DNA from: Adhaeribacter radiodurans
GTDB lineage: Bacteria > Bacteroidota > Bacteroidia > Cytophagales > Hymenobacteraceae
Assembly: GCF_014075995.1 (NCBI RefSeq)
Contig: NZ_CP055153.1
Location: 5,580,001-5,644,000 of the forward strand
Direction: 5' to 3'
Length of the DNA stretch: 64,000 bases
A program made the translations under genes and the position numbers. Numbering within the stretch: the first letter of the stretch is position 1; each line of letters opens with the position of its first letter. Below, piece by piece: positions 1 through 64,000 of this stretch. The notes under the pieces were generated by a model. The model ran no database searches. It worked only from the letters and a program-made list of their open reading frames with translations, and was not told the DNA's origin.

Positions 1-1149
1 TTAGACGAAGGAAATGGCAACTTGGTAAAGGATAGTTCGCCACTAAAACGAGATGGGAGAGTTTTTAACGGCTCCTCTTGGCTACCAGAAACCAAGACTT
101 GCAAAAAACCGCCCGAGATATCGACCTTTACTTTAATCGATGCAGAGTCAAATAAAGACCTTAGTAGGCTTAAAAATAATGACACTCTAAACTTAGCAGC
201 CTTGCCGACCACTCAGTTAAATATCAGGGCCAACACTAAACCTAATTCTTATTCTATTGGTAGTGTAGTTTTTACTCTAAATGGCACCCTTTACCATAAA
301 CAAATAGAAAATATTACGCCATATGCGTTGTTAGGCAATAAAAACAATGATTATCTTGGCTCTTTAGTAGTAAAACCAGGGAATTATACCTTAACCGCTA
401 CTCCTTATTTAGGAGCAAACGGGACTGGAGAGAAAGGCACTCCATTAACAGTTAAGTTTCATGTCATCTATCAGGTTGTCAATAGTATTACCCTCATAAA
501 TGCCGCTACCGATCAGGATATTAGGACAATCCAGAATGGAGATGTAATTGATATTTCTACCTTATCTACAAGTAAGCTAAACATTCGTGCGAACACTTCA
601 CCGTATAGTGTGGGTAGCGTGGTATTTAATCTCAATAATTGGTCAACGGTACAGGAAAACGATGCGCCTTATGCTATTGGGGGTAACATAAAAAACAACT
701 ATCGAGATTGGATTTTACCCATCGGTAAACATACTCTAACAGCTACTCCTTATGCATTAAAAAATGCGACCGGTCAGAAAGGAAAGGCACACACAGTAAC
801 CTTTACTGTGGTGAATTCTTTAGACCAAGCCAGACGCTTTTCTGTCACACAGCTACGCAAGCGAACAGATGCTGCTTCCGTAAAAGAGATGACAAATATT
901 AGTGCTGCACCTAATCCTTTTTTAGCTCAAACTACTATCAGCTTTTCAGTACCTGAATCATGCTATACTACTTTAGACGTGTATAATCTGAAAGGAATAT
1001 TAGTCGAACGCTTGTATGAGGCACAAGCAGAAGGTCAAAAAACTTACCAAGTATCTTTTAAAAGTAAATATATAACGAGTGGGATTTATATAGTAAGATT
1101 AACAAACGAAAAGGAAGTGAAGTCTTACAAGCTAGTATTATTGAAGTAA
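1..1149 (+). CDS. T9SS-sorted secreted repeat protein (5' end outside window)
   Basis: The reading frame is open from base 1, so the gene starts upstream of the window; the first candidate start inside it, a TTG at base 22, is not convincing. The visible 382 residues hold two copies of a module of about 110 residues (lead motifs TLIDAESNKD and TLINAATDQDI, then LNIRAN and GSVVF), followed by a C-terminal sorting domain of about 75 residues starting at AAPNPF and ending GIYIVRL...KSYKLVLLK. That tail is the type A T9SS signal (Por secretion), so the product should be exported across the outer membrane and attached to the surface or released. The modules match those of the next gene, pointing to tandem duplication. 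Module function is unknown; the fold is probably beta-sandwich and adhesive (inference). Confidence 0.85.
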   Translation, partial: LDEGNGNLVKDSSPLKRDGRVFNGSSWLPETKTCKKPPEISTFTLIDAESNKDLSRLKNNDTLNLAALPTTQLNIRANTKPNSYSIGSVVFTLNGTLYHKQIENITPYALLGNKNNDYLGSLVVKPGNYTLTATPYLGANGTGEKGTPLTVKFHVIYQVVNSITLINAATDQDIRTIQNGDVIDISTLSTSKLNIRANTSPYSVGSVVFNLNNWSTVQENDAPYAIGGNIKNNYRDWILPIGKHTLTATPYALKNATGQKGKAHTVTFTVVNSLDQARRFSVTQLRKRTDAASVKEMTNISAAPNPFLAQTTISFSVPESCYTTLDVYNLKGILVERLYEAQAEGQKTYQVSFKSKYITSGIYIVRLTNEKEVKSYKLVLLK

Positions 1150-1213
1150 GAGAAGCGTGAATGGGCAAGCAGAAGTTAAAACCACCTGTAGTTAAACTTT
1201 ATAATTAAGTTTT

Positions 1214-2896
1214 ATGAAAATAATTTTCGCTTTTCTGGTATTCTTTTGTATTTCTATTAGCACAATTGCCCAAAATTTCAGAACAAATGGAAGTGCCACA
1301 AAAGTAAGCGATAATGAGTTTCAATTAACTTCAGGAAAAACAGTTACGTCAGGTTCTGTTTGGTCTCGCACAAAAATAGATCTCCAAAATGATTTTATTA
1401 TTAAAGCTCAAGTCTTTTTAGGAGATAATGAATTTGGAGCGGATGGGATTACCTTTGCCTTGCAGCCTTTAAGTAACACTGCTTTAGGTTATGTTGGTCA
1501 CTTTTTGGGATATACCAGCATTACACCTTCAATAGCAGTAGAATTTGACACGTGGCCAAATTTTGAAATTAATGATCCGGCAGAAGACCATATCGCCTTT
1601 TTGAAAAACGGGGATACAGGTCATAATACAGAGAACAATCCTAATGATGCTTATTCGTTAGATATTAACATTGAGGACGGGGCATGGCATGATGTTACTT
1701 TTTCCTGGAATGCTTCTTCTCATACTTTAACGGTAAACTTCTTATCCCAAGAGTTTACCCATACCGAAGATATAGTTAACTCACTTTTTAAAGCTTCGGC
1801 TTACGTATACTGGGGGTTCACAGGTGCAACTGGTTCAAGCGATCAAAGAGTAAGAATTGTTAATACTTACTTTGCTAAAAAAACTACCATGACTCTCATC
1901 AACGCAGATACAGATAAAGATATTAAAGTGTTAAAAGATGGAGACACACTTAACCTTGCTTCACTGCCTGCTCTCAATTTAAATATTAGAGCGAATACCT
2001 CTTCTACTTCCGGGAGTGTAATTTTTCAATTAACCGGAAAACAAACTCATATACAAACAGAAAATAGTACTCCGTTTGCTTTGTACGGTAATAATAAAAA
2101 TGATTATTCTGGCTGGACTCCCGCAAACGGCGATTATACTTTAACTGCTACCCCCTATGAACTTAAAAACGGTAAAGGAAATAAAGGCAGTCCCTTAACC
2201 ATCCACTTTCATGTTATCTATCAAATAGTAAATAATCTTGTACTAGTTAACGCAGAAACCGATCAGGATATTAAAACCTTAGAGAATGGCGAGGTAATTG
2301 ACCTGGCTACTTTGCCCACCCGAAATGTAAATATTAGGGCCATAACTTACCCCGAAAAAGTTGGCAGTGTTTTGTTTAACCTCAACAACTGGTTAATGGT
2401 TAAAGAAAATTTTGCTCCTTACGCTATTGGCGGCAACAAACTAGAGAATTACAGACCTTGGGCGCTTCCTACGGGTAAGCATACCTTAACCGTTTCCCCT
2501 TACGAATTAAAAAACGCCACCGGGCATAAAGGCCAATCTTACACCGTAAAATTTACCGTGGTAGATCCTTTAGCTACCACCAGAATTTCATCTGCTGATA
2601 AGCCACAAAATGCTATTATTGTTACCGAAGCCGAAAAAATTCACCTTAACGCTCAGCCTAATCCATTTACCAGCAGTACAACTATCCACTTCTCTGTGCC
2701 TAAAACCGGTTATACTACCCTGCAATTGTATAACAGTACAGGAGCTCATCTGGGGCATCTATTCGGGGCAGTTACTCAGGCCGGAATATTAAATAGTTTA
2801 CAAATTCAAAGTAAAGAATTACCCAATGGTATATACATGCTTCGGCTTACCTCTGGCAACCAGGTGCACTCTTTTAAACTGCTGTTAGCACGATAA
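1214..2896 (+). CDS. Secreted L-type lectin domain protein with T9SS sorting signal
   Basis: A 560-residue protein starting with a signal peptide (MKIIFAFLVFFCISISTIAQ). Residues of about 21-225 look like a bacterial legume-type lectin domain: GADGITFALQ, then SIAVEFDTWPN, an acidic/Asn metal-binding stretch (NNPNDAYSLDIN), and WHDVTFSWNASSHTLTV. Two modules like those of the preceding gene follow (about 225-450, TLINADTDKDIK and LVNAETDQDIK), then a T9SS type A tail from AQPNPF to the end. It probably binds glycans at the cell surface (known for the family; ligand unknown). The 64-bp gap to the preceding gene and shared modules suggest co-transcribed paralogues. The start is the first ATG before the signal peptide. 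Confidence 0.88.
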   Translation: MKIIFAFLVFFCISISTIAQNFRTNGSATKVSDNEFQLTSGKTVTSGSVWSRTKIDLQNDFIIKAQVFLGDNEFGADGITFALQPLSNTALGYVGHFLGYTSITPSIAVEFDTWPNFEINDPAEDHIAFLKNGDTGHNTENNPNDAYSLDINIEDGAWHDVTFSWNASSHTLTVNFLSQEFTHTEDIVNSLFKASAYVYWGFTGATGSSDQRVRIVNTYFAKKTTMTLINADTDKDIKVLKDGDTLNLASLPALNLNIRANTSSTSGSVIFQLTGKQTHIQTENSTPFALYGNNKNDYSGWTPANGDYTLTATPYELKNGKGNKGSPLTIHFHVIYQIVNNLVLVNAETDQDIKTLENGEVIDLATLPTRNVNIRAITYPEKVGSVLFNLNNWLMVKENFAPYAIGGNKLENYRPWALPTGKHTLTVSPYELKNATGHKGQSYTVKFTVVDPLATTRISSADKPQNAIIVTEAEKIHLNAQPNPFTSSTTIHFSVPKTGYTTLQLYNSTGAHLGHLFGAVTQAGILNSLQIQSKELPNGIYMLRLTSGNQVHSFKLLLAR

Positions 2897-3089
2897 AGCA
2901 TTATAGAATGCTGTATGATGCAGGTAAAAAGTAAAATCAGTCAAGCATATTTCCAGCTGGGCACTGCTTTCTATTTCTATAAATAAATAATAAATTAGTT
3001 TTCGCTAGCCGTTTTTACAATTCATAATAGCGGAATAAACCCTGGCTGAAGTTTAGCTCCACTTTAATCCTAATTCTTTGGATGGCCAA

Positions 3090-4574
3090 ATGAAAAAAGT
3101 ATTCATTTTTTCCGCCTTTCTTTTGTCCTTGTTTGGTCAGGCGCAAACCCCTCTTCAGCCGCTTGCAGCCACTAAGCAGCAACCAACTATTTCGTTCCAG
3201 AAGGTAAAGTTTAAGAATTATGCCGGAGATAGCATCCTGTATGAATTAGCCAGTATAAAAGTACCAGAAAATCGTTTGGCACTTCCTACCGATACCATTC
3301 AAATAAAGATATTGCGGTTGAAAGCAAAATCACCTACCCCGCTTACACCCATTATCTTTCTGGCCGGTGGTCCGGGACAGTCCGGCATAAATTATATCAA
3401 AGAAGACTATTTTCAGAAGTTAATTTTTCCCTTACAGCAACAGCACGATATTATTCTCCTGGATCAACGGGGTTCCGGAAGTTCTCGCCCTTCCTTACTT
3501 TACAAAACGCCGATCATTGACAGCAAAGACATCTTTGTATCTCCCCAGCGAATGATAGAATTTGCCGACAGAATAGCTCAGGTTGGCGCAGATACGCTAA
3601 AAAGAAGGTCCATTGATATCAGAGGCTATACTACCCTACAGAACGCCGACGATATTAATGATCTAAGTAAGGCTTTAGGTTACTCCAAAATTAATCTTTT
3701 GGCAATTAGCTATGGTACGCACCTGGCTTTAACCGTTGCCAAAAAATACCCCAATATTCTGGATAAGATGGTGTTAATTGGCACTTCGGGTTTCAATCAC
3801 ATGCATCATTTACCCTCCACTTATGATAAGCAATTGCAGCAGATTGCTGCTTTAGCCGCTCAGGACCCCGCCGTTAAAAACGAAGTTCCCGATATGATTG
3901 CATTTCTAAAAAGAGTGTTAACTAAACTGGAAAAAGATCCTGTCCGGCTGCAAATAAAAGAAGCAAAAACCAATCAACTCTGGGAAGTACGGGTAGGAAA
4001 ATTTGGACTGCAAATGATCCTTCGCCTGGACGCGGGTGACTCCTACGGCTTTATTTATTTTCCGGCCCTGCTCTATGGCATTGAAAAAGGAGATTATGAG
4101 CAATTGCAAGAATATATTCAGAAGAGATTTAATCAGTTTACGAGTGGGTACGGTTCCGGTATTGGCGTGATGCGTTTAGCCTCCGGAGCAACGAAAGCGC
4201 GCTATAACCAAATTATCCAGGAAGGAAAAACGGCTTTGCTAGGCAATGCCATGAATACCCCGGATCTCTTCGGCCAGAACTTTTGGGGCAAGATTGACTT
4301 GGGAGATGATTTCAGGGCGCCTTTTACCAGTAATACCCGAACTTTATTCGTGAGTGGCACTATGGATAGTAATTCCCCGGCCGCAAATGTGGAAGAAATA
4401 AAAAAAGGCTTTACTCAGGCCACCCATGTGCTGGTGGAATATGCAGGGCACGAAGATATGTTGCCGAATGAAAACGTGCAGCAAGTAATTAAATCGTTTT
4501 ATCAAGGCGCAAGTATAACCCGCACTTTTATTCCCGCACCAAAGCCCGAGTTTGAGCCGGTTACAAAAAGATAA
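3090..4574 (+). CDS. Secreted alpha/beta hydrolase, S33/TAP-like peptidase
   Basis: From the ATG at 3090 (an in-frame TTG at 3078 is less likely, because the signal peptide begins at MKKVFIFSAF) the protein has 494 residues. It shows the S33 peptidase layout: oxyanion motif LAGGPGQSG near residue 95, DQRGSG, nucleophile serine in AISYGTH near residue 207, then a C-terminal TAP-like part with the acid in SGTMDSN and the histidine in YAGHED. This family includes proline iminopeptidases and tripeptidyl aminopeptidases; the substrate cannot be told. The exported form would act in the periplasm. Its stop codon lies 3 bp before the inverted repeat of an IS982-type element, so the IS landed just behind the gene without damaging the visible coding sequence. 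Confidence 0.85.
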   Translation: MKKVFIFSAFLLSLFGQAQTPLQPLAATKQQPTISFQKVKFKNYAGDSILYELASIKVPENRLALPTDTIQIKILRLKAKSPTPLTPIIFLAGGPGQSGINYIKEDYFQKLIFPLQQQHDIILLDQRGSGSSRPSLLYKTPIIDSKDIFVSPQRMIEFADRIAQVGADTLKRRSIDIRGYTTLQNADDINDLSKALGYSKINLLAISYGTHLALTVAKKYPNILDKMVLIGTSGFNHMHHLPSTYDKQLQQIAALAAQDPAVKNEVPDMIAFLKRVLTKLEKDPVRLQIKEAKTNQLWEVRVGKFGLQMILRLDAGDSYGFIYFPALLYGIEKGDYEQLQEYIQKRFNQFTSGYGSGIGVMRLASGATKARYNQIIQEGKTALLGNAMNTPDLFGQNFWGKIDLGDDFRAPFTSNTRTLFVSGTMDSNSPAANVEEIKKGFTQATHVLVEYAGHEDMLPNENVQQVIKSFYQGASITRTFIPAPKPEFEPVTKR

Positions 4575-4577
4575 AAA

Positions 4578-5555
4578 ACGTGAGTTCGAGCTAAGGAGGA
4601 ACAAAAAACAAGGCTTTGGGAGTAAGAGCAGGTGGAAGCCAACCTAAACCAAGCAAAGCCATGAAAATCATCAAGATTTTTTGCCAAGTACATGATTTCT
4701 GGAAAGAGTTTCAAGGAGAATGGGAGAAGAATTTACTAACTACTAAGCGGCGGAACAAAACGTCTCGCTTATGTATGAGTGAAGTGATGACGATTGTGAT
4801 TCTGTTTTATTTCTCACGCTATCGTACATTCAAAGATTACTATCAAAAGCAGGTGATGAAAAGATACCGCTACTACTTTCCGCATCTGGTTTCTTATAAC
4901 CGTTTTGTAGAACTCATGCAAGCCTGCACGGTTCCTTTAGCTTTGTTTATGCGCCGGCAAAGACTAGCACAAACCAACGGCGTTGCTTTCATTGATTCTA
5001 CCGCGTTAGCTGTTTGCCAGAATACACGCATCCTGCAGCATCGGGTATTCTATAGTAAAGCACAACGCGGAAAGACTTCCACGGGCTGGTTCTTTGGTTA
5101 TAAACTACACTTAGTCATCAATCATCAGGGAGAGATCATCTCTTTTTGCCTCACCCCTGGCAATACTGATGACCGAAAACCAGTAGAACACCTTACTAAA
5201 GGCTTGTGGGGCAAACTCTTTGGCGACAAAGGGTACCTAAGCCAAAACCTACAAGAAAAGCTGAAGCACAAAGGCGTCGAACTCATCACTAGGCTCAGAA
5301 GCAATATAAAGCCACCAGTTCTTTCAGCGTTTGAAAAGCTGATGCTCCGCAAAAGAGCCTTGATTGAATCGGTCAATGACTTCTTAAAGAACACTTGCCA
5401 GATTCAGCATACCCGCCATAGAAGTAAACAAAACTGGCTCGTCAATCTGCTTTCCGGCTTAGCAGCTTATTCTTTCCTGCCGAAAAAGCCTACCCTCAAG
5501 TTTAGCTCTAACTTTGTAAAGCTATGGGCCGATTAATCTTACATCGAACTCACGT
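4578..5555 (+). mobile_element. IS982-family insertion sequence
   Basis: The ends are an 18-bp inverted repeat: left ACGTGAGTTCGAGCTAAG at 4578-4595, right at 5538-5555, whose reverse complement matches 16 of 18 positions. One transposase gene fills the interior. I could not find a clear target-site duplication (left flank ends GATAAAAA, right flank begins TATTTAAA), so the outer limits are good to a few bases only. A lone copy of this end occurs at 45123-45137. Confidence 0.8.
4661..5536 (+). CDS. IS982-family transposase
   Basis: From the ATG at 4661 the protein has 291 residues. It carries family-typical blocks: SEVMTIVILFYFSRYRTF, VSYNRFVELM, FIDSTALAVC (first catalytic Asp), GWFFGYKLHL, GNTDDRKP and FGDKGYLS (second catalytic Asp), and a late acidic residue in RALIESVNDFLK (probable DDE glutamate). 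It is full length for an IS982 transposase with no frameshift, so the element may still be active. The longer frame opening at TTG 4616 would begin inside the IS leader and is not preferred. Confidence 0.88.
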   Translation: MKIIKIFCQVHDFWKEFQGEWEKNLLTTKRRNKTSRLCMSEVMTIVILFYFSRYRTFKDYYQKQVMKRYRYYFPHLVSYNRFVELMQACTVPLALFMRRQRLAQTNGVAFIDSTALAVCQNTRILQHRVFYSKAQRGKTSTGWFFGYKLHLVINHQGEIISFCLTPGNTDDRKPVEHLTKGLWGKLFGDKGYLSQNLQEKLKHKGVELITRLRSNIKPPVLSAFEKLMLRKRALIESVNDFLKNTCQIQHTRHRSKQNWLVNLLSGLAAYSFLPKKPTLKFSSNFVKLWAD

Positions 5556-5569
5556 TATTTAAATTATAG

Positions 5570-6868
5570 TTATTGATTATACCATGATTTTGTATCAGGC
5601 ATCTTGAATGGTTTACTAAAGAAGTTATCCATCATAGTCAGAAAAAGTTCTTTGTTCTCCCAGGCTGCCCCATGAGTTGCCCCTGGCAGAATACATAATT
5701 GGGATTTTGGTATATGCTGAAATAATTTAAGTGTATGTTCGGGTCGAATAACATCCCTATCACCAGCTACTACCAAAATGGGTGCTTTTATTTTTTTTAG
5801 GTTTGAATAAGGGATATTGGGATGTTTCAGCATTAGTATATTCAACTTTATTTCTTGTGCATCTTTACTTTCCTTAACCAATTTTTGACTGTGCGAAATA
5901 CCCCAGGGAAATATTGCTAAACTATCGGGCTGGATATTAGCACCAAATGCAAGTACTTTCTTAACTTTCTGGGGATAGTTCATAGCTAAAATCAATCCCA
6001 GAATAGCCCCGTCACTCTGCCCCCATATAAGAGCCGAATCTGTTTTTAACTGCTCCAAAAGGCCATTTACATCAGCAGCCATTTGTTCATAGGTGAGTGC
6101 TGCCTCCGTATCCGTAGACTTGCCTTGCGCCCGACTATCCACAGCAATTACTTTATATTTTTTAATTAAGTCATCGTAAAACAATGCGGCATTTTCTATT
6201 GAACCGCCATTACCGTGTAAAACAAGTAAAGGAGTACCTTGCCCATACACTTCATAATAAAGTTTTATACCGTTAACGTTAGCATATTTCCCAACTTTGT
6301 TATTAATGCCATAGGTTGGAACATTGGCCCCTTCTATTACCAGTGATTTTGTCCCTTGGGCTTTTTGCCCGCTTATTAGAGTTGCCTTGTAAAGTTTATT
6401 TCCAGTTTGGCCCTGGTGTAATGTATTTTTACCGTTTTCAAAGTCAGCGGTAAATACATTTTCCCATTTACCTTTTTTAATTTCTACATCCAATCTTAAA
6501 TCATCATAGTAAAACTTACCATTGTAAGTATTCAGGGTACCGAAAGCGATGGAAGTACCTCCTGAATCAATTTTACCTTCGATGGAATATTTTTTCCACT
6601 CCTTGCTGCGAATGGGTCTTTTATCCATATTATCGAAAAACCCCATTCCAGTTTGTTTGTCTACTCTGGCCCAAAGTCGGGCAGCAGCACTATCATCTAC
6701 TACTTCCGCCCGCACCAGTGCATTGAACCGAAAGCGAAGTCCTTGATACTGTTTAACATCAAGATGAGTAAAATAGGGAGCCCAGGTATCTTGGCCGTTA
6801 ACAGCTGAACCAATTAAACAAAACCAGGCACAAAGTATATTTATAATAACTGTTTTATTTGTTTTCAT
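5570..6868 (-). CDS. Secreted alpha/beta hydrolase with N-terminal carbohydrate-binding-like domain
   Basis: A 432-residue protein with a signal peptide (cleavage near SAVNGQ, about residue 25). Residues 26-180 look like a beta-rich domain (FYYDDLRLDVE, TADFENG), reminiscent of CBM/galactose-binding-like domains. Residues 195-425 are an alpha/beta hydrolase: LHGNGG at 217-222 (oxyanion loop), nucleophile Ser285 in GQSDGA, Asp372 in AGDRDV and His399 in GATHGA. Such enzymes cleave esters or related bonds; the substrate is unknown. The stop codon lies 14 bp from the IS982 right end, so the IS sits between two convergent hydrolase genes. Confidence 0.82.
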   Translation of the reverse strand: MKTNKTVIINILCAWFCLIGSAVNGQDTWAPYFTHLDVKQYQGLRFRFNALVRAEVVDDSAAARLWARVDKQTGMGFFDNMDKRPIRSKEWKKYSIEGKIDSGGTSIAFGTLNTYNGKFYYDDLRLDVEIKKGKWENVFTADFENGKNTLHQGQTGNKLYKATLISGQKAQGTKSLVIEGANVPTYGINNKVGKYANVNGIKLYYEVYGQGTPLLVLHGNGGSIENAALFYDDLIKKYKVIAVDSRAQGKSTDTEAALTYEQMAADVNGLLEQLKTDSALIWGQSDGAILGLILAMNYPQKVKKVLAFGANIQPDSLAIFPWGISHSQKLVKESKDAQEIKLNILMLKHPNIPYSNLKKIKAPILVVAGDRDVIRPEHTLKLFQHIPKSQLCILPGATHGAAWENKELFLTMMDNFFSKPFKMPDTKSWYNQ

Positions 6869-6981
6869 GATTTAAGCTGTTAGTGAGTAAAATTATTCCC
6901 TGGTAGTAGACTGTCAGGAAGCTATAGTTTAAAAGACATTATACCTGTTCAACTTTTGCATTTATTTATTTAAATTAGATA

Positions 6982-7028
6982 TCTATAATCTCCCCTAATA
7001 AGGATGCCTTATTAGGGGAGATTATAGA
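6982..7028. terminator. Perfect 22-bp stem-loop between two minus-strand genes
   Basis: Bases 6982-7003 and 7007-7028 are perfect reverse complements (22 bp) around the 3-base loop ATG. It lies 24 bp past the stop of the minus-strand lipoprotein gene, where a terminator is expected. No T-run follows on either strand, which is unusual for an intrinsic terminator; it could instead stabilise the mRNA 3' end or be a small palindromic repeat. Confidence 0.55.
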
Positions 7029-7052
7029 AAAATCAACAAATCTTTTAAAACT

Positions 7053-7793
7053 TTATTCAACCACATGAATAGTATAGTTCACCATATTTGAAAACTCGTA
7101 TTTAAACCTTCTTAAATCAAAATTACCTCCTACAGTTAAAGTATGAGTACCAAGAGTCAAAGGAATCTTTGCCCAATATCCATCCGCATAAACAACACTT
7201 AAACTTTTAAAGTCTTCTAAACATTGATTGGACTCAAAAAAATAACTTGGATCAACATGGAAATTAAATAATCCTGAATTGGTCCTGGCATCTTTTTGCT
7301 TAGTTGATAAAAGAGAAACATCATCCCAAAGTAGAGTTAAATCTTTGGGACCATTTAAACCTTCTTTGAACTGACTTTGAAAATATGCTTCGGGATTGTT
7401 TGGATAAGATCCGGGAATACATTGGTTAAAAAAACCGGTTAGTACTACCAATGGAACAAACACAAATTGGTATTGGCTTAAACTGATAGTAACAGTTCTA
7501 GTAACTGGTTCAGGAGAAGATCCTCCCCCAAGCATGAAAACGCCGCTTGTAAAAGGTTGATTAAGATCCTGCAAACTACCATTTGGGTCAAGAAAGGGGG
7601 CTACTGAGCTATTTCTACCATAAACCCATTCAGCCCAACTTCGGATTAATGTTTGTATTTCTTGCTTGTTTACTTTTGCTGTCCTAATATCAGCAGAAGT
7701 ACTAACCAAAGATTGTTTAGGTTCAACAACAGCTTCTTTATCACAGCTTAATAGAATAAAGGCTGCACCAATAACTACAAATAACTTTTTCAT
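7053..7793 (-). CDS. Hypothetical lipoprotein
   Basis: A 246-residue protein with a lipoprotein signal: MKKLFVVIGAAFILLSC, where Cys17 is the likely lipidated residue. The mature part has no motif I recognise; it is polar, rich in Tyr/Phe and Ser/Thr, with VTRTVTISLSQYQF and LTLGTHTLTVGGNFDLRRF suggesting a beta-rich extracytoplasmic fold. No operon partner is visible. It most likely sits in the outer membrane or on the surface. Function unknown. Confidence 0.75.
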   Translation of the reverse strand: MKKLFVVIGAAFILLSCDKEAVVEPKQSLVSTSADIRTAKVNKQEIQTLIRSWAEWVYGRNSSVAPFLDPNGSLQDLNQPFTSGVFMLGGGSSPEPVTRTVTISLSQYQFVFVPLVVLTGFFNQCIPGSYPNNPEAYFQSQFKEGLNGPKDLTLLWDDVSLLSTKQKDARTNSGLFNFHVDPSYFFESNQCLEDFKSLSVVYADGYWAKIPLTLGTHTLTVGGNFDLRRFKYEFSNMVNYTIHVVE

Positions 7794-8640
7794 AAATGAT
7801 TGGTTTTAAAAGTAAAACAAAGTGAATGTATAAGTGCAATATTCTGCGATGGTAAAAAAAACCGGCTAACAACTTAGAAAGCTCTAGTTGTTTTTGAGAG
7901 GGAATCTGAAGCAAAAGACTTTCTTGCCCTTTTCTAATCTATAGCCGTCAAGGAAAAAGATATGAGGTGATCTAAAAGGCAAAAAGTTAAAATGACAATT
8001 TAGAGCTATAATTATCCTCCATTTTAATCATTTTTGTTCATTGGCATTTGGACCTAAGAATACCAACAAGCTATTAGGGTAAAGGTGAATGAATAAACTC
8101 AAAACAAGAATTCAGGTTTGGGATAAAAGCAGAACTACAAAAAACGGCGAGGGTCAGTAAAAGACGAATGGCTAAACCAACAAATGCTAATTTAAAGATT
8201 CCTTCATACCTAATATATTTAAAAGCTGTAGGTTTTATCGGTTAAAGTAAAAAGTATATTTGAATAATACTAGACTATTTGGTTTTTCTTTTTTGTAGGA
8301 CATTAAATTTTAGAATTAATATAGGTAAGATTGATAATGACAGGTGGGAAGGATTTTAGAATTATTCTATAAAATGTGGGATAGTGGCTTTTACAAAGTT
8401 AAGAGAACTCAACGGCTCCTTCAGAACTAGTAAACTAAGAGAAAAGCAGGAAATGGCTGATTGCATTCGCTGGAGCTTTGCTTCTATGCCACTAAGTCTA
8501 AGAAAAGAACTTGCTAGGATGATTTAAACAAATACCAATCATTATTCAAAAAAGAATAATCCTTAAGGTTCTAGGTTATTTTAATACCAAAATTTTTCAA
8601 TATTTATGCCTTAAAAGGTAATCACGTCTTTTGATTAAAC
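7794..8640. other. AT-rich intergenic stretch, no convincing gene
   Basis: An 847-bp gap between the lipoprotein gene and the broken HEPN-like gene. The only thing close to coding is a 47-codon frame from GTG 8384 to TAA 8527 on the plus strand, with no start signal or recognisable motif. Otherwise I see only low-complexity AT-rich sequence. Confidence 0.6.
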
Positions 8641-9920
8641 TTAAATCTCAATCCATTTTTTAGGTATTTTTAGATTATTTACAGTTGTTAATTTAATTAA
8701 TTGCTCCTTATAGGATATATTGTCAGGATTTTTAAAAAATTTATGTAAAGTGTCGTAAAGTCCATAAGGCGGATAGCTTTGACTAAACACATCGCTTAAA
8801 TGAGAAACTATCTCTTTATCCAATCCCATAACATATATAAAATCTTTAATAAACTCTCTATTACTTATCTTATTTGCTCTATCAAGATCACTAGTAATAT
8901 GAATAACCCTGATTAGCCAAATAGGCTTTATGTAAGTTTTAAATTCTTGTAACCTTTCACCCAAAGGCAAAAAGCTATTATTTACTTTATATAATTTGTA
9001 CCAACGATAAAACAAACTCAATTGCACATCGTCTAATTCCTTCGCTGGAATCAATTTAAATTTTATTATGGATATAAATAGATCAAAATTACCCATAGAG
9101 TAATCTTGAAAAATCCATTCTATGTAAGCCCTCCTAACAAACTTTTTTCTTTTAATGTTTAGGTAAACCTTCCAGGAAAAGCTTGAACGATTTCATATAA
9201 AATTTTTAAGTTTTCTTCTCTCAAATAAAAATTAAGACATTCACCTGCTATATCTTCAATACCCAATAAAGCATTAAAAAATGATACCCTTTGTTGAAGG
9301 GGCCTATTAGAATCTCTTAAAATATTCTTTACATTCCCTAAAAAAATTCGATATTTTGTAAATCTATTGCTTTAGGAATTTTTTTTATTAAAAACTCATA
9401 ACTAGCCCATTTTCTGTTGAATTCAAATCAAAGTATTCTTTAATTTTATTGAAAATACCTTGCTGAGATCCTATAATTGCAACCTTGGGCAGGTTACTTT
9501 CTAAAAACAACCAAAATGATTCTATGTGTGAGTTATGGATTTTATTTTTTTTAGAATGGGCTGCATCATTTCTTCTGTTTTTCCAATAGGTATACTGTTG
9601 TTTAATATCCTCACTGAGTTCAAAAATAACTTTGCCTAGTTGGCCACAGGGGATAATACTAGAAGAAAGATAGTGATCCCATTCATCTCCTTTACCAATT
9701 TTGATTTTTAAATTAGACCAATGTTGGTTTATTAAACCATTGGGCTCTGAAGCTATTATATTCTATTCTTTAATATTAATTGAAATCCAGTAAAAGTAAG
9801 AATCATCGAGCCTCTATATGCACCAGCCTTATAACAAATAATAGATTCTCTTAAAACATTAATTGCCAATTCTGGTAAATTCTTTTGGTCTTCTAACCAA
9901 TCCTCAAATGGAAGCTTCAT
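8641..9920 (-). pseudogene. Decayed HEPN-like gene, about five frameshifts
   Basis: Translating the minus strand in pieces gives one protein of about 425 residues: ATG at 9920 (MKLPFEDWLEDQKNLPE), ICYKAGAYRG, then a frame change near 9760, a second piece to about 9405, and further shifts near 9400, 9343 (A7 run), 9275 (A6 run) and 9170, ending in the open 151-codon frame to 8641. That last frame's ATG (9096) is only an internal Met, since in-frame codons RRAYIEWIFQDYS precede it. The second piece contains RRNDAAH (9556-9573, R-x4-H), the HEPN RNase signature. HEPN proteins are common in defence and toxin systems. Several shifts fall in A-runs, so sequencing error must be excluded, but five in one gene beside intact neighbours suggests decay. 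Confidence 0.7.
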
Positions 9921-9991
9921 TGCATATTCAGTTATATTTAAAACTTTTTAAACCTATTGTTCAAACTCTATTTTCAGAATTACCTATTATT

Positions 9992-10020
9992 AAAAAAGGA
10001 CCAGTAAAAAAAGGACCAGT
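9992..10020. repeat. Short tandem duplication
   Basis: The unit AAAAAAGGACCAGT occurs twice head to tail (9992-10005 and, with one extra A, 10006-10020). It lies 70-100 bp upstream of the start of the decayed HEPN-like gene, possibly in its former promoter region. No function is evident. Confidence 0.6.
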
Positions 10021-10210
10021 AGTAGATGAGTATTATACTACCAGTTCTATGATTTAAAAGGATGGTTTTGGTTTAAGAATTTCATTAAGCTATAAGCAGG
10101 AACTAACCAAAATATATAAAAATAATTGTATACTATCTTGAGAACAAGTTAGAAGGTTATATTTTAATTCTTAATAGAAAAACTTTTATTTTGTTACTCA
10201 TTAGTTACTT

Positions 10211-10261
10211 AGAATGCGAAAGGCCTTGCAAGTTATTGACTTACAAGGCCTTTCGCATTCT
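10211..10261. terminator. Displaced tRNA-Leu terminator hairpin beside attL
   Basis: Bases 10211-10228 and 10244-10261 form a perfect 18-bp stem, with a further AAGT/ACTT pairing inside. It lies 2 bp outside the left attachment repeat. Its inner part (CTTGCAA...GACTTACAAGG) matches the hairpin next to the intact tRNA-Leu at 17700-17731. The simplest reading is that this was the original terminator of the tRNA operon, pushed 7.5 kb away when the element inserted. Confidence 0.6.
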
Positions 10262-10263
10262 AA

Positions 10264-10283
10264 AAAGTACCAGGGGCGGGACT
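10264..10283 (-). repeat. attL, 20-bp direct repeat of the tRNA-Leu 3' end
   Basis: Bases 10264-10283 are identical to 17732-17751, where the sequence is the 3' end of tRNA-Leu plus 4 bases. After 10283 the match stops (ACCATAC versus TGAACCC), so this copy is not part of a tRNA. It marks the left end of the integrated element. Confidence 0.85.
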
Positions 10284-10349
10284 ACCATACTTCTTTAACT
10301 TACTTAAATCCTTTTAAATTTCATGCATTTAAGCCATATTTGAGGGGTT

Positions 10350-10375
10350 CTTAAACTCACTTCAGTGAGTTTAAG
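10350..10375. promoter_or_regulatory. Inverted repeat upstream of the integrase
   Basis: A perfect 11-bp stem (CTTAAACTCAC / GTGAGTTTAAG) around TTCA, between attL and the integrase gene, 45 bp from the arm-type repeat. It may be a terminator protecting the integrase from outside transcription or a protein binding site; the sequence does not decide. Confidence 0.4.
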
Positions 10376-10394
10376 TCATTTTTAACTATAAAAA

Positions 10395-10414
10395 TGACAC
10401 CAAATCTGCCACCT
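10395..10414 (+). repeat. Candidate integrase arm-type site, left
   Basis: TGACACCAAATCTGCCACCT here and at 17669-17688 with one change (C to A), in the same orientation, one near each end of the element. Paired repeats near the core sites are typical arm-type binding sites of tyrosine recombinases or excisionases. Confidence 0.6.
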
Positions 10415-10509
10415 ATTTTGATCTTTTTAAAACCTATTACACGATACTTACCTTTCATCAAAATAGTGCAGGTGATTTTTTTTAACCTTTAATAACCTCT
10501 TCCCCCACT

Positions 10510-11745
10510 ATGGCAAGTATTAACTTTACCCTTAACCACCAGAAGAAAGACTCCAAAGGGCTTATTCCGGTTTGGATGGTTTTAAACTTTAATGGCATTC
10601 GGATACGAAAAGCAACCAAGGCCAAGCTTAAGGAAAAACACTGGATAGAAAAGGCTCAGCGGATAAAACCACCATTAAAAGGCGAACCTTATAATAATCA
10701 TGCTGAATTTAATACTATCCTAGATAGTACGGAGAAGAAGGTTCAAGACATCTTTAATCATGCATTACTAAATGGAATACCATTAACCAAAGAATATGTA
10801 GAAAGCCAGCTAAACAACAAGTTTAGCGCACAACCTAAGGCTAAAGATTTTTTTACCTGTTTTAAGGAGTTTATTGAGGCGAACAAGCCTCTTAAAGCGA
10901 AAAGAACAATAATGGGCTACGTTACTACTATAAACTTCTTGAAGGGCTTCCAAAATGATTCAAATCTTCCTATCCGATTCGACAATGTAACGCTTGACTG
11001 GTTTGATAAATTACGTACTTATGCCTTTAAGGAGAAGCAAGTAAAAGATAACTACTTTTCTACTTTAATAAACAGGTTAAAAGCATTTTTAGGATGGGCT
11101 GCTGATAGAGGGTATAACGAAAACCAAGCTTATAAGAAATTCTCAACTATTGAACGTGAAGGAGATATTATCTGCCTTTACGAAAAAGAACTATTTCAGC
11201 TTTATGAATTTGAATTTAATAGTAAAAGGCTTGAACAGGTTAGAGACGTTTATTGCTTTGGTTGCTTTACCGGCTTAAGGTTTTCCGATTTATTCGATTT
11301 AGGAAGAGAGCATATTAAAAATGGGGAAATCCAGAAAACCATAATTAAGACAAGGCAATTTCAAAAGATTCCTTTAAATGATTTTGCTTTAGCGATACTG
11401 AACAAATACCAAGATTACCCTAATCCCCTTCCTATAATCTCCGCTCAAAAATTTAACTCTTATATAAAGGAAGTTTGCAAACTGGCTGGCATAGATGAAT
11501 TAATAACTGTTACCTCTTATTCTGGAGGAAAAGCGATTGAAAAAACAGTACCTAAGTATGAACTTATAACCTCTCACACTGCTCGGAAAACTTTTACAAC
11601 AAACTCCTTAATCTTTGGCTTAAATGAATCAATAGTAAAAAAGATTACTGGCCATAAAAAAGATAAAAATTTTCAGCGATATGTAAAATTCGCGGATGAA
11701 TACTTAAAGGAAGAGTCGAATAATGCTTGGAACAATAGAAAATGA
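10510..11745 (+). CDS. Tyrosine recombinase / integrase
   Basis: A 411-residue site-specific recombinase. It has an N-terminal arm-binding region (residues 1-105), a SAM-like core-binding domain (about 110-205) and a catalytic domain with Arg257 (FTGLRFSDL), His356 and Arg359 (SHTARKTF), His382 (TGHKK) and nucleophile Tyr391 (QRYVKF). It looks intact. As the first gene inside attL it presumably drives integration at tRNA-Leu and, with the HTH protein at 13702, excision. Start ATG 10510. It ends in TGA, which shows that TGA is read as stop in this element. Confidence 0.93.
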   Translation: MASINFTLNHQKKDSKGLIPVWMVLNFNGIRIRKATKAKLKEKHWIEKAQRIKPPLKGEPYNNHAEFNTILDSTEKKVQDIFNHALLNGIPLTKEYVESQLNNKFSAQPKAKDFFTCFKEFIEANKPLKAKRTIMGYVTTINFLKGFQNDSNLPIRFDNVTLDWFDKLRTYAFKEKQVKDNYFSTLINRLKAFLGWAADRGYNENQAYKKFSTIEREGDIICLYEKELFQLYEFEFNSKRLEQVRDVYCFGCFTGLRFSDLFDLGREHIKNGEIQKTIIKTRQFQKIPLNDFALAILNKYQDYPNPLPIISAQKFNSYIKEVCKLAGIDELITVTSYSGGKAIEKTVPKYELITSHTARKTFTTNSLIFGLNESIVKKITGHKKDKNFQRYVKFADEYLKEESNNAWNNRK

Positions 11746-11849
11746 TTGTTTAACAAAATAATTCTATTTAAATATATATTAATAATGAAAATGTTGCACA
11801 TATTTTGCATTATATATATTAGGATTTTAAAATTAAAGTATTTGTATAG

Positions 11850-12734
11850 ATGATCTATTTAACCAAAGCAAAAATATTATCAGTTCTAAAAAACATTAAT
11901 GGGAAAGAGGTTCAAAGCCCAACAAAGAACCACTTTAAGAAAAAGTATTTTTACCTCAACAAAACAAATATAGATAATATCACTACTTTTTATCTTTTTT
12001 TTAAAGATCCCAAAAGGTTTATTGAAAATGAACTAGTGCAATGGAAAGAAACTGATACTTTTATATATGAATTTCCTCCTGCTTTTCATAAAACTCCAGA
12101 ATGTAAATACTTACAGTCCAGGTTTGAAAATATATACATTCCTCAAAAAGTTAGGGAAAAGAAAATAGTTAAAGAACTCAAGATATGGGGAAATGAAAAT
12201 AAAACACTTTTCCAAGTTGATAGAAAAACATATATAGAAAAATGCATTAAGTATTTTAACCTAAAATATCCTGATTTAAATTTAGACACTTCTGATTTTG
12301 ATGAAGTAATTAAGGAAAACTCTGGAGTCGAATCATTTGAAAATTTCACTTTAGAGGAACTAAAAGAGTTAATAGAAAAATATCTTGATGATGCTAAAAA
12401 ATATTTTGAAGAAGAGCAAAAGATGAAGGTGTTAGAACATTTCAAAGAGAAATCCTTCCTCAAGTTTTCTAGAGCTCCTATTAGATACAATCCCACTGAT
12501 TTAGATGATTATGAGGTTAAGAAGATTCTAAATGAAATTGATATAAAATTCATTAAACCTATAAATGAAATAATTATTCAAATATGTGTTAAAGAATTCT
12601 TGGATAAAAAGGAATTTGATTTAACTATACTTGAAGCTTTAAATTTTAGAAATTGCAAAAGCTGTTTCAGCGACTTTAACAGGGAAATAGAATCTAAATC
12701 CAAAGTTCACTTTATTGATAAGGTAAAGATTTAA
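11850..12734 (+). CDS. Hypothetical protein of the integrative element
   Basis: A 294-residue, lysine- and glutamate-rich protein. Residues 100-200 are strongly charged and probably helical or coiled coil (LEELKELIEKYLDDAKKYFE). A Cys pair (NCKSCF) lies near residue 273. No signal peptide, membrane segment or known motif. It lies between the integrase and another unknown gene in the cargo position, with AT-rich codon use like the rest of the element. Role in maintenance or defence is open. Confidence 0.7.
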   Translation: MIYLTKAKILSVLKNINGKEVQSPTKNHFKKKYFYLNKTNIDNITTFYLFFKDPKRFIENELVQWKETDTFIYEFPPAFHKTPECKYLQSRFENIYIPQKVREKKIVKELKIWGNENKTLFQVDRKTYIEKCIKYFNLKYPDLNLDTSDFDEVIKENSGVESFENFTLEELKELIEKYLDDAKKYFEEEQKMKVLEHFKEKSFLKFSRAPIRYNPTDLDDYEVKKILNEIDIKFIKPINEIIIQICVKEFLDKKEFDLTILEALNFRNCKSCFSDFNREIESKSKVHFIDKVKI

Positions 12735-12797
12735 AGTGTAACACCTTTGTCTTAGTTCTGTATATTAGTAGTTTAAGCCTCATTGCATAGAACTCAA

Positions 12798-13640
12798 ATG
12801 AATATTCAGATGACAAAGAATGTTGTTACATTTATTCTTAATCATGGTAGAAGGATTTTTAACATCAATAAACTTGAAGGTAAACCAGAACTTGTTCAAG
12901 GAAAGATCTTATTAATGTGGGCGGATTTAGTAAGTTATTCCTTTTTTCTTAATATAAATCCAAATCAGATTAATGATGGAGTAAAACAATTAATAAAGAT
13001 TGAAATAGCTTATTTACAAAAAGCTAATGATTTTTTAAACTCCCTTATTGAGTTTAGTCCTTTTGGACGAAGGGAGAACAAATTGCAAAAAATTTATAAT
13101 CAGCTAATCCAAGAAAGGTTAGTTAAAATACTTGATTTAAGCCATCCAGCCATAATTAACTACAAGGAGTTTATTTCCCAAAAACCTGAATATGATAAAG
13201 AACTTATAGAAGAATCTTGGATAAAAACTTTTGATTTAGATAATAAAACAAAACTAAAATATTCTGCTGATCCAAAGTACTTAATCAATGGATTTACTTA
13301 TTTAATAAGGATTGGTGTTATTGAGTTAGATGACATAGAATCTTTTGTTTATGCAAACTTTAACTTTTCCAATAGATACAAATTGCCTAATTTTACTAAA
13401 GAATATAACTTTAATTGGAAAGGAAAAGTAAAAAATAGTTTCCCTCAATTATTAGGACAGTTGAAAGAAAGAAGAAATATAACTTCTACTTATGAGGAAA
13501 TTGTTGACTTCGTACTTCAATATATTAAAATAGCAAGAGATAGCGCATATCAATACGCTACTCAGAAGCAAAAACTTAGTAAAAATAATCTTCTTGATTA
13601 TAAGCCATTTACCCCTGACTCTCGCTACCAAATTTACTAA
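12798..13640 (+). CDS. Hypothetical protein of the integrative element
   Basis: A 280-residue soluble protein from the ATG at 12798; an in-frame TTG at 12783 would add five residues and is less likely. It looks mostly helical, with no catalytic motif I recognise. It follows the 11850 gene by 63 bp and is probably co-transcribed. The two are candidate co-acting cargo genes, but nothing in the sequence gives a function. Confidence 0.7.
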   Translation: MNIQMTKNVVTFILNHGRRIFNINKLEGKPELVQGKILLMWADLVSYSFFLNINPNQINDGVKQLIKIEIAYLQKANDFLNSLIEFSPFGRRENKLQKIYNQLIQERLVKILDLSHPAIINYKEFISQKPEYDKELIEESWIKTFDLDNKTKLKYSADPKYLINGFTYLIRIGVIELDDIESFVYANFNFSNRYKLPNFTKEYNFNWKGKVKNSFPQLLGQLKERRNITSTYEEIVDFVLQYIKIARDSAYQYATQKQKLSKNNLLDYKPFTPDSRYQIY

Positions 13641-13701
13641 CCCCCCTATATTTATACATTAATCTATTTAACCTTTCGGCTATAATCAAAATTTATAGCT
13701 A

Positions 13702-14004
13702 ATGGAACAACTTATTTTAATCCCTTTAAGGCTAAAGGACTTCAAGCAAATTATTAAAGATTGTATTGCTGAAACTAGCTTAATTCAACCTCAACAAGAG
13801 AAAGAAATCCCTAATGACAAGCTTACCCAAAAAGAAGCGGCTTCTCAGCTTGGTATAAGTGAGGCTACTTTAATTGATTGGAAAAAGAAAGGGTTAATAC
13901 CTTATCACCAATTACCCAAAACCAGACGAGTTTTTTTTCTTAAATCAGAACTCAAACTGGTTACCTCCCAAAATCCCCAACTTCTAAAAGCTGCAAGGAG
14001 GTAA
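13702..14004 (+). CDS. Helix-turn-helix, excisionase-like DNA-binding protein
   Basis: A 100-residue protein whose centre (about residues 38-82) reads as a MerR/excisionase-type winged helix: LTQKEAASQLGISEATLIDW, then KKKGLIPYHQ and RRVFFLKSEL. Short proteins of this kind in Bacteroidota mobile elements act as excision or regulatory factors. It ends 4 bp before the Rep gene, so the two form an operon, and its last codons include the AGGAGG just upstream of the Rep start. Confidence 0.82.
   Translation: MEQLILIPLRLKDFKQIIKDCIAETSLIQPQQEKEIPNDKLTQKEAASQLGISEATLIDWKKKGLIPYHQLPKTRRVFFLKSELKLVTSQNPQLLKAARR
13995..14001 (+). promoter_or_regulatory. Strong Shine-Dalgarno for Rep
   Basis: AAGGAGG ends 7 bases before the ATG at 14009. 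Such a strong anti-SD match is unusual here, where most genes have AT-rich leaders, and may reflect a different origin for the Rep module. Confidence 0.55.
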
Positions 14005-14008
14005 CGTT

Positions 14009-15241
14009 ATGGAAACCAATAAAAAACCATCTAAAAAGCCATGTGCATCCTCTAAACCTGCTCCGAATGTAATTCCAACAAAAGTAGTCAAAACTGGGTT
14101 TAAGGATTCTTTAAAATCTAACAATCAGGAAAAGTGTAAAAGCGTACCTAGCCCTGATTGTTCCCCTAAAAAGGTTTCTCTTGATAAATTAGAAATAACT
14201 TCGGAATTAGGTTCCGAAGTTATTGTGTTTGATAGAAGTTGTGAGTACAACAGGGAGAAACTAACTAAGAGAGCCAGGGCGAAATTTTTCAATAATAATA
14301 TAGCAATTGCTTTAGCTAACTTAAAAACTTCTTTAAAGGATAAATATTGGGATACCTTTCATTGCTCCCATAGGATTATAGTTAGTGGCACAGAGGCAAA
14401 ATCTAAATTTTGTAAAAATAGATGGTGCTTAATCTGTAACAGAATCCGAACTGCTCAACTTATCCAGAAGTACGGTCTTACCTTAGATTCTTGGAAGGAA
14501 AAGGTATTTCTTACGCTTACGGTTAAAAACTGTACTGCCGAAAAGTTGAAAGATACTTTAGATAAAATGCATAAGTATTTTACTGAAATCAAAGATTCAG
14601 AAAGAAAAGCAGGTCGGAACCTAATAGGTATAAGAAAACTGGAAATAACTTATAATAGAACCGAAAATACCTATCACCCTCATTTCCATTTTGTCCTTGA
14701 AAGTGGCTTATCTGCTGAGAGCATAATTGAAAAATGAATTTTCAAGTTTAATGAAGGAGTTTGCAAGCAAACTTTAAAAAGCCTAATGACTTGCATCCAG
14801 AATAAAGTAAATAGTGGCATTTCCAAAAGTAAGTATATCCAGTTAGAGGAATTTAGGGAGTTCAGAAAACAACTAACTGCAGATCCACAATTCCAAGATT
14901 TCAAGAAAGCTGATGAGAAATCTGTAAAGGAGCTTTTTAAATACTTTACTAAACTCACTTCTAATTCTTCAAAAGATAAATTTATTACGCCGGCTGCACT
15001 AGATACTATTTTTCAAAATCTTACCAATAGACGAGCATTCCAGCCTTTTGGGTTTGTTGCCCATCAAGAGATGAAACCCTCAGAAAACAAAACAAATGAT
15101 AAAACAGAAGCTTGGGTAGATGAAGTAGAATTTGAATGGATGGAAAATTTTTCCAATTGGGTAAATACTCAAACTGGCGAAATACTTTCTGACTTTCAGC
15201 CAAGTGAATGTGATTTAAAAAGAAAAGGAGCAGTAAAGTAA
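14009..15241 (+). pseudogene. Rolling-circle replication protein (HUH Rep) with in-frame stop
   Basis: One 410-codon frame interrupted by a TGA at 14735-14737 (codon 243); the frame continues without shift. Before the stop are a Cys cluster (C135, C140, C143 in KFCKNRWCLICN), FLTLTV and the HUH motif HPHFH (223-227). After it lies FKYFTK, with candidate catalytic Tyr312 in a Y-x-x-K motif. Together these are the three motifs of a Rep_1-type rolling-circle initiator. The sequence around the stop (IIEK-stop-IFKFN) suggests an original TGG Trp codon. The downstream part could only be made separately from an ATG at 14786. Replication function is probably lost, unless suppression or two-piece assembly occurs. 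Confidence 0.8.
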
Positions 15242-15576
15242 TGGATTCAATATATGTCTATAAAGATCACTTAGTATATAACCCTTCTAATCTATTATTT
15301 ACCATTGTTCAGGATTCTATTAGATTTGAGCGTTTTAAAATAATAGCAATCTATTTGGAAGGAGATTATATAGGAACGTATAGGATTGTTGAAAAAGAGG
15401 TATTTTCAGTAGGAGAACTCTCAAAAATGCTTTCATACTTAATTTTCGGTTCTTTGCTTTCTTTAGGAATAAAAAGCTTAAAAGACTTAAGAATAAAAGG
15501 GAGATTGTCAGATAAAACCAAAATGGCATTTGTTTGTCTACAATTTATCGAGTACCAAAAAAAATACTCACACTAA
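15241..15576 (+). CDS. Small hypothetical protein coupled to Rep
   Basis: A 111-residue protein whose ATG overlaps the Rep stop (TAATG), suggesting translational coupling. It has one possible hydrophobic stretch (LSYLIFGSLLSLGI, about residues 64-77) and is otherwise basic. I recognise no family. Its position behind rep suggests a plasmid-derived accessory gene. Confidence 0.6.
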   Translation: MDSIYVYKDHLVYNPSNLLFTIVQDSIRFERFKIIAIYLEGDYIGTYRIVEKEVFSVGELSKMLSYLIFGSLLSLGIKSLKDLRIKGRLSDKTKMAFVCLQFIEYQKKYSH

Positions 15577-15602
15577 TTAAGTCTAGGTAATTTAGATAAT
15601 AA

Positions 15603-15657
15603 AAAAAGGTCTAAGAATTGAATGGCTAAGTAAGTTGTTCAATTCTTAGACCTTTTT
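15603..15657. terminator. Bidirectional terminator between convergent genes
   Basis: A perfect 20-bp stem (15603-15622 and 15638-15657) with A-runs on the left arm and T-runs on the right. It works in both directions, between the plus-strand Rep operon and the minus-strand DUF262-HEPN operon. Confidence 0.85.
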
Positions 15658-15699
15658 AATAAGTCTTACTGAAACCGTAACTATAAAAGATCTAAATGG

Positions 15700-16326
15700 T
15701 TATGCTAGAACCGTTATTGCCCTATTTTTTAATTCTTTACACATTTCTAAACAATCAGACACTATTGTGTTTGCTTCTTCAGGTTCCAAGCTTTGTTGTA
15801 CACGACCTTGCTCTAAAAACTTATGAGCATAAGCCCCCCTTGCATTAGCTAGTTTTTCTAATGAATTTGTCCAGTTTACATTTTCTGGAATATCTATAGA
15901 CACAGGCATTAATAATTTCCGCAAATATTTTGAAGATACCCCATGATTATTAAAGATTTCTTGTGAAAAGGTAGCCTTCAAATCATTTAATATTCTTCTA
16001 TTATAATCAAAAACCTTTTCAACTGTCGGCTCTAAATCCTTTTCTAAATAATTAGAATAATTTCCCTTAAAATGCATTAATGTTATTAAAGGTTTAGAAA
16101 CTCTTGATTCAGTTAAATACCTTTTTATACATTTTGACATTACTTGTAGGGAAATTATTTCTACAAATTCCTCAAAAGCAGCATGGCAAAGAATACAATA
16201 AGATTTTACATCTAGATCGTATTCATCTGGTGAAGCTAAAGAATTTTCTAAATGAGCATTAATAAATTTTGATTTAATTCCATTGATGTATTCTTCCAAC
16301 TGATTAAAAACTTCATTAAAGTCCAT
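15700..16326 (-). CDS. MAE_28990/MAE_18760-like HEPN protein, probable RNase partner of DUF262
   Basis: A 208-residue protein resembling the HEPN family often found beside DUF262 genes. Visible signatures: the helix YCILCHAAFEEFVE (about 43-56) and, near the C terminus, LANARGAYAHKF with the R-x4-H motif Arg163...His168 that forms the HEPN RNase active site. It starts 9 bp after the DUF262 stop, so the two form an operon transcribed inward from the right end of the element. Inferred role: RNA-cleaving effector controlled by the DUF262 protein, active on phage infection. Family assignment is by motif and context, not by search. Confidence 0.8.
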   Translation of the reverse strand: MDFNEVFNQLEEYINGIKSKFINAHLENSLASPDEYDLDVKSYCILCHAAFEEFVEIISLQVMSKCIKRYLTESRVSKPLITLMHFKGNYSNYLEKDLEPTVEKVFDYNRRILNDLKATFSQEIFNNHGVSSKYLRKLLMPVSIDIPENVNWTNSLEKLANARGAYAHKFLEQGRVQQSLEPEEANTIVSDCLEMCKELKNRAITVLA

Positions 16327-16335
16327 ATAATTACA

Positions 16336-17505
16336 CTACTTGAATGGATTGATATTTATTTCTTTTCCAAATGAGGTGTTAATAAGACTTTCAAACTTAC
16401 TATAGCGAATTTTGTAGCTTTCAATCGTTTTTGTAGTTGATTCTATAGAACTTCTAAATTCTGGATCTCCGACACACAATCTTCTAAAATCATTCACAAA
16501 TGTATTTTCTGGATTTATAACATTAGCCTCCATCTTAGAAAAATAAAAAATTTGAACCTCAAAAAGAACTCTATTAAATCGAGATTCAAAACCATCAGCC
16601 GTTGCCTTTCTACCTATTTTTTTATAATCCCCAAAAAGAATTTTAAGAAATTCAATACTTTTGTTAATGCTGATATATACTTGACTAATATCTCTATTCA
16701 ATTCAGCCCAATTATCATTTATTAATGCCATTTTTTCATCAAGAAACTTTTTCAAGTTACCTTGATAGGAAGAAGAATATAAACAGAATGCAAAAAGTCT
16801 TAATAATATTTCTGTGTCTCTAAGTCTTTTATCAGGACCTTCAAGATTTAAAACAGAATGAAGTGGTTGTTTTGTATCTGTAACACTAACTAGGTAGTTA
16901 GAAAATTCACCTCTATTAAGTACTTGCCGTAGCTCTTGAGTTGAAAGAGGCACAGAACCTGAATTTAACCGATAAAATATATCATATAAAATATCATTTT
17001 TCTTAAAATTCGTAATTATTGTACAACGTAATGATGCATTATGGAATTCTCTTAGCTCATTTGAGAGGCTTGCTTCACTTTCCATGTCATTATATGTTAC
17101 ATTATTTAAGTCGGAACGAATCTTTAATAATACAAGCTTAGGCTTAACCCAATATTCGTACGCTTCATGTTCAACGAATCCTGCTAAGGTTAGAAGTCGC
17201 TGCTTCCCATCTATAACAATAAATGATTTTTTCTTTTTGGGATCTTCTGCAAGAACTATTTCGGGTATAGGATACCCTATTAAAATTGATTCAATTAATT
17301 TACTTCTTTTTTCATCTGTCCATGCATTTCTTCTTTGGAACTTAGGATTAAGATCTATATTTCCATTTTTTATTTGAGAGCATATTGTCTCAATTGTCCA
17401 ATCTCTAGAATAAACAACAATATCTGCAGGATTAAATTCTTCAATATCTTCTGCAATTTCCTGATTGTCCCTTAATATCTCTTCTTCGAAATCTTCTTCT
17501 GCCAT
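16336..17505 (-). CDS. DUF262 (GmrSD/ParB-like) protein
   Basis: A 389-residue protein with the DUF262 hallmarks: NPKFQRRNAWTDEKRSKLIES (about 53-73), GYPIPEIVL and the nucleotide-site motif IDGKQRL (98-104, DGQQR-type). The C-terminal part lacks the DUF1524 HNH motif of full GmrSD enzymes, so nuclease activity probably comes from the HEPN partner. DUF262 proteins sense or hydrolyse nucleotides in anti-phage systems that act on modified DNA (known for GmrSD and BrxU). It lies about 200 bp inside attR, a usual cargo position. Confidence 0.85.
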   Translation of the reverse strand: MAEEDFEEEILRDNQEIAEDIEEFNPADIVVYSRDWTIETICSQIKNGNIDLNPKFQRRNAWTDEKRSKLIESILIGYPIPEIVLAEDPKKKKSFIVIDGKQRLLTLAGFVEHEAYEYWVKPKLVLLKIRSDLNNVTYNDMESEASLSNELREFHNASLRCTIITNFKKNDILYDIFYRLNSGSVPLSTQELRQVLNRGEFSNYLVSVTDTKQPLHSVLNLEGPDKRLRDTEILLRLFAFCLYSSSYQGNLKKFLDEKMALINDNWAELNRDISQVYISINKSIEFLKILFGDYKKIGRKATADGFESRFNRVLFEVQIFYFSKMEANVINPENTFVNDFRRLCVGDPEFRSSIESTTKTIESYKIRYSKFESLINTSFGKEININPFK

Positions 17506-17668
17506 ATTTAAATTTATTATTATAAATCTTTATAAAATTGGTTTTCAATTACCAAAGCACAGGTAAAAGGTAACTATAATAAATAAACTATTCAAAATAT
17601 AAGTTTTAGCAATTACTTAGGCAGGATTGAAAGGACTGAAGTTTACCTTTCCGAATTTTAAATAAAAG

Positions 17669-17688
17669 TGACACCAAATCTGACACCT
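17669..17688 (+). repeat. Candidate integrase arm-type site, right
   Basis: Nineteen of twenty bases match 10395-10414 in the same orientation. It lies 43 bp inside the right attachment repeat, between attR and the DUF262 start. Confidence 0.6.
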
Positions 17689-17698
17689 AAAAAAGTAA

Positions 17699-17731
17699 AA
17701 ACCCTTGCAAATCAGAGACTTACAAGGGTTT
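17699..17731 (-). terminator. Element-borne terminator for the tRNA operon
   Basis: AAACCCTTG...CAAGGGTTT forms a 9-bp stem directly after the tRNA-Leu 3' end on the minus strand, followed by a T-run (minus strand). It lies on the element side of the crossover and shares CTTGCAA...GACTTACAAGG with the displaced hairpin at 10211-10261, so the element seems to carry a replacement terminator. Confidence 0.7.
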
Positions 17732-17751
17732 AAAGTACCAGGGGCGGGACT
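17732..17751 (-). repeat. attR, 20-bp direct repeat in tRNA-Leu
   Basis: Identical to 10264-10283. Here it covers the 3' acceptor strand and the start of the T stem of tRNA-Leu, so insertion leaves the tRNA intact. Confidence 0.85.
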
Positions 17752-17819
17752 TGAACCCGCACGTCCTAATGGACACAAGATTTTAAGTCTTGCGTGTCTA
17801 CCAGTTTCACCACCCCGGC
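17736..17819 (-). tRNA. tRNA-Leu (UAA)
   Basis: An 84-nt cloverleaf on the minus strand beginning GCCGGGG, with D-loop GGTGAAACTGGTAGAC, anticodon stem-loop CAAGA-CTTAAAA-TCTTG (anticodon TAA), a long class II variable arm and T-loop GGTTCAAGTCC. The discriminator is A73 and CCA is not encoded. The acceptor stem includes G-T pairs. It is the second gene of a tRNA-Gly/tRNA-Leu operon and the integration target of the 7.5-kb element. Confidence 0.95.
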
Positions 17820-17898
17820 ATGGACGGCTTGCGCCGGTCCAATTCTATAAAGAAAAGACGTTGCGGGCGCAACGTCTCTTGAAGGATTTCTTCTTTCG

Positions 17899-17971
17899 AG
17901 CGAAAGACGGGGTTCGAACCCGCGACCTCGACCTTGGCAAGGTCGCGCTCTACCAACTGAGCTACTTTCGC
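17899..17971 (-). tRNA. tRNA-Gly (GCC)
   Basis: A 73-nt cloverleaf on the minus strand: acceptor GCGAAAG/CTTTCGC, D-arm AGCTCAGTTGGTAGAGC, anticodon stem-loop CGACC-TTGCCAA-GGTCG (anticodon GCC), T-arm GCGGGTTCGAACCCC. No encoded CCA. It lies 79 bp upstream of tRNA-Leu on the same strand and shares its promoter. Confidence 0.96.
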
Positions 17972-18002
17972 TTTTCTGATTCGTTTTATTGAATTAGTGA
18001 TG

Positions 18003-18032
18003 CAAATTTAAGCACTAATTTTCATTTGTCAA
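18003..18032 (-). promoter_or_regulatory. Bacteroidota sigma-factor promoter of the tRNA operon
   Basis: On the minus strand TTG (18032-18030), a 19-base spacer, then TAAATTTG (18010-18003), matching the Bacteroidota consensus TTG-N19-TANNTTTG. The -7 box ends 31 bp before the tRNA-Gly 5' end. Confidence 0.82.
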
Positions 18033-18332
18033 GTACCAAATTAAAAAAAATTTACTAATCCCTTCTTCTTCCTGATTATCAGCTTCATTATTTCTTATTT
18101 AACGCAACAAAACAGGTAATTAATCAGAAAAACGCTCACGAAACAATTTTAATTTGGTTCCGGTAACAAGAAAACTGACGAAAAGAACCTGTTTTTAAAT
18201 TTTGCCTTACCAGAGTCAACCACCCCTGCCCTCCTAATCTTAGGAAGGGAGTTTTTTAAATAAACCTTCCCCTAAGTAATAAATTTATTTTATAGGAAAA
18301 AAGTTACAGATAATTTTACCAGTTTTTGGTTT

Positions 18333-18445
18333 TAGGCCCTTTTAGCGTTCCGGTGGGGCGAAGCCACAGTTCCGCAGCGGAGCGAGGAAAGGTTCGCTAA
18401 ACCGCCCTAAAAGCAAAAACGAGGCCCGCCAGCCTTGAGGCCATA
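18333..18445 (-). repeat. Dispersed repeat, copy C (inverted)
   Basis: In the roughly 590-bp gap between the tRNA operon and mutS. The sequence from GGCCCTTTTAGCGTTCCGG through GAGGCCCGCCAGCCTTGAGG matches the reverse complement of 32510-32625 at roughly three quarters of positions by eye, and its core also matches 36960-37030. GC-rich in an AT-rich gap, with internal inverted symmetry. No coding frame. The rest of the gap shows nothing else clear. Confidence 0.7.
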
Positions 18446-18561
18446 CCATAGCGCTTGTAGAAAGTAATTACTCCCCAAAGCCCCGCCAAGCAGGTTCAGA
18501 TACAGAACTACTCAAAATAATCACCTTTTAAAAGTAAAAATTTAAACTTCGGAAGAAAAAA

Positions 18562-21192
18562 CTACTTCTTACCCGGTACTTGCTGCTCGTCTACCAGCAT
18601 TTTCAGTTCGTTTAATTTTAATAAAGCTTCTACCGGCGTAATGGTATTAATGTCTAGTTTTTGGAAAATTTCACGCAGGCGCACCATGGCCGGATCATTC
18701 AACTCAAACATGTTCAATTGGTATTGCTGTTTAGGCAGATTTTTTAAATTTTGATCAGGATTCTGCCGGATTTTATCTTCTTCTAGGTGGTGCATAATGG
18801 TGCTGGCACGCAGAACCACGGTGTTAGGCATACCCGCCATTTGCGCCACATGAATCCCGAAGCTATGTTCGCTCCCACCGGGTTTAAGCTGGCGCATAAA
18901 CAATATTTTACCTCCGGTTTCTTTTACACTCACGTTAAAATTGCGCACCCGCGGTAGTTCTTCGGCCAGTTGGTTTAGTTCGTGGTAATGGGTAGCAAAC
19001 AAAGTTTTGGCGCGGGATTTCGGGTGGTTGTGCAGGTGCTCCACAATGGCCCAGGCAATAGAAATACCGTCGTAGGTGCTGGTACCCCGACCAATTTCGT
19101 CCATTAAAACTAAACTGCGCTCTGATAAATTATTTAAAATACTGGCGGTTTCGGTCATTTCCACCATAAAAGTACTCTCGCCCCGGCTTAAATTATCCGA
19201 AGCACCTACCCGGGTAAATATTTTATCGATAATGCCCACTTCGGCTGCTTCAGCGGGTACAAAAGACCCAATTTGCGCCATGAGCACGATTAAAGCCGTT
19301 TGGCGCAGCAAGGCACTCTTACCGGCCATGTTCGGACCGGTAATAATGGCAATTTGCTGCTCGTCGGTATCCAGGAAAATATCGTTGGGAATATAGCTTT
19401 CGCCGGGCGGTAACTGCCGCTCAATCACCGGATGACGCCCTTTTTTTATATTTAAGGCATTTAAATCATTTACCTGGGGCTTCACATACTTATAACTCAC
19501 GGCAGCGCAGGCAAAAGAAGCCAGGCAATCTATTACTCCTAAAACGCGGGCATTCTGCTGAATCTGACCCACGTATTCGGTGGTACTAACCACCAGTTCG
19601 TTGAACAATTGCTGCTCAATGGTAAAAATCCGTTCTTCGGCGTGCAGAATTTTTTCTTCGTAAGTTTTTAGTTCTTCGGTAATGTAGCGCTCGGCATTTA
19701 CTAAAGTCTGTTTGCGAATCCATTCTTTGGGCACTTTGTCTTTGTGGGCGTGCGTTACTTCCAGGTAATACCCAAAAACTTTGTTGTAGGCAATTTTAAG
19801 CGAGGTAATACCAGTATTTTTAACTTCGCGCTGCTGCAATTGCAGTAAGTAATCTTTACCCGAAAAAGCAATTGCCCGTAAATCGTCCAGCTCGGCGTGA
19901 ATGCCCGGATTGATAATGTTACCCAGGTTAGTCAACATGGGTGCATCCGGTTTTATTTTTTGTTTGATCTCTTCCCGGATCTCGTCGCAAAAAGTTAATT
20001 GATCGGCTAGTTTTTTTAAAGCCGGAATTTGACTAAAGCCCAGTAATTCTTTGATCGGCACGGTCGCTTCCAGAGCTTTGCTCAGTTGCAGCATTTCGCG
20101 CGGGTTAATCCGTTTTACCGCCACTTTCGAGATTAACCGTTCCAGGTCATTTATCTGTTTCAGATAATGGATAATGTCCTGTAAAAGGTCGTTGTTGTTA
20201 ATTAAAGCTTCTACCGTATCCAGGCGCCTTTGAATTTGCGATACTTCTTTTAACGGTAAAACCACCCATTTTTTAAGCAGTCGGGCGCCCATGGGAGTAA
20301 CCGTTTTATCCAGAATCTGAATCAGCGGAACGCCTTCGGTATGCTGCGGAAAAATAAGCTCCAGGTTGCGGATGGTAAACTTATCGAGCCACACGTATTT
20401 ATCTTCTTCGAGTCGCGAAATAGTGCGGATGTGGCTGATATCGTGGTGCTGGGTTTCCGATAAATAATGCAGAATGCAGCCGGCCGCAATAATTCCTTCC
20501 CGTAAAGTGTCAATTCCAAAACCTTTTAACGAAGTAGTACCAAAATGCCGCAGTAAACTCTCGTACGCGAAATCGTAGCCAAAAACCCATTCATCGAGAG
20601 CGTACTGGCAAAAATCCGGACCGAAGGACAGGTAAAACTCTTCCTTCATTTTTTTGCAGAAAAGCACTTCCGCCGGGGCAAAGCTTTGCAGTAATTTCCC
20701 GATATAAGGCCGGTCGCCTTGCGCCGTAATAAACTCGCCGGTAGAAATATCCAGGAAAGCAATGCCAGTTTCGTTTTTAGTAAAATGCACGGCGGCCAGG
20801 TAATTATTGCTTTTTCTTTCGAGTACCTGGTCGTTAAACGATACGCCGGGCGTTACTAATTCCGTTACGCCGCGCTTCACAATACCTTTTACTGACTTGG
20901 GATCTTCGAGCTGGTCGCAGATGGCTACGCGTTCGCCGGCCCGGACCAGTTTGGGCAAATACGTATCCATAGAATGATGCGGAAAACCGGCTAAAGCTGT
21001 TTCAGAAGTAGAGCCGGCTCCGCGCTTGGTAAGTACGATATCCAGGATTTTGCTGGCTTTAACGGCATCGTCGCCAAAAGTTTCGTAGAAATCGCCTACC
21101 CGGAAAAGCAACAAGGCTCCGGGATGCTTCGCCTTAATGGCGTAATACTGTTTCATTAAAGGCGTTACAGAAATATCGGCTGTGGTACTCAA
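18562..21192 (-). CDS. mutS: DNA mismatch repair protein MutS
   Basis: An 876-residue, full-length MutS. The mismatch-recognition domain holds the F-x-E motif in GDFYETFGDDA. Connector, lever and clamp domains follow, then the ATPase with Walker A GPNMAGKS, signature ESTFMVEMTE, Walker B LVLMDEIGRGTSTYDG and ATHYHEL. It binds mispaired bases as a dimer and recruits MutL. The start is TTG at 21192: no in-frame ATG lies close upstream, and the next (Met13 in TPLMKQYY) would cut residues usually present. It stands alone, divergent from the methyltransferase gene across 291 bp. Confidence 0.97.
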   Translation of the reverse strand: MSTTADISVTPLMKQYYAIKAKHPGALLLFRVGDFYETFGDDAVKASKILDIVLTKRGAGSTSETALAGFPHHSMDTYLPKLVRAGERVAICDQLEDPKSVKGIVKRGVTELVTPGVSFNDQVLERKSNNYLAAVHFTKNETGIAFLDISTGEFITAQGDRPYIGKLLQSFAPAEVLFCKKMKEEFYLSFGPDFCQYALDEWVFGYDFAYESLLRHFGTTSLKGFGIDTLREGIIAAGCILHYLSETQHHDISHIRTISRLEEDKYVWLDKFTIRNLELIFPQHTEGVPLIQILDKTVTPMGARLLKKWVVLPLKEVSQIQRRLDTVEALINNNDLLQDIIHYLKQINDLERLISKVAVKRINPREMLQLSKALEATVPIKELLGFSQIPALKKLADQLTFCDEIREEIKQKIKPDAPMLTNLGNIINPGIHAELDDLRAIAFSGKDYLLQLQQREVKNTGITSLKIAYNKVFGYYLEVTHAHKDKVPKEWIRKQTLVNAERYITEELKTYEEKILHAEERIFTIEQQLFNELVVSTTEYVGQIQQNARVLGVIDCLASFACAAVSYKYVKPQVNDLNALNIKKGRHPVIERQLPPGESYIPNDIFLDTDEQQIAIITGPNMAGKSALLRQTALIVLMAQIGSFVPAEAAEVGIIDKIFTRVGASDNLSRGESTFMVEMTETASILNNLSERSLVLMDEIGRGTSTYDGISIAWAIVEHLHNHPKSRAKTLFATHYHELNQLAEELPRVRNFNVSVKETGGKILFMRQLKPGGSEHSFGIHVAQMAGMPNTVVLRASTIMHHLEEDKIRQNPDQNLKNLPKQQYQLNMFELNDPAMVRLREIFQKLDINTITPVEALLKLNELKMLVDEQQVPGKK

Positions 21193-21483
21193 AATATAAT
21201 TGCTTAAGCTATTTAAAATAAATTTACTAAATGCCCCGGTTTAACCGCTAAGTGCAGGTAATTCTGGCTTTCTGGCCAAAGCTCCCGCGAGTAGCAATTT
21301 TAACTTATTTTAAATTTAAGCTAAATTTGTGGTTTAAATGTACCTGGGGCGTTCTCCTGAATATTCCGGAAGCAGTTTTAAAAAATTAGTTGTAAAAAGC
21401 TACCTGTAAACTTGCTGCCGGAAGACTTAAAACAAAATTAAACAATTGAGGCACGCCTTACCGCATCTAGCATCCCAAATTTT

Positions 21484-22014
21484 ATGCGTAAATTAAAAAT
21501 GGAAGAACTCAACCGGGTATCGGTGGAAGAGTTTAAAGAACAGGAAAAATTACCCATTGTATTAGTTCTGGATAATGTGCGCTCGCTGCACAACGTCGGG
21601 TCAACTTTCCGGACTGCCGATGCATTTGCCGTGAGCAAAATTTATCTTTGCGGCATTACGGGTACGCCGCCTAACAAAGAAATTAATAAAACTGCTTTAG
21701 GTGCCACCGAATCCGTAGACTGGGAACACACGACCCAAACCGCCGATTTAGCCAAAAGATTAAAAGCTGAAGGTTACCAGATAATTGCCATTGAACAAGC
21801 CGATCGCAGCGTTTCTTTAGCCGATTTTAAGCCAACAGACAATCAAAAATACGCTCTGGTATTTGGCAACGAAGTATTTGGCGTGGAAGACGACGTAATG
21901 GAATTGGCTGATGCTGTGATTGAAATTCCGCAGTTCGGTACCAAACACTCGCTTAATATTTCGGTAGCCGTAGGCGTGGTAGTTTGGGATTTCCTGAGTA
22001 AGCTGCGTAGTTAA
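21484..22014 (+). CDS. SpoU/TrmH-family RNA 2'-O-methyltransferase
   Basis: A 176-residue SPOUT methyltransferase with the three family motifs: NVRSLHNVGSTFRTAD (motif 1, binding Arg), VFGNEVFGV (motif 2) and IPQFGTKHSLNISVAVGV (motif 3), which form the trefoil-knot S-adenosylmethionine site. It lacks the N-terminal substrate-binding extension of RlmB, so it is the short type; tRNA or rRNA target cannot be told. Start ATG 21484; a second ATG seven codons in is also possible. Confidence 0.9.
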   Translation: MRKLKMEELNRVSVEEFKEQEKLPIVLVLDNVRSLHNVGSTFRTADAFAVSKIYLCGITGTPPNKEINKTALGATESVDWEHTTQTADLAKRLKAEGYQIIAIEQADRSVSLADFKPTDNQKYALVFGNEVFGVEDDVMELADAVIEIPQFGTKHSLNISVAVGVVVWDFLSKLRS

Positions 22015-22026
22015 TATTCAATTTTT

Positions 22027-22070
22027 AGTAAAAAAGAAGGCCATTCGTACGAATGACCTTCTTTTTTACT
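22027..22070. terminator. Bidirectional terminator
   Basis: A 44-bp palindrome (AGTAAAAAAGAAGG...CCTTCTTTTTTACT) with one internal mismatch that becomes a G-T pair on the minus strand. It lies between the convergent methyltransferase and terC-like genes and gives a T-run in either direction. Confidence 0.9.
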
Positions 22071-22078
22071 ATTCAGCC

Positions 22079-22843
22079 TTAATCAAAATCTGAATCGCGC
22101 AGTTTAACTGGCGGCGTAGACGATTTACGTAAGCGCATATTCAGCATTTCTACCAGCAGCGAGAAGAACATAGCAAAATAGATATAGCCTTTTGGTACAT
22201 GCGTATGCAACGACTCCAGCACCAGCATAAAACCAATCATAATCAGGAACGATAAGGCCAGCATTTTAATGGTTGGGTGATTATTCACAAAATCGGCAAT
22301 GTATTTAGAAAAAGCCAGCATAATGCCCATCGAAATAATTACCGCAATAATCATGATAAGAACATTATCTACCAGGCCTACCGCGGTCAGGATCGAATCG
22401 AAAGAGAACACAATATCTACGAGTACAATCTGAATGATTACCCGGGACAGGCTATGATACACCTTAGAAACTCCGGCCTCCTCTAATTCTCCTTCTAACT
22501 TGTGGTGTATCTCGGTAGTACTTTTAGCAATCAAAAACAAACCACCCGCTAATAAAATTAAATCCCGACCAGTTACGCCAAAATCACTTTCAGTCCAAAA
22601 CAGGTTTATGGTAAACAACGGATCTTTGAGGCTAACAATCCACGAAATAGACAACAACAGCAGTATCCGGAAAACCAAGGCCAGCATTAACCCAATGGTA
22701 CGGGCCCGTCCTTGTTCGGCGGCAGGTAACTTACCGGCTACAATAGAAATAAATATAATATTGTCGATACCCAATACCACCTCCATAAAGGTTAGCGTCA
22801 ATAAGCTTATCCAGGTATCAGGGCTCGCAAAAATATCAAACAT
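22079..22843 (-). CDS. TerC-family integral membrane protein
   Basis: A 254-residue protein with about seven hydrophobic segments and the TerC hallmarks: [15 protein letters not shown] near the N terminus and the repeat-related [16 protein letters not shown] in the middle, acidic pairs thought to bind metal ions within the membrane. The family is linked to tellurite resistance and to manganese or calcium export and metalation of secreted proteins. Housekeeping-type TerC with no tellurite genes nearby, so a metal-homeostasis role is more likely. Confidence 0.9.
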
Positions 22844-23109
22844 AGTTTTATTTTAAATTTATATTTTGATAAAAAGATTAGTAAAAATTCACGAAATCAA
22901 ATAATTATAACTCCAGATTTTACCTGCCAAATATTTTACAACAGTATCAGAACGGGTTGTAATGCCAGAAACTTCTAACCATTACTAAACCAGATTAGAT
23001 TTATTTAAGATATTGAATGGCGTGATTGCTGCAACAAAAATTAAACAATCCATTAACTTAAATGCAAAAAGTTCTAACATCCAATATTGGAGTTTTTGCG
23101 TCTATTTAC

Positions 23110-23601
23110 TTATGATTTCATGTTAACGAACTGCAATGGCAAGCCCAGGTTCGACTGACGCATTAAGGCAATAACGTCCTGTAAATCATCAATCTTTTTA
23201 CCGGTAATCCGTATCTGATCGTCCATAATAGCGGCTTGCACTTTTAATTTGCTGTCTTTAATAATTTTTACAATTTTCTTAGCCGTTTCTTTGTCTACGC
23301 CCACTTTTACCTTCACGTCTTTTTTCATCATGGGGCCAGAGGGGTACTCTTCTTCCGAGAAATCCAGAGCGGTAGCATCGAGGTTTTGCTTTACCATTTT
23401 GCCCATGATAATATCTTCGATGTGCTTTACCCGCATGGAATTTTCGGTGGTGATATGAATTATATTCGTTTTTTTGTCGAGTTCCACGCTGCCTTTGGTA
23501 TCCTTGAAATCATAACGGTTCTGAATTTCCTTTTTCACGGTATTCAATGCGTTTTCCAGACTTTGCGGATCTATTTTACTTACAATATCAAATGAGGCCA
23601 T
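23110..23601 (-). CDS. yajQ: YajQ family cyclic-di-GMP/nucleotide-binding protein
   Basis: A 163-residue YajQ: starts MASFDIVSKID, then NRYDFKDTKG, IEDIIMGKMVKQ, and near the end IRITGKKIDDLQDVIALMR. The family has two alternating beta-alpha domains; members bind cyclic di-GMP or nucleic acid and can modulate transcription factors. Full length. A -7 box TAACTTTG lies about 50 bp upstream of the start (23651-23658). Confidence 0.93.
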   Translation of the reverse strand: MASFDIVSKIDPQSLENALNTVKKEIQNRYDFKDTKGSVELDKKTNIIHITTENSMRVKHIEDIIMGKMVKQNLDATALDFSEEEYPSGPMMKKDVKVKVGVDKETAKKIVKIIKDSKLKVQAAIMDDQIRITGKKIDDLQDVIALMRQSNLGLPLQFVNMKS

Positions 23602-24125
23602 GCGAAAAAGTTTTAGTATTGGTTAAGGAAATAAGAAGTATAAGTGGGAACAAAGTTAATAGTTTTGGTCATACTTGTTGCTCCCTATCTTAGGTTCCCG
23701 AGTTACGGTTTAGTAAAGAAATAGAATCCGAAAAACCTGAGATATAAACCTGAATAATTCAGGTAAAAAAGACCAGGCAGTTGGGCTAGCAAAGCCAGCA
23801 TTAAAAAAATGTACTTTTAACATACCAGAAACAAAGCATCCGATTATGGCAAGTAAAGCAGCTTACCTTACTTGGTCTGGCAAATACGCTAAACTTTTAA
23901 CGGCTATAGGGGTTTAAGATAATAGTAAAAGCCACGTTTAGTAAACTTTAGTATTACCAGATAGTAAGATACCTGAATTAGGCTGTAGGTTTTACGTATT
24001 TCAAAATTCTTTCTTAATCAAACAATAAGGACTAAGCGAACATTATTTTTGCACGGAATAGCGGGCGATAGAGCATTTACCACCGTATAACTTAAAACCT
24101 AGTATTTACCTATAAAGCTAAAGCT
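23602..24125. other. Intergenic gap with weak promoter-like boxes
   Basis: 524 bp between divergent genes. It holds CAAAGTTA at 23651-23658 (a minus-strand TAACTTTG -7 box for yajQ) and TATTTTTG at 24044-24051 on the plus strand (possible -7 box for the lipocalin), both without a well-placed TTG -33 element. No gene seen. Confidence 0.4.
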
Positions 24126-24677
24126 ATGAAAAAGAACACTCGGGAAATATTAATTGGTGCCGGCACCGTAGCTCTGGGAGCACTGGCATTGCGGTATTTT
24201 TCGCGCAACCACCAACCCTTAGAAACGGTACCAGCCGTAGACTTAACCCGTTACGCAGGCAAATGGTACGAGATTGCAGCCTTTCCATTAATTTTTGAGC
24301 GAGGCTGCCATTGCACCACCGCTGAATACTCCTTAGACCCGGCCGGATACGTAAAAGTAGTTAACAGTTGCAATCGTAAAAGTCCGCAAGGCAAGAAATC
24401 GGTAGCCGTGGGCAAAGCGTTTCCGGTACCAGACAGCAATAATGCAAAATTAAAGGTGCAGTTTCAATGGCCTTTTAAAGGCGATTACTGGATTATAGAC
24501 TTGGACGAGGATTATTCGCATGCATTGGTAGGCACCCCCGACCGGCAGAATCTTTGGGTATTAAGTCGTTCGCCGTTTATGGCTCCTACCTTGTATCAGC
24601 GTTTGGTGCAAGTAGCGCAACAGAAAGGATTTGACATAGATCACTTACACCTGACCAACCAGGCTTGTTTTGATTAA
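24126..24677 (+). CDS. Lipocalin family protein (Blc-like)
   Basis: A 183-residue protein with an N-terminal hydrophobic segment (about 8-25) and the bacterial lipocalin signature TRYAGKWYEIAAFPLIFERG (G-x-W in motif 1). Later motifs YWIIDLDEDY and LWVLSRSP are also typical. Outer-membrane or periplasmic lipocalins bind fatty acids and lysophospholipids. No lipobox Cys at the expected place, so it is probably anchored by its N-terminal helix or released. It converges with the DUF4174 gene, 5 bp apart. Confidence 0.88.
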   Translation: MKKNTREILIGAGTVALGALALRYFSRNHQPLETVPAVDLTRYAGKWYEIAAFPLIFERGCHCTTAEYSLDPAGYVKVVNSCNRKSPQGKKSVAVGKAFPVPDSNNAKLKVQFQWPFKGDYWIIDLDEDYSHALVGTPDRQNLWVLSRSPFMAPTLYQRLVQVAQQKGFDIDHLHLTNQACFD

Positions 24678-24682
24678 GAAGC

Positions 24683-25156
24683 TTACTTATTATTTTTTTC
24701 GTGCGCTTCGTTCTGCCGCATAGGCATGGCATCAATAATTCCGAACAATACGGCAGGTGCCTGGGCATGAGCAGCCCGGTACTTTTCGGTGCCGTCTTTT
24801 CCTACTAAAATTACGGTAAACTGCTCCGGATTTACTTTATACGTTTGGCGTAAGGAGGTAGCCGAAGGAAATTCTTCCTTCACGGGCGGATTTACTTCTA
24901 CATCATTATTTACTACTTGTACTACCAACAGGTCGCGTTCGCTTAGGCCTAAACGGGCCTGACGCAGCATTTTATCCTGCGCCAGCAAAAATTCATTTTG
25001 GTTATCGGGAGAAAATACGAGTAAAAAACGATGTTTACCTTTGTCCATTTGAGTAATGATAGGGTGGTTGGATTCGGCTGCCTGAGATTTACCGGATATA
25101 GACCAACATAAACACCAGAGCATCCAGCTCCAAATGGCCATTGTTTTTTTACTCAT
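24683..25156 (-). CDS. DUF4174 domain protein
   Basis: A 157-residue exported protein (signal peptide to about SGKSQAAES). The mature part KHRFLLVFSPDNQNEFLLAQ...LVVQVVNND...YKVNPEQFTVILVGKDG fits DUF4174, a thioredoxin-like fold without the Cys pair. Function unknown; probably periplasmic. Single gene converging with the lipocalin. Confidence 0.82.
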   Translation of the reverse strand: MSKKTMAIWSWMLWCLCWSISGKSQAAESNHPIITQMDKGKHRFLLVFSPDNQNEFLLAQDKMLRQARLGLSERDLLVVQVVNNDVEVNPPVKEEFPSATSLRQTYKVNPEQFTVILVGKDGTEKYRAAHAQAPAVLFGIIDAMPMRQNEAHEKNNK

Positions 25157-25251
25157 GCTCGATTTTCTGCTATTGCAGTAAATAAACTTTTTAAATGCCG
25201 TTTTGTTTAGCTAAGCCTACCTATTATTTAAACTTCTATGGCCTTAGCAGG

Positions 25252-25779
25252 TTATATGCCACCTAATAAAAAAGACATTATACTCAGCAACAACAGAACT
25301 CCAAACGGAACCAGTAGATTAAAAATTAAGAAATGCCGTTGACGCCGATGACGTTGTTGGTTTTGGGTAAGTAAATATCCTACCAGGAACAAGAACGTAA
25401 GTACTCCTAGCGGCGCTGTTAAAGTTACCAATATACGGGAGCCCCACCAACCCTGAAAAGTAAATAACACTGCCGTAAAACCAGTAGCCAGCGCCAGACT
25501 GCAAAAAGCGCCGAATAAAGCTATCCATAAGTTCTTCAGCATGAAAGAGAAGGAAAGCAGCATCTGGCCCATAAACAATATTACCAAACTACCCAGAGCA
25601 AAAACAAATAGTTTATCGGTTATATTCTGGAAATACTGAAGGTATAGTCCGATTCCGGTTAACACCAGCGTGAGATAGATGCACTTGGTATACCCAGCCA
25701 TAAAACTGCGGATATGTGAGCGAATATCAGACTCTCCGGCTGTGAAGATAGCAGGAGTTAAAAATTTAGAGTACATCAT
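25252..25779 (-). CDS. Hypothetical membrane protein, four transmembrane segments
   Basis: A 175-residue protein with hydrophobic segments at about 36-50, 60-80, 88-110 and 117-137, a basic loop (QNQQRHRRQRH) and a final hydrophobic helix. No catalytic motif. Two adjacent ATGs start it. It may share transcription with nothing else. Family not recognised. Confidence 0.75.
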   Translation of the reverse strand: MMYSKFLTPAIFTAGESDIRSHIRSFMAGYTKCIYLTLVLTGIGLYLQYFQNITDKLFVFALGSLVILFMGQMLLSFSFMLKNLWIALFGAFCSLALATGFTAVLFTFQGWWGSRILVTLTAPLGVLTFLFLVGYLLTQNQQRHRRQRHFLIFNLLVPFGVLLLLSIMSFLLGGI

Positions 25780-25984
25780 TTTATCATCTAGTTATATTTA
25801 AATGGACTAAAAAATTACTTTAAACTACTCGCCTGCTAGTGGCTGATCTTCGAAGGATAAATATAAATAATTATTAATCAAGGAGTATCATTTTAAAAGT
25901 ACGTTTTTTAAAATATTTTGTTTGGTTAGATAATGTACCCTCTGCTCCTATTATGCGTAAGGAATTTGCGAGCAGATTATTCCG

Positions 25985-25992
25985 TATCTTTG
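25985..25992 (+). promoter_or_regulatory. Candidate -7 box upstream of mfd
   Basis: TATCTTTG matches the Bacteroidota TANNTTTG box and lies 28 bp before the mfd start. A TTG at 25966-25968 is 16 bp upstream, shorter than the usual 19-21, so the assignment is tentative. Confidence 0.45.
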
Positions 25993-26020
25993 CTCTTTAT
26001 TTATTGAAAGATTAAGAAAA

Positions 26021-29000
26021 TTGAAAATAAAGGATTTCCTGGAACTATACCGGCTCGATCCGGTAGTTCAAACCATTGCAGAACGCCTTAAATCGCCGGA
26101 AAAAGCCCATTTGCACCTGAAAGGCTTAGCAGGCAGTTTAGATGCCGTAATGGCCGTTGCAGTAAGCAGTTTACAGCCCGGCCACCATGTTTGTGTATTA
26201 CACGATAAAGAAGAAGCAGCTTACTTTTTATCGGATTTGCAGCATTTATTTAACGGCAAGCAAGAAGCCTTGCTGTTTCCATCGTCGTACAAGCGACCTT
26301 ATTCGTTCGATGAAACGGAAAATGCCAATATTCTGATGCGGGCCGAAGTACTAAATCAGATTAGTAATAAAGCCGCTGCTGGCTTGTTAATAGTAGCCTA
26401 TCCCGAAGCCCTTACTGAAAAAGTAATCAATAAAAAATCATTGGTAGCGAATACATTTAGCGCGAAAGTGGGCGAAAAACTGGATGTAAACTTTTTATCG
26501 GAAGTTTTAACTGAGTACGATTTTGAGCGCACCGATTTTGTTTACGAAGCCGGCCAGTTTGCCGTTCGGGGGGGCATTGTGGATGTATTTTCGTATGCCA
26601 ACGAATTGCCGTACCGGGTTGAGTTGTTCGGTGATGAGATTGAAAGCATCCGGACGTTTAATCCCAACACGCAGCTTTCCGTGGAAACTCAAAACAGCGT
26701 TTCCATTGTACCCAACGTGCAAACCAAATTATTGCAGGAAACCCGGGAATCTTTTTTAGAATTTTTACCCTCCAATACCCGGCTCTGGTTTAAAGACGTA
26801 CGCCACGCCATTGATATAATTGATGAATCGTTTACGAAAGCGGAACAGGCTTTTGAGTATTTAATGCTCACCAGTGGTAACACCAAAGTAGTTTCTAAGC
26901 CCGAAGACTTATTTGAATCGGGCAAAAGCTTTAAAAAGTTACTGGAGCCGTTTACTACGGTAGAATTTGGCAAACGCTTTCACTTTAAAGCTTCCGAAAC
27001 CATAACTTTTAATACCAAGCCACAACCATCATTTAATAAGGATTTTAATTTACTGGTTAGCAACCTGCACGATAACCAAACCAATGGCTTTACTAACATT
27101 ATTGCGGCCGATTCGCCGCGGCAGATTGACCGGCTTACCACTATTTTTGATGAGCTCGATCACGCGGTAAAATTTCAGGCGCTTACCATTTCACTGCGCG
27201 AAGGCTTTATCGATGACCAGGTAAAAGTTGCCCTGTACACCGATCATCAGTTGTTTGAACGCTTTTATAAATACAAAAGCAAAGAACGGTTTTCTAAATC
27301 CAAGGCCCTTACCTTAAAAGAACTACGCTCGCTGCAACCCGGCGATTATGTGGTACACGTAGATAATGGTATTGGCCGCTTTGCCGGCCTCGAAAAAGTA
27401 GAAGTAGGCGGTAAAATGCAGGAAGCCATTCGGTTGGTATACCGCGACGATGATTTGTTGTACGTGAGTATTCACGCGCTGCATAAAATTAGTAAATATA
27501 CCGGCCAGGAAGGCACTCCGCCTAGCATGAGCAAGCTGGGTTCGCCGGAATGGGAAAACAAAAAGAAGCGGGTTAAGAGCAAGGTAAAAGATATTGCCAC
27601 CGAACTGATTAAACTGTACGCCAAACGCAAGTCGGCACCGGGATTTGCTTTTTCCCGCGATGGATTTATGCAAGCCGAGTTGGAATCCTCGTTTATTTAC
27701 GAAGACACCCCCGACCAGGCCAAAGCAACCGAAGACGTCAAAAACGATATGGAGCAGCCGCACCCCATGGACCGCCTCGTGTGCGGCGATGTGGGTTTTG
27801 GCAAAACCGAAGTAGCTATTCGGGCCGCTTTTAAAGCCGCTACCGACAGCAAACAAGTTGCAGTACTGGTGCCTACTACCATTTTAGCCATGCAGCATTA
27901 CAAAACTTTTCGCGATCGTTTAGAAAAATTTCCGGTAAACGTAGAGTTTGTAAATCGTTTTAAAACGGCCAAGGACATAAAAGAAACTTTACAGCGCGTT
28001 GCCGAAGGAAAAACCGATATTCTGATTGGCACCCACCGCATTGTGAGTAAAGATGTAAAGTTTAAAAACTTGGGCTTAATGGTGATTGACGAAGAGCAAA
28101 AATTTGGCGTAAAAACGAAAGAAAAGCTAAAGGAAATGCGCGTGAACGTAGATTCGCTTACGCTCTCGGCTACTCCTATACCGCGTACGCTGCATTTTTC
28201 ATTAATGGGTGCCCGCGATTTATCGGTAATTGCTACGCCACCGCCTAACCGCCAGCCAGTACAAACGGAGCTGCACGTTTTCGATCAGACTATTATCCGC
28301 GATGCCGTAATGTACGAGTTAAAGCGCGGAGGTCAGGTTTTCTTTGTGCACAACCGGGTGGCCGACCTGGATGAAATGGCTAACCTGATTTTGAAATTAG
28401 TACCCGATGCCCGCATTACTTTTGCCCACGGCCAAATGGACGGCGAACAGCTCGAAAAGCGCATGATGAAATTTGTGGAAGGCGAATTTGACGTTTTAGT
28501 TTCCACAAACATTATTGAATCTGGCTTGGATATTCCGAATGCGAACACCATTATTATTAACCGGGCGCACATGTTTGGTTTAAGCGATTTGCACCAGATG
28601 CGCGGGCGCGTAGGGCGCTCGAACAAAAAAGCGTATTGTTATTTACTTACCCCACCGGTGTCCAGTTTACCTTCTGATGCCCGCAAGCGTTTGAGCACTT
28701 TAGAAGAATTTTCGGATTTGGGTGATGGTTTTAAAGTAGCCATGCGCGATTTGGATATTCGGGGAGCAGGTAACTTGTTGGGTGGTGAACAAAGTGGTTT
28801 TATCAACGATTTAGGTTTTGAAATGTACCACCAGATTCTGGACGATACCATTAAAGAACTAAAAGAAACCGAATTCCGCGATTTATTCCTGGGCTCTGAA
28901 AAAGACCTGAACCAATTCCTAGACGTGGTGCGTGAATGTACCGTAGAAACCGACCTGGAAATACTTATACCGGATACCTACGTGAGCAACATTTCGGAGC

Positions 29001-29392
29001 GTTTAAACCTGTACAGCAAACTCGACCGGGTAAAAGATTTGCCAGCCCTGGAAAAAATTCAAAAAGGTATCATCGATCGGTTCGGCCCTTTACCGGAATC
29101 AGTAGAGAAGTTGATTCAGATTGTGAAACTACGTTGGAAAGCGCAGGAAGTAGGTTTTGAGAAGCTCACGATTAAGAAAGAGGTAATGAAAGGGTATATC
29201 TCTTCGGTAAATAACGACAAATATTTTCAGTCAGAAACTTTTGGCCACATCTTAAAATACGTGCAGCAACATCCCCGTCAATCGCGGCTGAAAGAAACCA
29301 AAGACAAACTGATCGTTATTTTTGACAACATTAAATCGGTAAATGCCGCCTGCGACGTATTTGAGCAGTTAACCGAAAGTATTAAGCACTAA
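26021..29392 (+). CDS. mfd: Transcription-repair coupling factor Mfd
   Basis: A full-length 1123-residue Mfd. The N-terminal UvrB-like region includes FVYEAGQFAVRGGIVDVFSY, the RNA-polymerase-interacting domain reads PGDYVVHVDNGIGRFAGL, and the RecG-like translocase carries Walker A GDVGFGKTEVA, GTHRIV, the DEEQ box, TLSATPIPRT and GRVGRS. A TRCF domain closes the protein. It removes stalled RNA polymerase from lesions and recruits UvrA. The start is a TTG (26021) because no ATG lies in frame nearby and MKIKDFLELYR fits the family. Confidence 0.96.
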   Translation: MKIKDFLELYRLDPVVQTIAERLKSPEKAHLHLKGLAGSLDAVMAVAVSSLQPGHHVCVLHDKEEAAYFLSDLQHLFNGKQEALLFPSSYKRPYSFDETENANILMRAEVLNQISNKAAAGLLIVAYPEALTEKVINKKSLVANTFSAKVGEKLDVNFLSEVLTEYDFERTDFVYEAGQFAVRGGIVDVFSYANELPYRVELFGDEIESIRTFNPNTQLSVETQNSVSIVPNVQTKLLQETRESFLEFLPSNTRLWFKDVRHAIDIIDESFTKAEQAFEYLMLTSGNTKVVSKPEDLFESGKSFKKLLEPFTTVEFGKRFHFKASETITFNTKPQPSFNKDFNLLVSNLHDNQTNGFTNIIAADSPRQIDRLTTIFDELDHAVKFQALTISLREGFIDDQVKVALYTDHQLFERFYKYKSKERFSKSKALTLKELRSLQPGDYVVHVDNGIGRFAGLEKVEVGGKMQEAIRLVYRDDDLLYVSIHALHKISKYTGQEGTPPSMSKLGSPEWENKKKRVKSKVKDIATELIKLYAKRKSAPGFAFSRDGFMQAELESSFIYEDTPDQAKATEDVKNDMEQPHPMDRLVCGDVGFGKTEVAIRAAFKAATDSKQVAVLVPTTILAMQHYKTFRDRLEKFPVNVEFVNRFKTAKDIKETLQRVAEGKTDILIGTHRIVSKDVKFKNLGLMVIDEEQKFGVKTKEKLKEMRVNVDSLTLSATPIPRTLHFSLMGARDLSVIATPPPNRQPVQTELHVFDQTIIRDAVMYELKRGGQVFFVHNRVADLDEMANLILKLVPDARITFAHGQMDGEQLEKRMMKFVEGEFDVLVSTNIIESGLDIPNANTIIINRAHMFGLSDLHQMRGRVGRSNKKAYCYLLTPPVSSLPSDARKRLSTLEEFSDLGDGFKVAMRDLDIRGAGNLLGGEQSGFINDLGFEMYHQILDDTIKELKETEFRDLFLGSEKDLNQFLDVVRECTVETDLEILIPDTYVSNISERLNLYSKLDRVKDLPALEKIQKGIIDRFGPLPESVEKLIQIVKLRWKAQEVGFEKLTIKKEVMKGYISSVNNDKYFQSETFGHILKYVQQHPRQSRLKETKDKLIVIFDNIKSVNAACDVFEQLTESIKH

Positions 29393-29579
29393 AGCTAAGT
29401 AGGAAAGGCGCCGGCTGGTGGAAGGTAAATTTTTAAATAATCGTAAATTTTAGTCTGACGAAGATCTAAGGGCAATGGCGTTAGTTGCCCATAAATTACC
29501 TTAAACTTCTGTTTAAGTGCTATAAACGTATCTTTTTAAATTTTTGCTTTGGACTATGGTCCATGGTCTATCGACTAAA

Positions 29580-29972
29580 TTATACATTCCGCAGCCAGGC
29601 CTTTGCTTCTTCTATGTCGTCGAAGGTTTGAATATAATCCGGATGGTGAGCGTGCGTTAAGGTTTTTTCCGTGGATAAGCGGCTGAGCATACTCGGGGAA
29701 TAAATCCAGGCAAAGGCTTGCAGGCCATGCGCCTGTAAATCCGGAAACCAAATATCGGCACCCCATTTGGCGGCACCAGACCACATACCTTCTACCAGAG
29801 TGTTATCGTTTAGAACTTTAGTACACGCCTCGGAAATAAGATATTCGAGTATTTTGCCGCAGCCATCTTTTACCGACTGCGTCGTTTGGAAACCAATCCA
29901 ATTAACATAAATCCAGTTGTTGTCTGTATCGTAAAAAATTTCGATTTGATCTGTAAAGTATAGTTTTTCCAT
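29580..29972 (-). CDS. Hypothetical protein, STAS-like
   Basis: A 130-residue soluble protein. WIYVNWIGFQTTQSVKDGCGKILEYL, then VLNDNTLVEGMW and a C-terminal FDDIEEAKAWL, resembles the alternating pattern of STAS/SpoIIAA-like proteins common in Cytophagales. No catalytic residues recognised. Single gene convergent with mfd. Confidence 0.75.
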   Translation of the reverse strand: MEKLYFTDQIEIFYDTDNNWIYVNWIGFQTTQSVKDGCGKILEYLISEACTKVLNDNTLVEGMWSGAAKWGADIWFPDLQAHGLQAFAWIYSPSMLSRLSTEKTLTHAHHPDYIQTFDDIEEAKAWLRNV

Positions 29973-30427
29973 TCCGAAAGAGCAGTTCTATGACAACTCT
30001 CCTAAAGACCTGTCGTAGCATATAATGTTTAAAAATCAGGCCAAAAACAAAGGCCAAGTAATATATTTAAATAATTCTATATTTTTCTGTGATTAAGTTA
30101 GATTGCCTGCTTATTTTGCTCAACTATATTTACGTATCTTCCTCTTTCCTAGAACTGAGTTAAACAGAGTCCTACTAGCAAATTGCTGAGTGCACAATAA
30201 GAGAACTGGTCTATTTCAGGTAGTCCTGGTAAAGAATTTAAAACTCTTTTAAGACCTGTGTTGAATAGCTAAACACACAATTTCGATATAAACGAGATTT
30301 GCCGTTATGTGGTTTAAAAAATAATAAAGGAAGTAGCGGGGCTTGTTTTAAATTTATTATCAGAAAATAACTACTATTCGTTATCCCGCTAGTTAATTTC
30401 TAATTTAGCGCCGTTTCTGTTTTACGC
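29973..30427. other. Intergenic gap, nothing identified
   Basis: 455 AT-rich bp between divergent genes. I find no gene, strong hairpin or convincing promoter. Confidence 0.5.
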
Positions 30428-31570
30428 ATGATACTTACCTCCAAATTACCTCAAGTTGGCACCAGCATTTTTACGGTGATGTCGCAGTTGGCGCAGCAGT
30501 ACGGCGCTATCAATCTATCGCAAGGCTTTCCGGATTTTAATTGTCCACCAGAATTAACTGAGTTGGTAAGCGATTATTTAAGGCAAGGTTTTAACCAGTA
30601 CGCTCCAATGGCCGGGGTACTAAAATTACGCGAACAGATAAGCAGTAAAACCGAAAAATTGTACGGGTTTGCGCCCGACCCCGATACTGAAATAACTATT
30701 ACTTCGGGTGCTACCGAAGCTTTATACGCTGCTCTGGCAGCCATTTTACGCCCCGGAGATGAAGTAATTATACTCGAACCGGCTTACGATTCGTACGTGC
30801 CGGCTATTTTACTCAATGGTGGCCAACCCGTTTTTGTACCTCTGCAAGTACCTTCTTTTGCAATAAACTGGCAACTGGTAAAAGAAGCCATTACGTCCCG
30901 CACCCGGGCTATTTTACTTAATTCGCCGCATAATCCATCGGGAGCCGTTTTAAGCGCTTCGGATTTACTAAATCTAGCCGAATTGGTGACAGATACTAAT
31001 ATTTTAATTATCAGCGATGAAGTTTACGAACACATGGTTTTTGATGGCCAACCGCATTTAAGTTTACTTACTAAACCCGAACTGGCCGCTCGTAGCTTTG
31101 TCATTTCTTCGTTCGGCAAAACCTACCATGCTACTGGCTGGAAAGTGGCTTATTGTGTGGCTCCTGCGGCATTGACCATTGAATTCCGGAAAGTACACCA
31201 GTATTTGACTTTTAGTACGGTTACTCCTATTCAGTACGCCATTGCCGATTACCTCGATAATCAGGAACATTATCTTACTTTGCCGGCATTTTACCAGGCC
31301 AAACGTGATTTATTTCATCAATTACTGCAAAGCTCCCGGTTTACCTTAACACCTTCGGCGGGCACGTATTTTCAATTAGTAAGCTACGAAAACATTACCC
31401 AGGAAAGGGATCAGGCTTTTGCCCGTAGGTTAACAACTGAAGTGGGCGTAGCAGCTATCCCTATCTCGGTATTTTACCACCAGCAAACCGATCATGGCTT
31501 GCTCCGCTTTTGTTTCGCTAAAAACGAGGACACCTTACGCGCCGCCGCCGAAAAATTAAATCGTTTATAA
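30428..31570 (+). CDS. PLP aminotransferase, methionine/glutamine-type (YbdL-like)
   Basis: A 380-residue fold-type I class I/II aminotransferase: NLSQGFPDF near the N terminus, ITSGATEALYAAL, NSPHNPSG, ISDEVYEHMVF and the PLP lysine Lys231 in SSFGKTYHATGWK. Closest in style to YbdL/glutamine transaminase K enzymes, which move amino groups from Met, Gln or aromatic amino acids to keto acids. The next gene, 50 bp on, looks like an omega-amidase, whose substrate is the keto product of glutamine transamination, so the pair fits a methionine-salvage glutamine transaminase cycle (known pathway; assignment inferred). Confidence 0.9.
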   Translation: MILTSKLPQVGTSIFTVMSQLAQQYGAINLSQGFPDFNCPPELTELVSDYLRQGFNQYAPMAGVLKLREQISSKTEKLYGFAPDPDTEITITSGATEALYAALAAILRPGDEVIILEPAYDSYVPAILLNGGQPVFVPLQVPSFAINWQLVKEAITSRTRAILLNSPHNPSGAVLSASDLLNLAELVTDTNILIISDEVYEHMVFDGQPHLSLLTKPELAARSFVISSFGKTYHATGWKVAYCVAPAALTIEFRKVHQYLTFSTVTPIQYAIADYLDNQEHYLTLPAFYQAKRDLFHQLLQSSRFTLTPSAGTYFQLVSYENITQERDQAFARRLTTEVGVAAIPISVFYHQQTDHGLLRFCFAKNEDTLRAAAEKLNRL

Positions 31571-31620
31571 ATTTTAATTTTTGGTTCGGCCCCATTCCAG
31601 AAAATTTACTTTTTTTAACC

Positions 31621-32397
31621 ATGCAGAACTTAACTATAACCTTCATTCAAACGCCGCTTTACTGGCACGATCGAGCCTTAAACCTGGAAATGCTGGCCCA
31701 TAAAATAGAAGAGATAAATCAACCTACCGATTTAATAATTCTGCCGGAAATGTTTACGACTGGCTTTAGTATGCAGGCTCCGGAACTGGCCGAAACCATG
31801 TATGGCCCCACTTTACTCTGGCTGCAAAACATGGCCGCAGCAACTAAAGCTGTAATTACCGGAAGTTTGATTATAAAAGAAGGCGAGAATTATTTTAATC
31901 GTTTAATCTGGATGCCGCCTGATGGCAACTATGCTTATTACGACAAAAAACATTTATTTAGAATGGCCGGCGAAACCCAGGTATATGCTGCCGGAGCGCG
32001 TAAGTTAATCGTCACCTTAAAAGGATGGAAGGTTTGCCCCTTGATTTGCTATGATCTGCGATTCCCGGTTTGGAGCCGCAACGTACAAAACGAATACGAC
32101 TTACTGCTCTACGTGGCAAATTGGCCCGCGAAAAGAGATATAGCCTGGAAAACCTTACTACCCGCCCGCGCCATTGAGAATGTAGCCTATGTAGCTGGGG
32201 TAAACCGGATAGGCGACGATGGCAACGGTCATTTGTACAACGGAGATTCGATGGTAGTTAATTTTAAAGGTGCTATTTTATTTTCGGCGGGGTCCAAGGA
32301 GAGTACTCAAACCATTACTCTTAATCGCCAGGAATTAGAAGATTTCCGAAAGAGCTTTCCGGCTTATTTGGATGCTGATGATTTTACGATATCGTAA
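31621..32397 (+). CDS. Carbon-nitrogen hydrolase, probable omega-amidase (YafV-like)
   Basis: A 258-residue nitrilase-superfamily enzyme with the Glu-Lys-Cys triad visible: Glu43 in LPEMFTTGFS, Lys109 in YDKKHLF and Cys143 in LICYDLRFP. The length and the motif DLRFPVWSRN fit YafV/NIT2-type omega-amidases, which hydrolyse alpha-ketoglutaramate or alpha-ketosuccinamate. Same strand and close behind the aminotransferase, so probably one operon. Confidence 0.9.
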   Translation: MQNLTITFIQTPLYWHDRALNLEMLAHKIEEINQPTDLIILPEMFTTGFSMQAPELAETMYGPTLLWLQNMAAATKAVITGSLIIKEGENYFNRLIWMPPDGNYAYYDKKHLFRMAGETQVYAAGARKLIVTLKGWKVCPLICYDLRFPVWSRNVQNEYDLLLYVANWPAKRDIAWKTLLPARAIENVAYVAGVNRIGDDGNGHLYNGDSMVVNFKGAILFSAGSKESTQTITLNRQELEDFRKSFPAYLDADDFTIS

Positions 32398-32451
32398 AAG
32401 CATCTATTTATTGTAACAATTATTAGATTATTTGTTTAATATCGGCTTGCT

Positions 32452-32643
32452 TTTGGAGCCTTTGCAAGTCTCCAAGCTAGGGTGCTGATGCAGTTCAAAG
32501 GACTAAGTTTGCCTCATGGCCGGCGGGCCTCGTTTGGCTCTTTCGGGCTGGTCTAAGCTTCCTTTCCTCGACTCCGTCTGCGGAATGTGGCTATGCCACA
32601 CCGGAACCTTAGAAGGCCCTCAACAGCCAAACTGGTGTCAGTT
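32452..32643 (+). repeat. Dispersed repeat, copy A
   Basis: In a 484-bp gap. It starts TTTGGAGCCTTTGCAAGTCTCC and ends AGCCAAACTGGTGTCAGTT, and matches 36903-37051 at both ends, with a variable centre. Its middle (32510-32625) is the reverse complement of copy C at 18333-18445. No open frame; contains CCTTTCCTCG...CGGAA inverted symmetry. The rest of the gap to 32881 shows nothing clear. Confidence 0.75.
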
Positions 32644-32881
32644 ACTAGTAGAGACCTGAATCAACTCTCTACGACTTCTTTATGGTCTTTATGGCGCGGA
32701 AGTTACTTCCGTGCCTTGCAAACTATGTATTCTATCAATTTGTCAGCTTTAAAAGGAAAGTGACGGAAGTCACGGGCGATAATGGTTAAACAATAAGATT
32801 GGTAGGAATAGTAGATTTGCTTTACTTATTTTTATTTGATAGAAATTTCTTAACTAAGGTTTTGGTTTGCCTTCTAAAGCA

Positions 32882-33274
32882 CTAACTATAAAAATCTTCT
32901 AAATTCTGAAATAAAAGCTGTTCCTCTGGGTTTTTAAAAAAAGTAAGTTGGGTTCGGTTGGTGAGCAGGCGTTCGAGCCGTTGGTGTTCGCCTTGTAAAA
33001 TAACCAAACTCTGTTGCTGCCGACGAATAAGAACTTCTGCTAAACGGATTGTAGCACCTAAAGATATATCCGGTTCCGGACAGTTAAAGTAAATACTGCA
33101 GCGCTCTGCTTGTTGGGTTACCTGGCAGGTATGCGTAATTAAAAACTCTTCAGAAAAAGAATCTACGTCCAGGCAATCTACTTTCGGAAAGTAATTTTTT
33201 ACTTTAATTAGAAGTGGTTTTTGATACGGAAAAATGGGTTGGAATTGTAAATCGGCGTAAATAAAAGCAAACAT
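32882..33274 (-). CDS. Hypothetical protein
   Basis: A 130-residue soluble protein, start ATG 33274, 1 bp downstream of the T9SS protein stop on the same strand, so the two are co-transcribed. It has three Cys residues but no recognisable motif and no signal peptide. Function unknown. Confidence 0.65.
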   Translation of the reverse strand: MFAFIYADLQFQPIFPYQKPLLIKVKNYFPKVDCLDVDSFSEEFLITHTCQVTQQAERCSIYFNCPEPDISLGATIRLAEVLIRRQQQSLVILQGEHQRLERLLTNRTQLTFFKNPEEQLLFQNLEDFYS

Positions 33275-33275
33275 A

Positions 33276-35525
33276 TTATTGGCTAATTAGTAACCGGTAA
33301 CCAGCTGTTTTACCCGCTGCAGTTTGTACTTGTACATAATACAAACCGGCTGCTAAATTGGCCACGTTAAACTGGTGTTCCCGGGCGTAACTTAAACCAC
33401 TGGAGCGTACTTTTCTTCCTTCGGAGCTATATAAACTAACCACCATTTTCTCGGGTCCAGTAACGGTTACTTCCTGGGTAGCCGGATTTGGGAAAACAGA
33501 AATAGCTAAAGTTGGGGTTGGTTTTTCATCTTCCAGGCCGGTACCGTTGCGGAGCTGTTGCGTTAAGTAAAATAATCCGCCTCCGGAATTGCCGGCAATA
33601 ATTTCCGGTTGACGATCGCCGTTTAAATCGGCGGCGGCTAAAGCTACGTGGGCACCTAAACGGGTAGCTACTGCCTGGTTACTAATAGAGTTGGCTAACA
33701 AAGCCGGAGTTTCCTGGAACGTAGCATTTAAATCAGCCATAAAATTGGCGTATATTTTAATTACGCCGCGGTTATCTACGGTAATTAACTCCGGAGAATT
33801 ATCGTTATTTAAATCGGCAATAAGCGGATAAAGCGTGCGAACGGCATCTTCGCTGTAGGAAATATTACCAAAACTTTCGTTAGCTAGCGTGTACACCGGC
33901 TTAGTGGCCGTACCGGTATTACGGTAAAAAAGTAATGGCCCGCTGGTTTCAGAGATGGGCAGACTTGCCCCAATTAATATATCCTGGTCACCGTCGCGGT
34001 CTAAATCGTAAAAAAGCGCAACATCACCTACATTCTCGCCAATAGATAACGACTGTACTTTCGTAACATCAAAGTTAAAAGGCTGACCTGCTTTAGCACT
34101 GTTTAAAATATATTTATTGCTGCCCGTAGAACTATTTAAAACGGTAAAGGTAAGATCCAAAGCATTATCTCCGTTTACATCGGCAAAACGGGGTTTTATT
34201 CCCTGCAAGCCTAAGGCAGAAAGATTAGCGTAGTCGTCAGTTTTAAAACTAAAATGCGGTTCGGTAGAGGTGCCTATATTTTCGTACAAACTTAGGCTAC
34301 TCACAGAATTGTCGTCGCGCATGGTAGCATACTTGCCAATTAGTAAATCTAAATCGCCATCGGCATCCACATCGGCAAAAGCGGGCGCACTGTCTTCGCC
34401 CACATCCAGCATATTATCCTGTAAAAAGTTATTTTGCTCAAACGAAAACACCGGGCTGGCATTAACGGCTGCCGTATTGCGGTACAACCAAACCGATTGA
34501 TTAGTGTTAATGCCATCGACATTGGCCGGTAAGTACGGCGACACGAGTAAATCCGGAACGTTATCGAAGGTTACGTCTTCGTAATAAGCTGCCAGAAACT
34601 GCCGGAAGTTAGCGGGCGTAGTATTTGCCGGAAAAGCTTTCTGTACCCCGGCGCTGTTCATAACGGCTTTGGCAGGTGTACCCTGATTCATAATCCGGAC
34701 CAGTTCGCTGCAAGGATCGCCGCCCAGTAAAACGTCTTTATCCAGGTCGTTGTCTAAATCAAGGGCCAGAATAGTAGCTGGTACACTGTGCTTGGTACCT
34801 GTAGTACGGCAAGCCGAATTAAAAACGTAATGACCGCAATCATCTTCGCATTTAGTTAATTTGCCCCACCAGGAATCGTCGAGTTTATACCGTAAACTGT
34901 CGGTTGCCAGTTTGTCTTCGGCTTGCATATTTTTGTACAACTGAATCGTATGCCCCGAAGCAAAGTCGAAACACAAAATATCTAAATCGCCATCGTTATC
35001 CAAATCCTGAATTCCGGGCAAATCGTCGCCGCTCACCTGAATATTTACACCATTGTTAAACCTAATAAAATCTTCGGCTAAAGTAAATTGCAGAGGGCCA
35101 TTAGGAAGTGTAACATTTTGATATACTTTTATGCCCAAATTGGTTTTGGTAAAAATATCTTTGCGGCCATCCTGGTTGTAATCGCGCAGAACTACCCAAT
35201 CTTGCAGGCTGTCCGGAAACAGAACTTCGTATTCGGGTTGGTGCTGCCAAGTCCATTGGCCGTTTACTTGTTTTGCCAGATAGGTAGTAATTTTATTTTG
35301 AGTCCGGTCGAAAACAAATAAATCTTCGGTTTGGTCGTGGTTTAAATCTATTTTGGAAAAAACCGCACTGTTTAAACCTCCGGCCCAGGGACTATTAAAA
35401 ATTTTCGCTCCTACGGTAATCTTTGCGTTATTTTGGTAACGAATTTCATAATATTGCTGCGCGAAGCTTTGACTGTGAAATGCCCAAAAACCAATAAGCA
35501 GAAAACCAAATAAAAACCTTGTCAT
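33276..35525 (-). CDS. FG-GAP/VCBS repeat secreted protein with T9SS signal
   Basis: 749 residues from ATG 35525, which begins a clear signal peptide (MTRFLFGFLLIGFWAFHSQSFAQ). A longer frame to 35582 would run into murF and is rejected. Nine calcium-binding D-x-[DN]-x-D-type repeats are visible (for example DYNQDGRKDIF, DLDNDGDLDIL, DVDADGDLDLLIG, DLDRDGDQDILIG, DLNGDRQPEIIAG), suggesting a beta-propeller. The end from VFPNPATQEVTVTG to GLYYVQVQT is a T9SS type A tail. It is probably a surface-exposed adhesin-like protein. It diverges from murF across 43 bp. Confidence 0.9.
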   Translation of the reverse strand: MTRFLFGFLLIGFWAFHSQSFAQQYYEIRYQNNAKITVGAKIFNSPWAGGLNSAVFSKIDLNHDQTEDLFVFDRTQNKITTYLAKQVNGQWTWQHQPEYEVLFPDSLQDWVVLRDYNQDGRKDIFTKTNLGIKVYQNVTLPNGPLQFTLAEDFIRFNNGVNIQVSGDDLPGIQDLDNDGDLDILCFDFASGHTIQLYKNMQAEDKLATDSLRYKLDDSWWGKLTKCEDDCGHYVFNSACRTTGTKHSVPATILALDLDNDLDKDVLLGGDPCSELVRIMNQGTPAKAVMNSAGVQKAFPANTTPANFRQFLAAYYEDVTFDNVPDLLVSPYLPANVDGINTNQSVWLYRNTAAVNASPVFSFEQNNFLQDNMLDVGEDSAPAFADVDADGDLDLLIGKYATMRDDNSVSSLSLYENIGTSTEPHFSFKTDDYANLSALGLQGIKPRFADVNGDNALDLTFTVLNSSTGSNKYILNSAKAGQPFNFDVTKVQSLSIGENVGDVALFYDLDRDGDQDILIGASLPISETSGPLLFYRNTGTATKPVYTLANESFGNISYSEDAVRTLYPLIADLNNDNSPELITVDNRGVIKIYANFMADLNATFQETPALLANSISNQAVATRLGAHVALAAADLNGDRQPEIIAGNSGGGLFYLTQQLRNGTGLEDEKPTPTLAISVFPNPATQEVTVTGPEKMVVSLYSSEGRKVRSSGLSYAREHQFNVANLAAGLYYVQVQTAAGKTAGYRLLISQ

Positions 35526-35568
35526 ACGAATTAAGTAACGCTGAAAGAAGTTCAATCTATACAAATAT

Positions 35569-36858
35569 ATGGCAGAAACCATACTCTTGCTCTACGAAAA
35601 ATATCTGGAATGTGCGGCCGTGAGCACCGACTCAAGAGCCAACCAAAATAACAGCTTATTTTTTGCTTTACACGGCCCCAACTTTAACGGGAACCAGTTT
35701 GCCGAGCAAGCCTTAGCCAAAGGCGCCCGTTATGCCGTGGTGGATGACCCCAGTATGGCCAGCAACCAGGTATTGGTAGTACCTGATACTTTAAAGGCTT
35801 TGCAGGATTTAGCAAATTTTCACCGGCAAAAGCTTACCATTCCGGTAATTGGCATAACAGGTTCTAACGGTAAAACCACCACTAAAGAATTAATAAACGC
35901 TGTTTTAAGCCAGCGGTTTAATACGGTATACACCAAAGGCAATTTAAATAACCACATTGGGGTACCGCTCACTATACTCAACATTAAGCCCGAACACCAG
36001 ATTGCCATTATTGAAATGGGTGCCAACCATATTGGCGAAATTGAACAGCTTTGCCGGATAGCCGAGCCTACCCACGGTATTATCACGAACATTGGCAAAG
36101 CCCATTTAGAAGGTTTTGGCAGCTTAGAGGGAGTAGCCCGCGCAAAGAGCGAGTTGTACAGACACCTGTTACAAAACCGCGGAACGGCTTTTATTAATTC
36201 CCAAAACGAACTTTTACAACGGATGGGAAGCCGATTACTTACTAAAATTACTTTTCCGGCTCCCGGCGATTTTTTTCATTGCAAATTTATTTCGGCCTTG
36301 CCCTACGTAGTTTACGAATCGGAGAACGGTGAAATTGTTACTACCCAAATTATTGGTGAATATAATTTTGAAAATATAGCGGCTGCTTCGTGCATTGGCA
36401 AATACTTTAATGTACCTATTACTAAAATTAACGCCGGAGTAGCTAGTTACCTACCATCTAATAACCGCTCCCAAATAATTAAAAAAGGAACGAATACCAT
36501 TTTGCTGGATGCCTACAATGCAAATCCTTCGTCGATGGCTGCCTCGGTAAAAAACTTTGCTCAAGCAGAAGCCGAGCACCGGGTCTTAATTCTGGGTGAT
36601 ATGCTGGAATTGGGAACTGCTAGCGCCGAAGAACACGCCCAATTAGGTAAACTAACCGCCAACTTACCGTTTGACCAAGTGCTGTTGTGCGGTCCTGAAA
36701 TGGAAAATGCCAGCGCCTATGCTCCGGCCGCCTGGCATTTTAATACCAAAGCTGAACTGCAGCAATGGCTGCAAGAACATCCAGTACAAAACAGTTTGAT
36801 ATTAATTAAAGGCTCCCGCGGAATGAGTTTAGAAACGTTAGTAGATAGTTTGGGATAG
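35569..36858 (+). CDS. murF: UDP-N-acetylmuramoyl-tripeptide--D-alanyl-D-alanine ligase MurF
   Basis: A 429-residue Mur ligase: early TDSRANQNNSLFFALHG, ATP loop GITGSNGKTTTKE, NLNNHIGVPLT, MGANHIGEIEQL, then LLDAYNANPSSM and LGDMLELG. MurF adds D-Ala-D-Ala to the UDP-muramoyl tripeptide, the last cytoplasmic step of peptidoglycan precursor synthesis. Start ATG 35569. It is separate from other mur genes here, which is usual in this phylum. Confidence 0.96.
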   Translation: MAETILLLYEKYLECAAVSTDSRANQNNSLFFALHGPNFNGNQFAEQALAKGARYAVVDDPSMASNQVLVVPDTLKALQDLANFHRQKLTIPVIGITGSNGKTTTKELINAVLSQRFNTVYTKGNLNNHIGVPLTILNIKPEHQIAIIEMGANHIGEIEQLCRIAEPTHGIITNIGKAHLEGFGSLEGVARAKSELYRHLLQNRGTAFINSQNELLQRMGSRLLTKITFPAPGDFFHCKFISALPYVVYESENGEIVTTQIIGEYNFENIAAASCIGKYFNVPITKINAGVASYLPSNNRSQIIKKGTNTILLDAYNANPSSMAASVKNFAQAEAEHRVLILGDMLELGTASAEEHAQLGKLTANLPFDQVLLCGPEMENASAYAPAAWHFNTKAELQQWLQEHPVQNSLILIKGSRGMSLETLVDSLG

Positions 36859-36902
36859 TTGCCTATTAACCAATTAAATAGACGTATTGTTGCCTGTTGA
36901 GC

Positions 36903-37051
36903 TTTGGAGCCTTTTCAAGTCTCCAGGCTCAGGTGCTATCTAGTTTGACATGGCTGAGACGGTTTAGCGAACCTTGGCTCACTCCGTTGCGCCATGCTGC
37001 TCTGCAGCACCGGAACGCTAAAAGGCCCTCTATAGCCAAACTGGTGTCAGT
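36903..37051 (+). repeat. Dispersed repeat, copy B
   Basis: Between murF and rfbC. Ends match copy A (TTGGAGCCTTTTCAAGTCTCC at the start, TAGCCAAACTGGTGTCAGTT at the end). Its core, read in reverse complement (GGCCTTTTAGCGTTCCGG...AGGTTCGCTAAACCG), matches copy C at 18333-18400. Confidence 0.75.
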
Positions 37052-37099
37052 TTCTATTAACTACTTGTAACTACTTGGTTATACCAGATAATTTTATTC

Positions 37100-37642
37100 T
37101 TAAAAGCCTGAATCTAGTTCTTGTAGTTTAGGTAGGATTATGTCTTTGGGGGAAAGAATGGGTTCGGTTAATTCCCAGTTTATGCCGAGGGCTGGATCGT
37201 TCCAGAGGAGGCCGCCTTCTGCGGCTGGATTATAGTAATGACTGCATTTGTACATAAAAATAGTATTGTCGGTTAGGGCGGCAAACCCATGCGCAAAACC
37301 TTCCGGAATAAAAAACATATTATTCTTTTCGGCGTCGAGCTCGCAGGCAATGTGCTGGCCGTACGTAGGCGAATTTTTCCGGATATCCACGGCAATATCT
37401 AAGGCCCGGCCGGCAGCTACCCGCACGAGTTTGGCCTGCGCGTAGGGAGGCTTCTGAAAATGAAGTCCGCGCAACACCCCCCGCTGCGATACCGATTGAT
37501 TATCCTGAACAAATTCTGTAGAGATACCATTTTCCGCAAAAACGCGGTAACTATACGATTCAAAAAAGTAACCCCGGGCATCGCCAAACCGGCGCGGAAT
37601 AATTTCCACGGGACCATCCATCAGAAAGCGTTTAAATTCCAT
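37100..37642 (-). CDS. rfbC: dTDP-4-dehydrorhamnose 3,5-epimerase
   Basis: A 180-residue RmlC-type cupin: RRFGDARGYFFESY, QDNQSVSQRGVLRGLHFQ (catalytic His in LRGLHFQ), VRVAAGRALDIAVDIR, FIPEGFAHGFAAL and YKCSHYYNPAAEGGLLWND. It makes dTDP-4-keto-L-rhamnose for surface polysaccharide. The other dTDP-rhamnose genes are not in the window; a glycosyltransferase follows on the same strand 147 bp upstream in transcription. Confidence 0.96.
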   Translation of the reverse strand: MEFKRFLMDGPVEIIPRRFGDARGYFFESYSYRVFAENGISTEFVQDNQSVSQRGVLRGLHFQKPPYAQAKLVRVAAGRALDIAVDIRKNSPTYGQHIACELDAEKNNMFFIPEGFAHGFAALTDNTIFMYKCSHYYNPAAEGGLLWNDPALGINWELTEPILSPKDIILPKLQELDSGF

Positions 37643-37788
37643 AAGGTGTATTGTAAGTAAAACCTATTTATGCTCTTAAAAAAGTAAAATTTATAGTTAA
37701 GTTTTGAACCGGATTGTTTTAGAAAAGAGACCCTCCTATCCAGCAAAACCTATTTTTAAAAAAGTTTAAAGTTTGTTTATCCTGATTT

Positions 37789-38904
37789 TTAAGCTTTGGC
37801 CGGAATAGAGTTAATCACGGCTAAATATTTATCAATCACCAATTGTTCATCGAATTTAGTAACGGCTAACCGGCGACTGGCAGCGCCCATTTGTTGCAGT
37901 TGAGAATCGGCTAACAAATACATTTGCTCCATTTTAGTTGCCAGATCCGTTGCGTTGCGTACTTCGCAGAGGTAACCATTTTCGCCGTTAACCACTGTTT
38001 CTTTACAACCCGGCACATAGGTAGTAATAATAGGTTTACCCAACGCAGCAGCTTCCAGTAAGGTTTTAGGCGTACCTTCGCGGTAAGAAGGCAATACTAC
38101 GCAATCCGATTCTAAAATAACCGAAGCTACATCGTCGGTGGTACCTAAATATTCAATAGCGCCTTCGTTTACCCAAGCCATAAATGTGTTTTTCTTGATA
38201 CCAATATTGCCTGCTTCATCGAGGCCGCCCAGCAATTGGCAGCGTACCTGCGGGTATTTTTGTTTTAACTTCCGGCTGGCTTCTACAAATTCTACCACGC
38301 CTTTTTCGTACAGCACGCGGGCAATCATTAAAAAAGTAAAGTCCAGGTTACGGGTAAATACGGGTGCGGGCACAAATTTTTTAATATCAATACCCGAACC
38401 GGGCAGCACATCCGTTAAGCGAGGCTTCACCAGTTTATAATGAATAAATAAAGCCTGGTCGTCGTGATTCTGAAAGAATACTTTTAACGGAAACCAAAAA
38501 GCCAGGCGGTATAAACCCAAAGCCACTTTCGAAACCAGGTTGCGCACAATAAACACCGTACCCAAACCCGAAACGTTATTAATAGTAGGAATGCCCGCTA
38601 ATTTAGCCGCCAACGTACCGTAAATATTAGGTTTAATGGTATATTGTAAAATTACCTGGGGCTGCACTTTGGTATAAACCGAATAAAACTGCTTAATTAA
38701 AAGCATATCCTGCAAAGGATTGGTACCTTTATTTTCCATTTGGATAGGTACGTATTGGCAACCGGCGGCTACTAAATACGGCGAATAAGCATCAGGTGGA
38801 GCAATGGCTATTACTTCGTGCCCCTCTGCCAAAAGCGCTTTTACCAGGCTCATCCGAAAATTGTAAATATTCCAGGAAGTATTAATTACAATGGCAATCC
38901 GCAT
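37789..38904 (-). CDS. Glycosyltransferase family 4-like
   Basis: A 371-residue GT-B enzyme. The N-terminal domain has NTSWNIYNFRMSLVKAL and GHEVIAIAPPD; the C-terminal domain has LLGGLD, the E-x7-E-type donor-site region ESDCVVLPSYREGTPKTLLEAAALGKP and NGYLCEV. It probably transfers a sugar in lipopolysaccharide or capsule assembly. The neighbour rfbC supports a polysaccharide role. Confidence 0.9.
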   Translation of the reverse strand: MRIAIVINTSWNIYNFRMSLVKALLAEGHEVIAIAPPDAYSPYLVAAGCQYVPIQMENKGTNPLQDMLLIKQFYSVYTKVQPQVILQYTIKPNIYGTLAAKLAGIPTINNVSGLGTVFIVRNLVSKVALGLYRLAFWFPLKVFFQNHDDQALFIHYKLVKPRLTDVLPGSGIDIKKFVPAPVFTRNLDFTFLMIARVLYEKGVVEFVEASRKLKQKYPQVRCQLLGGLDEAGNIGIKKNTFMAWVNEGAIEYLGTTDDVASVILESDCVVLPSYREGTPKTLLEAAALGKPIITTYVPGCKETVVNGENGYLCEVRNATDLATKMEQMYLLADSQLQQMGAASRRLAVTKFDEQLVIDKYLAVINSIPAKA

Positions 38905-39311
38905 AATGGCTTTCGCTCCGCCCGTTTTTTAGCGCCACAAAGATAGAAAGTTCCCGGCAAAGTTCCTGCTATTACCCTGGTTAAGGCTTTTGGGTTGTAT
39001 TATTTAAAAAATAGGCTGTCAGAAAATCAAAATTTACTTTTTTTACCCTACTTTCCGGTTTCCTGGCGGGCCAGCTACGTTGAAAGAAGTTGAATAAGCT
39101 GTTTTAACAGAGTTGAAAAGCGGCTAAAATTTGAGTTATTCTTATCCCTTCTAATTATATTAAAATGGGTAATTGATTAATCAGCTTATTTAGTAAAACA
39201 GATTTTTAGAACAACGCATAGGTAACCAACGGAAATAGTACTTGTAGGGCTGCTTACGTGGCCTTTTTGCAAAAATTAACGTACACTTTTTATTTTACTT
39301 TTATTTTTTAC
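38905..39311. promoter_or_regulatory. Divergent intergenic region with candidate -7 box
   Basis: 407 bp between the glycosyltransferase and hflX. CAAAGATA at 38938-38945 reads TATCTTTG on the minus strand, 34 bp from the glycosyltransferase start, but without a well-spaced TTG upstream. Nothing else clear. Confidence 0.4.
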
Positions 39312-40544
39312 ATGGCCAAAAAATTACATGATACCGCTAAAGTGCAGGAAACTGCTGTTTTAATAGCTGTTCCTTCTAAAACGCAACCCGACGAACAAAC
39401 CGAAGAATATTTGCACGAACTGGCTTTTCTTACGGAAACTGTAGGGGTTCAAGCCATTAAGCGTTTTATTCAGAAATTAGAGAAACCCGACATTCGCACG
39501 TACGTGGGCAAAGGCAAGCTCGAAGAAATTAAAGCCTTCGTGGAAGAATTTCAGATTGACATGGTTATTTTCGACGACGACCTTACTCCTTCGCAGGTGC
39601 GCAACCTGGAAAGCGAGCTCAAGGTAAAAATCGTAGACCGTAGTTTATTAATTCTGGATATTTTCGCGCAACGGGCTAAAACGGCTCAGGCCCGCACACA
39701 GGTTGAAATGGCTCAGTACCAATACTTTTTACCCCGGTTAACTAACCTCTGGACCCACTTATCGCGGCAAAAAGGGGGTGTAGGCATGCGGGGCCCCGGT
39801 GAAACAGAAATTGAAACGGACCGTCGGATTGTGCGCGATAAAATTGCTTTGCTCCGCGACAAGCTCGACAAACTGGATAAGCAAAATTATCAGCAGCGAA
39901 AAGCACGGGCCGAAATGGTGCGCGTAGCTTTGGTTGGTTATACCAACGTAGGCAAATCCACGCTCATGAATTTACTATCTAAATCAGATGTTTTTGCCGA
40001 AAACAAATTATTTGCTACCGTTGATGCGACCGTGCGCAAAGTAGTAATTAACCAAATTCCTTTTTTGTTGTCAGACACGGTAGGATTTATTCGCAAATTG
40101 CCTACCCGCCTGATCGAGAGTTTTAAATCTACCCTGGATGAAATTCGCGAAGCTGATTTGCTCGTGCACGTAGTAGATATTTCGCACCCTTCGTTTGAAG
40201 AACACATTGAAATAGTAAATAAAACTTTAAAGGAAATTAACTCCGCCGAAAAACCGGTGTTGCTCGTGTTTAACAAAATAGACCAGTACCGCACTCAGGA
40301 AGCAGAAGAACTTAACGATATGGGCGAAGGCGCCGAACGGCCCACGTTAGAGGACCTCAGGCAAACGTACATGGCTAAAATGCATAATCCGGCCATTTTT
40401 ATTTCGGCCACGGCCCGCCTGAACATTGATGCCCTACGAGAAGAGTTGTTCGCCCGGGTAGCCACCATTCATAATGAGCGCTACCCAAATGTTTTGCCCC
40501 CTTCCGCCGAAGAACTGCATACCCCAGACAGGTACGAGGGTTAA
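39312..40544 (+). CDS. hflX: GTPase HflX
   Basis: 410 residues from ATG 39312. The frame extends to a GTG at 39258 but those 18 residues look like translated leader. The N-terminal HflX domain includes TYVGKGKLEEIKAF and IFDDDLTPSQVRNLE, then the linker GGVGMRGPGETEIETDRR and a G domain with G1 GYTNVGKST, G3 DTVGF and G4 NKID. HflX binds the 50S subunit and splits stalled or heat-damaged ribosomes. Confidence 0.95.
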   Translation: MAKKLHDTAKVQETAVLIAVPSKTQPDEQTEEYLHELAFLTETVGVQAIKRFIQKLEKPDIRTYVGKGKLEEIKAFVEEFQIDMVIFDDDLTPSQVRNLESELKVKIVDRSLLILDIFAQRAKTAQARTQVEMAQYQYFLPRLTNLWTHLSRQKGGVGMRGPGETEIETDRRIVRDKIALLRDKLDKLDKQNYQQRKARAEMVRVALVGYTNVGKSTLMNLLSKSDVFAENKLFATVDATVRKVVINQIPFLLSDTVGFIRKLPTRLIESFKSTLDEIREADLLVHVVDISHPSFEEHIEIVNKTLKEINSAEKPVLLVFNKIDQYRTQEAEELNDMGEGAERPTLEDLRQTYMAKMHNPAIFISATARLNIDALREELFARVATIHNERYPNVLPPSAEELHTPDRYEG

Positions 40545-40643
40545 TATTTACTTTTTCGCTGATTTTATTTTAAATCTTTTTCCGGTATTCGGTTATGGTA
40601 GCTAAAGACTTGTACCTACTACCAATTACTGGCACGAGTTCCG

Positions 40644-40735
40644 GTTATCGGTTGTATTTGGGAGGATATATGGAATAAGGAAGTAAAATATAATGCAGAT
40701 AACCGGAGTTACTCCGTTTATCTGGTAGTTAGCTG
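40644..40735 (+). repeat. Leading repeat of cassette-like locus 1
   Basis: About three quarters identical by eye to 46387-46475, with exact shared blocks AGTAAAATATA, GCAGATAACCGGAGT and CGTTTATCTG. The core folds as CAGATAA-CCGGAG...CTCCG-TTTATCTG. It lies 24 bp before the SUFU gene, as its partner lies 26 bp before the membrane-protein gene, so the same boundary precedes two unrelated genes. Confidence 0.75.
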
Positions 40736-40758
40736 ATATTTAAAAGCAAAAAAACTCT

Positions 40759-41325
40759 ATGAGTTCACAGGAATATGTTTATAAGGTACAGCAACATTAT
40801 GAAAGCTATTTTCAAACTTCTGGAAACAAAAAAGTTTTAGATAAAGGACCAAAAGAAAAACTTCACCCAAACTTTTATATTCTTGAGTTTGCTCCAAATA
40901 AAATCCACGACTTCTGGACTTATTGCACAGTTGGGATGTCAGTTGATTGTGAAGAAGAAAATCTTATTGAGCTTTTCATTTACTCACCTCGTCAGGACGT
41001 TGCACTTATAGAATTATTGACAGTTGCAGCATCTTACCACAGGAATGTTCTTCCTTTAGATTTGAATCACACGGTAAATATTGGGCAGCCTTGGCTTGAT
41101 GATTCGAAATGTGACCACGGATTTATATCCCTTCCCTATTTAGATGGGGAACAACTTGAAATTTTGGAATTAGGAGAGAAGGTAATTAATTGTTACTGGT
41201 TCATACCAATTACAGAAAAGGAACGGGACTATAAAATGGGAAATGGTGTAGAAGATTTGGAACAGCTATTTGAGGAAAAGCAACTTGATTATCTGAATCC
41301 AAACAGAAAAGAACTAGTGGTATAA
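40759..41325 (+). CDS. Suppressor-of-fused (SUFU) domain protein
   Basis: A 188-residue protein matching the bacterial SUFU-like family: FWTYCTVGMS, LIELFIYSPR, LPYLDGEQLEIL and VINCYWFIPITEKERDYKMGNGVEDLEQLFEE. Bacterial members are often stand-alone or immunity-like genes; their role is unknown. Here it sits alone between a leading repeat (40644-40735) and an attC-like palindrome (from 41341), i.e. as a single-gene cassette. Confidence 0.85.
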   Translation: MSSQEYVYKVQQHYESYFQTSGNKKVLDKGPKEKLHPNFYILEFAPNKIHDFWTYCTVGMSVDCEEENLIELFIYSPRQDVALIELLTVAASYHRNVLPLDLNHTVNIGQPWLDDSKCDHGFISLPYLDGEQLEILELGEKVINCYWFIPITEKERDYKMGNGVEDLEQLFEEKQLDYLNPNRKELVV

Positions 41326-41340
41326 TTAAGAAAAACAACA

Positions 41341-41403
41341 GCTAACCACGTGTATACTTTATGCTTCGGCCGATGGCCTAGCGCGTCGTTTACACTAGTC
41401 CGT
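41341..41403 (+). repeat. attC-like palindrome 1, left part (split by IS)
   Basis: Begins GCTAAC, has an outer stem GTGTATAC / GTTTACAC and a central GGCC-GAT-GGCC. It starts 15 bp after the SUFU stop. The right part resumes at 43066 (CCGTTGGC) after the IS1182-type element. Restored, it runs GCTAAC...CCGTTGGC and is colinear with the intact site at 46993-47061. Confidence 0.7.
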
Positions 41404-43065
41404 CAGACTGTCTAATAACATAATATAATTTGTAACCTCCAGTAGGCTAAGTAACTAAACAATAAAGTACTAGCTCACTTACCTGATGAAGTTTATACAA
41501 AGTAGCCCACGCAGTCAAGTTCCTTTTTCCGGTGCCAGCCTGGAGGAGGCCATTTCAGCGGAGAATGAGGTGCGTTACATCGATGCCTTTGTAGACGCAC
41601 TCCCGCTCCAGAAACTAGGCTTCCGCCTGGCGTTTACCGAGAATGGCCGCCCGGCTTACCATCCAGCCATCTTACTTAAGCTCTTTATCTATGGCTATCT
41701 CAATCGCATCCGCTCCTCCCGGTGCCTGGAGAAGGAATGCCACCGCAATATTGAAGTGATGTGGCTGCTGGGCCAACTCACCCCGGACCACAACACGATT
41801 GCCAACTTCCGCAAGAATTACCCCAAAGCCATCACCCAGGTCTTTCGGACCACCGTTCAAATGGCCCGTCACTTTCAACTGATCGGGGGACAACTGCTGG
41901 CTGGTGACAGCACGAAGCTGCGGGCTCAGAACTCCAAGAAAAATAACTATAACCAAAGCAAGATTGCGCGTCACCTGGCCTACATTGAAAACAAGCTGGC
42001 TGGCTTCACCCAAGCCCTTGCCCTAGTAGATAATGCCGCGGAAAGAGAGCAGATCACCCAGGCGATGACCAAGCACTTGCAGCGGCAACAGTATTACCGC
42101 CAGTTGGCTCAGCAGCTAAAGAACTCGGGAGAGGAACAGGTGTCCACCTCAGATCCAGAAAGCCGGCAGATGATCATCCGAAATACTATTACCGAAGTAG
42201 CTTACAACGTACAGACTACCGTAGACGCCAAGCACTGCCTGCCTATTGACTACCAAGTGACGAACCACAACGACAGTAAGGCGATGGGTAATATGCTGCG
42301 CCGGGCCAAGAGTATCGTTGGTCATAGTTCCTTCTCCGCTCTCTTTGACAAGGGGTACCATACGGGCTCAGAACTGGAAATCGCCCAACGGCTGGGTATC
42401 CGCACACTGGTAGCCATTCCAGCACCGGCTGCTAGTGCCCCGGACGCCAACTACAACCTAGAGCACTTTGCCTATGACCCTGCCAGAAATGTGTATGTCT
42501 GCCCGCAGCAACAGGTGCTTACCACCAACGGTAGCATCTACACTAAAAATCGGGGTTATTCCAACCAGACTAGCTTTTGGCAGTACCGCACCAGGTCCTG
42601 TAAAAGTTGTCTCGCCCGTATTCGCTGCACCACGGCTAAAAACGGCAAACTTATCGAACGCAACGTCTACTCCCCCGTTTTTGAAAAGAATCGAGCGAAC
42701 ATTACCGCCAACCCGGAGCTTTACAAGCGGCGACAGGCCATTGTCGAGCATCCTTTCGGCACCCTGAAAAGGCAGTGGGGCTACAGCTACGTACTCTCCA
42801 AGAAGGGCATAGCCCGTGCTTCGGCTGATGTGGGACTCATGCTGGTGGCCTACAACCTACGCCGGCTGCTCCACATACTGGGGATGCAGGCCGTTATGGC
42901 TTATATCCAAGCACGAGCTGCCTTACTAATCGGCTCCCGTACTAAAGTTAGCGTACAGTTGCAGCGATACATGGAAAATATAACAATAAGTCTAAACTGC
43001 TACTTTATATATCTTAAGAATACTATCTTTATGAAACTATCTAGCCGAGGTTATTAGACAAACTG
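41404..43065 (+). mobile_element. IS1182-type insertion sequence, 4-bp target duplication
   Basis: Inverted ends CAGACTGTCTAATAAC (41404-41419) and 43050-43065 (reverse complement matches 14 of 16). The flanks are CCGT at 41400-41403 and CCGT at 43066-43069, a 4-bp target-site duplication. Removing the element and one CCGT restores an attC-like palindrome. Gene and ends are intact, suggesting a recent insertion. Confidence 0.85.
41486..43057 (+). CDS. IS1182-family transposase
   Basis: A 523-residue transposase: N-terminal YHPAILLKLFIYGYLNRIRSS and LTPDHNTIANFRKN, catalytic block GGQLLAGDSTKLRAQNSKK (first Asp), TTVDAKHCLPIDYQVTNHND, FDKGYHTGSEL (second Asp), Cys-rich segment CKSCLARIRC and the late acidic YKRRQAIVEHPFGTLKRQWG (Glu). 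The last codons and stop lie inside the right inverted repeat. No frameshift. Confidence 0.9.
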   Translation: MKFIQSSPRSQVPFSGASLEEAISAENEVRYIDAFVDALPLQKLGFRLAFTENGRPAYHPAILLKLFIYGYLNRIRSSRCLEKECHRNIEVMWLLGQLTPDHNTIANFRKNYPKAITQVFRTTVQMARHFQLIGGQLLAGDSTKLRAQNSKKNNYNQSKIARHLAYIENKLAGFTQALALVDNAAEREQITQAMTKHLQRQQYYRQLAQQLKNSGEEQVSTSDPESRQMIIRNTITEVAYNVQTTVDAKHCLPIDYQVTNHNDSKAMGNMLRRAKSIVGHSSFSALFDKGYHTGSELEIAQRLGIRTLVAIPAPAASAPDANYNLEHFAYDPARNVYVCPQQQVLTTNGSIYTKNRGYSNQTSFWQYRTRSCKSCLARIRCTTAKNGKLIERNVYSPVFEKNRANITANPELYKRRQAIVEHPFGTLKRQWGYSYVLSKKGIARASADVGLMLVAYNLRRLLHILGMQAVMAYIQARAALLIGSRTKVSVQLQRYMENITISLNCYFIYLKNTIFMKLSSRGY

Positions 43066-43123
43066 CCGTTGGCTGCAAGCTTGACCATTAAAAATTTACT
43101 CATTACAAATTAAAATTAGGCAT

Positions 43124-43606
43124 ATGAAAACTTTTATTTTTTTACTGCTGACAGTTTTTGTCTCAATTGTTAGCATGGGACAAAGTTCCAAGGATGAAGA
43201 ATCAGTAAAAAAGGTAATCAATGCATTTCAAGATGATTTCAATGATGGAAGTTTTAAAAATGCTGCTGCTTATACAACCTCAGATTGGGAACACCTCGAT
43301 CCAGGAGGCGGAATCGTCAAAGGGCGTGAGGAAGTTTTAAAGGTAGTTAGAGGAGTTCATCAAACAATTTTAAAGGGAGTAAGTATGACAATACAAAGCA
43401 TGAGTATTCGCTTTATTACTCCTGATGTTGCAATAGCAGATGTCATTCACAAGATTAGCGACTTTGAATTACCGGCTGGCGTGAAGCATAAAAATGAACT
43501 GAATTTAAAAACTTATGTAGTAGTAAAACAAAAGGGAAAATGGTTATTAACGCATGACCAAAATACTACTGTAGCCGGTTCTAATACGGCAGAAAATCCG
43601 AAGTAA
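43124..43606 (+). CDS. Secreted SnoaL-like (DUF4440/SgcJ-type) protein
   Basis: A 160-residue protein with a signal peptide (to about SIVSMGQ). The NTF2-like part reads VINAFQDDFNDGSFKNAAAYTTSDWEHLDPGGGIVKGREEV and ends with KGKWLLTHDQNT. This fold includes polyketide cyclases and many unknown enzymes. It follows the restored attC-like site 1, so it may be another cassette gene, although no palindrome is seen behind it. Confidence 0.82.
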   Translation: MKTFIFLLLTVFVSIVSMGQSSKDEESVKKVINAFQDDFNDGSFKNAAAYTTSDWEHLDPGGGIVKGREEVLKVVRGVHQTILKGVSMTIQSMSIRFITPDVAIADVIHKISDFELPAGVKHKNELNLKTYVVVKQKGKWLLTHDQNTTVAGSNTAENPK

Positions 43607-43824
43607 ATATTCTGACAATGTCGGTTTGAACAAAGAAGCAAGCAGCCAACAGCAGCTTTAAAAAATAAGGGCTGAAGAATATACGTTTAGCGGATTACTT
43701 TTATTGAGCAGCAAAAAGTAAATTAAGCTGCAGTTCTCCCAATGCCCTTACTTCTTAAAGCTATAAACCGTTAATGGTTATTCTTACCATCTCGCCTAAA
43801 TATTAAACCTGAAAAGCTATACTT

Positions 43825-44319
43825 ATGAACATGAACATTATTAATACTGGCAATGAACAAGGACAAAGTATTTCAGTAGTTGGCGACACGTATCGTATTC
43901 TGATTTCGGGCGAGCAAACAGGTGGCAATTACGCTGTTATTGACATGCTAGTAGTACCTCCTGGTGGTGGACCGGGGCCTCACGCGCATAAAGACATGCA
44001 AGAAATGTTTTATGTAGTTGAGGGAGAAATTGATTTTAAAATGCAAAGCGGCAGCTACACGGCAAAAAAAGGGGCTTTTGTAAATATTCCTTTGGGAGGT
44101 GCCGTTCATAGCTTTAAAAATAAAACAGATACAGTTGCACATTTACTATGTACCGTTGTTCCGGCAGGTTTGGAGAGCTTTTTCAAAGAAATAGGAAAAC
44201 CTATTGCTGCAGGTGAATTTTTAACGCCGCAGCCTCCAACGTCAGAGGAGTTAAACAAACTGCAACAACTAGCCGAAAAATATGGGCAAAAACTTTATCC
44301 ACCCAATTTCCTAGACTAA
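43825..44319 (+). CDS. Cupin domain protein
   Basis: A 164-residue single-domain cupin with metal-site motif 1 PGPHAHKDMQEMFYVVEGEIDF (H-x-H-x4-E) and motif 2 YTAKKGAFVNIPLGGAVHSFKN. Likely a small oxidoreductase, isomerase or binding protein; substrate unknown. Stand-alone gene 218 bp behind the SnoaL-like gene. Confidence 0.85.
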   Translation: MNMNIINTGNEQGQSISVVGDTYRILISGEQTGGNYAVIDMLVVPPGGGPGPHAHKDMQEMFYVVEGEIDFKMQSGSYTAKKGAFVNIPLGGAVHSFKNKTDTVAHLLCTVVPAGLESFFKEIGKPIAAGEFLTPQPPTSEELNKLQQLAEKYGQKLYPPNFLD

Positions 44320-44519
44320 GCCTTTATTTTTACAGATTTTTTTTATACCGGATAAAGCAAAATAGTTAGAATGCATGCCCGAACCGCTAACACGGCCTAT
44401 ATTAAAGAGCGGCTTAATTGCGTATGCTCAGTATATTTAACAAGCTATTACATTGCTCTCAGTAAAAGCTCTGTTTGCTACCTTAATAATAGAACCTGAA
44501 GCTACCATTATAAAATAAA

Positions 44520-45095
44520 ATGCAGGAAATAGAAATATTTTACCCAGCGAGCCTTACCGATTGGCGAAACTGGTTAGAGGAAAACCATCTTTCTAAACAA
44601 GCGGTATGGCTTGTTTTTTACACTAAAGGATCCGGAAAACCATCTATTACCTGGAGCAATGCGGTAGATGTAGCTCTTTGCTTTGGTTGGATTGATAGTA
44701 AGAAAATTAAGATAGACGAAGAAACATCGCATCAGTTTTTCAGCAAACGCAAGCCTACTAGTACCTGGTCCAGAATTAATAAAGACAAAGTAAATCGGTT
44801 GATGGAGGAGCAATTAATGACTAACGCCGGATTTAAAACAATTGAAATAGCCAAGCAAAATGGCTCCTGGACCATTTTAGATGAAGTAGAAAAATTAGTA
44901 ATTCCGGAAGACCTGGAAAGCGAGCTTAAAACCAAACCATTCGCCCTGGACTACTTTCAAAATTTAAGCAAATCCGTTAGGAAAGCAATTTTACAGTGGG
45001 TTACTCTTGCTAAACGCCCAGAAACCAGACAAAAGCGAATAACCGAAATAGTAGAACTTGCCGCGCAAAAACAAAAGCCCAAACACCTGCAATAA
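44520..45095 (+). CDS. YdeI/OmpD-associated family protein
   Basis: A 191-residue protein with family blocks: DWRNWLEENHLSKQAVWLVF, ITWSNAVDVALCFGWIDSKK, HQFFSKRKPTSTWSRINK and a C-terminal helical stretch LSKSVRKAILQWVTLAKRPETRQKRI. Homologues are called YdeI-like or bacteriocin-protection proteins; their biochemical role is unclear. A solo IS end lies 28 bp behind the stop. Confidence 0.87.
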   Translation: MQEIEIFYPASLTDWRNWLEENHLSKQAVWLVFYTKGSGKPSITWSNAVDVALCFGWIDSKKIKIDEETSHQFFSKRKPTSTWSRINKDKVNRLMEEQLMTNAGFKTIEIAKQNGSWTILDEVEKLVIPEDLESELKTKPFALDYFQNLSKSVRKAILQWVTLAKRPETRQKRITEIVELAAQKQKPKHLQ

Positions 45096-45122
45096 GAACT
45101 TTTTAATGTATCCTTATATTTA

Positions 45123-45137
45123 TCTCGAACTCACGTT
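45123..45137. repeat. Solo IS982-type terminal repeat
   Basis: CTCGAACTCACGTTA matches the left end of the IS982 element at 4578 (reverse complement GCTCGAACTCACGTTT) over 14 bases. No transposase is next to it. It may be the footprint of a lost copy or a target hot spot; 14 bp could also be chance. Confidence 0.45.
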
Positions 45138-45182
45138 AATTATAAAAATTTATTTATTGCCTAAATCCATCATTCATCCTTT

Positions 45183-46049
45183 ATGGCAATTCAAAACTCC
45201 AACTCAATCAAACTTTCAACTATTCCGGATAAGTCCAATGAACAAATAAAATCGACTTATAAAGTTATAAAAGACGTTTACTACGGCTCCGATAAAGAGC
45301 AAAATATGGACGTTTACCTCTCTGAAGAGGCCCCAAAATTAGCGGATAAAAATTTTACTATCCTTTTCCTGCATGGTGGCGCTTTTTACCTTAGCGACAA
45401 AGCTCAAGAGGAAAAATACATTCAACCTTACTTACACAAAGGACTGAATGTGGTGAATATGAATTACCGACTTAAGCGCGGAATACCTATAGCAATAGAA
45501 GATTTAACTAATGCGCTCCATTACTTAGAAGCGAATAAGGCAACTTACCTATTAAATTTAAACAAAATAATTTTAGTAGGGTTTTCGGCAGGTGCACATA
45601 TTGCAAGTATAGTAGGCCTTTCGGCAAACAATTCTGATTATTTTAACCAGCTAAATAAAGAAATTAAATTTTCTGGAATTATAAATTTTTCGGGATTAGT
45701 AGATGGATTAGCTGTAGTTGAAAAAGGATTTATGAATCATGAACTACAATTAATGAAAGATATCGGGAATTCCTTGTTTCCTTTTACGGAGGGCTATACC
45801 CCCAATAAAATTATTACTAAATATGAGCCTATAATTTATTTTGATAAACATGACCCACCATTTTTTTTATGGTACGGCGGGAAGGACGACCAAATTCCTC
45901 CCGCTACGTTTGAAGTATTTGTTAAATTGCTGCAGGAAAATAAAAGCAAAAATGAAGTAATTTTTTCGCCTGAAAGTAATCACTTCCCAACCTCAGCCGA
46001 ACGGAAATATATTTACGATAGAATATTTACTTTTCTGGACAAACTATAA
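45183..46049 (+). CDS. Alpha/beta hydrolase (carboxylesterase-like)
   Basis: A 288-residue cytoplasmic enzyme of the hormone-sensitive-lipase/BD-FAE-like group: ILFLHGGAFYLSDKAQEE (HGG oxyanion motif), NMNYRLKR, nucleophile in VGFSAGAHIASIVG, an acid near the end (YGGKDDQIPP) and a histidine in ESNHFPTSAERKYI. No signal peptide. Probably hydrolyses small esters or amides. Confidence 0.87.
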   Translation: MAIQNSNSIKLSTIPDKSNEQIKSTYKVIKDVYYGSDKEQNMDVYLSEEAPKLADKNFTILFLHGGAFYLSDKAQEEKYIQPYLHKGLNVVNMNYRLKRGIPIAIEDLTNALHYLEANKATYLLNLNKIILVGFSAGAHIASIVGLSANNSDYFNQLNKEIKFSGIINFSGLVDGLAVVEKGFMNHELQLMKDIGNSLFPFTEGYTPNKIITKYEPIIYFDKHDPPFFLWYGGKDDQIPPATFEVFVKLLQENKSKNEVIFSPESNHFPTSAERKYIYDRIFTFLDKL

Positions 46050-46203
46050 AACAGACTGCTTTTAGCAAATCATTTATAGTAAGCTTCTATTAATTTTCCA
46101 GAAAGAGTTATAAGGTGTTTGAAAAGTTTACGTCTATGCATCAACCATTTACTAAAAAGCCCACCATTGTAAATTTGTAAACCCTAGCTTTACTATTTTA
46201 AAT

Positions 46204-46345
46204 TTAACGTGCCGTAAATCCTCCATCCAAAATGATTGCTTAACCAATCAGGAAGCCTGCGCCTTCACTACTACATAACCAAAGAACCGCAGCCCCCGAA
46301 AAACTCCGGACGTATTTAGGAATGGGCAGAGCAAAGCTTGGATGA
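46204..46345 (-). pseudogene. Remnant of a short-chain dehydrogenase (SDR) gene
   Basis: The minus strand reads GAAVLWLCSSEGAGFLIG, a TAA where SDRs usually have Gln, then AIILDGGFTAR and stop. This is the typical SDR C terminus (AVLWLCSD...TGQAI-DGG). No upstream SDR part is seen, so only the last 40-45 codons survive. It lies directly before the leading repeat of the cassette-like cluster. Confidence 0.6.
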
Positions 46346-46386
46346 AAAAGTAAAATTTTTAAAATACCCAGAACGGAGTTGTGCTG

Positions 46387-46475
46387 CTTATCGGTTATTT
46401 TTGGATAGATAAACAGAATAATGCAGTAAAATATATTGCAGATAACCGGAGTAGTTGCGTTTATCTGCTATTTAG
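46387..46475 (+). repeat. Leading repeat of cassette-like locus 2
   Basis: Diverged copy of 40644-40735 (shared CTTATCGGTT, AGTAAAATATA, GCAGATAACCGGAGT, GCGTTTATCTG). It precedes the first gene of a tandem series of gene-plus-palindrome units. Confidence 0.75.
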
Positions 46476-46500
46476 TAGTAATCAATAAATTAAAAAGAAA

Positions 46501-47007
46501 GTGGACAGCAGCAGGGCAAAATTGATTGGTCAAAAAATTGGCATAAAGTCAACGTTGGTCGGAATTTTAGTTGCATACCTGATAATGTCAGGTTTTATAA
46601 TGATTGATTCTTCGTACTTAGATGCTTTACTTTGGTTTACAAAAATTGATTATTGGATAAACTTATTAGTCGGAACAATTGCATTTATTCTTTCCGGATA
46701 CTTCTATGGCCGACTTGCTGGATTTCTAATTTTAATAAAAAAGAAAGATTATGAATTAACAGGCATAATCATTGGCTTCTTAACACTTTGGACTGGGACA
46801 CTACTTGGAAGCACAATAGGTTTTATACAAGAAGGCCTTGATAATTTTGGTACATACGACAATCCGATTGTAGATTATTACTTTAAGCCAATATTTTGGA
46901 TTACATTTTTCGGCTTTATACCTGTTATCATTGTTGGACTTTGGTTTGGCAAAAAAATTAAAAAAGCAGGAGCTTCTATAAAAATACCTACCGCTAACAT
47001 TGTATAA
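46501..47007 (+). CDS. Small membrane protein, four transmembrane segments (cassette gene 1)
   Basis: 168 residues from a GTG start (46501), with hydrophobic segments at about 14-32, 44-66, 80-103 and 130-150 and basic ends. I recognise no family. Its last codons and TAA (47005-47007) lie inside the attC-like palindrome at 46993-47061, which is the usual arrangement of integron cassettes. Its leader is the repeat at 46387-46475. Confidence 0.7.
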   Translation: MDSSRAKLIGQKIGIKSTLVGILVAYLIMSGFIMIDSSYLDALLWFTKIDYWINLLVGTIAFILSGYFYGRLAGFLILIKKKDYELTGIIIGFLTLWTGTLLGSTIGFIQEGLDNFGTYDNPIVDYYFKPIFWITFFGFIPVIIVGLWFGKKIKKAGASIKIPTANIV

Positions 47008-47061
47008 ACATTATGTCACGGCCGACGGCCTTGCACGTTGTTTATACGAGACCGTTGAAGC
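46993..47061 (+). repeat. attC-like palindrome 2
   Basis: GCTAAC at the left, GTATAAACA paired with TGTTTATAC, a central perfect GGCCG-A-CGGCC, and CCGTTGAAGC at the right. It is colinear with the IS-split site at 41341-41403/43066. The right box GTTGAAG fits GTTRRRY at six of seven positions. Confidence 0.7.
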
Positions 47062-47066
47062 TAATA

Positions 47067-47537
47067 ATGAAAAAGAGAAAAACGTATCAAGAGGAAGTAG
47101 CAAAACTAATAAGGGCGATTGAAATTGCTGTTGATTCTTTTGAAAAGTACTGCCCTAAGGATTTGGATAAAACCAGCCATGAACATGTTATTTCTTGCTA
47201 TAAAGGATGGAAAGAAGAGCTATTGCATCCCCTACCACAATACATGAATCTAGCATCTTTAAAATATTTCATTGAAGACGTGTTTACCTATTTTCAAGAA
47301 TCATCAGGAGAGACAACAGAATATTTCTGGAAAAGGATTAATAATGAAGCGCTTGGTTATGAGAGGGAAAATAAACTCAAAAAAATACTTGACCGTGGAA
47401 GAATTAAAGGTAGAATAGAATTTGATTATGTGACAGACATGATGGTAGTAGCTGAGCAAGTAGGACTAACTACAAAAGAGGAGTCAATTAGATTAGGAAA
47501 TATGTTGGATAAATTTGAATTTAAAAAGAAAAAATAA
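47067..47537 (+). CDS. Hypothetical protein (cassette gene 2)
   Basis: 156 residues from ATG 47067. An upstream ATG at 47013 lies inside palindrome 2 and its 18 extra residues are translated repeat, so it is not used. The protein is charged, probably all-helical (KKRKTYQEEVAKLIRAIEIA, LKKILDRGRIKGRIEFDYVTDM), without known motifs. Its stop lies 3 bp before the next palindrome (47540-47592). Confidence 0.7.
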   Translation: MKKRKTYQEEVAKLIRAIEIAVDSFEKYCPKDLDKTSHEHVISCYKGWKEELLHPLPQYMNLASLKYFIEDVFTYFQESSGETTEYFWKRINNEALGYERENKLKKILDRGRIKGRIEFDYVTDMMVVAEQVGLTTKEESIRLGNMLDKFEFKKKK

Positions 47538-47539
47538 CT

Positions 47540-47592
47540 GGCTACACAACACCTATAGGGCATAAACGCACCATAGCCAAACCATTGTAGGC
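47540..47592 (+). repeat. attC-like palindrome 3
   Basis: GGCTACACAAC at the left and ATTGTAGGC at the right are imperfect inverted ends; in between, CACC...GCATAAACGCACC and ATAGCC can pair weakly. It lies directly behind cassette gene 2. Similar in size and end bases to the site at 48203-48256. Confidence 0.55.
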
Positions 47593-47690
47593 AATTCAAA
47601 AGACAACGACTCTATAAAAATGACGGGGTAATTATATTTGTAGACATAATTTTAAAACTTCAGACAACAAAGCAAAGAGAACTATTTCTA

Positions 47691-48104
47691 ATGGACATTT
47701 TAGAAAAAAACAAAGCAGTTGTAAGGCAATTCAACAGGGAAGTGATTGAACAATGTAATTGGGAAACGTTCAATGCCATTATGGACAATGATTTTATAAA
47801 CCAAACCGCACCGCCAACCGCTAATAGAGCAGACGGTATGTGGAACACTTTCAACAATATTTTGAAACCTGCCTTCCCAGACTTGAAAGTGGAAATCTAT
47901 GATCAAATTGCAGAGAACGATAAAGTAACAACACGAAAAGCAATTATTGGAACCCACAAAGGTGTTCTTATGGGAATAGAGCCTACGGGCAAACGAATTA
48001 AAATTGACGTAATTGACATAGTAAGGCTGAAAGACGGAAAATACCTGGAGCATTGGGGTATTAACACCCTACAGACTGTAATTATAGAACTTAAAAAAGG
48101 ATGA
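47691..48104 (+). CDS. SnoaL-like ester cyclase family protein (cassette gene 3)
   Basis: A 137-residue NTF2-fold protein: VVRQFNREVIEQCNWETFNAIMDNDFINQTAPPTANRADGM, then FPDLKVEIYDQIAENDKVTTRKAIIGTHKG and a C-terminal RLKDGKYLEHWGINTLQ. Typical of predicted ester cyclases; substrate unknown. It is the third gene of the palindrome-separated series; the next palindrome comes 98 bp later. Confidence 0.85.
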   Translation: MDILEKNKAVVRQFNREVIEQCNWETFNAIMDNDFINQTAPPTANRADGMWNTFNNILKPAFPDLKVEIYDQIAENDKVTTRKAIIGTHKGVLMGIEPTGKRIKIDVIDIVRLKDGKYLEHWGINTLQTVIIELKKG

Positions 48105-48202
48105 TAAGACAAAAACTATTTACTAAATCGGTTTTGCAATATGGTGGCTGACGCATAAGTACCGAATGATTAAAATACTATTGAACATTAGTAATAAATT
48201 TA

Positions 48203-48256
48203 GCCTAACGCAACACGGAAAGCCACCCCATCGCAAAGCCTTGAACCGTTGGAGGC
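48203..48256 (+). repeat. attC-like palindrome 4
   Basis: The left box GCCTAAC fits the attC 5' consensus RYYYAAC exactly; the right box GTTGGAG (48248-48254) fits GTTRRRY at six of seven. The outer ends GCCT...AGGC are inverted. It lies between the ester-cyclase gene and the AraC-type gene and closes the series. Confidence 0.6.
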
Positions 48257-48283
48257 AAGAAGTCTTACATAAACCACATAGAC

Positions 48284-48682
48284 ATGGAAGCTCTTCCAAA
48301 AATTTCAGTGCGACAGCGGCAAATCAGGACGGAGTTTTTAAAAGAATTAGATAAACATATTCTGGACGTGGCTACCGGACGCGTGGAAACCATGTTTGAG
48401 ATAAAAGAGTTTGCCAACCTCTTACACATCCACCCCAGGCACCTGACCAATACCGTAAAATTAACCACCGGCAAACACCCATGCTTTTATTTTGAAGAAA
48501 GAATACTGGCAGCTGCCAAACAAATGCTCTCGGAAAACAAAATGAGCATAGCCCAAATAGCCACTTTGCTCACCTACGATCCCTCCAATTTTACTAAATT
48601 CTTTAAACGCTACACCGGGCAAACCCCAAAACAGTTCCGGGAAGAAGTGGTACGCGAAAAAGCGGAAAACCTCACCATTTAA
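48284..48682 (+). CDS. AraC-family helix-turn-helix protein
   Basis: A 132-residue protein that is essentially the DNA-binding half of an AraC regulator: first HTH FEIKEFANLLHIHPRHLTNTVK, second HTH MSIAQIATLLTYDPSNFTKFFKRYTGQTPKQFRE. It has no separate ligand-binding domain, so it may be a short regulator or a truncated gene. It starts 28 bp after palindrome 4. Confidence 0.88.
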   Translation: MEALPKISVRQRQIRTEFLKELDKHILDVATGRVETMFEIKEFANLLHIHPRHLTNTVKLTTGKHPCFYFEERILAAAKQMLSENKMSIAQIATLLTYDPSNFTKFFKRYTGQTPKQFREEVVREKAENLTI

Positions 48683-48769
48683 TCTGAATACCTCACCATT
48701 TTTTCCCGCTCCTTATTTTCAATTTTGCACCGACAAAGTTTTTACTGAGCTATTTAAAATTGTAAAACA

Positions 48770-48877
48770 ATGAGCAACTATTCTTCTATTTCGGAGCAAT
48801 TCTTAAATCTGCCTCTGCACCATGATGAAAACGGTTTTAAAGTAATTATGGGTAACAATCAATCCTGGGGCAGGTAA
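48770..48877 (+). pseudogene. Possible truncated gene start overlapping the kinase 3' end
   Basis: A 35-codon frame (MSNYSSISEQFLNLPLHH...) begins 87 bp after the AraC-type gene, where the regulated target of such a regulator often sits. It runs 19 bp into the 3' end of the convergent histidine kinase gene and stops. It may be the remnant of a target gene cut by rearrangement. Weak evidence. Confidence 0.3.
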
Positions 48878-50058
48878 ATCTCAAAAGTGGTACCGGCACC
48901 GGGTTGAGAGTGAATTTGCAAGGTTCCTTCTAACTCTTGAACCAGGTTGGCTACTAAAGGCAAACCTAAACCAAATCCTTGTTCCCCACTTGTGCCCTTG
49001 GTTGAGGTAGCTGTTTGCTGAAGAATTTGCGTAATGGTTTCTTCGTCTAAGCCAACACCGCTATCTTCTACTACCAGGTGCAGGGTATTATTAGTTTCTC
49101 CTTTCAGCAAATCCAAAAACACACTAACCCGGCCTTGAGTCGGGGTAAACTTAATGGCGTTACTAATTAAATTTCCTAATATTTGTAATAATTTGTTTTT
49201 AGAAAAAGGAATATGACTTACGGCCGGGTTAAGATTTACCTGAAAACTAACGTTTTTATTTTGGGCCTGAAGGCGATGTAATTTTTCGAGCTTTTCTTTT
49301 AATTGGACCAGAGTAATCTGCCATTCGGGCGTGGCATCTGCCTTTCTGGAAGAAGTTAAGATTTCCTCGGCCAGTTCTATAAGTGATTGACTGCTTTTTT
49401 GAATCATCCCCAACGCTTCTAAAGTAGTAGCCACTGAATTTTGATACCCTTCATCGAGCACCACCTGGCACAAAGCCTGAATTGCCCGAATGGGCCCTTG
49501 CACGTCGTGCACTAACTTTTTCGGTAGTTGGTTGGCTTCTGTTAATTGGTGCTGCAATGTGTTAATGGTGCGCATGGCTTGCAACCGATTAACTATTTCG
49601 GCCGCAATAATTTGCAGCAACTCTATCTTTTCGGGGGCTAAAGCGTTTACTTTCGTATCCAGAACACATAAGGAGCCTACATTATACCCTTCCTGGGTTT
49701 TAAGCGGAACGCCCAGGTAATAGCGTAAATCAGGATAATTGGTAAGGAGTGATTTATTTAAGAACCTCTCGTCGGCGGTTAAATCGTTAATTTCTAAGTA
49801 ATCTGGCTGAGTAATAGTATATTGGCAAACCGAATCCTCCCGGGGCAACTGTTTCAATGGAAGTCCCTGACGGGCAATGGACCATTGCACAAGCGGATCA
49901 ATCAAATTAATCAAAGAAATAGGGGTACCAGCTACTTGAGAAGCCAGATACGTAAAATCAGAAAATTTATCTTCTAAATTAATGTAATCTAAATCAAATC
50001 CGGCCAGGTTTTTAATTCGTTCAGATTCATTCAGGGGAACCGGAAATTTACTTTGCAT
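48859..50058 (-). CDS. GAF-domain sensor histidine kinase
   Basis: A 399-residue soluble kinase. A GAF domain spans about 25-160 (SVCQYTITQPDYLEI, YLGVPLKTQEGYNVGSLCVLD). The phosphoacceptor is His184 in KLVHDVQGPIRAI, followed by the ATPase with N box LGNLISNAIKF, G1 VEDSGVGLDE and G2 GFGLGLPLV. The H box has Val-Gln-Gly in place of the common Leu-Arg-x-Pro order (HDVQGP). No transmembrane segment, so it senses a cytoplasmic signal. No response regulator is adjacent. Confidence 0.9.
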   Translation of the reverse strand: MQSKFPVPLNESERIKNLAGFDLDYINLEDKFSDFTYLASQVAGTPISLINLIDPLVQWSIARQGLPLKQLPREDSVCQYTITQPDYLEINDLTADERFLNKSLLTNYPDLRYYLGVPLKTQEGYNVGSLCVLDTKVNALAPEKIELLQIIAAEIVNRLQAMRTINTLQHQLTEANQLPKKLVHDVQGPIRAIQALCQVVLDEGYQNSVATTLEALGMIQKSSQSLIELAEEILTSSRKADATPEWQITLVQLKEKLEKLHRLQAQNKNVSFQVNLNPAVSHIPFSKNKLLQILGNLISNAIKFTPTQGRVSVFLDLLKGETNNTLHLVVEDSGVGLDEETITQILQQTATSTKGTSGEQGFGLGLPLVANLVQELEGTLQIHSQPGAGTTFEIYLPQD

Positions 50059-50511
50059 TATAAGCTTATATAATTACGTAATAGTTCTTACATTCTTCAT
50101 TCATTAGGTTTAGTCCAAGTTTTATGTAATAACCCGTCCGGTTATTTAAACCCCAATAGCGTGCTTTTTTGCGTTAACCTAATCAAGAACCATTTGTTTT
50201 GCTCTTCATTTACTTTTTTCAGCCGAAGGAGATGTGCTTTCTTCGGAGTAATATTTTTGGTAGCTTTTTATTAAATAACTATTTTACACTTGATTTATTA
50301 TGAAAAAGGCTAGGAGTTAAAGTAGAGGCAACTTTTTATTTTACCCGAACCAAAAGGTAAAAACAACCTTTCTGCCAGCAAGCTAAAGCCAACAAAATTT
50401 ACTAAAGTGCTGTAGTTCTTGCATTTTTCCAGTTTATAAACAATTTTTAGAGTGCTGGAACAAAAGTAAAATCGGGCAAAAAGTAATTTTATTCCTATAA
50501 GTCATTTCTTT
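50059..50511. other. Intergenic gap, nothing identified
   Basis: 453 bp between divergent genes, AT-rich, no hairpin, repeat or gene seen. Confidence 0.5.
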
Positions 50512-50754
50512 ATGAGTCCTAGAAATCCGTTAATAGCCTTTTTAATCCAAGCTGCGGAGCCGCGCCTTCCCCACCCGGCCGAATACAGCGAAGAGGAAAT
50601 CTATGTTCAGGTTGTTCTCACCATGGAAGAGATCCAACAATTTCATCTTAACGATCCCGAGATGGCCATATCAATGCCCTACTTTAATGTTCTCTTCCGG
50701 AAACAATACGATAACGGTGAAGCCATAGGGTGGAGATTTGTAGAAGCAGATTAA
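50512..50754 (+). CDS. Small hypothetical protein
   Basis: An 80-residue acidic protein with EEIYVQVVLTMEEIQQFHLNDPEMAISMPYFNVLF. No known motif. It lies 144 bp before the molybdopterin oxidoreductase gene and might be in the same transcript. Codon use and balanced composition support a real gene. Confidence 0.55.
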   Translation: MSPRNPLIAFLIQAAEPRLPHPAEYSEEEIYVQVVLTMEEIQQFHLNDPEMAISMPYFNVLFRKQYDNGEAIGWRFVEAD

Positions 50755-50898
50755 CCCTGAGGAACTCTATTCACACCGGAGTAAATAAGTACTGCCCCCG
50801 TACGTAGCAACAGAATTACTTTTTCGTATAACAGAAGGTGATTTTATAATTTACTTGGTCTAATAACCGACATTTTCCCATTCATAAAATGTTTAACG

Positions 50899-53268
50899 AT
50901 GAAACAAACCCGCGACAGTATTGAAGACATCTGGGGAGAAAGAACACCATATTATCATACGCAATGGCCCGTAAGGGTAGATGAACAAATATCAGAAGAA
51001 CCCGACCACTGGGTACAATCAGCCTGCGTACTTTGTTCGACGGGTTGCGGAATGGATATTGGAGTAAAAAACGGAAAAATAGTTGGCGTTCGCGGGCGCG
51101 CAGTAGATGCGGTTAATCGGGGACGGCTTGGTCCGAAAGGCTTACATGGCTGGGTTGCCAACGAGAGTAAAGACCGCTTAACTAAACCCCTGATCCGGAA
51201 AAACGGAAAGCTGGAAGAAACCACCTGGGAAGAAGCCATGAACCTCATTGTGGAGCGGTCGAAAGAGATTATAGAAAAACATACTAGTCTGGGCATAGGC
51301 TTTTATACGTCCGGCCAGCTTTTCCTGGAAGAGTATTATACTTTAGGAGTTTTAGGAAAAGCAGGATTAGGAACACCGCACATGGATGGTAATACCCGCC
51401 TGTGCACGGCTACTTCGGCGGCGGCTTTAAAAGTTTCTTTTGGCTCTGATGGGCAGCCCGGTTCTTATACCGACCTGGATTCTGCCGAGGCTATCTTCCA
51501 CGTGGGCCATAATATTGCTTCCCAGCAAACTGTTTTATGGATGCGGATTCTGGATCGGCTGGCCGGCGAGAACCCGCCTAAACTTGTTGTGCTGGATCCC
51601 CGGGAAACTTTTACTGCCCAGCAGGCAACGGTACATTTGGCTCCTAAGCTTGGTACAAACATTCCGGTACTTAATGGATTGCTTTATTTAATTATTCAGG
51701 CCGGTAACATTGATACTAACTTTATTCAAGCTTCCACGGTAGGCTTTGAAGAACTAAAAGAAATTGTTTCGAAATGGCCCCCGGAACGCGTAGCAGAAGT
51801 ATCTGGAGTTCCCGTGGATAAGTTGCGGGCGGCGGCAGAAATATTAGGAAACACCAAAACATTGGTATCTACTGTCCTACAGGGCGTTTATCAATCCATG
51901 CAGGCCACTGCTGCTGCGGTTCAGGTAAATAATATTCATTTAATCAGAGGATTAATCGGCAAACCAGGCTGCGGCATTTACCAGATGAACGGCCAACCTA
52001 CCGCCCAGAATACCCGGGAATGCGGCGCAGATGGAGACCTTCCGGCCTTTCGAAATTGGGGCAATAAAGAACATGTTCAGCAATTAGCAGATTTATGGAA
52101 TGTGGATCCGGATCAAATTCCGCATTGGTCCCCGCCCACCCATGCGATGCAGATTTGGCGGTTTGCCGAAACAGGCTCTATTAAAATGCTCTGGATCAGC
52201 GGTACCAATCCGGCCGTTTCCATGCCTCAGTTATCCCGTATCCGAAAAATACTGGAAAAGAAAGATCTGTTTGTAATAGTTCAGGATGCTTTTATGACAG
52301 AAACATCTATCCGGGCAGATGTAGTATTACCAGCGGCTATATGGGGCGAAAAAACCGGTTGTTTTACTAATGTAGACCGTACGGTTCATATTTCCCACAA
52401 AGCGATAGAGCCACCCGGAGAAGCAAAATCTGATTTAGATATTTTTCTCGATTATTCCCGGCGTATGGGTTTTAAAGACAAAGACGGAAATCCGTTAATA
52501 AAATGGAATACGCCCGAAGAAACCTTTGAAGCCTGGAAGGAATGTACCCGAGGACGGCCTTGCGATTATACAGGCTTGAGTTATGCGAAACTTAGCCAGG
52601 GTAGTGGCATTCAATGGCCTTGCAATGAACAATTTCCGGACGGCACCCCGCATTTATATACCAATGGCAAGTTTAACACAGATTACGATTATTGTGAAAC
52701 TTTTGGCCATGACCTGGTTACTGGGGCAGCAACCACTCCAAAAGAGTACAAGGCCATAGATCCCAAAGGAAAAGCCTTTATTAAAGGGGTAGATTACCAG
52801 CCGCCGCATGAAGTGCCAGATGCCGAATATCCCTTATGGCTCACCACCGGCCGGCTGGTTTATCATTTCCATACCCGCACAAAAACAGGCAGATCGAAAG
52901 AGCTACAGGCGGCTGCCCCGGATGGTTTTGTCCAGATATCGGAAGAAGATGCCGCTAAATACGGTATTGCAGAAGGAGATATGGTAGAAGTAACCTCCCG
53001 GAGGGGAAAAGTAATGGAACCAGCTAAGATTGGCGATATCGAGCCTGGTACTCTTTTTATTCCATTTCATTATGGTTATTGGGATAAGTCAGACCGCCCC
53101 CGTGCTGCCAATGAATTAACCCTTACAGAATGGGACCCGGTAAGTAAACAGCCCCACTTTAAATATTCGGCGGTACGAATTAAAAAAGCAGATGGCAACT
53201 TTTTTTATAAAGCAGCCCACGCCGTAGAAGAAGTACTCGAGACAGTAAAGGAAAAGCTTAACTCTTAA
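50899..53268 (+). CDS. Molybdopterin oxidoreductase, nitrate reductase (NarB/NasA)-like
   Basis: A 789-residue DMSO-reductase-family enzyme. The N-terminal cluster domain shows Cys43, Cys46 and Cys50 (SACVLCSTGCG), but the fourth ligand position is Gly78 (NRGRLGPKG instead of RLCPKG or similar). Cys169 in GNTRLCTATS is the probable Mo ligand, as in NapA/NarB. Later blocks NQ-type LWISGTNPAVS, VVLPAAIWGEKTGCFTNVDRT and C-terminal molybdopterin-dinucleotide-binding LTTGRLVYHFHTRT...PFHYGYWDKSDRPRAANELT are typical. No Tat motif, so cytoplasmic. The substrate is uncertain: nitrate or another oxyanion or organic compound. It is followed 11 bp on by a partner gene. Confidence 0.88.
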   Translation: MKQTRDSIEDIWGERTPYYHTQWPVRVDEQISEEPDHWVQSACVLCSTGCGMDIGVKNGKIVGVRGRAVDAVNRGRLGPKGLHGWVANESKDRLTKPLIRKNGKLEETTWEEAMNLIVERSKEIIEKHTSLGIGFYTSGQLFLEEYYTLGVLGKAGLGTPHMDGNTRLCTATSAAALKVSFGSDGQPGSYTDLDSAEAIFHVGHNIASQQTVLWMRILDRLAGENPPKLVVLDPRETFTAQQATVHLAPKLGTNIPVLNGLLYLIIQAGNIDTNFIQASTVGFEELKEIVSKWPPERVAEVSGVPVDKLRAAAEILGNTKTLVSTVLQGVYQSMQATAAAVQVNNIHLIRGLIGKPGCGIYQMNGQPTAQNTRECGADGDLPAFRNWGNKEHVQQLADLWNVDPDQIPHWSPPTHAMQIWRFAETGSIKMLWISGTNPAVSMPQLSRIRKILEKKDLFVIVQDAFMTETSIRADVVLPAAIWGEKTGCFTNVDRTVHISHKAIEPPGEAKSDLDIFLDYSRRMGFKDKDGNPLIKWNTPEETFEAWKECTRGRPCDYTGLSYAKLSQGSGIQWPCNEQFPDGTPHLYTNGKFNTDYDYCETFGHDLVTGAATTPKEYKAIDPKGKAFIKGVDYQPPHEVPDAEYPLWLTTGRLVYHFHTRTKTGRSKELQAAAPDGFVQISEEDAAKYGIAEGDMVEVTSRRGKVMEPAKIGDIEPGTLFIPFHYGYWDKSDRPRAANELTLTEWDPVSKQPHFKYSAVRIKKADGNFFYKAAHAVEEVLETVKEKLNS

Positions 53269-53279
53269 GTAGGTATAAC

Positions 53280-53738
53280 ATGCATATCGGAAATTATTTA
53301 GGACTGGTACACCAAAGTGAAAAGGAATTAGCCGAGGCTTTTCGCCAAGTGGCCAAAGAACACGGCGACGAAGTAGATGTTTATCAAACCTGCCAGTTGC
53401 TTGCTTCCTGGTCTGACGCCCACATTGACGCCTTATTACCTTTTGTTCAAAAATATTCGGAAGAAAAAAGCAAAGAACCTGAGCGGTTAAAAAAGACCAT
53501 TTTCGAAAAGACCCGAACCGGAAGCCTGGCCTTACTACGCGATTTACATGATCTTTATCTGTTAGTTTGCGAAGTAGATCTTTGCTGGATAATTTTAAAA
53601 CAGGCGGCGACTGGCTTGCGGGATAAAGAGTTAGATGCTACTTGCCAAAGATTGAGCAAAGAAACCGAAAGACAATTATCCTGGCTTTTAACCCGAATAA
53701 AATCTGCCGCCCCACAAACGCTTATAGTGGCAGAATAA
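53280..53738 (+). CDS. Helical partner protein of the molybdopterin oxidoreductase
   Basis: A 152-residue, mostly helical soluble protein (NYLGLVHQSEKELAEAFRQVAKEHGDEVDVYQTC..., DLHDLYLLVCEVDLCWIILKQAA) of ferritin-like appearance but without the E-x2-H iron ligands in clear form. It starts 11 bp after the oxidoreductase, so is in the same operon, and a terminator follows. Role unknown: possibly assembly or electron transfer. Confidence 0.75.
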   Translation: MHIGNYLGLVHQSEKELAEAFRQVAKEHGDEVDVYQTCQLLASWSDAHIDALLPFVQKYSEEKSKEPERLKKTIFEKTRTGSLALLRDLHDLYLLVCEVDLCWIILKQAATGLRDKELDATCQRLSKETERQLSWLLTRIKSAAPQTLIVAE

Positions 53739-53773
53739 TATTTAATTGAAGTTTGAAATATCTTTTAATAAAC

Positions 53774-53808
53774 AAAAAGCCTCTTAGCCGTATTCTAAGA
53801 GGCTTTTT
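53774..53808 (+). terminator. Intrinsic terminator of the oxidoreductase operon
   Basis: AAAAAGCCTCTTAG (53774-53787) pairs with CTAAGAGGCTTTTT (53795-53808): a 14-bp perfect stem with a 7-base loop ending in a T-run, 36 bp after the partner gene stop. Confidence 0.9.
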
Positions 53809-54012
53809 AGCTCCAAAGAAAATACTCCTTAGTTCCTGAAATAGCGCCGGTAAAAATAGAAAACCCTTTGTAAAACAATCCCTGTACAGAAAAAGGTAGA
53901 GGGCATATCAGCAGTCAATTGGAGCGCAAAAGCAAATCTGTAATGCCATTGATAAGCACATAATTCCCTTTATTTTAGTATCAAAACAACTTTCTTCGAA
54001 TAAAAAAGCATA

Positions 54013-54654
54013 CTATTCGGTTTCTATTTTTTTGTAAACGTAGCCTTTAAGCTGATAAGTAGAGATAGGAATTTGGGCCGATAAAGCCGTTTTTAACCAA
54101 GGCACTAACTGCTCTTGCGTGATATTTTGAAAAGCCATAGACTGCCCACAAGCCGTAAACTTTACCCCTAAGGCTTGTAGTTCTTGAAACAAGACCGTAT
54201 TGGGGTTATCTATCTGGTACTTTTCTTTATATAGGGCACTATTATAGAAGGATTTCAAAGCCCCGCCATGAACCACCACTACCACCTCCAGGTTATTTTT
54301 CGGAACCCCAGCGGCAATATGCGTATTAATGGCGCGGGCTACTTCGGCCAGACCGTCGTTTATTTCTTTAGCCGCGGCATTATCTTTTATCCCTGTCGAT
54401 ATATCCATTAATAATTTATACTTTAGGTTCGTGTCGGGCTTTTCATTTACCTTTTCTACGGGTACCACCCCGGAATACTTGCTGCTTTTGATCAGCGGAT
54501 AAACAGCCCGAGAAGCTACAAAAGTGCGGAAGGCTTGAAACCGGGACTCCGTAGGGCGAGCAGTTGAAGTTACAGGAGCATTGGCGGCGGATTGCGCCTG
54601 GGCAAAGGTGGTAATTAGGAGGAGGACAGGTGCCATTAGTAATAGTTTTTTCAT
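54013..54654 (-). CDS. Exported DsrE-like protein
   Basis: 213 residues from ATG 54654, which begins the signal peptide MKKLLLMAPVLLLITTFAQAQ; the longer frame to 54693 is leader. The C-terminal half fits DsrE/DsrF-like folds: LEVVVVVHGGALKSFYNSALY, NTVLFQELQALGVKFTACGQSM (single Cys at the usual catalytic place) and QNITQEQLVPWLKTALSA. Periplasmic DsrE proteins may bind sulfur compounds; the exact role is unknown. Confidence 0.83.
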   Translation of the reverse strand: MKKLLLMAPVLLLITTFAQAQSAANAPVTSTARPTESRFQAFRTFVASRAVYPLIKSSKYSGVVPVEKVNEKPDTNLKYKLLMDISTGIKDNAAAKEINDGLAEVARAINTHIAAGVPKNNLEVVVVVHGGALKSFYNSALYKEKYQIDNPNTVLFQELQALGVKFTACGQSMAFQNITQEQLVPWLKTALSAQIPISTYQLKGYVYKKIETE

Positions 54655-54820
54655 GTCGCTGGATTGATGGGTGGAATGATAAAGATACTCCAATCTAGGG
54701 TATAAAAAATAACCTGAACCAGCGGACGGTACAGAAGCCTAATTTTAAGGGGTTTTAATTGGCAAAAGCCATTGCTTTTATCGCCCAATTGTGTAAACTT
54801 TCAGTAATCCAGTAGTAGAG

Positions 54821-55534
54821 ATGTCGCTTATGAAAGAAACTGTTCCTTTTGATTGGTCCCGCATCTGGTTGGGGGAAGAAGCACCCGTTACTTTCCTCGG
54901 CGAGGTCCTTTTCCGGAGTGTACTCATGTACTTATTAATTTTACTCACTCTGCGCATTATGGGGAAGCGGGGCATCAAACAGCTTTCCTTGTTTGAGTTT
55001 AGTATTATTTTAGCTTTGGGTTCTGCCGCCGGCGATCCCATGTTTTACGAAGATGTCCCGATTATGCATGCTGTGGCTGTCTTTGCCGTGATCCTTTCTT
55101 TATATGTTTTGTTTAACTCCTGGACCGAACAAAGCGAACGGGTAGAAACCTGGTTGGAAGGAAAAGCTACTTGCATTTTAGAAGACGGAGAAATTAACTT
55201 AAGCGCTTTTAAAAGTCAAAAGTTAACTTATCGGGAGTTCTTTGGCGAAATGCGGCAATATCAAGTGGAACATTTGGGACAGGTACGAAAAGTATACCTG
55301 GAATCAACCGGGGAAATCAGTCTGTACTTTTTCGAGGAATCCGCGATGAAACCGGGTTTACCCATCTTCCCGGAAGTCTTAGCCCAAGCACGCCAGGAGA
55401 TACCAGTGAGTGGCTGGTATGCTTGTAAGAGTTGTGGTCATATAAAGGAACTTCAACCTATTCCCAAACATTCTTGCCCGAAATGTCAGCAGGAGCTCTG
55501 GCTAGAAGTGTGTCGGGCCAAGCGCATTACTTAG
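54821..55534 (+). CDS. DUF421 membrane protein with C-terminal zinc ribbon
   Basis: A 237-residue YetF-like protein: three N-terminal transmembrane segments (about 32-48, 57-72, 79-100), then the DUF421 soluble domain (GKATCILEDGEINLSAFKSQKLTYREFFGEMR). Beyond the usual end it carries a zinc ribbon with Cys202-x2-Cys205 and Cys219-x2-Cys222 (YACKSCGH...HSCPKCQQ). The family forms membrane-bound oligomers of unknown function. Confidence 0.85.
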   Translation: MSLMKETVPFDWSRIWLGEEAPVTFLGEVLFRSVLMYLLILLTLRIMGKRGIKQLSLFEFSIILALGSAAGDPMFYEDVPIMHAVAVFAVILSLYVLFNSWTEQSERVETWLEGKATCILEDGEINLSAFKSQKLTYREFFGEMRQYQVEHLGQVRKVYLESTGEISLYFFEESAMKPGLPIFPEVLAQARQEIPVSGWYACKSCGHIKELQPIPKHSCPKCQQELWLEVCRAKRIT

Positions 55535-55696
55535 CAATGGCAGATACCAAGCTCAGGCAGGAAATAGTTCTACAACGGAGGCCCTTAGAAGACGGATAAC
55601 AAAAATTGCACTCGCAGAATCTCTTAAAAAGAGATCTCAGAAATCAAAAATTTGGTTCATTCTTAAGATGGCTTTATGAGAAGGATTATCCGGCAA

Positions 55697-55723
55697 AAAA
55701 GACCTAATCCAAATAGGTCTTTT
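55697..55723. terminator. Terminator between convergent genes
   Basis: AAAAGACCTA (55697-55706) pairs with TAGGTCTTTT (55714-55723), with A- and T-runs on either side, so it can work in both directions between the DUF421 gene and the amidohydrolase gene. Confidence 0.8.
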
Positions 55724-55795
55724 CTTGCCCTTTTTTCCGTTGTTTCCTGAGACACTTGGTTAACTGACTTGTCCTAAAAGATATTGACCGTAGAC

Positions 55796-57853
55796 TTACT
55801 TGACTGCTGGCTTTTCAATAAATGGCTTGATGCCAAATGCGGGGTATATTTCACTTGGGAAATAAATCACACCACCCCTAGATACCATGGAAATGGTTTT
55901 TATTGCCTTCAGGTCTTTAGTTGGATCCTTTGGAACAAGAAAGAAATCGGCTAACATGCCTGGTTCTATGGAACCCCGATCTTTATGACCCAGATATTTA
56001 GCCATATCGTAGCTGCCAAGTTTCAATAATTCCCCGGGAGTGTAACCTAATTGTTGGTATAATTCCAATTCGCGATGCAGTTTGAATTCGCCGCCCATAT
56101 CCGTGCCAGGAATAATTAAAAGGCCACGCTCCTTCATCATTTTTAAGGTCGCTACAATTTTATCAAATGCTAATCGATAGGCTTTGTCTTCCTCTTCGCT
56201 GGCAATGTTGGCCATGGCCACTTTAGCACCACGCTGCACATTGGCGGGCATGTTCTCAATATAATCCAAGGTACCAGCTTGGGTCTTTCCATTACGGGAC
56301 AGTAACAGAACCTCATGAATCGCCAGGGTAGGATCAATGGCTACCTTGTTTTTTACCATTAAATCCAGGGTTTCTTTAACCCGGACACCGTTTAAATCCA
56401 GGTTAGGGAGGCGTTTTAAAGCAGTTAATCGCAATAAAGTGCGGGTATCTTCCTTAGGTTCAAGTACCCAGCCTAGCATTACCTGGTTAATGTGGGTCAT
56501 TTCATCAAAGCCTGCTCGCAACATAGCGTTTGCATTAGAAAATGCCGGAACATGGCCGGTGACGGGCATGTTTAGTTCATGGGCTTTCTTCACGATAGCG
56601 GGCGCCCAATCCCCGTTCATACTATTATACAGTTTAATGCCATAGAAACCTTTCCTGGCGTAAGTTGCCACCGCTTCCAGTGCTTGTTGTTCATTCTCCA
56701 CCAGAATGCCATTGTTGGCGCTAAAAGGGCTTTTACCTTCGATAAAACCTAAACGCGTAATGCGCGGACCGGCCAGAATGCCACTTTCAATTTTTTGAAT
56801 GAGAGTCTCGAGCACCTCGTTGTTGTTGCCCATGTCGCGGACCGAGGTGACCCCTGCCGCAATGTTTAGAAGGGCATCGTTGTCTCCTACATGGCCGTGC
56901 ATTTCGTACAGTCCGGCTATTAATGTCCCGCCTCTCCCATCAATTTCTGTTTCCTTTTCTCCCGCTTTTACATTGGGTGCATCAATACTTTTAATTTTAT
57001 TGCCACTAACCAGTACCGAAGCTAATTTAGTCAAAGCCTGCGTTTTGGGATCAAATATGCGAACATTACGGATCCTAAGGTTGCCCTTGTATTTGTGCGC
57101 CAATTGGGCTTGCAATTTTTCAAAGCGCTCGGCTGAATATTTCTCGGCCAACTGACGCAGGCTTTTTTCTTCGCTCTCGAAACCGGCACGTATAACTATA
57201 AACTCGGGCAAAATATAGGCGAAAAAATTTTGCTCCTCATCTAAAATGAAATAAGTAGGGTTTAAGTCTGCTCCGGATAAAGCGTAGGTTTTTAAGATTA
57301 TTTTACCAGAAGCGGAGTTCGCTTGAATGGTTTCCATTTCTTTAAGCTGCAATTGTCCGCCCGGTAGGGCTGGTAAGGCTAGGCTGGCTTCTTTTAAAAG
57401 TGCCCGCGCCGAGATAGCCAATGAATAAGGACTACCAAATTGATCTATATAAAGTGCAGAATTATTTACAGTTGCGCTACCTTGTCCAGTGGCATCGGTC
57501 CAACTTGCCTGCTGACCTTGCCGCTGAAAGTGTTCCGTAACGCTATTACCGAAGGTGGTATTGCCAGCAATATCCCATTGAATAGGAAAGCCTTGCGCAT
57601 TTAGTATGATGGTTTCTTTGATGGTTGGTCCGCGCCCGTTATTTTTATAGTCGTAATCGACCGTAAGAGCGTTGCCCGTAGTAGTAACCTTTAAATGACC
57701 TACTTTAGCTCCACCCATTATTACGGAAAATAACTCCTCTTTTTTAGTTACGGACTGAGAAGCTTTATTATTTACTTTTGCTGTTGTTTGCGCCCGTATA
57801 GCAGGACAAACGAAAAGAAGCAGCACCAGGAATATTAAGGAGATGTATTTCAT
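55796..57853 (-). CDS. Exported amidohydrolase-family protein
   Basis: A 685-residue protein with a signal peptide (about 1-22). Residues 30-265 are a beta-rich N-terminal domain; the rest is an imidazolonepropionase/prolidase-type amidohydrolase: metal motif LYEMHGHVGD (H-x-H), AAGVTSVRDMGNN, GIKLYNS (Lys ligand), GHVPAF (His), MTHINQV (His) and IIPGTDMGG (Asp). A C-terminal G-S-I-E-PGMLADFFL closes the domain. Probably a periplasmic metal-dependent hydrolase of cyclic amides or dipeptides; substrate unknown. Confidence 0.88.
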   Translation of the reverse strand: MKYISLIFLVLLLFVCPAIRAQTTAKVNNKASQSVTKKEELFSVIMGGAKVGHLKVTTTGNALTVDYDYKNNGRGPTIKETIILNAQGFPIQWDIAGNTTFGNSVTEHFQRQGQQASWTDATGQGSATVNNSALYIDQFGSPYSLAISARALLKEASLALPALPGGQLQLKEMETIQANSASGKIILKTYALSGADLNPTYFILDEEQNFFAYILPEFIVIRAGFESEEKSLRQLAEKYSAERFEKLQAQLAHKYKGNLRIRNVRIFDPKTQALTKLASVLVSGNKIKSIDAPNVKAGEKETEIDGRGGTLIAGLYEMHGHVGDNDALLNIAAGVTSVRDMGNNNEVLETLIQKIESGILAGPRITRLGFIEGKSPFSANNGILVENEQQALEAVATYARKGFYGIKLYNSMNGDWAPAIVKKAHELNMPVTGHVPAFSNANAMLRAGFDEMTHINQVMLGWVLEPKEDTRTLLRLTALKRLPNLDLNGVRVKETLDLMVKNKVAIDPTLAIHEVLLLSRNGKTQAGTLDYIENMPANVQRGAKVAMANIASEEEDKAYRLAFDKIVATLKMMKERGLLIIPGTDMGGEFKLHRELELYQQLGYTPGELLKLGSYDMAKYLGHKDRGSIEPGMLADFFLVPKDPTKDLKAIKTISMVSRGGVIYFPSEIYPAFGIKPFIEKPAVK

Positions 57854-58481
57854 ATTATTATAATTATAATTATTATGGAATGTACCTAATAAATTTAATA
57901 TGTAGCTTGACTATTTTATTAATAATCAACTTATATCCTTTTTATTGGAAGCTAGATAAGTTGAACATCTCCTAAACAAAACTACATTTTTAGTTTGTAA
58001 GACGGCATTCGCTATAAAAAGAAGAGCAAGGTGTTATAGCCACTGCCGTCATTACGGATTCAATTCTTTCCCCTTACTTAAATATTAAGAAATTTAGAAA
58101 GAGCCTCGTTTTTAAAATAGTAATCGTTAATAGGATTAACCTATCCTAGCGGAATAGTACTTTTAGTGCTTTTTAGAACTCTCTCTATTAAAAAAATTTA
58201 TTGTTTAATTGCATTTTCCTGTTGTTTAATTTATTTTAGATAAAGTAATAATCACTGTCCGGGCGTATATAGCTCCTAACTTGGGCAGGAATTTAAATAA
58301 TAATAGCTCCCTTTTGGTTGTTGAGCCTTCCATTAGAATTTAATCAAATAACAAGGGCTTGCTTTTTAAAGCCTGAGTAGCATTCCAGATAACATTACCC
58401 GTACTTGACTCTTCTTTTTCCTCCCGCAGGAATGCTGAACCCTTTGGCTGGTATCTTTAATTATCCTTAACCTATTACCGT
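57854..58481. other. Intergenic gap, nothing identified
   Basis: 628 AT-rich bp between divergent genes. No repeat, gene or strong hairpin seen. Confidence 0.5.
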
Positions 58482-58856
58482 ATGAAAATCAACAAAGAAG
58501 ACATCCCCGTAACCATGCAAGCGCCGGGAACCATCATGAGAGGACTTCCCGGTTACGGCGGCATGACGGTGGCTTTTAACCAAATGCCCGCTGGCACGGA
58601 CCTGGCTCCCCTCTTCCAAGGATTAAAAAATAATAGTTGTCAATGTCCCCATTGGGGCTATGTACTCGAAGGGGCCGTGCGAATGAAATATGATGATGGC
58701 TCCGAAGAATTATTAACCACCGGCGATGTATTCTACATGCAGCCTGGACATACGGCCGTGGTGGAACAGGATACAAAGTTAATTGATTTTAGTCCCGAGG
58801 CAGAACTCAAAGAAGTCATGAACCATATTGCTAAAAAAATGGCAGAGTTTAGCTAA
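58482..58856 (+). CDS. Cupin-fold protein
   Basis: A 124-residue single cupin: NSCQCPHWGYVLEGAVRMKYDDGSEELLTTGDVFYMQPGHTAVVEQDT. The metal-binding residues are partly replaced (one His in PHWG and one in PGHTA), so binding is unsure. Stand-alone gene. Confidence 0.8.
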   Translation: MKINKEDIPVTMQAPGTIMRGLPGYGGMTVAFNQMPAGTDLAPLFQGLKNNSCQCPHWGYVLEGAVRMKYDDGSEELLTTGDVFYMQPGHTAVVEQDTKLIDFSPEAELKEVMNHIAKKMAEFS

Positions 58857-58932
58857 TAAACTTCTTCTGTAACGATAACTACAACCAAGGCGATGAAGGT
58901 AAAGAAAAACTCGCCCTAACAAGGGCCTTAAC

Positions 58933-58957
58933 TTAACCTTGGCAAAAGCAAGGTTAA
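58933..58957. terminator. Weak stem-loop behind cupin gene
   Basis: TTAACCTTG/CAAGGTTAA, a 9-bp stem with a 7-base loop, 76 bp after the cupin stop. No T-run follows, so terminator activity is uncertain. Confidence 0.35.
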
Positions 58958-59116
58958 AGCTCTCCGCCTTCGAAAATACGTTTATCCTAATCGCGATTAT
59001 CGGGCAAATAACGCTTACTTAAACCGCTTCTTGAGGTTTTTTTCAGGCTTAAATTAACTTTCTATTTATTCTAGTATATTCAAGCCCTGTATAATCTTTC
59101 CTAACTGCCTTGCTTT

Positions 59117-59899
59117 ATGACCAAAATATTTTCCGCAATTATTTTAATTGCTCTGGTAATTACCGGTTTAACCTTTAGTTGTACCCGCATCGATGCCGGG
59201 CACGAAGGGATTTTAGTTAAACAATACGGTTCCGATAAAGGCGTTCAGGATGTCTCCTTAGTGACCGGACGCGTCTTCTATAACCCTTTATCGGAAAACG
59301 TGTATGAGTTTCCCATTTTTATTCAAACCGCCGATTACGAAGCCTTTAATGTGAATGCCAAAGATGGCTCGGTCTTTACCGTGGACCCAACCATTTCCTT
59401 TGCCGTTACTCCGGGTAAATCCCCGCATATATTCTCTAAATACCGCAAACGGATTGAAGAGATAACTAAGACGACGCTTTACAATTACGTCAAAGATGCT
59501 TTTCGCAATCAAATGAATAAGTATTCGACGGATGAGCTCATCAGTAACCGGCAAAAATTTGAAGCCGATGTCCAATCCACCTTAGCTACCACCTTAGAAG
59601 CAGACGGCTTTAAACTGGAACAATTAACCAGTGGACTCCAGTATCCGGAGGCCATTGTACGGGCGATTGATGCCAAGAACAAAGCCGTGCAGGAAGCCAT
59701 GCAGGTCGAAAATGAGTTAAAGGTAGCCGAAGCGCAAGCCAAGAAGTTAATCATCCAGGCCGAAGCCGAGAAGAAAGCCAATGAGTTAAAACAATCCGCC
59801 TTAACTCCCTTACTGATCCAGCAGCAGTTTATTGAAAAGTGGGATGGGCATACCCCTTTATATGGCAGTTCCCCGGTGATGTTTAAGAATGTTCCCTAA
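59117..59899 (+). CDS. SPFH/prohibitin-like protein
   Basis: A 260-residue protein with one N-terminal hydrophobic segment (about 4-20) followed by SCTRIDAGHEGILVKQYG, the start of the SPFH domain; LVTGRVFYNPLSENVYEFPIF and FAVTPGKSPHIF follow. The C-terminal half is a coiled coil rich in Ala/Glu/Lys (KAVQEAMQVENELKVAEAQA). Cys22 sits in a poor lipobox (TFSC). SPFH proteins assemble in membranes as scaffolds; this one faces the periplasm if the signal is cleaved. Confidence 0.88.
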   Translation: MTKIFSAIILIALVITGLTFSCTRIDAGHEGILVKQYGSDKGVQDVSLVTGRVFYNPLSENVYEFPIFIQTADYEAFNVNAKDGSVFTVDPTISFAVTPGKSPHIFSKYRKRIEEITKTTLYNYVKDAFRNQMNKYSTDELISNRQKFEADVQSTLATTLEADGFKLEQLTSGLQYPEAIVRAIDAKNKAVQEAMQVENELKVAEAQAKKLIIQAEAEKKANELKQSALTPLLIQQQFIEKWDGHTPLYGSSPVMFKNVP

Positions 59900-60086
59900 G
59901 GAAAACCGGACTGACCCGTTCTAAAAAACGTTGACCATCAATTTACGGATTAGACAAAATTTTATTTGTTATCATTTGATAATAAATCTATAAAAGAGTT
60001 GATAGAAATTTGTTTCAGGTTAAAAGCAATAATAAAGTACCTATTCACCAGTACCAACTTGCTTTAATTTTTGAAATAATTTTAAC

Positions 60087-60818
60087 ATGAAAATTTATAT
60101 TTTTCTATTAGCTTTTTGCGTGAGCCTTCCAACTATTGCCCAATCAGTGGATACTATCCGGGTGGGAGATCAGTTAAATATAAAGCAATTGCGACCAGGA
60201 GTAAAACAATATGTGCGTTATGTTCTTCAAGATGGAAAGCGAATAAAGGTAGACCTTTGGACCCGTACTACTGAATTTATTGCTAAAACCAAAACAGTGC
60301 GCATTTCTCAAGCTTTGGAATCGTTTGATTCTTCCAAACGTAAAACTATTACATCCACCTTTCACTTGCCTTCTTTTTCCCCTATTCATCATGAACGAGC
60401 AACGGAGTTACTAAAAGAAGAGTTTACGTTTTTAGATACTACCGTTTTAATAAAAGTTAACGGTGAAGGAAAGACTCCTCTCCGTCTTTATGCTCCTACT
60501 TACAACTTTGAAACCGATGCGGAGCTTTTTCAAATGTTGCCGTGGAGGGAAAATTACATTGCCGTCTTAAACTTTTATCATCCGGGTTCCGGAGTACCGG
60601 ATTGGTATACTTTTAAGGTAGATGGCGTGGAAGAAGTTACCACCTCCAATGGACAAAAATTTAAATGTTTTAAAATAATAACAAACTACAACAAACCAGA
60701 ATATGGCACTACGATATTCTGGTTTGATACGAAAAGCCGACATTTTGTAAAACAAAAAAGTGAATTACCCGGAGGAGGAGTTCTTATTAAAGCTTTGGTG
60801 AGTATTCCAGAATTCTAA
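60087..60818 (+). CDS. Exported DUF3108 domain protein
   Basis: A 243-residue protein with signal peptide MKIYIFLLAFCVSLPTIAQ. The mature sequence (PTYNFETDAELFQMLPW, WYTFKVDGVEEVTTSNGQKFKCFKI, GTTIFWFDTKSRHFVKQK) fits DUF3108-type periplasmic beta-barrel-like proteins of unknown function. Single gene. Confidence 0.78.
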   Translation: MKIYIFLLAFCVSLPTIAQSVDTIRVGDQLNIKQLRPGVKQYVRYVLQDGKRIKVDLWTRTTEFIAKTKTVRISQALESFDSSKRKTITSTFHLPSFSPIHHERATELLKEEFTFLDTTVLIKVNGEGKTPLRLYAPTYNFETDAELFQMLPWRENYIAVLNFYHPGSGVPDWYTFKVDGVEEVTTSNGQKFKCFKIITNYNKPEYGTTIFWFDTKSRHFVKQKSELPGGGVLIKALVSIPEF

Positions 60819-60912
60819 TTTAGCAAGAGACACCTATAAAGAACGATACAGCGTAAAAACTTTAATACATTGATTTAAAAATAATGTATTAGCATTATTT
60901 AATTGCATGGAA

Positions 60913-60950
60913 CAGCTTAAGTGTCAAACGCTTAAGCTGCTGCTTTTTTG
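60913..60950 (+). terminator. Intrinsic terminator
   Basis: CAGCTTAAG (60913-60921) pairs with CTTAAGCTG (60931-60939), then CTGCTTTTTTG. It ends transcription from the DUF3108 gene 95 bp downstream of its stop. Confidence 0.85.
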
Positions 60951-60963
60951 TGTTAGACCGTTA

Positions 60964-61116
60964 ATGAAAATTACCCTGGAAACATACCAAACAAAGTGGC
61001 CAACTCTTTATCTAATTAAAAAAGAAATTATAGCTAAAGACCTTTTTATAAAACAAACGGAGAAGATCGCTTTGGAATGGTTTACAAGCCCTGATAACAT
61101 AAAGACTAGATTCTAA
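60964..61116 (+). CDS. Doubtful 50-residue ORF
   Basis: From ATG 60964 the frame encodes a basic 50-residue peptide (MKITLETYQTKWPTLYLIKK...). An upstream ATG at 60907 would translate the terminator hairpin and is excluded. No motif; could be a gene remnant or chance. Confidence 0.25.
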   Translation: MKITLETYQTKWPTLYLIKKEIIAKDLFIKQTEKIALEWFTSPDNIKTRF

Positions 61117-61220
61117 CAAAATATAGAATACAATAAGGCCATTTTACTGAATTATTATCTTTAGTTTAAATACATTAACTCGAACCTTCAAATAAATAGC
61201 TAAATAAATAAATTCAAGCA

Positions 61221-61703
61221 ATGATTTCAGTTCATTTAATCAATACAAACGATCCTTTATACCAATCTGAACGGCAATTAAGAAATAGAATATTGCTTCA
61301 GCCCGTTGGTTTGCCCGATCATGCGTGGGAAATGCATGACAAAAAATCCTGGCACTTTATAGCCGTTGAGAAAGGCCGTGTTATTGGATGTATCGTATTA
61401 GTACCGCTTGACAAAGAAGGCAAGAAGACACAATTAATGCAAATGGCGGTGGAAAGTAACCAGCAGGGAAAAGGAATAGGCAAGTTGCTAGTCAATGAAT
61501 TATTAGATTTCTGTCAATCTAAAGGCATTACTGAAGTTACTTGTCATGCTCGGGAAACCGCCGTACAATTTTATTTAAACTTAGGATTTGTAATTTATGA
61601 TGAGTCCTTCGAAGAAGTAGGTATTCCCCACCAGCACATGAAAATAGATTTAAGTGAACGTACTAATCGACACTACTTTCAGAAATATAGTAGACTTACA
61701 TAA
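61221..61703 (+). CDS. GNAT-family N-acetyltransferase
   Basis: A 160-residue acetyltransferase: WHFIAVEKGRVIGCIVLVPL, acetyl-CoA motif A LMQMAVESNQQGKGIGKLLV (Q-x2-G-x-G-K) and YLNLGFVIYDESFEEVGIPHQHMK, like ElaA/YjgM-type GNATs. Substrate unknown. Terminator directly behind. Confidence 0.88.
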   Translation: MISVHLINTNDPLYQSERQLRNRILLQPVGLPDHAWEMHDKKSWHFIAVEKGRVIGCIVLVPLDKEGKKTQLMQMAVESNQQGKGIGKLLVNELLDFCQSKGITEVTCHARETAVQFYLNLGFVIYDESFEEVGIPHQHMKIDLSERTNRHYFQKYSRLT

Positions 61704-61744
61704 ACAACAAAGGCAGCAGAGTTAATGCCGCTGCCTTTGTTGTT
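61703..61744 (+). terminator. Intrinsic terminator
   Basis: A 15-bp perfect stem AACAACAAAGGCAGC/GCTGCCTTTGTTGTT starts at the stop codon of the GNAT gene. Confidence 0.85.
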
Positions 61745-61761
61745 ATTAAAATTAAAAGCTC

Positions 61762-62047
61762 TTATTTGTCTTTCACGAATCGAAGAGGTAGATGAACCGG
61801 GTTATAGCCGATAGGAAAACTTCCGAAAGCGGCATAAGTATCGCTGGGTAATTGAATAATCTTGAAGGCAATCGGATTATCCTCTTCGTTTCGCTCTGAA
61901 GTCCATATCCAAGGCTTTATCAATCTTCGTATTAATTCGGGTGCTGGCTTTATCTTTGATTCTTCAGCCTAAACCTTCTATTGATTGGGCGGAATCCGTA
62001 AACAAAAAGCCGGATACTAATCCTAAGGTTAAAATTGTTTTCTTCAC
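61762..62047 (-). pseudogene. Decayed secreted-protein gene
   Basis: From GTG 62047 the minus strand reads a signal peptide (KKTILTLGLVSGFLFTDSAQS) ending in a TGA after EGLG; the same frame continues RIKDKASTRINTKIDKALDMDF to a TAA; another frame then reads NPIAFKIIQLPSDTYAAFGSFPIG to the stop at 61762. Head and tail of one exported protein seem joined by a large internal deletion and frameshift. The KDKASTRINTKIDKA segment recalls linkers in OmpA-like proteins. Confidence 0.55.
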
Positions 62048-62226
62048 TGTAGTAGTTAATTTAAATAGTTGTATTTAAAAGGTGATTTGCAAGAATCGAT
62101 TAGGCGCACGTGTTCCTTTCCGTACAAAAGGATGTACAGCTGATAGGTATTTAACCAATTATATTTTTATTAGTAGATCGGGCTAGTTACCCTTAGCTTA
62201 AAAAGCCAATATTTAGCTGAGAGCTA

Positions 62227-63243
62227 TTATTGCGAAGTTGATTTATAACCGGCTAACCCCCCATTAGTAGTACCTAGCCATTTTCTTCCTTTACTATCCA
62301 AGGCCATCGATAAGATGCCCGAACTTACTCCTGGAATAGTTAAAAACAAGGAAGTAGAGTTGCCAAAAAGATATAAAGCATTGCCACCCACCCAGATTTC
62401 ATCCTTTTCCAGCAGAATGGTCTTTAACCCTGTTGCTTCTACCGGACCTGGTACTTCCTGCCAGCCATTATTGCTGTGGCGAATGACAGATTTCACCGAA
62501 GTGCCCGTTAAAACTGCTACTACCATATTGTTCTGATCCACCGTTAGGGCATACGGGAAGGTAGAAGGATAACCCATTTGATCAAGATGGAAGGTAGACC
62601 ATTGTTCTCCGGCAAACTGGCGGATGCTTCCGCGAAAAGCAAAGTGATTAAACATGCCCAGCCAAAGTGCTCCGTTTTGATCTACCGCCATAGAAAGAAT
62701 TAAATCGTCTTCTAAGGCATCGTAAAGCTGCCAATTCTTATTCTCATCTATCTTAATCAAACCTTTAGCGGTACCTACCCAGATAATGTTCTGTTTGTTA
62801 TCGTGCGCCAGGCACATAATAGCGTTATCGGGTAACACACTGTTGGCAGTATCATATACTATCCACCCCGTCTGATCATAGCGGACTAATCCTTTATTGG
62901 TACCGATCCAGGCGGTACCATTTTGGGTTACTACCAGGGACTGAATAAAGGAAGAAGGCAAGGGAGAATTACTAGTGTTAAAGACGGTCCACTCTTCTCC
63001 ACTAATCCGGACGAGTCCGTTCGCCGTACCCACCCATTTTACATCGTTTAAATCAATGGCCAGGGCATTTACCTGATTATCGGGCAGCGTAGAATTAGCT
63101 GTATGAAAACGAATCCATTCCGGTTCTTCTTCATTGGGACCATCCGGATTGTCTTTATCTATTTCCTCTTTCTTACAACCAGTTGTAAAAATCATAACTA
63201 ATACCAAACACATACTAGCTAGTCGGATTACTTGTCCTTTCAT
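62227..63243 (-). CDS. Lipoprotein with two-component-regulator-type beta-propeller repeats
   Basis: 338 residues from ATG 63243, which best fits the signal (MKGQVIRLASMCLVLVMIFTTGC, lipidated Cys23); in-frame ATGs at 63264 and 63276 are possible. The mature part has repeated units ending in WVGTANGLVRI, WIGTNKGLVRYD, WVGTAKGLIKID, WLGMFNH and WLGTTNGGLAGY, spaced by about 42-50 residues, i.e. a Reg_prop-type propeller as in hybrid two-component sensors but without kinase. Probably an outer-membrane-anchored surface protein. Confidence 0.85.
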   Translation of the reverse strand: MKGQVIRLASMCLVLVMIFTTGCKKEEIDKDNPDGPNEEEPEWIRFHTANSTLPDNQVNALAIDLNDVKWVGTANGLVRISGEEWTVFNTSNSPLPSSFIQSLVVTQNGTAWIGTNKGLVRYDQTGWIVYDTANSVLPDNAIMCLAHDNKQNIIWVGTAKGLIKIDENKNWQLYDALEDDLILSMAVDQNGALWLGMFNHFAFRGSIRQFAGEQWSTFHLDQMGYPSTFPYALTVDQNNMVVAVLTGTSVKSVIRHSNNGWQEVPGPVEATGLKTILLEKDEIWVGGNALYLFGNSTSLFLTIPGVSSGILSMALDSKGRKWLGTTNGGLAGYKSTSQ

Positions 63244-63410
63244 GCGTAAGACTTTTGTTTGCATGATGATTTGCATTTAAGTACGCCGTAAAGGTGGGGC
63301 GTTACAGCAGCATTATCCTTGGTAAATACCATCATTTTAAATAATGTTTTGGGGATTAATTACTAAGTATGGTCCACTATGCCTAGGCAATTTGCCTATC
63401 CTTAATTATT

Positions 63411-64000
63411 TTACTGCACAAAAAATTTATCTACTTGATTGAGAAAGCGCTCATCGGACATTCCGGATCGGTTAAAAACTATTAAACTACCAATCCCTTT
63501 TTCCGGGTAAATTCTCATTTCAAGGTAGAAACCCCCTCCCCCTCCGGCATGCGTATAGTACCGGGTACCATTTAACTCCCCGGTAAACCAGGCTAAGCAC
63601 ATACCAGTGTTTTTATCGTTAGCTGTTTTCGTTTCCGTTAGTAACAGTCGTTTATTAGCTTGAGAAATAAGTCTGGTTTCCGGCTTCAAGAATTCCTGCA
63701 AGTATTTAACCAGGCCGTTTGTTGTTCCGATAAGCCCGCCATAGGCTTTCCCATTCACATAAAGAAATTTGAAGGGTTGCCAGGAGTTTTCGGCTTTACC
63801 CATAAATTTACTTTTATTAATAAAACAGGAAAGCAGCAAATTAGAAAAACTCCATTTTTTATGGTAGCCGGTAGCATGATTCCGAGTATCATAAATCTGA
63901 AAGCCTAAAGCACCGGGTGGTAAATTTAATTTACTTATAATATTTTGAGTAATGTATTTCTCATAAGAAATTCCCGATACTGCCGCGATCACCTGACCCA
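63411..64000 (-). CDS. Beta-lactamase-fold serine hydrolase, C-terminal part (5' end outside window)
   Basis: The frame is open to the window edge (GQV precedes the GTG at 63992), so the start and the catalytic S-x-x-K lie outside. Visible: AAVSGISYEKYITQNI, YGGLIGTTNGLVKYLQEFL and HAGGGGGFYLEMRIYPEKG (H-x-G motif 3), with the typical ending VFNRSGM. Class C-like/esterase family; most members are peptidases or esterases rather than antibiotic-degrading. Confidence 0.85.
   Translation of the reverse strand, partial: GQVIAAVSGISYEKYITQNIISKLNLPPGALGFQIYDTRNHATGYHKKWSFSNLLLSCFINKSKFMGKAENSWQPFKFLYVNGKAYGGLIGTTNGLVKYLQEFLKPETRLISQANKRLLLTETKTANDKNTGMCLAWFTGELNGTRYYTHAGGGGGFYLEMRIYPEKGIGSLIVFNRSGMSDERFLNQVDKFFVQ

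Follow-up and report, generated by a model that had tools for sequence, protein, structure and literature searches.

An orphaned gene-cassette array in Adhaeribacter radiodurans that probably belongs to an integron-like, non-IntI system of Bacteroidota

Integrons are defined by the integrase IntI. The reverse integrons of Treponema carry a true IntI whose gene is oriented along the cassettes. An excerpt of one paper mentions a reverse orientation for Spirochaetota (PMC9668308), and an excerpt of another lists a single complete integron for Bacteroidetes proper, that of Salinibacter (PMC9024848). According to extracts from a report on Riemerella anatipestifer, homology-independent integration takes place for a gene with 27 bp of sequence on its 5' side and 140 bp on its 3' side, the latter folding like attC (PMC13148043). 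The literature we searched, mostly open-access and excluding preprints, yielded no description of a non-IntI integron of Bacteroidota, which leaves novelty unproven.

Here, we describe a cassette array in a window of 64,000 nucleotides from Adhaeribacter radiodurans (NZ_CP055153.1, positions 5,580,001 to 5,644,000). Sites were scored with three covariance models: R1, trained on two of this genome's places; R2, with 63 training sites, 18 of them from the recombinase loci examined below; and R3, built solely from other genomes. Window E values for R2 refer to 10.5 kb searched with filters off. The array begins at ~40.7 kb, behind hflX, rather than at 46.4 kb, and comprises the following parts in order:

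39258-40544, plus strand: hflX-like GTPase gene (named by eye), the array's fixed left flank, with collinear counterparts in genomes G177 and G294
40696-40730, plus strand: attI-like palindrome CAGATAACCGGAGTTACTCCGTTTATCTG (40696-40724), then GTA and GTT (GTT at 40728)
40759-41325, plus strand: cassette A gene, SUFU-domain protein, 188 aa
41338-41409, plus strand: attC-type site A, part left of the insertion sequence (IS); R3 match 41338-41412, 56.6 bits, E 3.3e-13
41410-43059, plus strand: IS1182 family element that splits site A; terminal sequences GTCTAATAAC / GTTATTAGAC
43060-43078, plus strand: right-hand part of site A, R' box included (GTT at 43068); model match 42976-43078, E 0.42
43124-43606, plus strand: cassette B gene, SnoaL/DUF4440-like protein, 160 aa
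43642-43780, plus strand: attC-type site B (weak), long variable stem; R2 19.7 bits, E 0.0066
43825-44319, plus strand: cupin gene, possible cassette (C); candidate R'' at 44392 with a 5/7 match, no site called there
46439-46475, plus strand: second attI-like palindrome (46439-46467), GTT decayed to TTT
46501-47007, plus strand: cassette D gene, small membrane protein (membrane by eye), 168 aa; no Pfam match
46990-47064, plus strand: attC-type site D; R3 77.6 bits, E 2.1e-19; R'' AAC at 46996, R' GTT at 47054
47058-47537, plus strand: cassette E gene, 159-aa protein of unknown kind; no Pfam match
47542-47594, plus strand: attC-type site E, degenerate; R2 19.3 bits, E 0.0081
47691-48104, plus strand: cassette F gene, SnoaL-like polyketide cyclase family, 137 aa
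48206-48258, plus strand: attC-type site F (weak), array end; R2 10.5 bits, E 0.89

An earlier note on this DNA had described three palindromic attC-like sites, the first overlapping the stop codon of its gene. That overlap stands (gene 46501-47007), and the first site, at 46993-47061 on the plus strand, is well matched (R3 E 2.1e-19); those at 47540-47592 (E 0.0081) and 48203-48256 (E 0.89) proved marginal and weak, and sites A and B as well as both attI-like palindromes (40696-40724 and 46439-46467) had been missed. The note's comparison with CALIN, attC sites lacking an integrase, fits the window: the R3 sites at 41338 and 46990, whose matches lie far above chance, and the weaker R2 sites have no integrase nearby. 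The single Phage_integrase match in the window, ORF 10510-11745, lies ~29 kb from the array, scores weakly against Xer models and is unmatched by the integron integrase model at E 0.001. We did not accept the cupin gene (C) as a cassette, nor the OmdA and hydrolase genes that follow it. Six cassette genes and one recombinase submitted to PADLOC matched 0 families.

Site D is the strongest in the window by R3. Its bottom strand folds with a z of -2.34 (4/200 shuffles fold as well or better) and its top strand with -1.52. Site E (z -0.40 and -1.12) is no more palindromic than shuffled sequence and has ATT at R' where GTT is expected, and site F (z +0.77 and +0.51) likewise folds no better than shuffles; with default filters, R3 calls neither of the two. 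In an ungapped test of cassette ends, R'' of cassette B matches R' of site A at 6/7 positions. The junctions D to E and E to F each reach 1/7, so sites E and F are either decayed or misjudged. Upstream, R'' of site A is complementary to R' of the attI-like palindrome at 6/7 positions, a value reached by 18/300 shuffled words; the copy at 46439 matches the end of site D at 5/7, no better than shuffled words (168/300). Rfam left the sites unmatched at both gathering and permissive thresholds. A loose box pattern was also tried as a site finder and abandoned: it gave 4 matches against 11 for its reversed control, so box patterns alone are useless here.

Further copies, which the earlier note had proposed to look for, do exist elsewhere in the genome. 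R1 places at least 11 at E <= 1.1e-5 among the best 150 of 366 candidates scored, and R3 finds 11 at the same threshold in stretches fetched around such matches. The whole-genome lists of R1 and R2 differ, probably because 150 first-look candidates were scored in each (the best 150 of 366 and of 3776, respectively). The hflX locus itself varies between species: in G294 the next housekeeping genes stand immediately behind hflX, whereas in G177 ~3.6 kb with cassette sites lies between hflX and the next genes. Behind hflX, one other species (G177) holds other cassettes and a third (G294) none; 14 of 15 fetched stretches were searched, L230 being omitted as the same record as L055.

The attI-like palindrome recurs at nine places in this genome (pattern with at most two mismatches; reversed-pattern control, 0). 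General REP repeats were considered and rejected for these copies: GTT stands three bases behind eight of the nine and is decayed in the other, so the palindromes look tied to cassettes. At least five of the nine places have a model-called cassette site close behind; for four the best end match is not a model-called site, and several fare poorly against shuffled words. In relatives, a palindromic attI lies between the recombinase gene and the first cassette, and Rufibacter and G397 share a similar palindrome architecture behind the recombinase. The R' behind the best palindrome reaches 5-7/7 against R'' of the first called cassette in 20/34 loci and at most 4/7 in the remaining 14. Strong palindromes (score >= 10) occur in 11/25 loci (25 of 39 were tested) versus 0/100 random upstream stretches. 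A palindrome find alone proves nothing, because the script finds something in 67/100 random stretches, and the count of a palindrome plus GTT in 34/39 loci was discarded as stand-alone evidence after this background run.

The array gains its meaning from Bacteroidota relatives, in which tandem sites with one gene each stand directly behind a tyrosine recombinase gene. Across 80 recombinase loci outside the training of R1, all 18 of its matches lie downstream on the same strand; R2 places 108/108 matches downstream of the recombinase and none in 704 kb upstream. Sites follow the recombinase in 30/80 named loci, many of them flavobacterial. Of 43 loci whose sequence extends 2 kb or more past the recombinase, 14 show no site with R2, and at L232 the array strand is opposite to that of the recombinase. 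The AAC/GTT core and the stem are kept in the sites, with exact RYYYAAC (R'') in 11/107 and 23/80 and exact GTTRRRY (R') in 12/107 and 14/80. Sites and recombinase also track each other across 150 genomes of the family: 68 hold both, 9 sites alone, 9 the recombinase alone and 64 neither (77/150 for each; Fisher p 3e-22). Nine genomes of group g2 have a recombinase relative whose match leaves out the N-terminal part; these genomes have no sites. Across the phylum, the recombinase profile, which counts the recombinase alone and not arrays, matches in 69/296 genomes.

Cassette ends in these relatives are complementary at 6.34/7 positions in 73 adjacent pairs (105/108 matches used), versus 2.59 within a site and 2.58 in non-adjacent pairs, and no permutation in 10,000 equalled this. 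Two repetitions gave 5.45 over 31 pairs (56/60 matches, three on the other strand of L055 and in no adjacent pair, plus one hand-placed short site) and 5.27 over 59 pairs (80/83 matches, of which 8 on the other strand were dropped and 72 kept, L232 being judged on its own array's strand). Because both ends of each cassette are reverse complements, the crossover is fixed at GTT. Ends that fit joining at GTT are found in the relatives and, within the window, for A to B; they are not found for D to E or E to F. A 1050-bp cassette, 97.5% identical, is common to G050 and G035, with both borders at GTT and dissimilar flanks (identical at 22 and 24 of 60 bases). In two genomes, recombinase and attI are 92% identical and the first cassettes differ.

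On plasmid pHH1107, a fragment of this type of recombinase and an attI-like palindrome stand directly before tet(X3), an arrangement that suggests a source route for this gene.

Judged from sequence comparisons, the window probably holds an orphaned cassette array of an integron-like, non-IntI Bacteroidota system (probability about 0.83). A cassette consists of one gene and a hairpin-forming attC-type site; it would presumably move as a circle and would enter attI or attC at the GTT core, a position shown by the cassette ends and the shared cassette. The platform in relatives runs on one strand from the tyrosine recombinase gene through a short palindromic attI to the cassettes; this genome lacks the recombinase and keeps attI-like copies. 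By analogy with IntI, the recombinase may act on the folded bottom strand. The earlier note's interpretation is supported and its observation partly confirmed; its alternative of an unknown recombination system was partly right, given the non-IntI tyrosine recombinase in front of the relatives' arrays. It had named as counter-evidence a lack of model matches above random, of further copies and of variation between relatives, and on all three counts the opposite was found.

The array-type recombinase was not found in this genome, and the search for an IntI-like enzyme returned one true, degenerate IntI homologue, 1.2 Mb from the array. It scores 283.6 bits against a curated cut-off of 265, has IntI4 as its best solved relative, and is the only IntI above cut-off among 390 genomes of the order (at most the five best candidates per genome). 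Together with the attC plan shared by the sites, this homologue would fit an ordinary CALIN whose cassettes were placed by a classical IntI, the recombinase beside the relatives' arrays being a bystander. We consider this very unlikely. Aligned with IntI4, the homologue is altered at what we take to be the catalytic positions, where Arg I is replaced by Lys, His II by Tyr and His III by Leu, and the beta-strand Lys falls in a gap; R1 and R3, which are not tuned to classical attC, find no site in the stretches around it (L057, L058), and R2 finds one 36 kb away (C2:4471727, E 0.0019). Sites occur in 77/150 family genomes and track the new recombinase, which is directly followed by a matching attI. 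It is scarcely credible that the tandem small genes are ordinary and their hairpins mere terminators of transcription or REP-like repeats: the position of the hairpins just behind stop codons and the weakness of sites E and F agree with this reading, yet it predicts neither the complementarity between the end of one site and the start of the next, nor a shared cassette with GTT at both borders, nor placement solely downstream of one recombinase family.

The relationship of the new recombinase to IntI also has to be weighed. The array-linked enzymes do not classify as integrases of the IntI family: aligned with the IntI relic, 5/5 lack the IntI insertion (the additional domain around patch III), and the Rufibacter recombinase scores 199.4 against the integron integrase cut-off of 265. 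Catalytic residues are kept in 72-78 of 78 recombinases. An extra N-terminal region is present, for which HARP or DUF5710 gave a weak hint that we do not claim (E <= 0.1 in 5 and 6 of 36 members, respectively). We regard it as rather unlikely that the enzyme is an IntI side branch that lost the insertion, which would make these systems divergent integrons. Such descent would explain the N-terminal SAM-like family Phage_int_SAM_4 common to it and the IntI relic, its closest solved structures (an XerC-like protein, IntI4 and XerA), and a C-terminal SPLD end like that of IntI1. Against it, the tree separates IntI (8 rows) by a branch at 98/97 and the new family (34 rows) by another at 90/94. The outgroups of this tree are few, its branches long, one of its IntI rows short and its composition uneven, so it does not fix the order of descent. 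Tree rows comprised 29 of the 78 extracted recombinases and five others; L106 and L140, where another recombinase had been picked, were left out and still count among the 78 for catalytic residues.

Beyond the orphaned non-IntI array in the window, we lean slightly towards a second class of integron in Bacteroidota, with a non-IntI tyrosine recombinase and an attI that is also a hairpin, both partners perhaps being recognised as folded single strands. Such a class would be widespread in the phylum and perhaps overlooked, as complete integrons are called by IntI; the extra N-terminal region may replace the IntI insertion. A comparable platform with its own integrase occurs in about half of the 150 family genomes, and a large bacterial group may thus have its own version of the integron. 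It would account for dispersed orphan genes with hairpins, offers a possible mechanism for the homology-free gene uptake described for a Bacteroidota species in the extracts cited (PMC13148043), and bears on whether folded-site recombination needs the IntI insertion.

Comparison with described systems places this system near sedentary chromosomal IntI integrons and apart from them. Both have single-gene cassettes in one orientation, attC-type hairpins, an attI near the integrase gene, a GTT crossover and complementary cassette ends. Unlike in IntI integrons, the recombinase here lies outside the IntI clade and lacks the IntI insertion, recombinase and cassettes share a strand, attI is a short palindrome, and the R boxes of most sites fit the classical consensus only in the AAC/GTT core. 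The integrase gene is oriented along the cassettes, as in the Treponema reverse integrons, which use a true IntI. The window resembles a CALIN in its several attC-type sites and cassette genes with no integrase nearby; unlike in a CALIN, orphan loci here keep attI-like copies, and the matching platform of the relatives is non-IntI. Uptake in Riemerella anatipestifer, as far as the extracts go, shares a Bacteroidota host and an attC-like fold, whereas they name no integrase, and a link to the present system is our inference (PMC13148043).

Tyrosine recombinases outside the IntI family adjoin arrays of attC-type sites in Bacteroidota relatives of Adhaeribacter radiodurans. On a Rufibacter tibetensis plasmid, seven such sites, one per small gene, lie downstream of a tyrosine recombinase; six were called by the covariance model R1, which was trained on those six, and the seventh was found by eye. 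Another genome (G090) has 18 called sites behind a recombinase of 390 aa, all on its strand. Scanning genome contigs with an alignment of five array-linked recombinases confirmed at least 538 relatives, the best 80 of which served as named loci; most are from Flavobacteriaceae, Cytophagales and Bacteroidales, and a few from other groups. In these 80 loci, which contributed nothing to its training, R1 gave 18 matches at E <= 1, and 18/18 lie downstream on the recombinase strand. A second model, R2, whose 63 training sites include 18 from the 80 loci, gave 108 matches in 30 loci, all downstream on the same strand, and none in the 704 kb of sequence upstream of the recombinases. Where at least 2 kb lies behind the recombinase (43 loci), R2 found sites in 29 and none in 14. 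In one locus, L232, the array lies on the strand opposite to the recombinase. Contigs end less than 1 kb past the recombinase in 29 of the 80 loci (L098-L177), which would be expected if assemblies break at repeated sites. Another array on a named plasmid, NZ_CP111080 (L249), consists of a Pontibacter kalidii recombinase and six called sites on the same strand.

All 36 of 36 family members examined match Phage_integrase and Phage_int_SAM_4, and the catalytic residues are retained as R in 76, K in 72, H in 77, R in 78, H in 78 and Y in 78 of 78 sequences, two of which are other recombinases. The IntI stretch preceding the second catalytic histidine is absent in 5/5 aligned members, and in a tree of 47 rows branches at 98/97 and 90/94 set off IntI and the new family, respectively. 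The new recombinase also carries additional sequence at its N-terminus, where the matches to HARP and DUF5710 are too weak to name the region. Of 150 family genomes, taken as the same 150 in both scans, 68 have both the recombinase (E <= 1e-50) and sites (E <= 1e-5), nine have only the recombinase, nine only sites and 64 neither (Fisher p 3e-22, for genomes that are related and so not independent). The nine recombinase-only genomes all belong to one genus, g2, and their matches leave out the N-terminal part. In a phylum-wide sample, 69 of 296 genomes have a match at E <= 1e-100, a count of the recombinase alone. Polaribacter phage Freya (MT732463 and other records) encodes distantly related integrases (35% over residues 123-379).

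If a cassette is a circle opened at GTT, the bases after the GTT at its start and those before the AAC at its end would once have formed one stem, and complementarity would thus be expected across a cassette, not within a present site. In three sets, adjacent pairs averaged 5.45 (31 pairs), 6.34 (73 pairs) and 5.27 (59 pairs) complementary positions of 7, against 2.54, 2.59 and 2.68 for boxes of one site and 2.57, 2.58 and 2.52 for non-adjacent pairs; in none of the sets was the observed sum reached by any of 10,000 permutations. The compared array loci of the three sets have no stretch longer than 500 bp in common at 97% identity or more. The genomes G050 and G035 share a first cassette (97.5% identical, with 1050 and 1052 bp between its bordering GTTs) between unlike flanks, with 22/60 bases alike before it and 24/60 from the far GTT onward. 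In two genomes, recombinase and attI, the insertion site ahead of the first cassette, are 92% alike over 2.2 kb and diverge from shortly past the GTT.

In relatives, the recombinase stop codon is followed by a short palindrome, GTT and the first cassette. A script found palindrome and GTT in 34/39 loci versus 67/100 random upstream stretches, and palindromes scoring at least 10 in 11/25 loci versus 0/100. A comparison of boxes is the more telling test: the right (GTT) box, R', of attI matches the left (AAC) box, R'', of the first called site at 5-7 of 7 positions in 20/34 loci (14 perfect) and at four or fewer in 14/34. For three of those 14 (L108, L109 and L227), inspection by eye shows that the script picked the wrong one of two neighbouring GTTs; in the other low-matching loci, the first site may have escaped calling.

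The array in the window lies behind hflX and begins as follows.

Features at the start of the array in the window
40696: first attI-like palindrome, then GTA and GTT
between 40696 and site A: SUFU-domain gene
41410-43059: IS1182 element, which splits site A
downstream of site A: SnoaL-like gene, then site B

The earlier note had thus placed the start too late, the true beginning being the palindrome at 40696, of which a second palindrome at 46439 is a near copy. Its first site (46993-47061, here D) is real beyond doubt, matching model R3, trained on 14 sites all from other genomes, at 46990-47064 (77.6 bits, E 2.1e-19); a second R3 match lies at 41338-41412 (56.6 bits, E 3.3e-13). The two further sites it proposed, E (47540) and F (48203), are marginal and weak, respectively: R2 gave E 0.0081 and 0.89, R3 called neither, and they fold no better than shuffled sequence. 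R2 also matched a weak additional site with a long variable stem at 43642-43780 (E 0.0066). Box complementarity is 6/7 from attI to A, 6/7 from A to B and 5/7 from the second palindrome to D, and only 1/7 at each of the two distal junctions, D-E and E-F. The hflX locus is polymorphic for cassettes, since in G294 hflX directly adjoins a phosphohistidine-phosphatase-like gene and ppk1 (gene names by eye) with no called site, G177 has ~3.6 kb between these genes with an attI-like palindrome and sites (best 78.2 bits, two others 22.0 and 15.1), and the window has its own set. Two IS1182 copies (window 41410-43059; L059 12811-14460) each lie within an attC-type site; their left flanks agree fully from the central loop onward and their right flanks as far as GTT, the remainder differing; the element may target these hairpins or bring half a site along.

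Copies across the 6.94-Mb source genome (window at C2:5580001-5644000), a prospect the earlier note had raised, were found by R1 at 11 places (E <= 1.1e-5), dispersed over the chromosome and plasmid contig; two of these belonged to R1's training set. Allowing up to two mismatches, the attI-like palindrome is present nine times (reversed control 0); eight copies are followed, after a gap of three bases, by GTT, which is decayed behind the ninth. We name these attI copies because the attI of G397, from the same genus, resembles them. Five of the copies have a model-called site shortly downstream. In these, the best complement of the bases after GTT is exactly that site's R'', at 7, 6, 5, 7 and 6 of 7 positions; shuffled words equalled this in 0, 18, 168, 3 and 24 of 300 cases, so that two copies pass the control clearly, two are intermediate and the window's second palindrome fails it. 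The remaining four reach 5, 6, 6 and 6 of 7 (shuffled 114, 8, 7 and 5 of 300) at places uncalled by any model, with one of them, C2:1761974, ending in a site recognised by eye.

The recombinase is present in 6/8 sampled genomes of the source genus; the source genome and G294 have sites and lack a recombinase of the new family. The source genome does encode a full-length true IntI homologue (C2:4434734-4435630; L057 14669-15658); among 390 sampled genomes of the order, it alone exceeds the cut-off. Four of its catalytic positions are altered or missing relative to IntI4, making it catalytically degenerate, and searches of the stretches around it turned up no attC-type site. As the genome has sites but no new recombinase, and an IntI that is degenerate and has no site found near it, we read the window as an orphaned array remaining after recombinase loss. 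Its cassettes may still be moved in trans.

Other elements adjoin such sites or recombinases. On plasmid contig C1, L060 10067-10531 contains a group II intron (RF02001, 10246-10415, 115 bits) that, by eye, appears to begin on the opposite strand where an attC-type site has its R'' end, like described IIC-attC introns. A Chryseobacterium plasmid has a group II reverse transcriptase annotated behind the recombinase on the opposite strand, where R2 called no site. On plasmid pHH1107 (L250 3058-3925), tet(X3) is preceded by tnpF, a fragment from the new family of recombinases, and between the two lies an attI-like palindrome with its GTT; by eye, 175 bases around and past the tet(X3) stop contain no matching R'', and R2 gave no convincing site.

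In Riemerella, PMC13148043 describes a gene that integrates independently of homology when flanked by 27 bp of 5' and 140 bp of 3' sequence, the 3' part folding like attC. This 140-bp 3' part agrees with the median AAC-GTT distance of 122 in our mostly flavobacterial site set, and we infer that the present system is responsible for that integration. The system is like integrons in the features testable by sequence. PMC9668308 and PMC8138268 describe the IntI-specific domain as necessary or essential to integron function, and PMC8138268 describes its conservation as incomplete. Because this domain, which belongs to IntI integrons as defined, is missing from the new recombinase family, the system does not fall among them.
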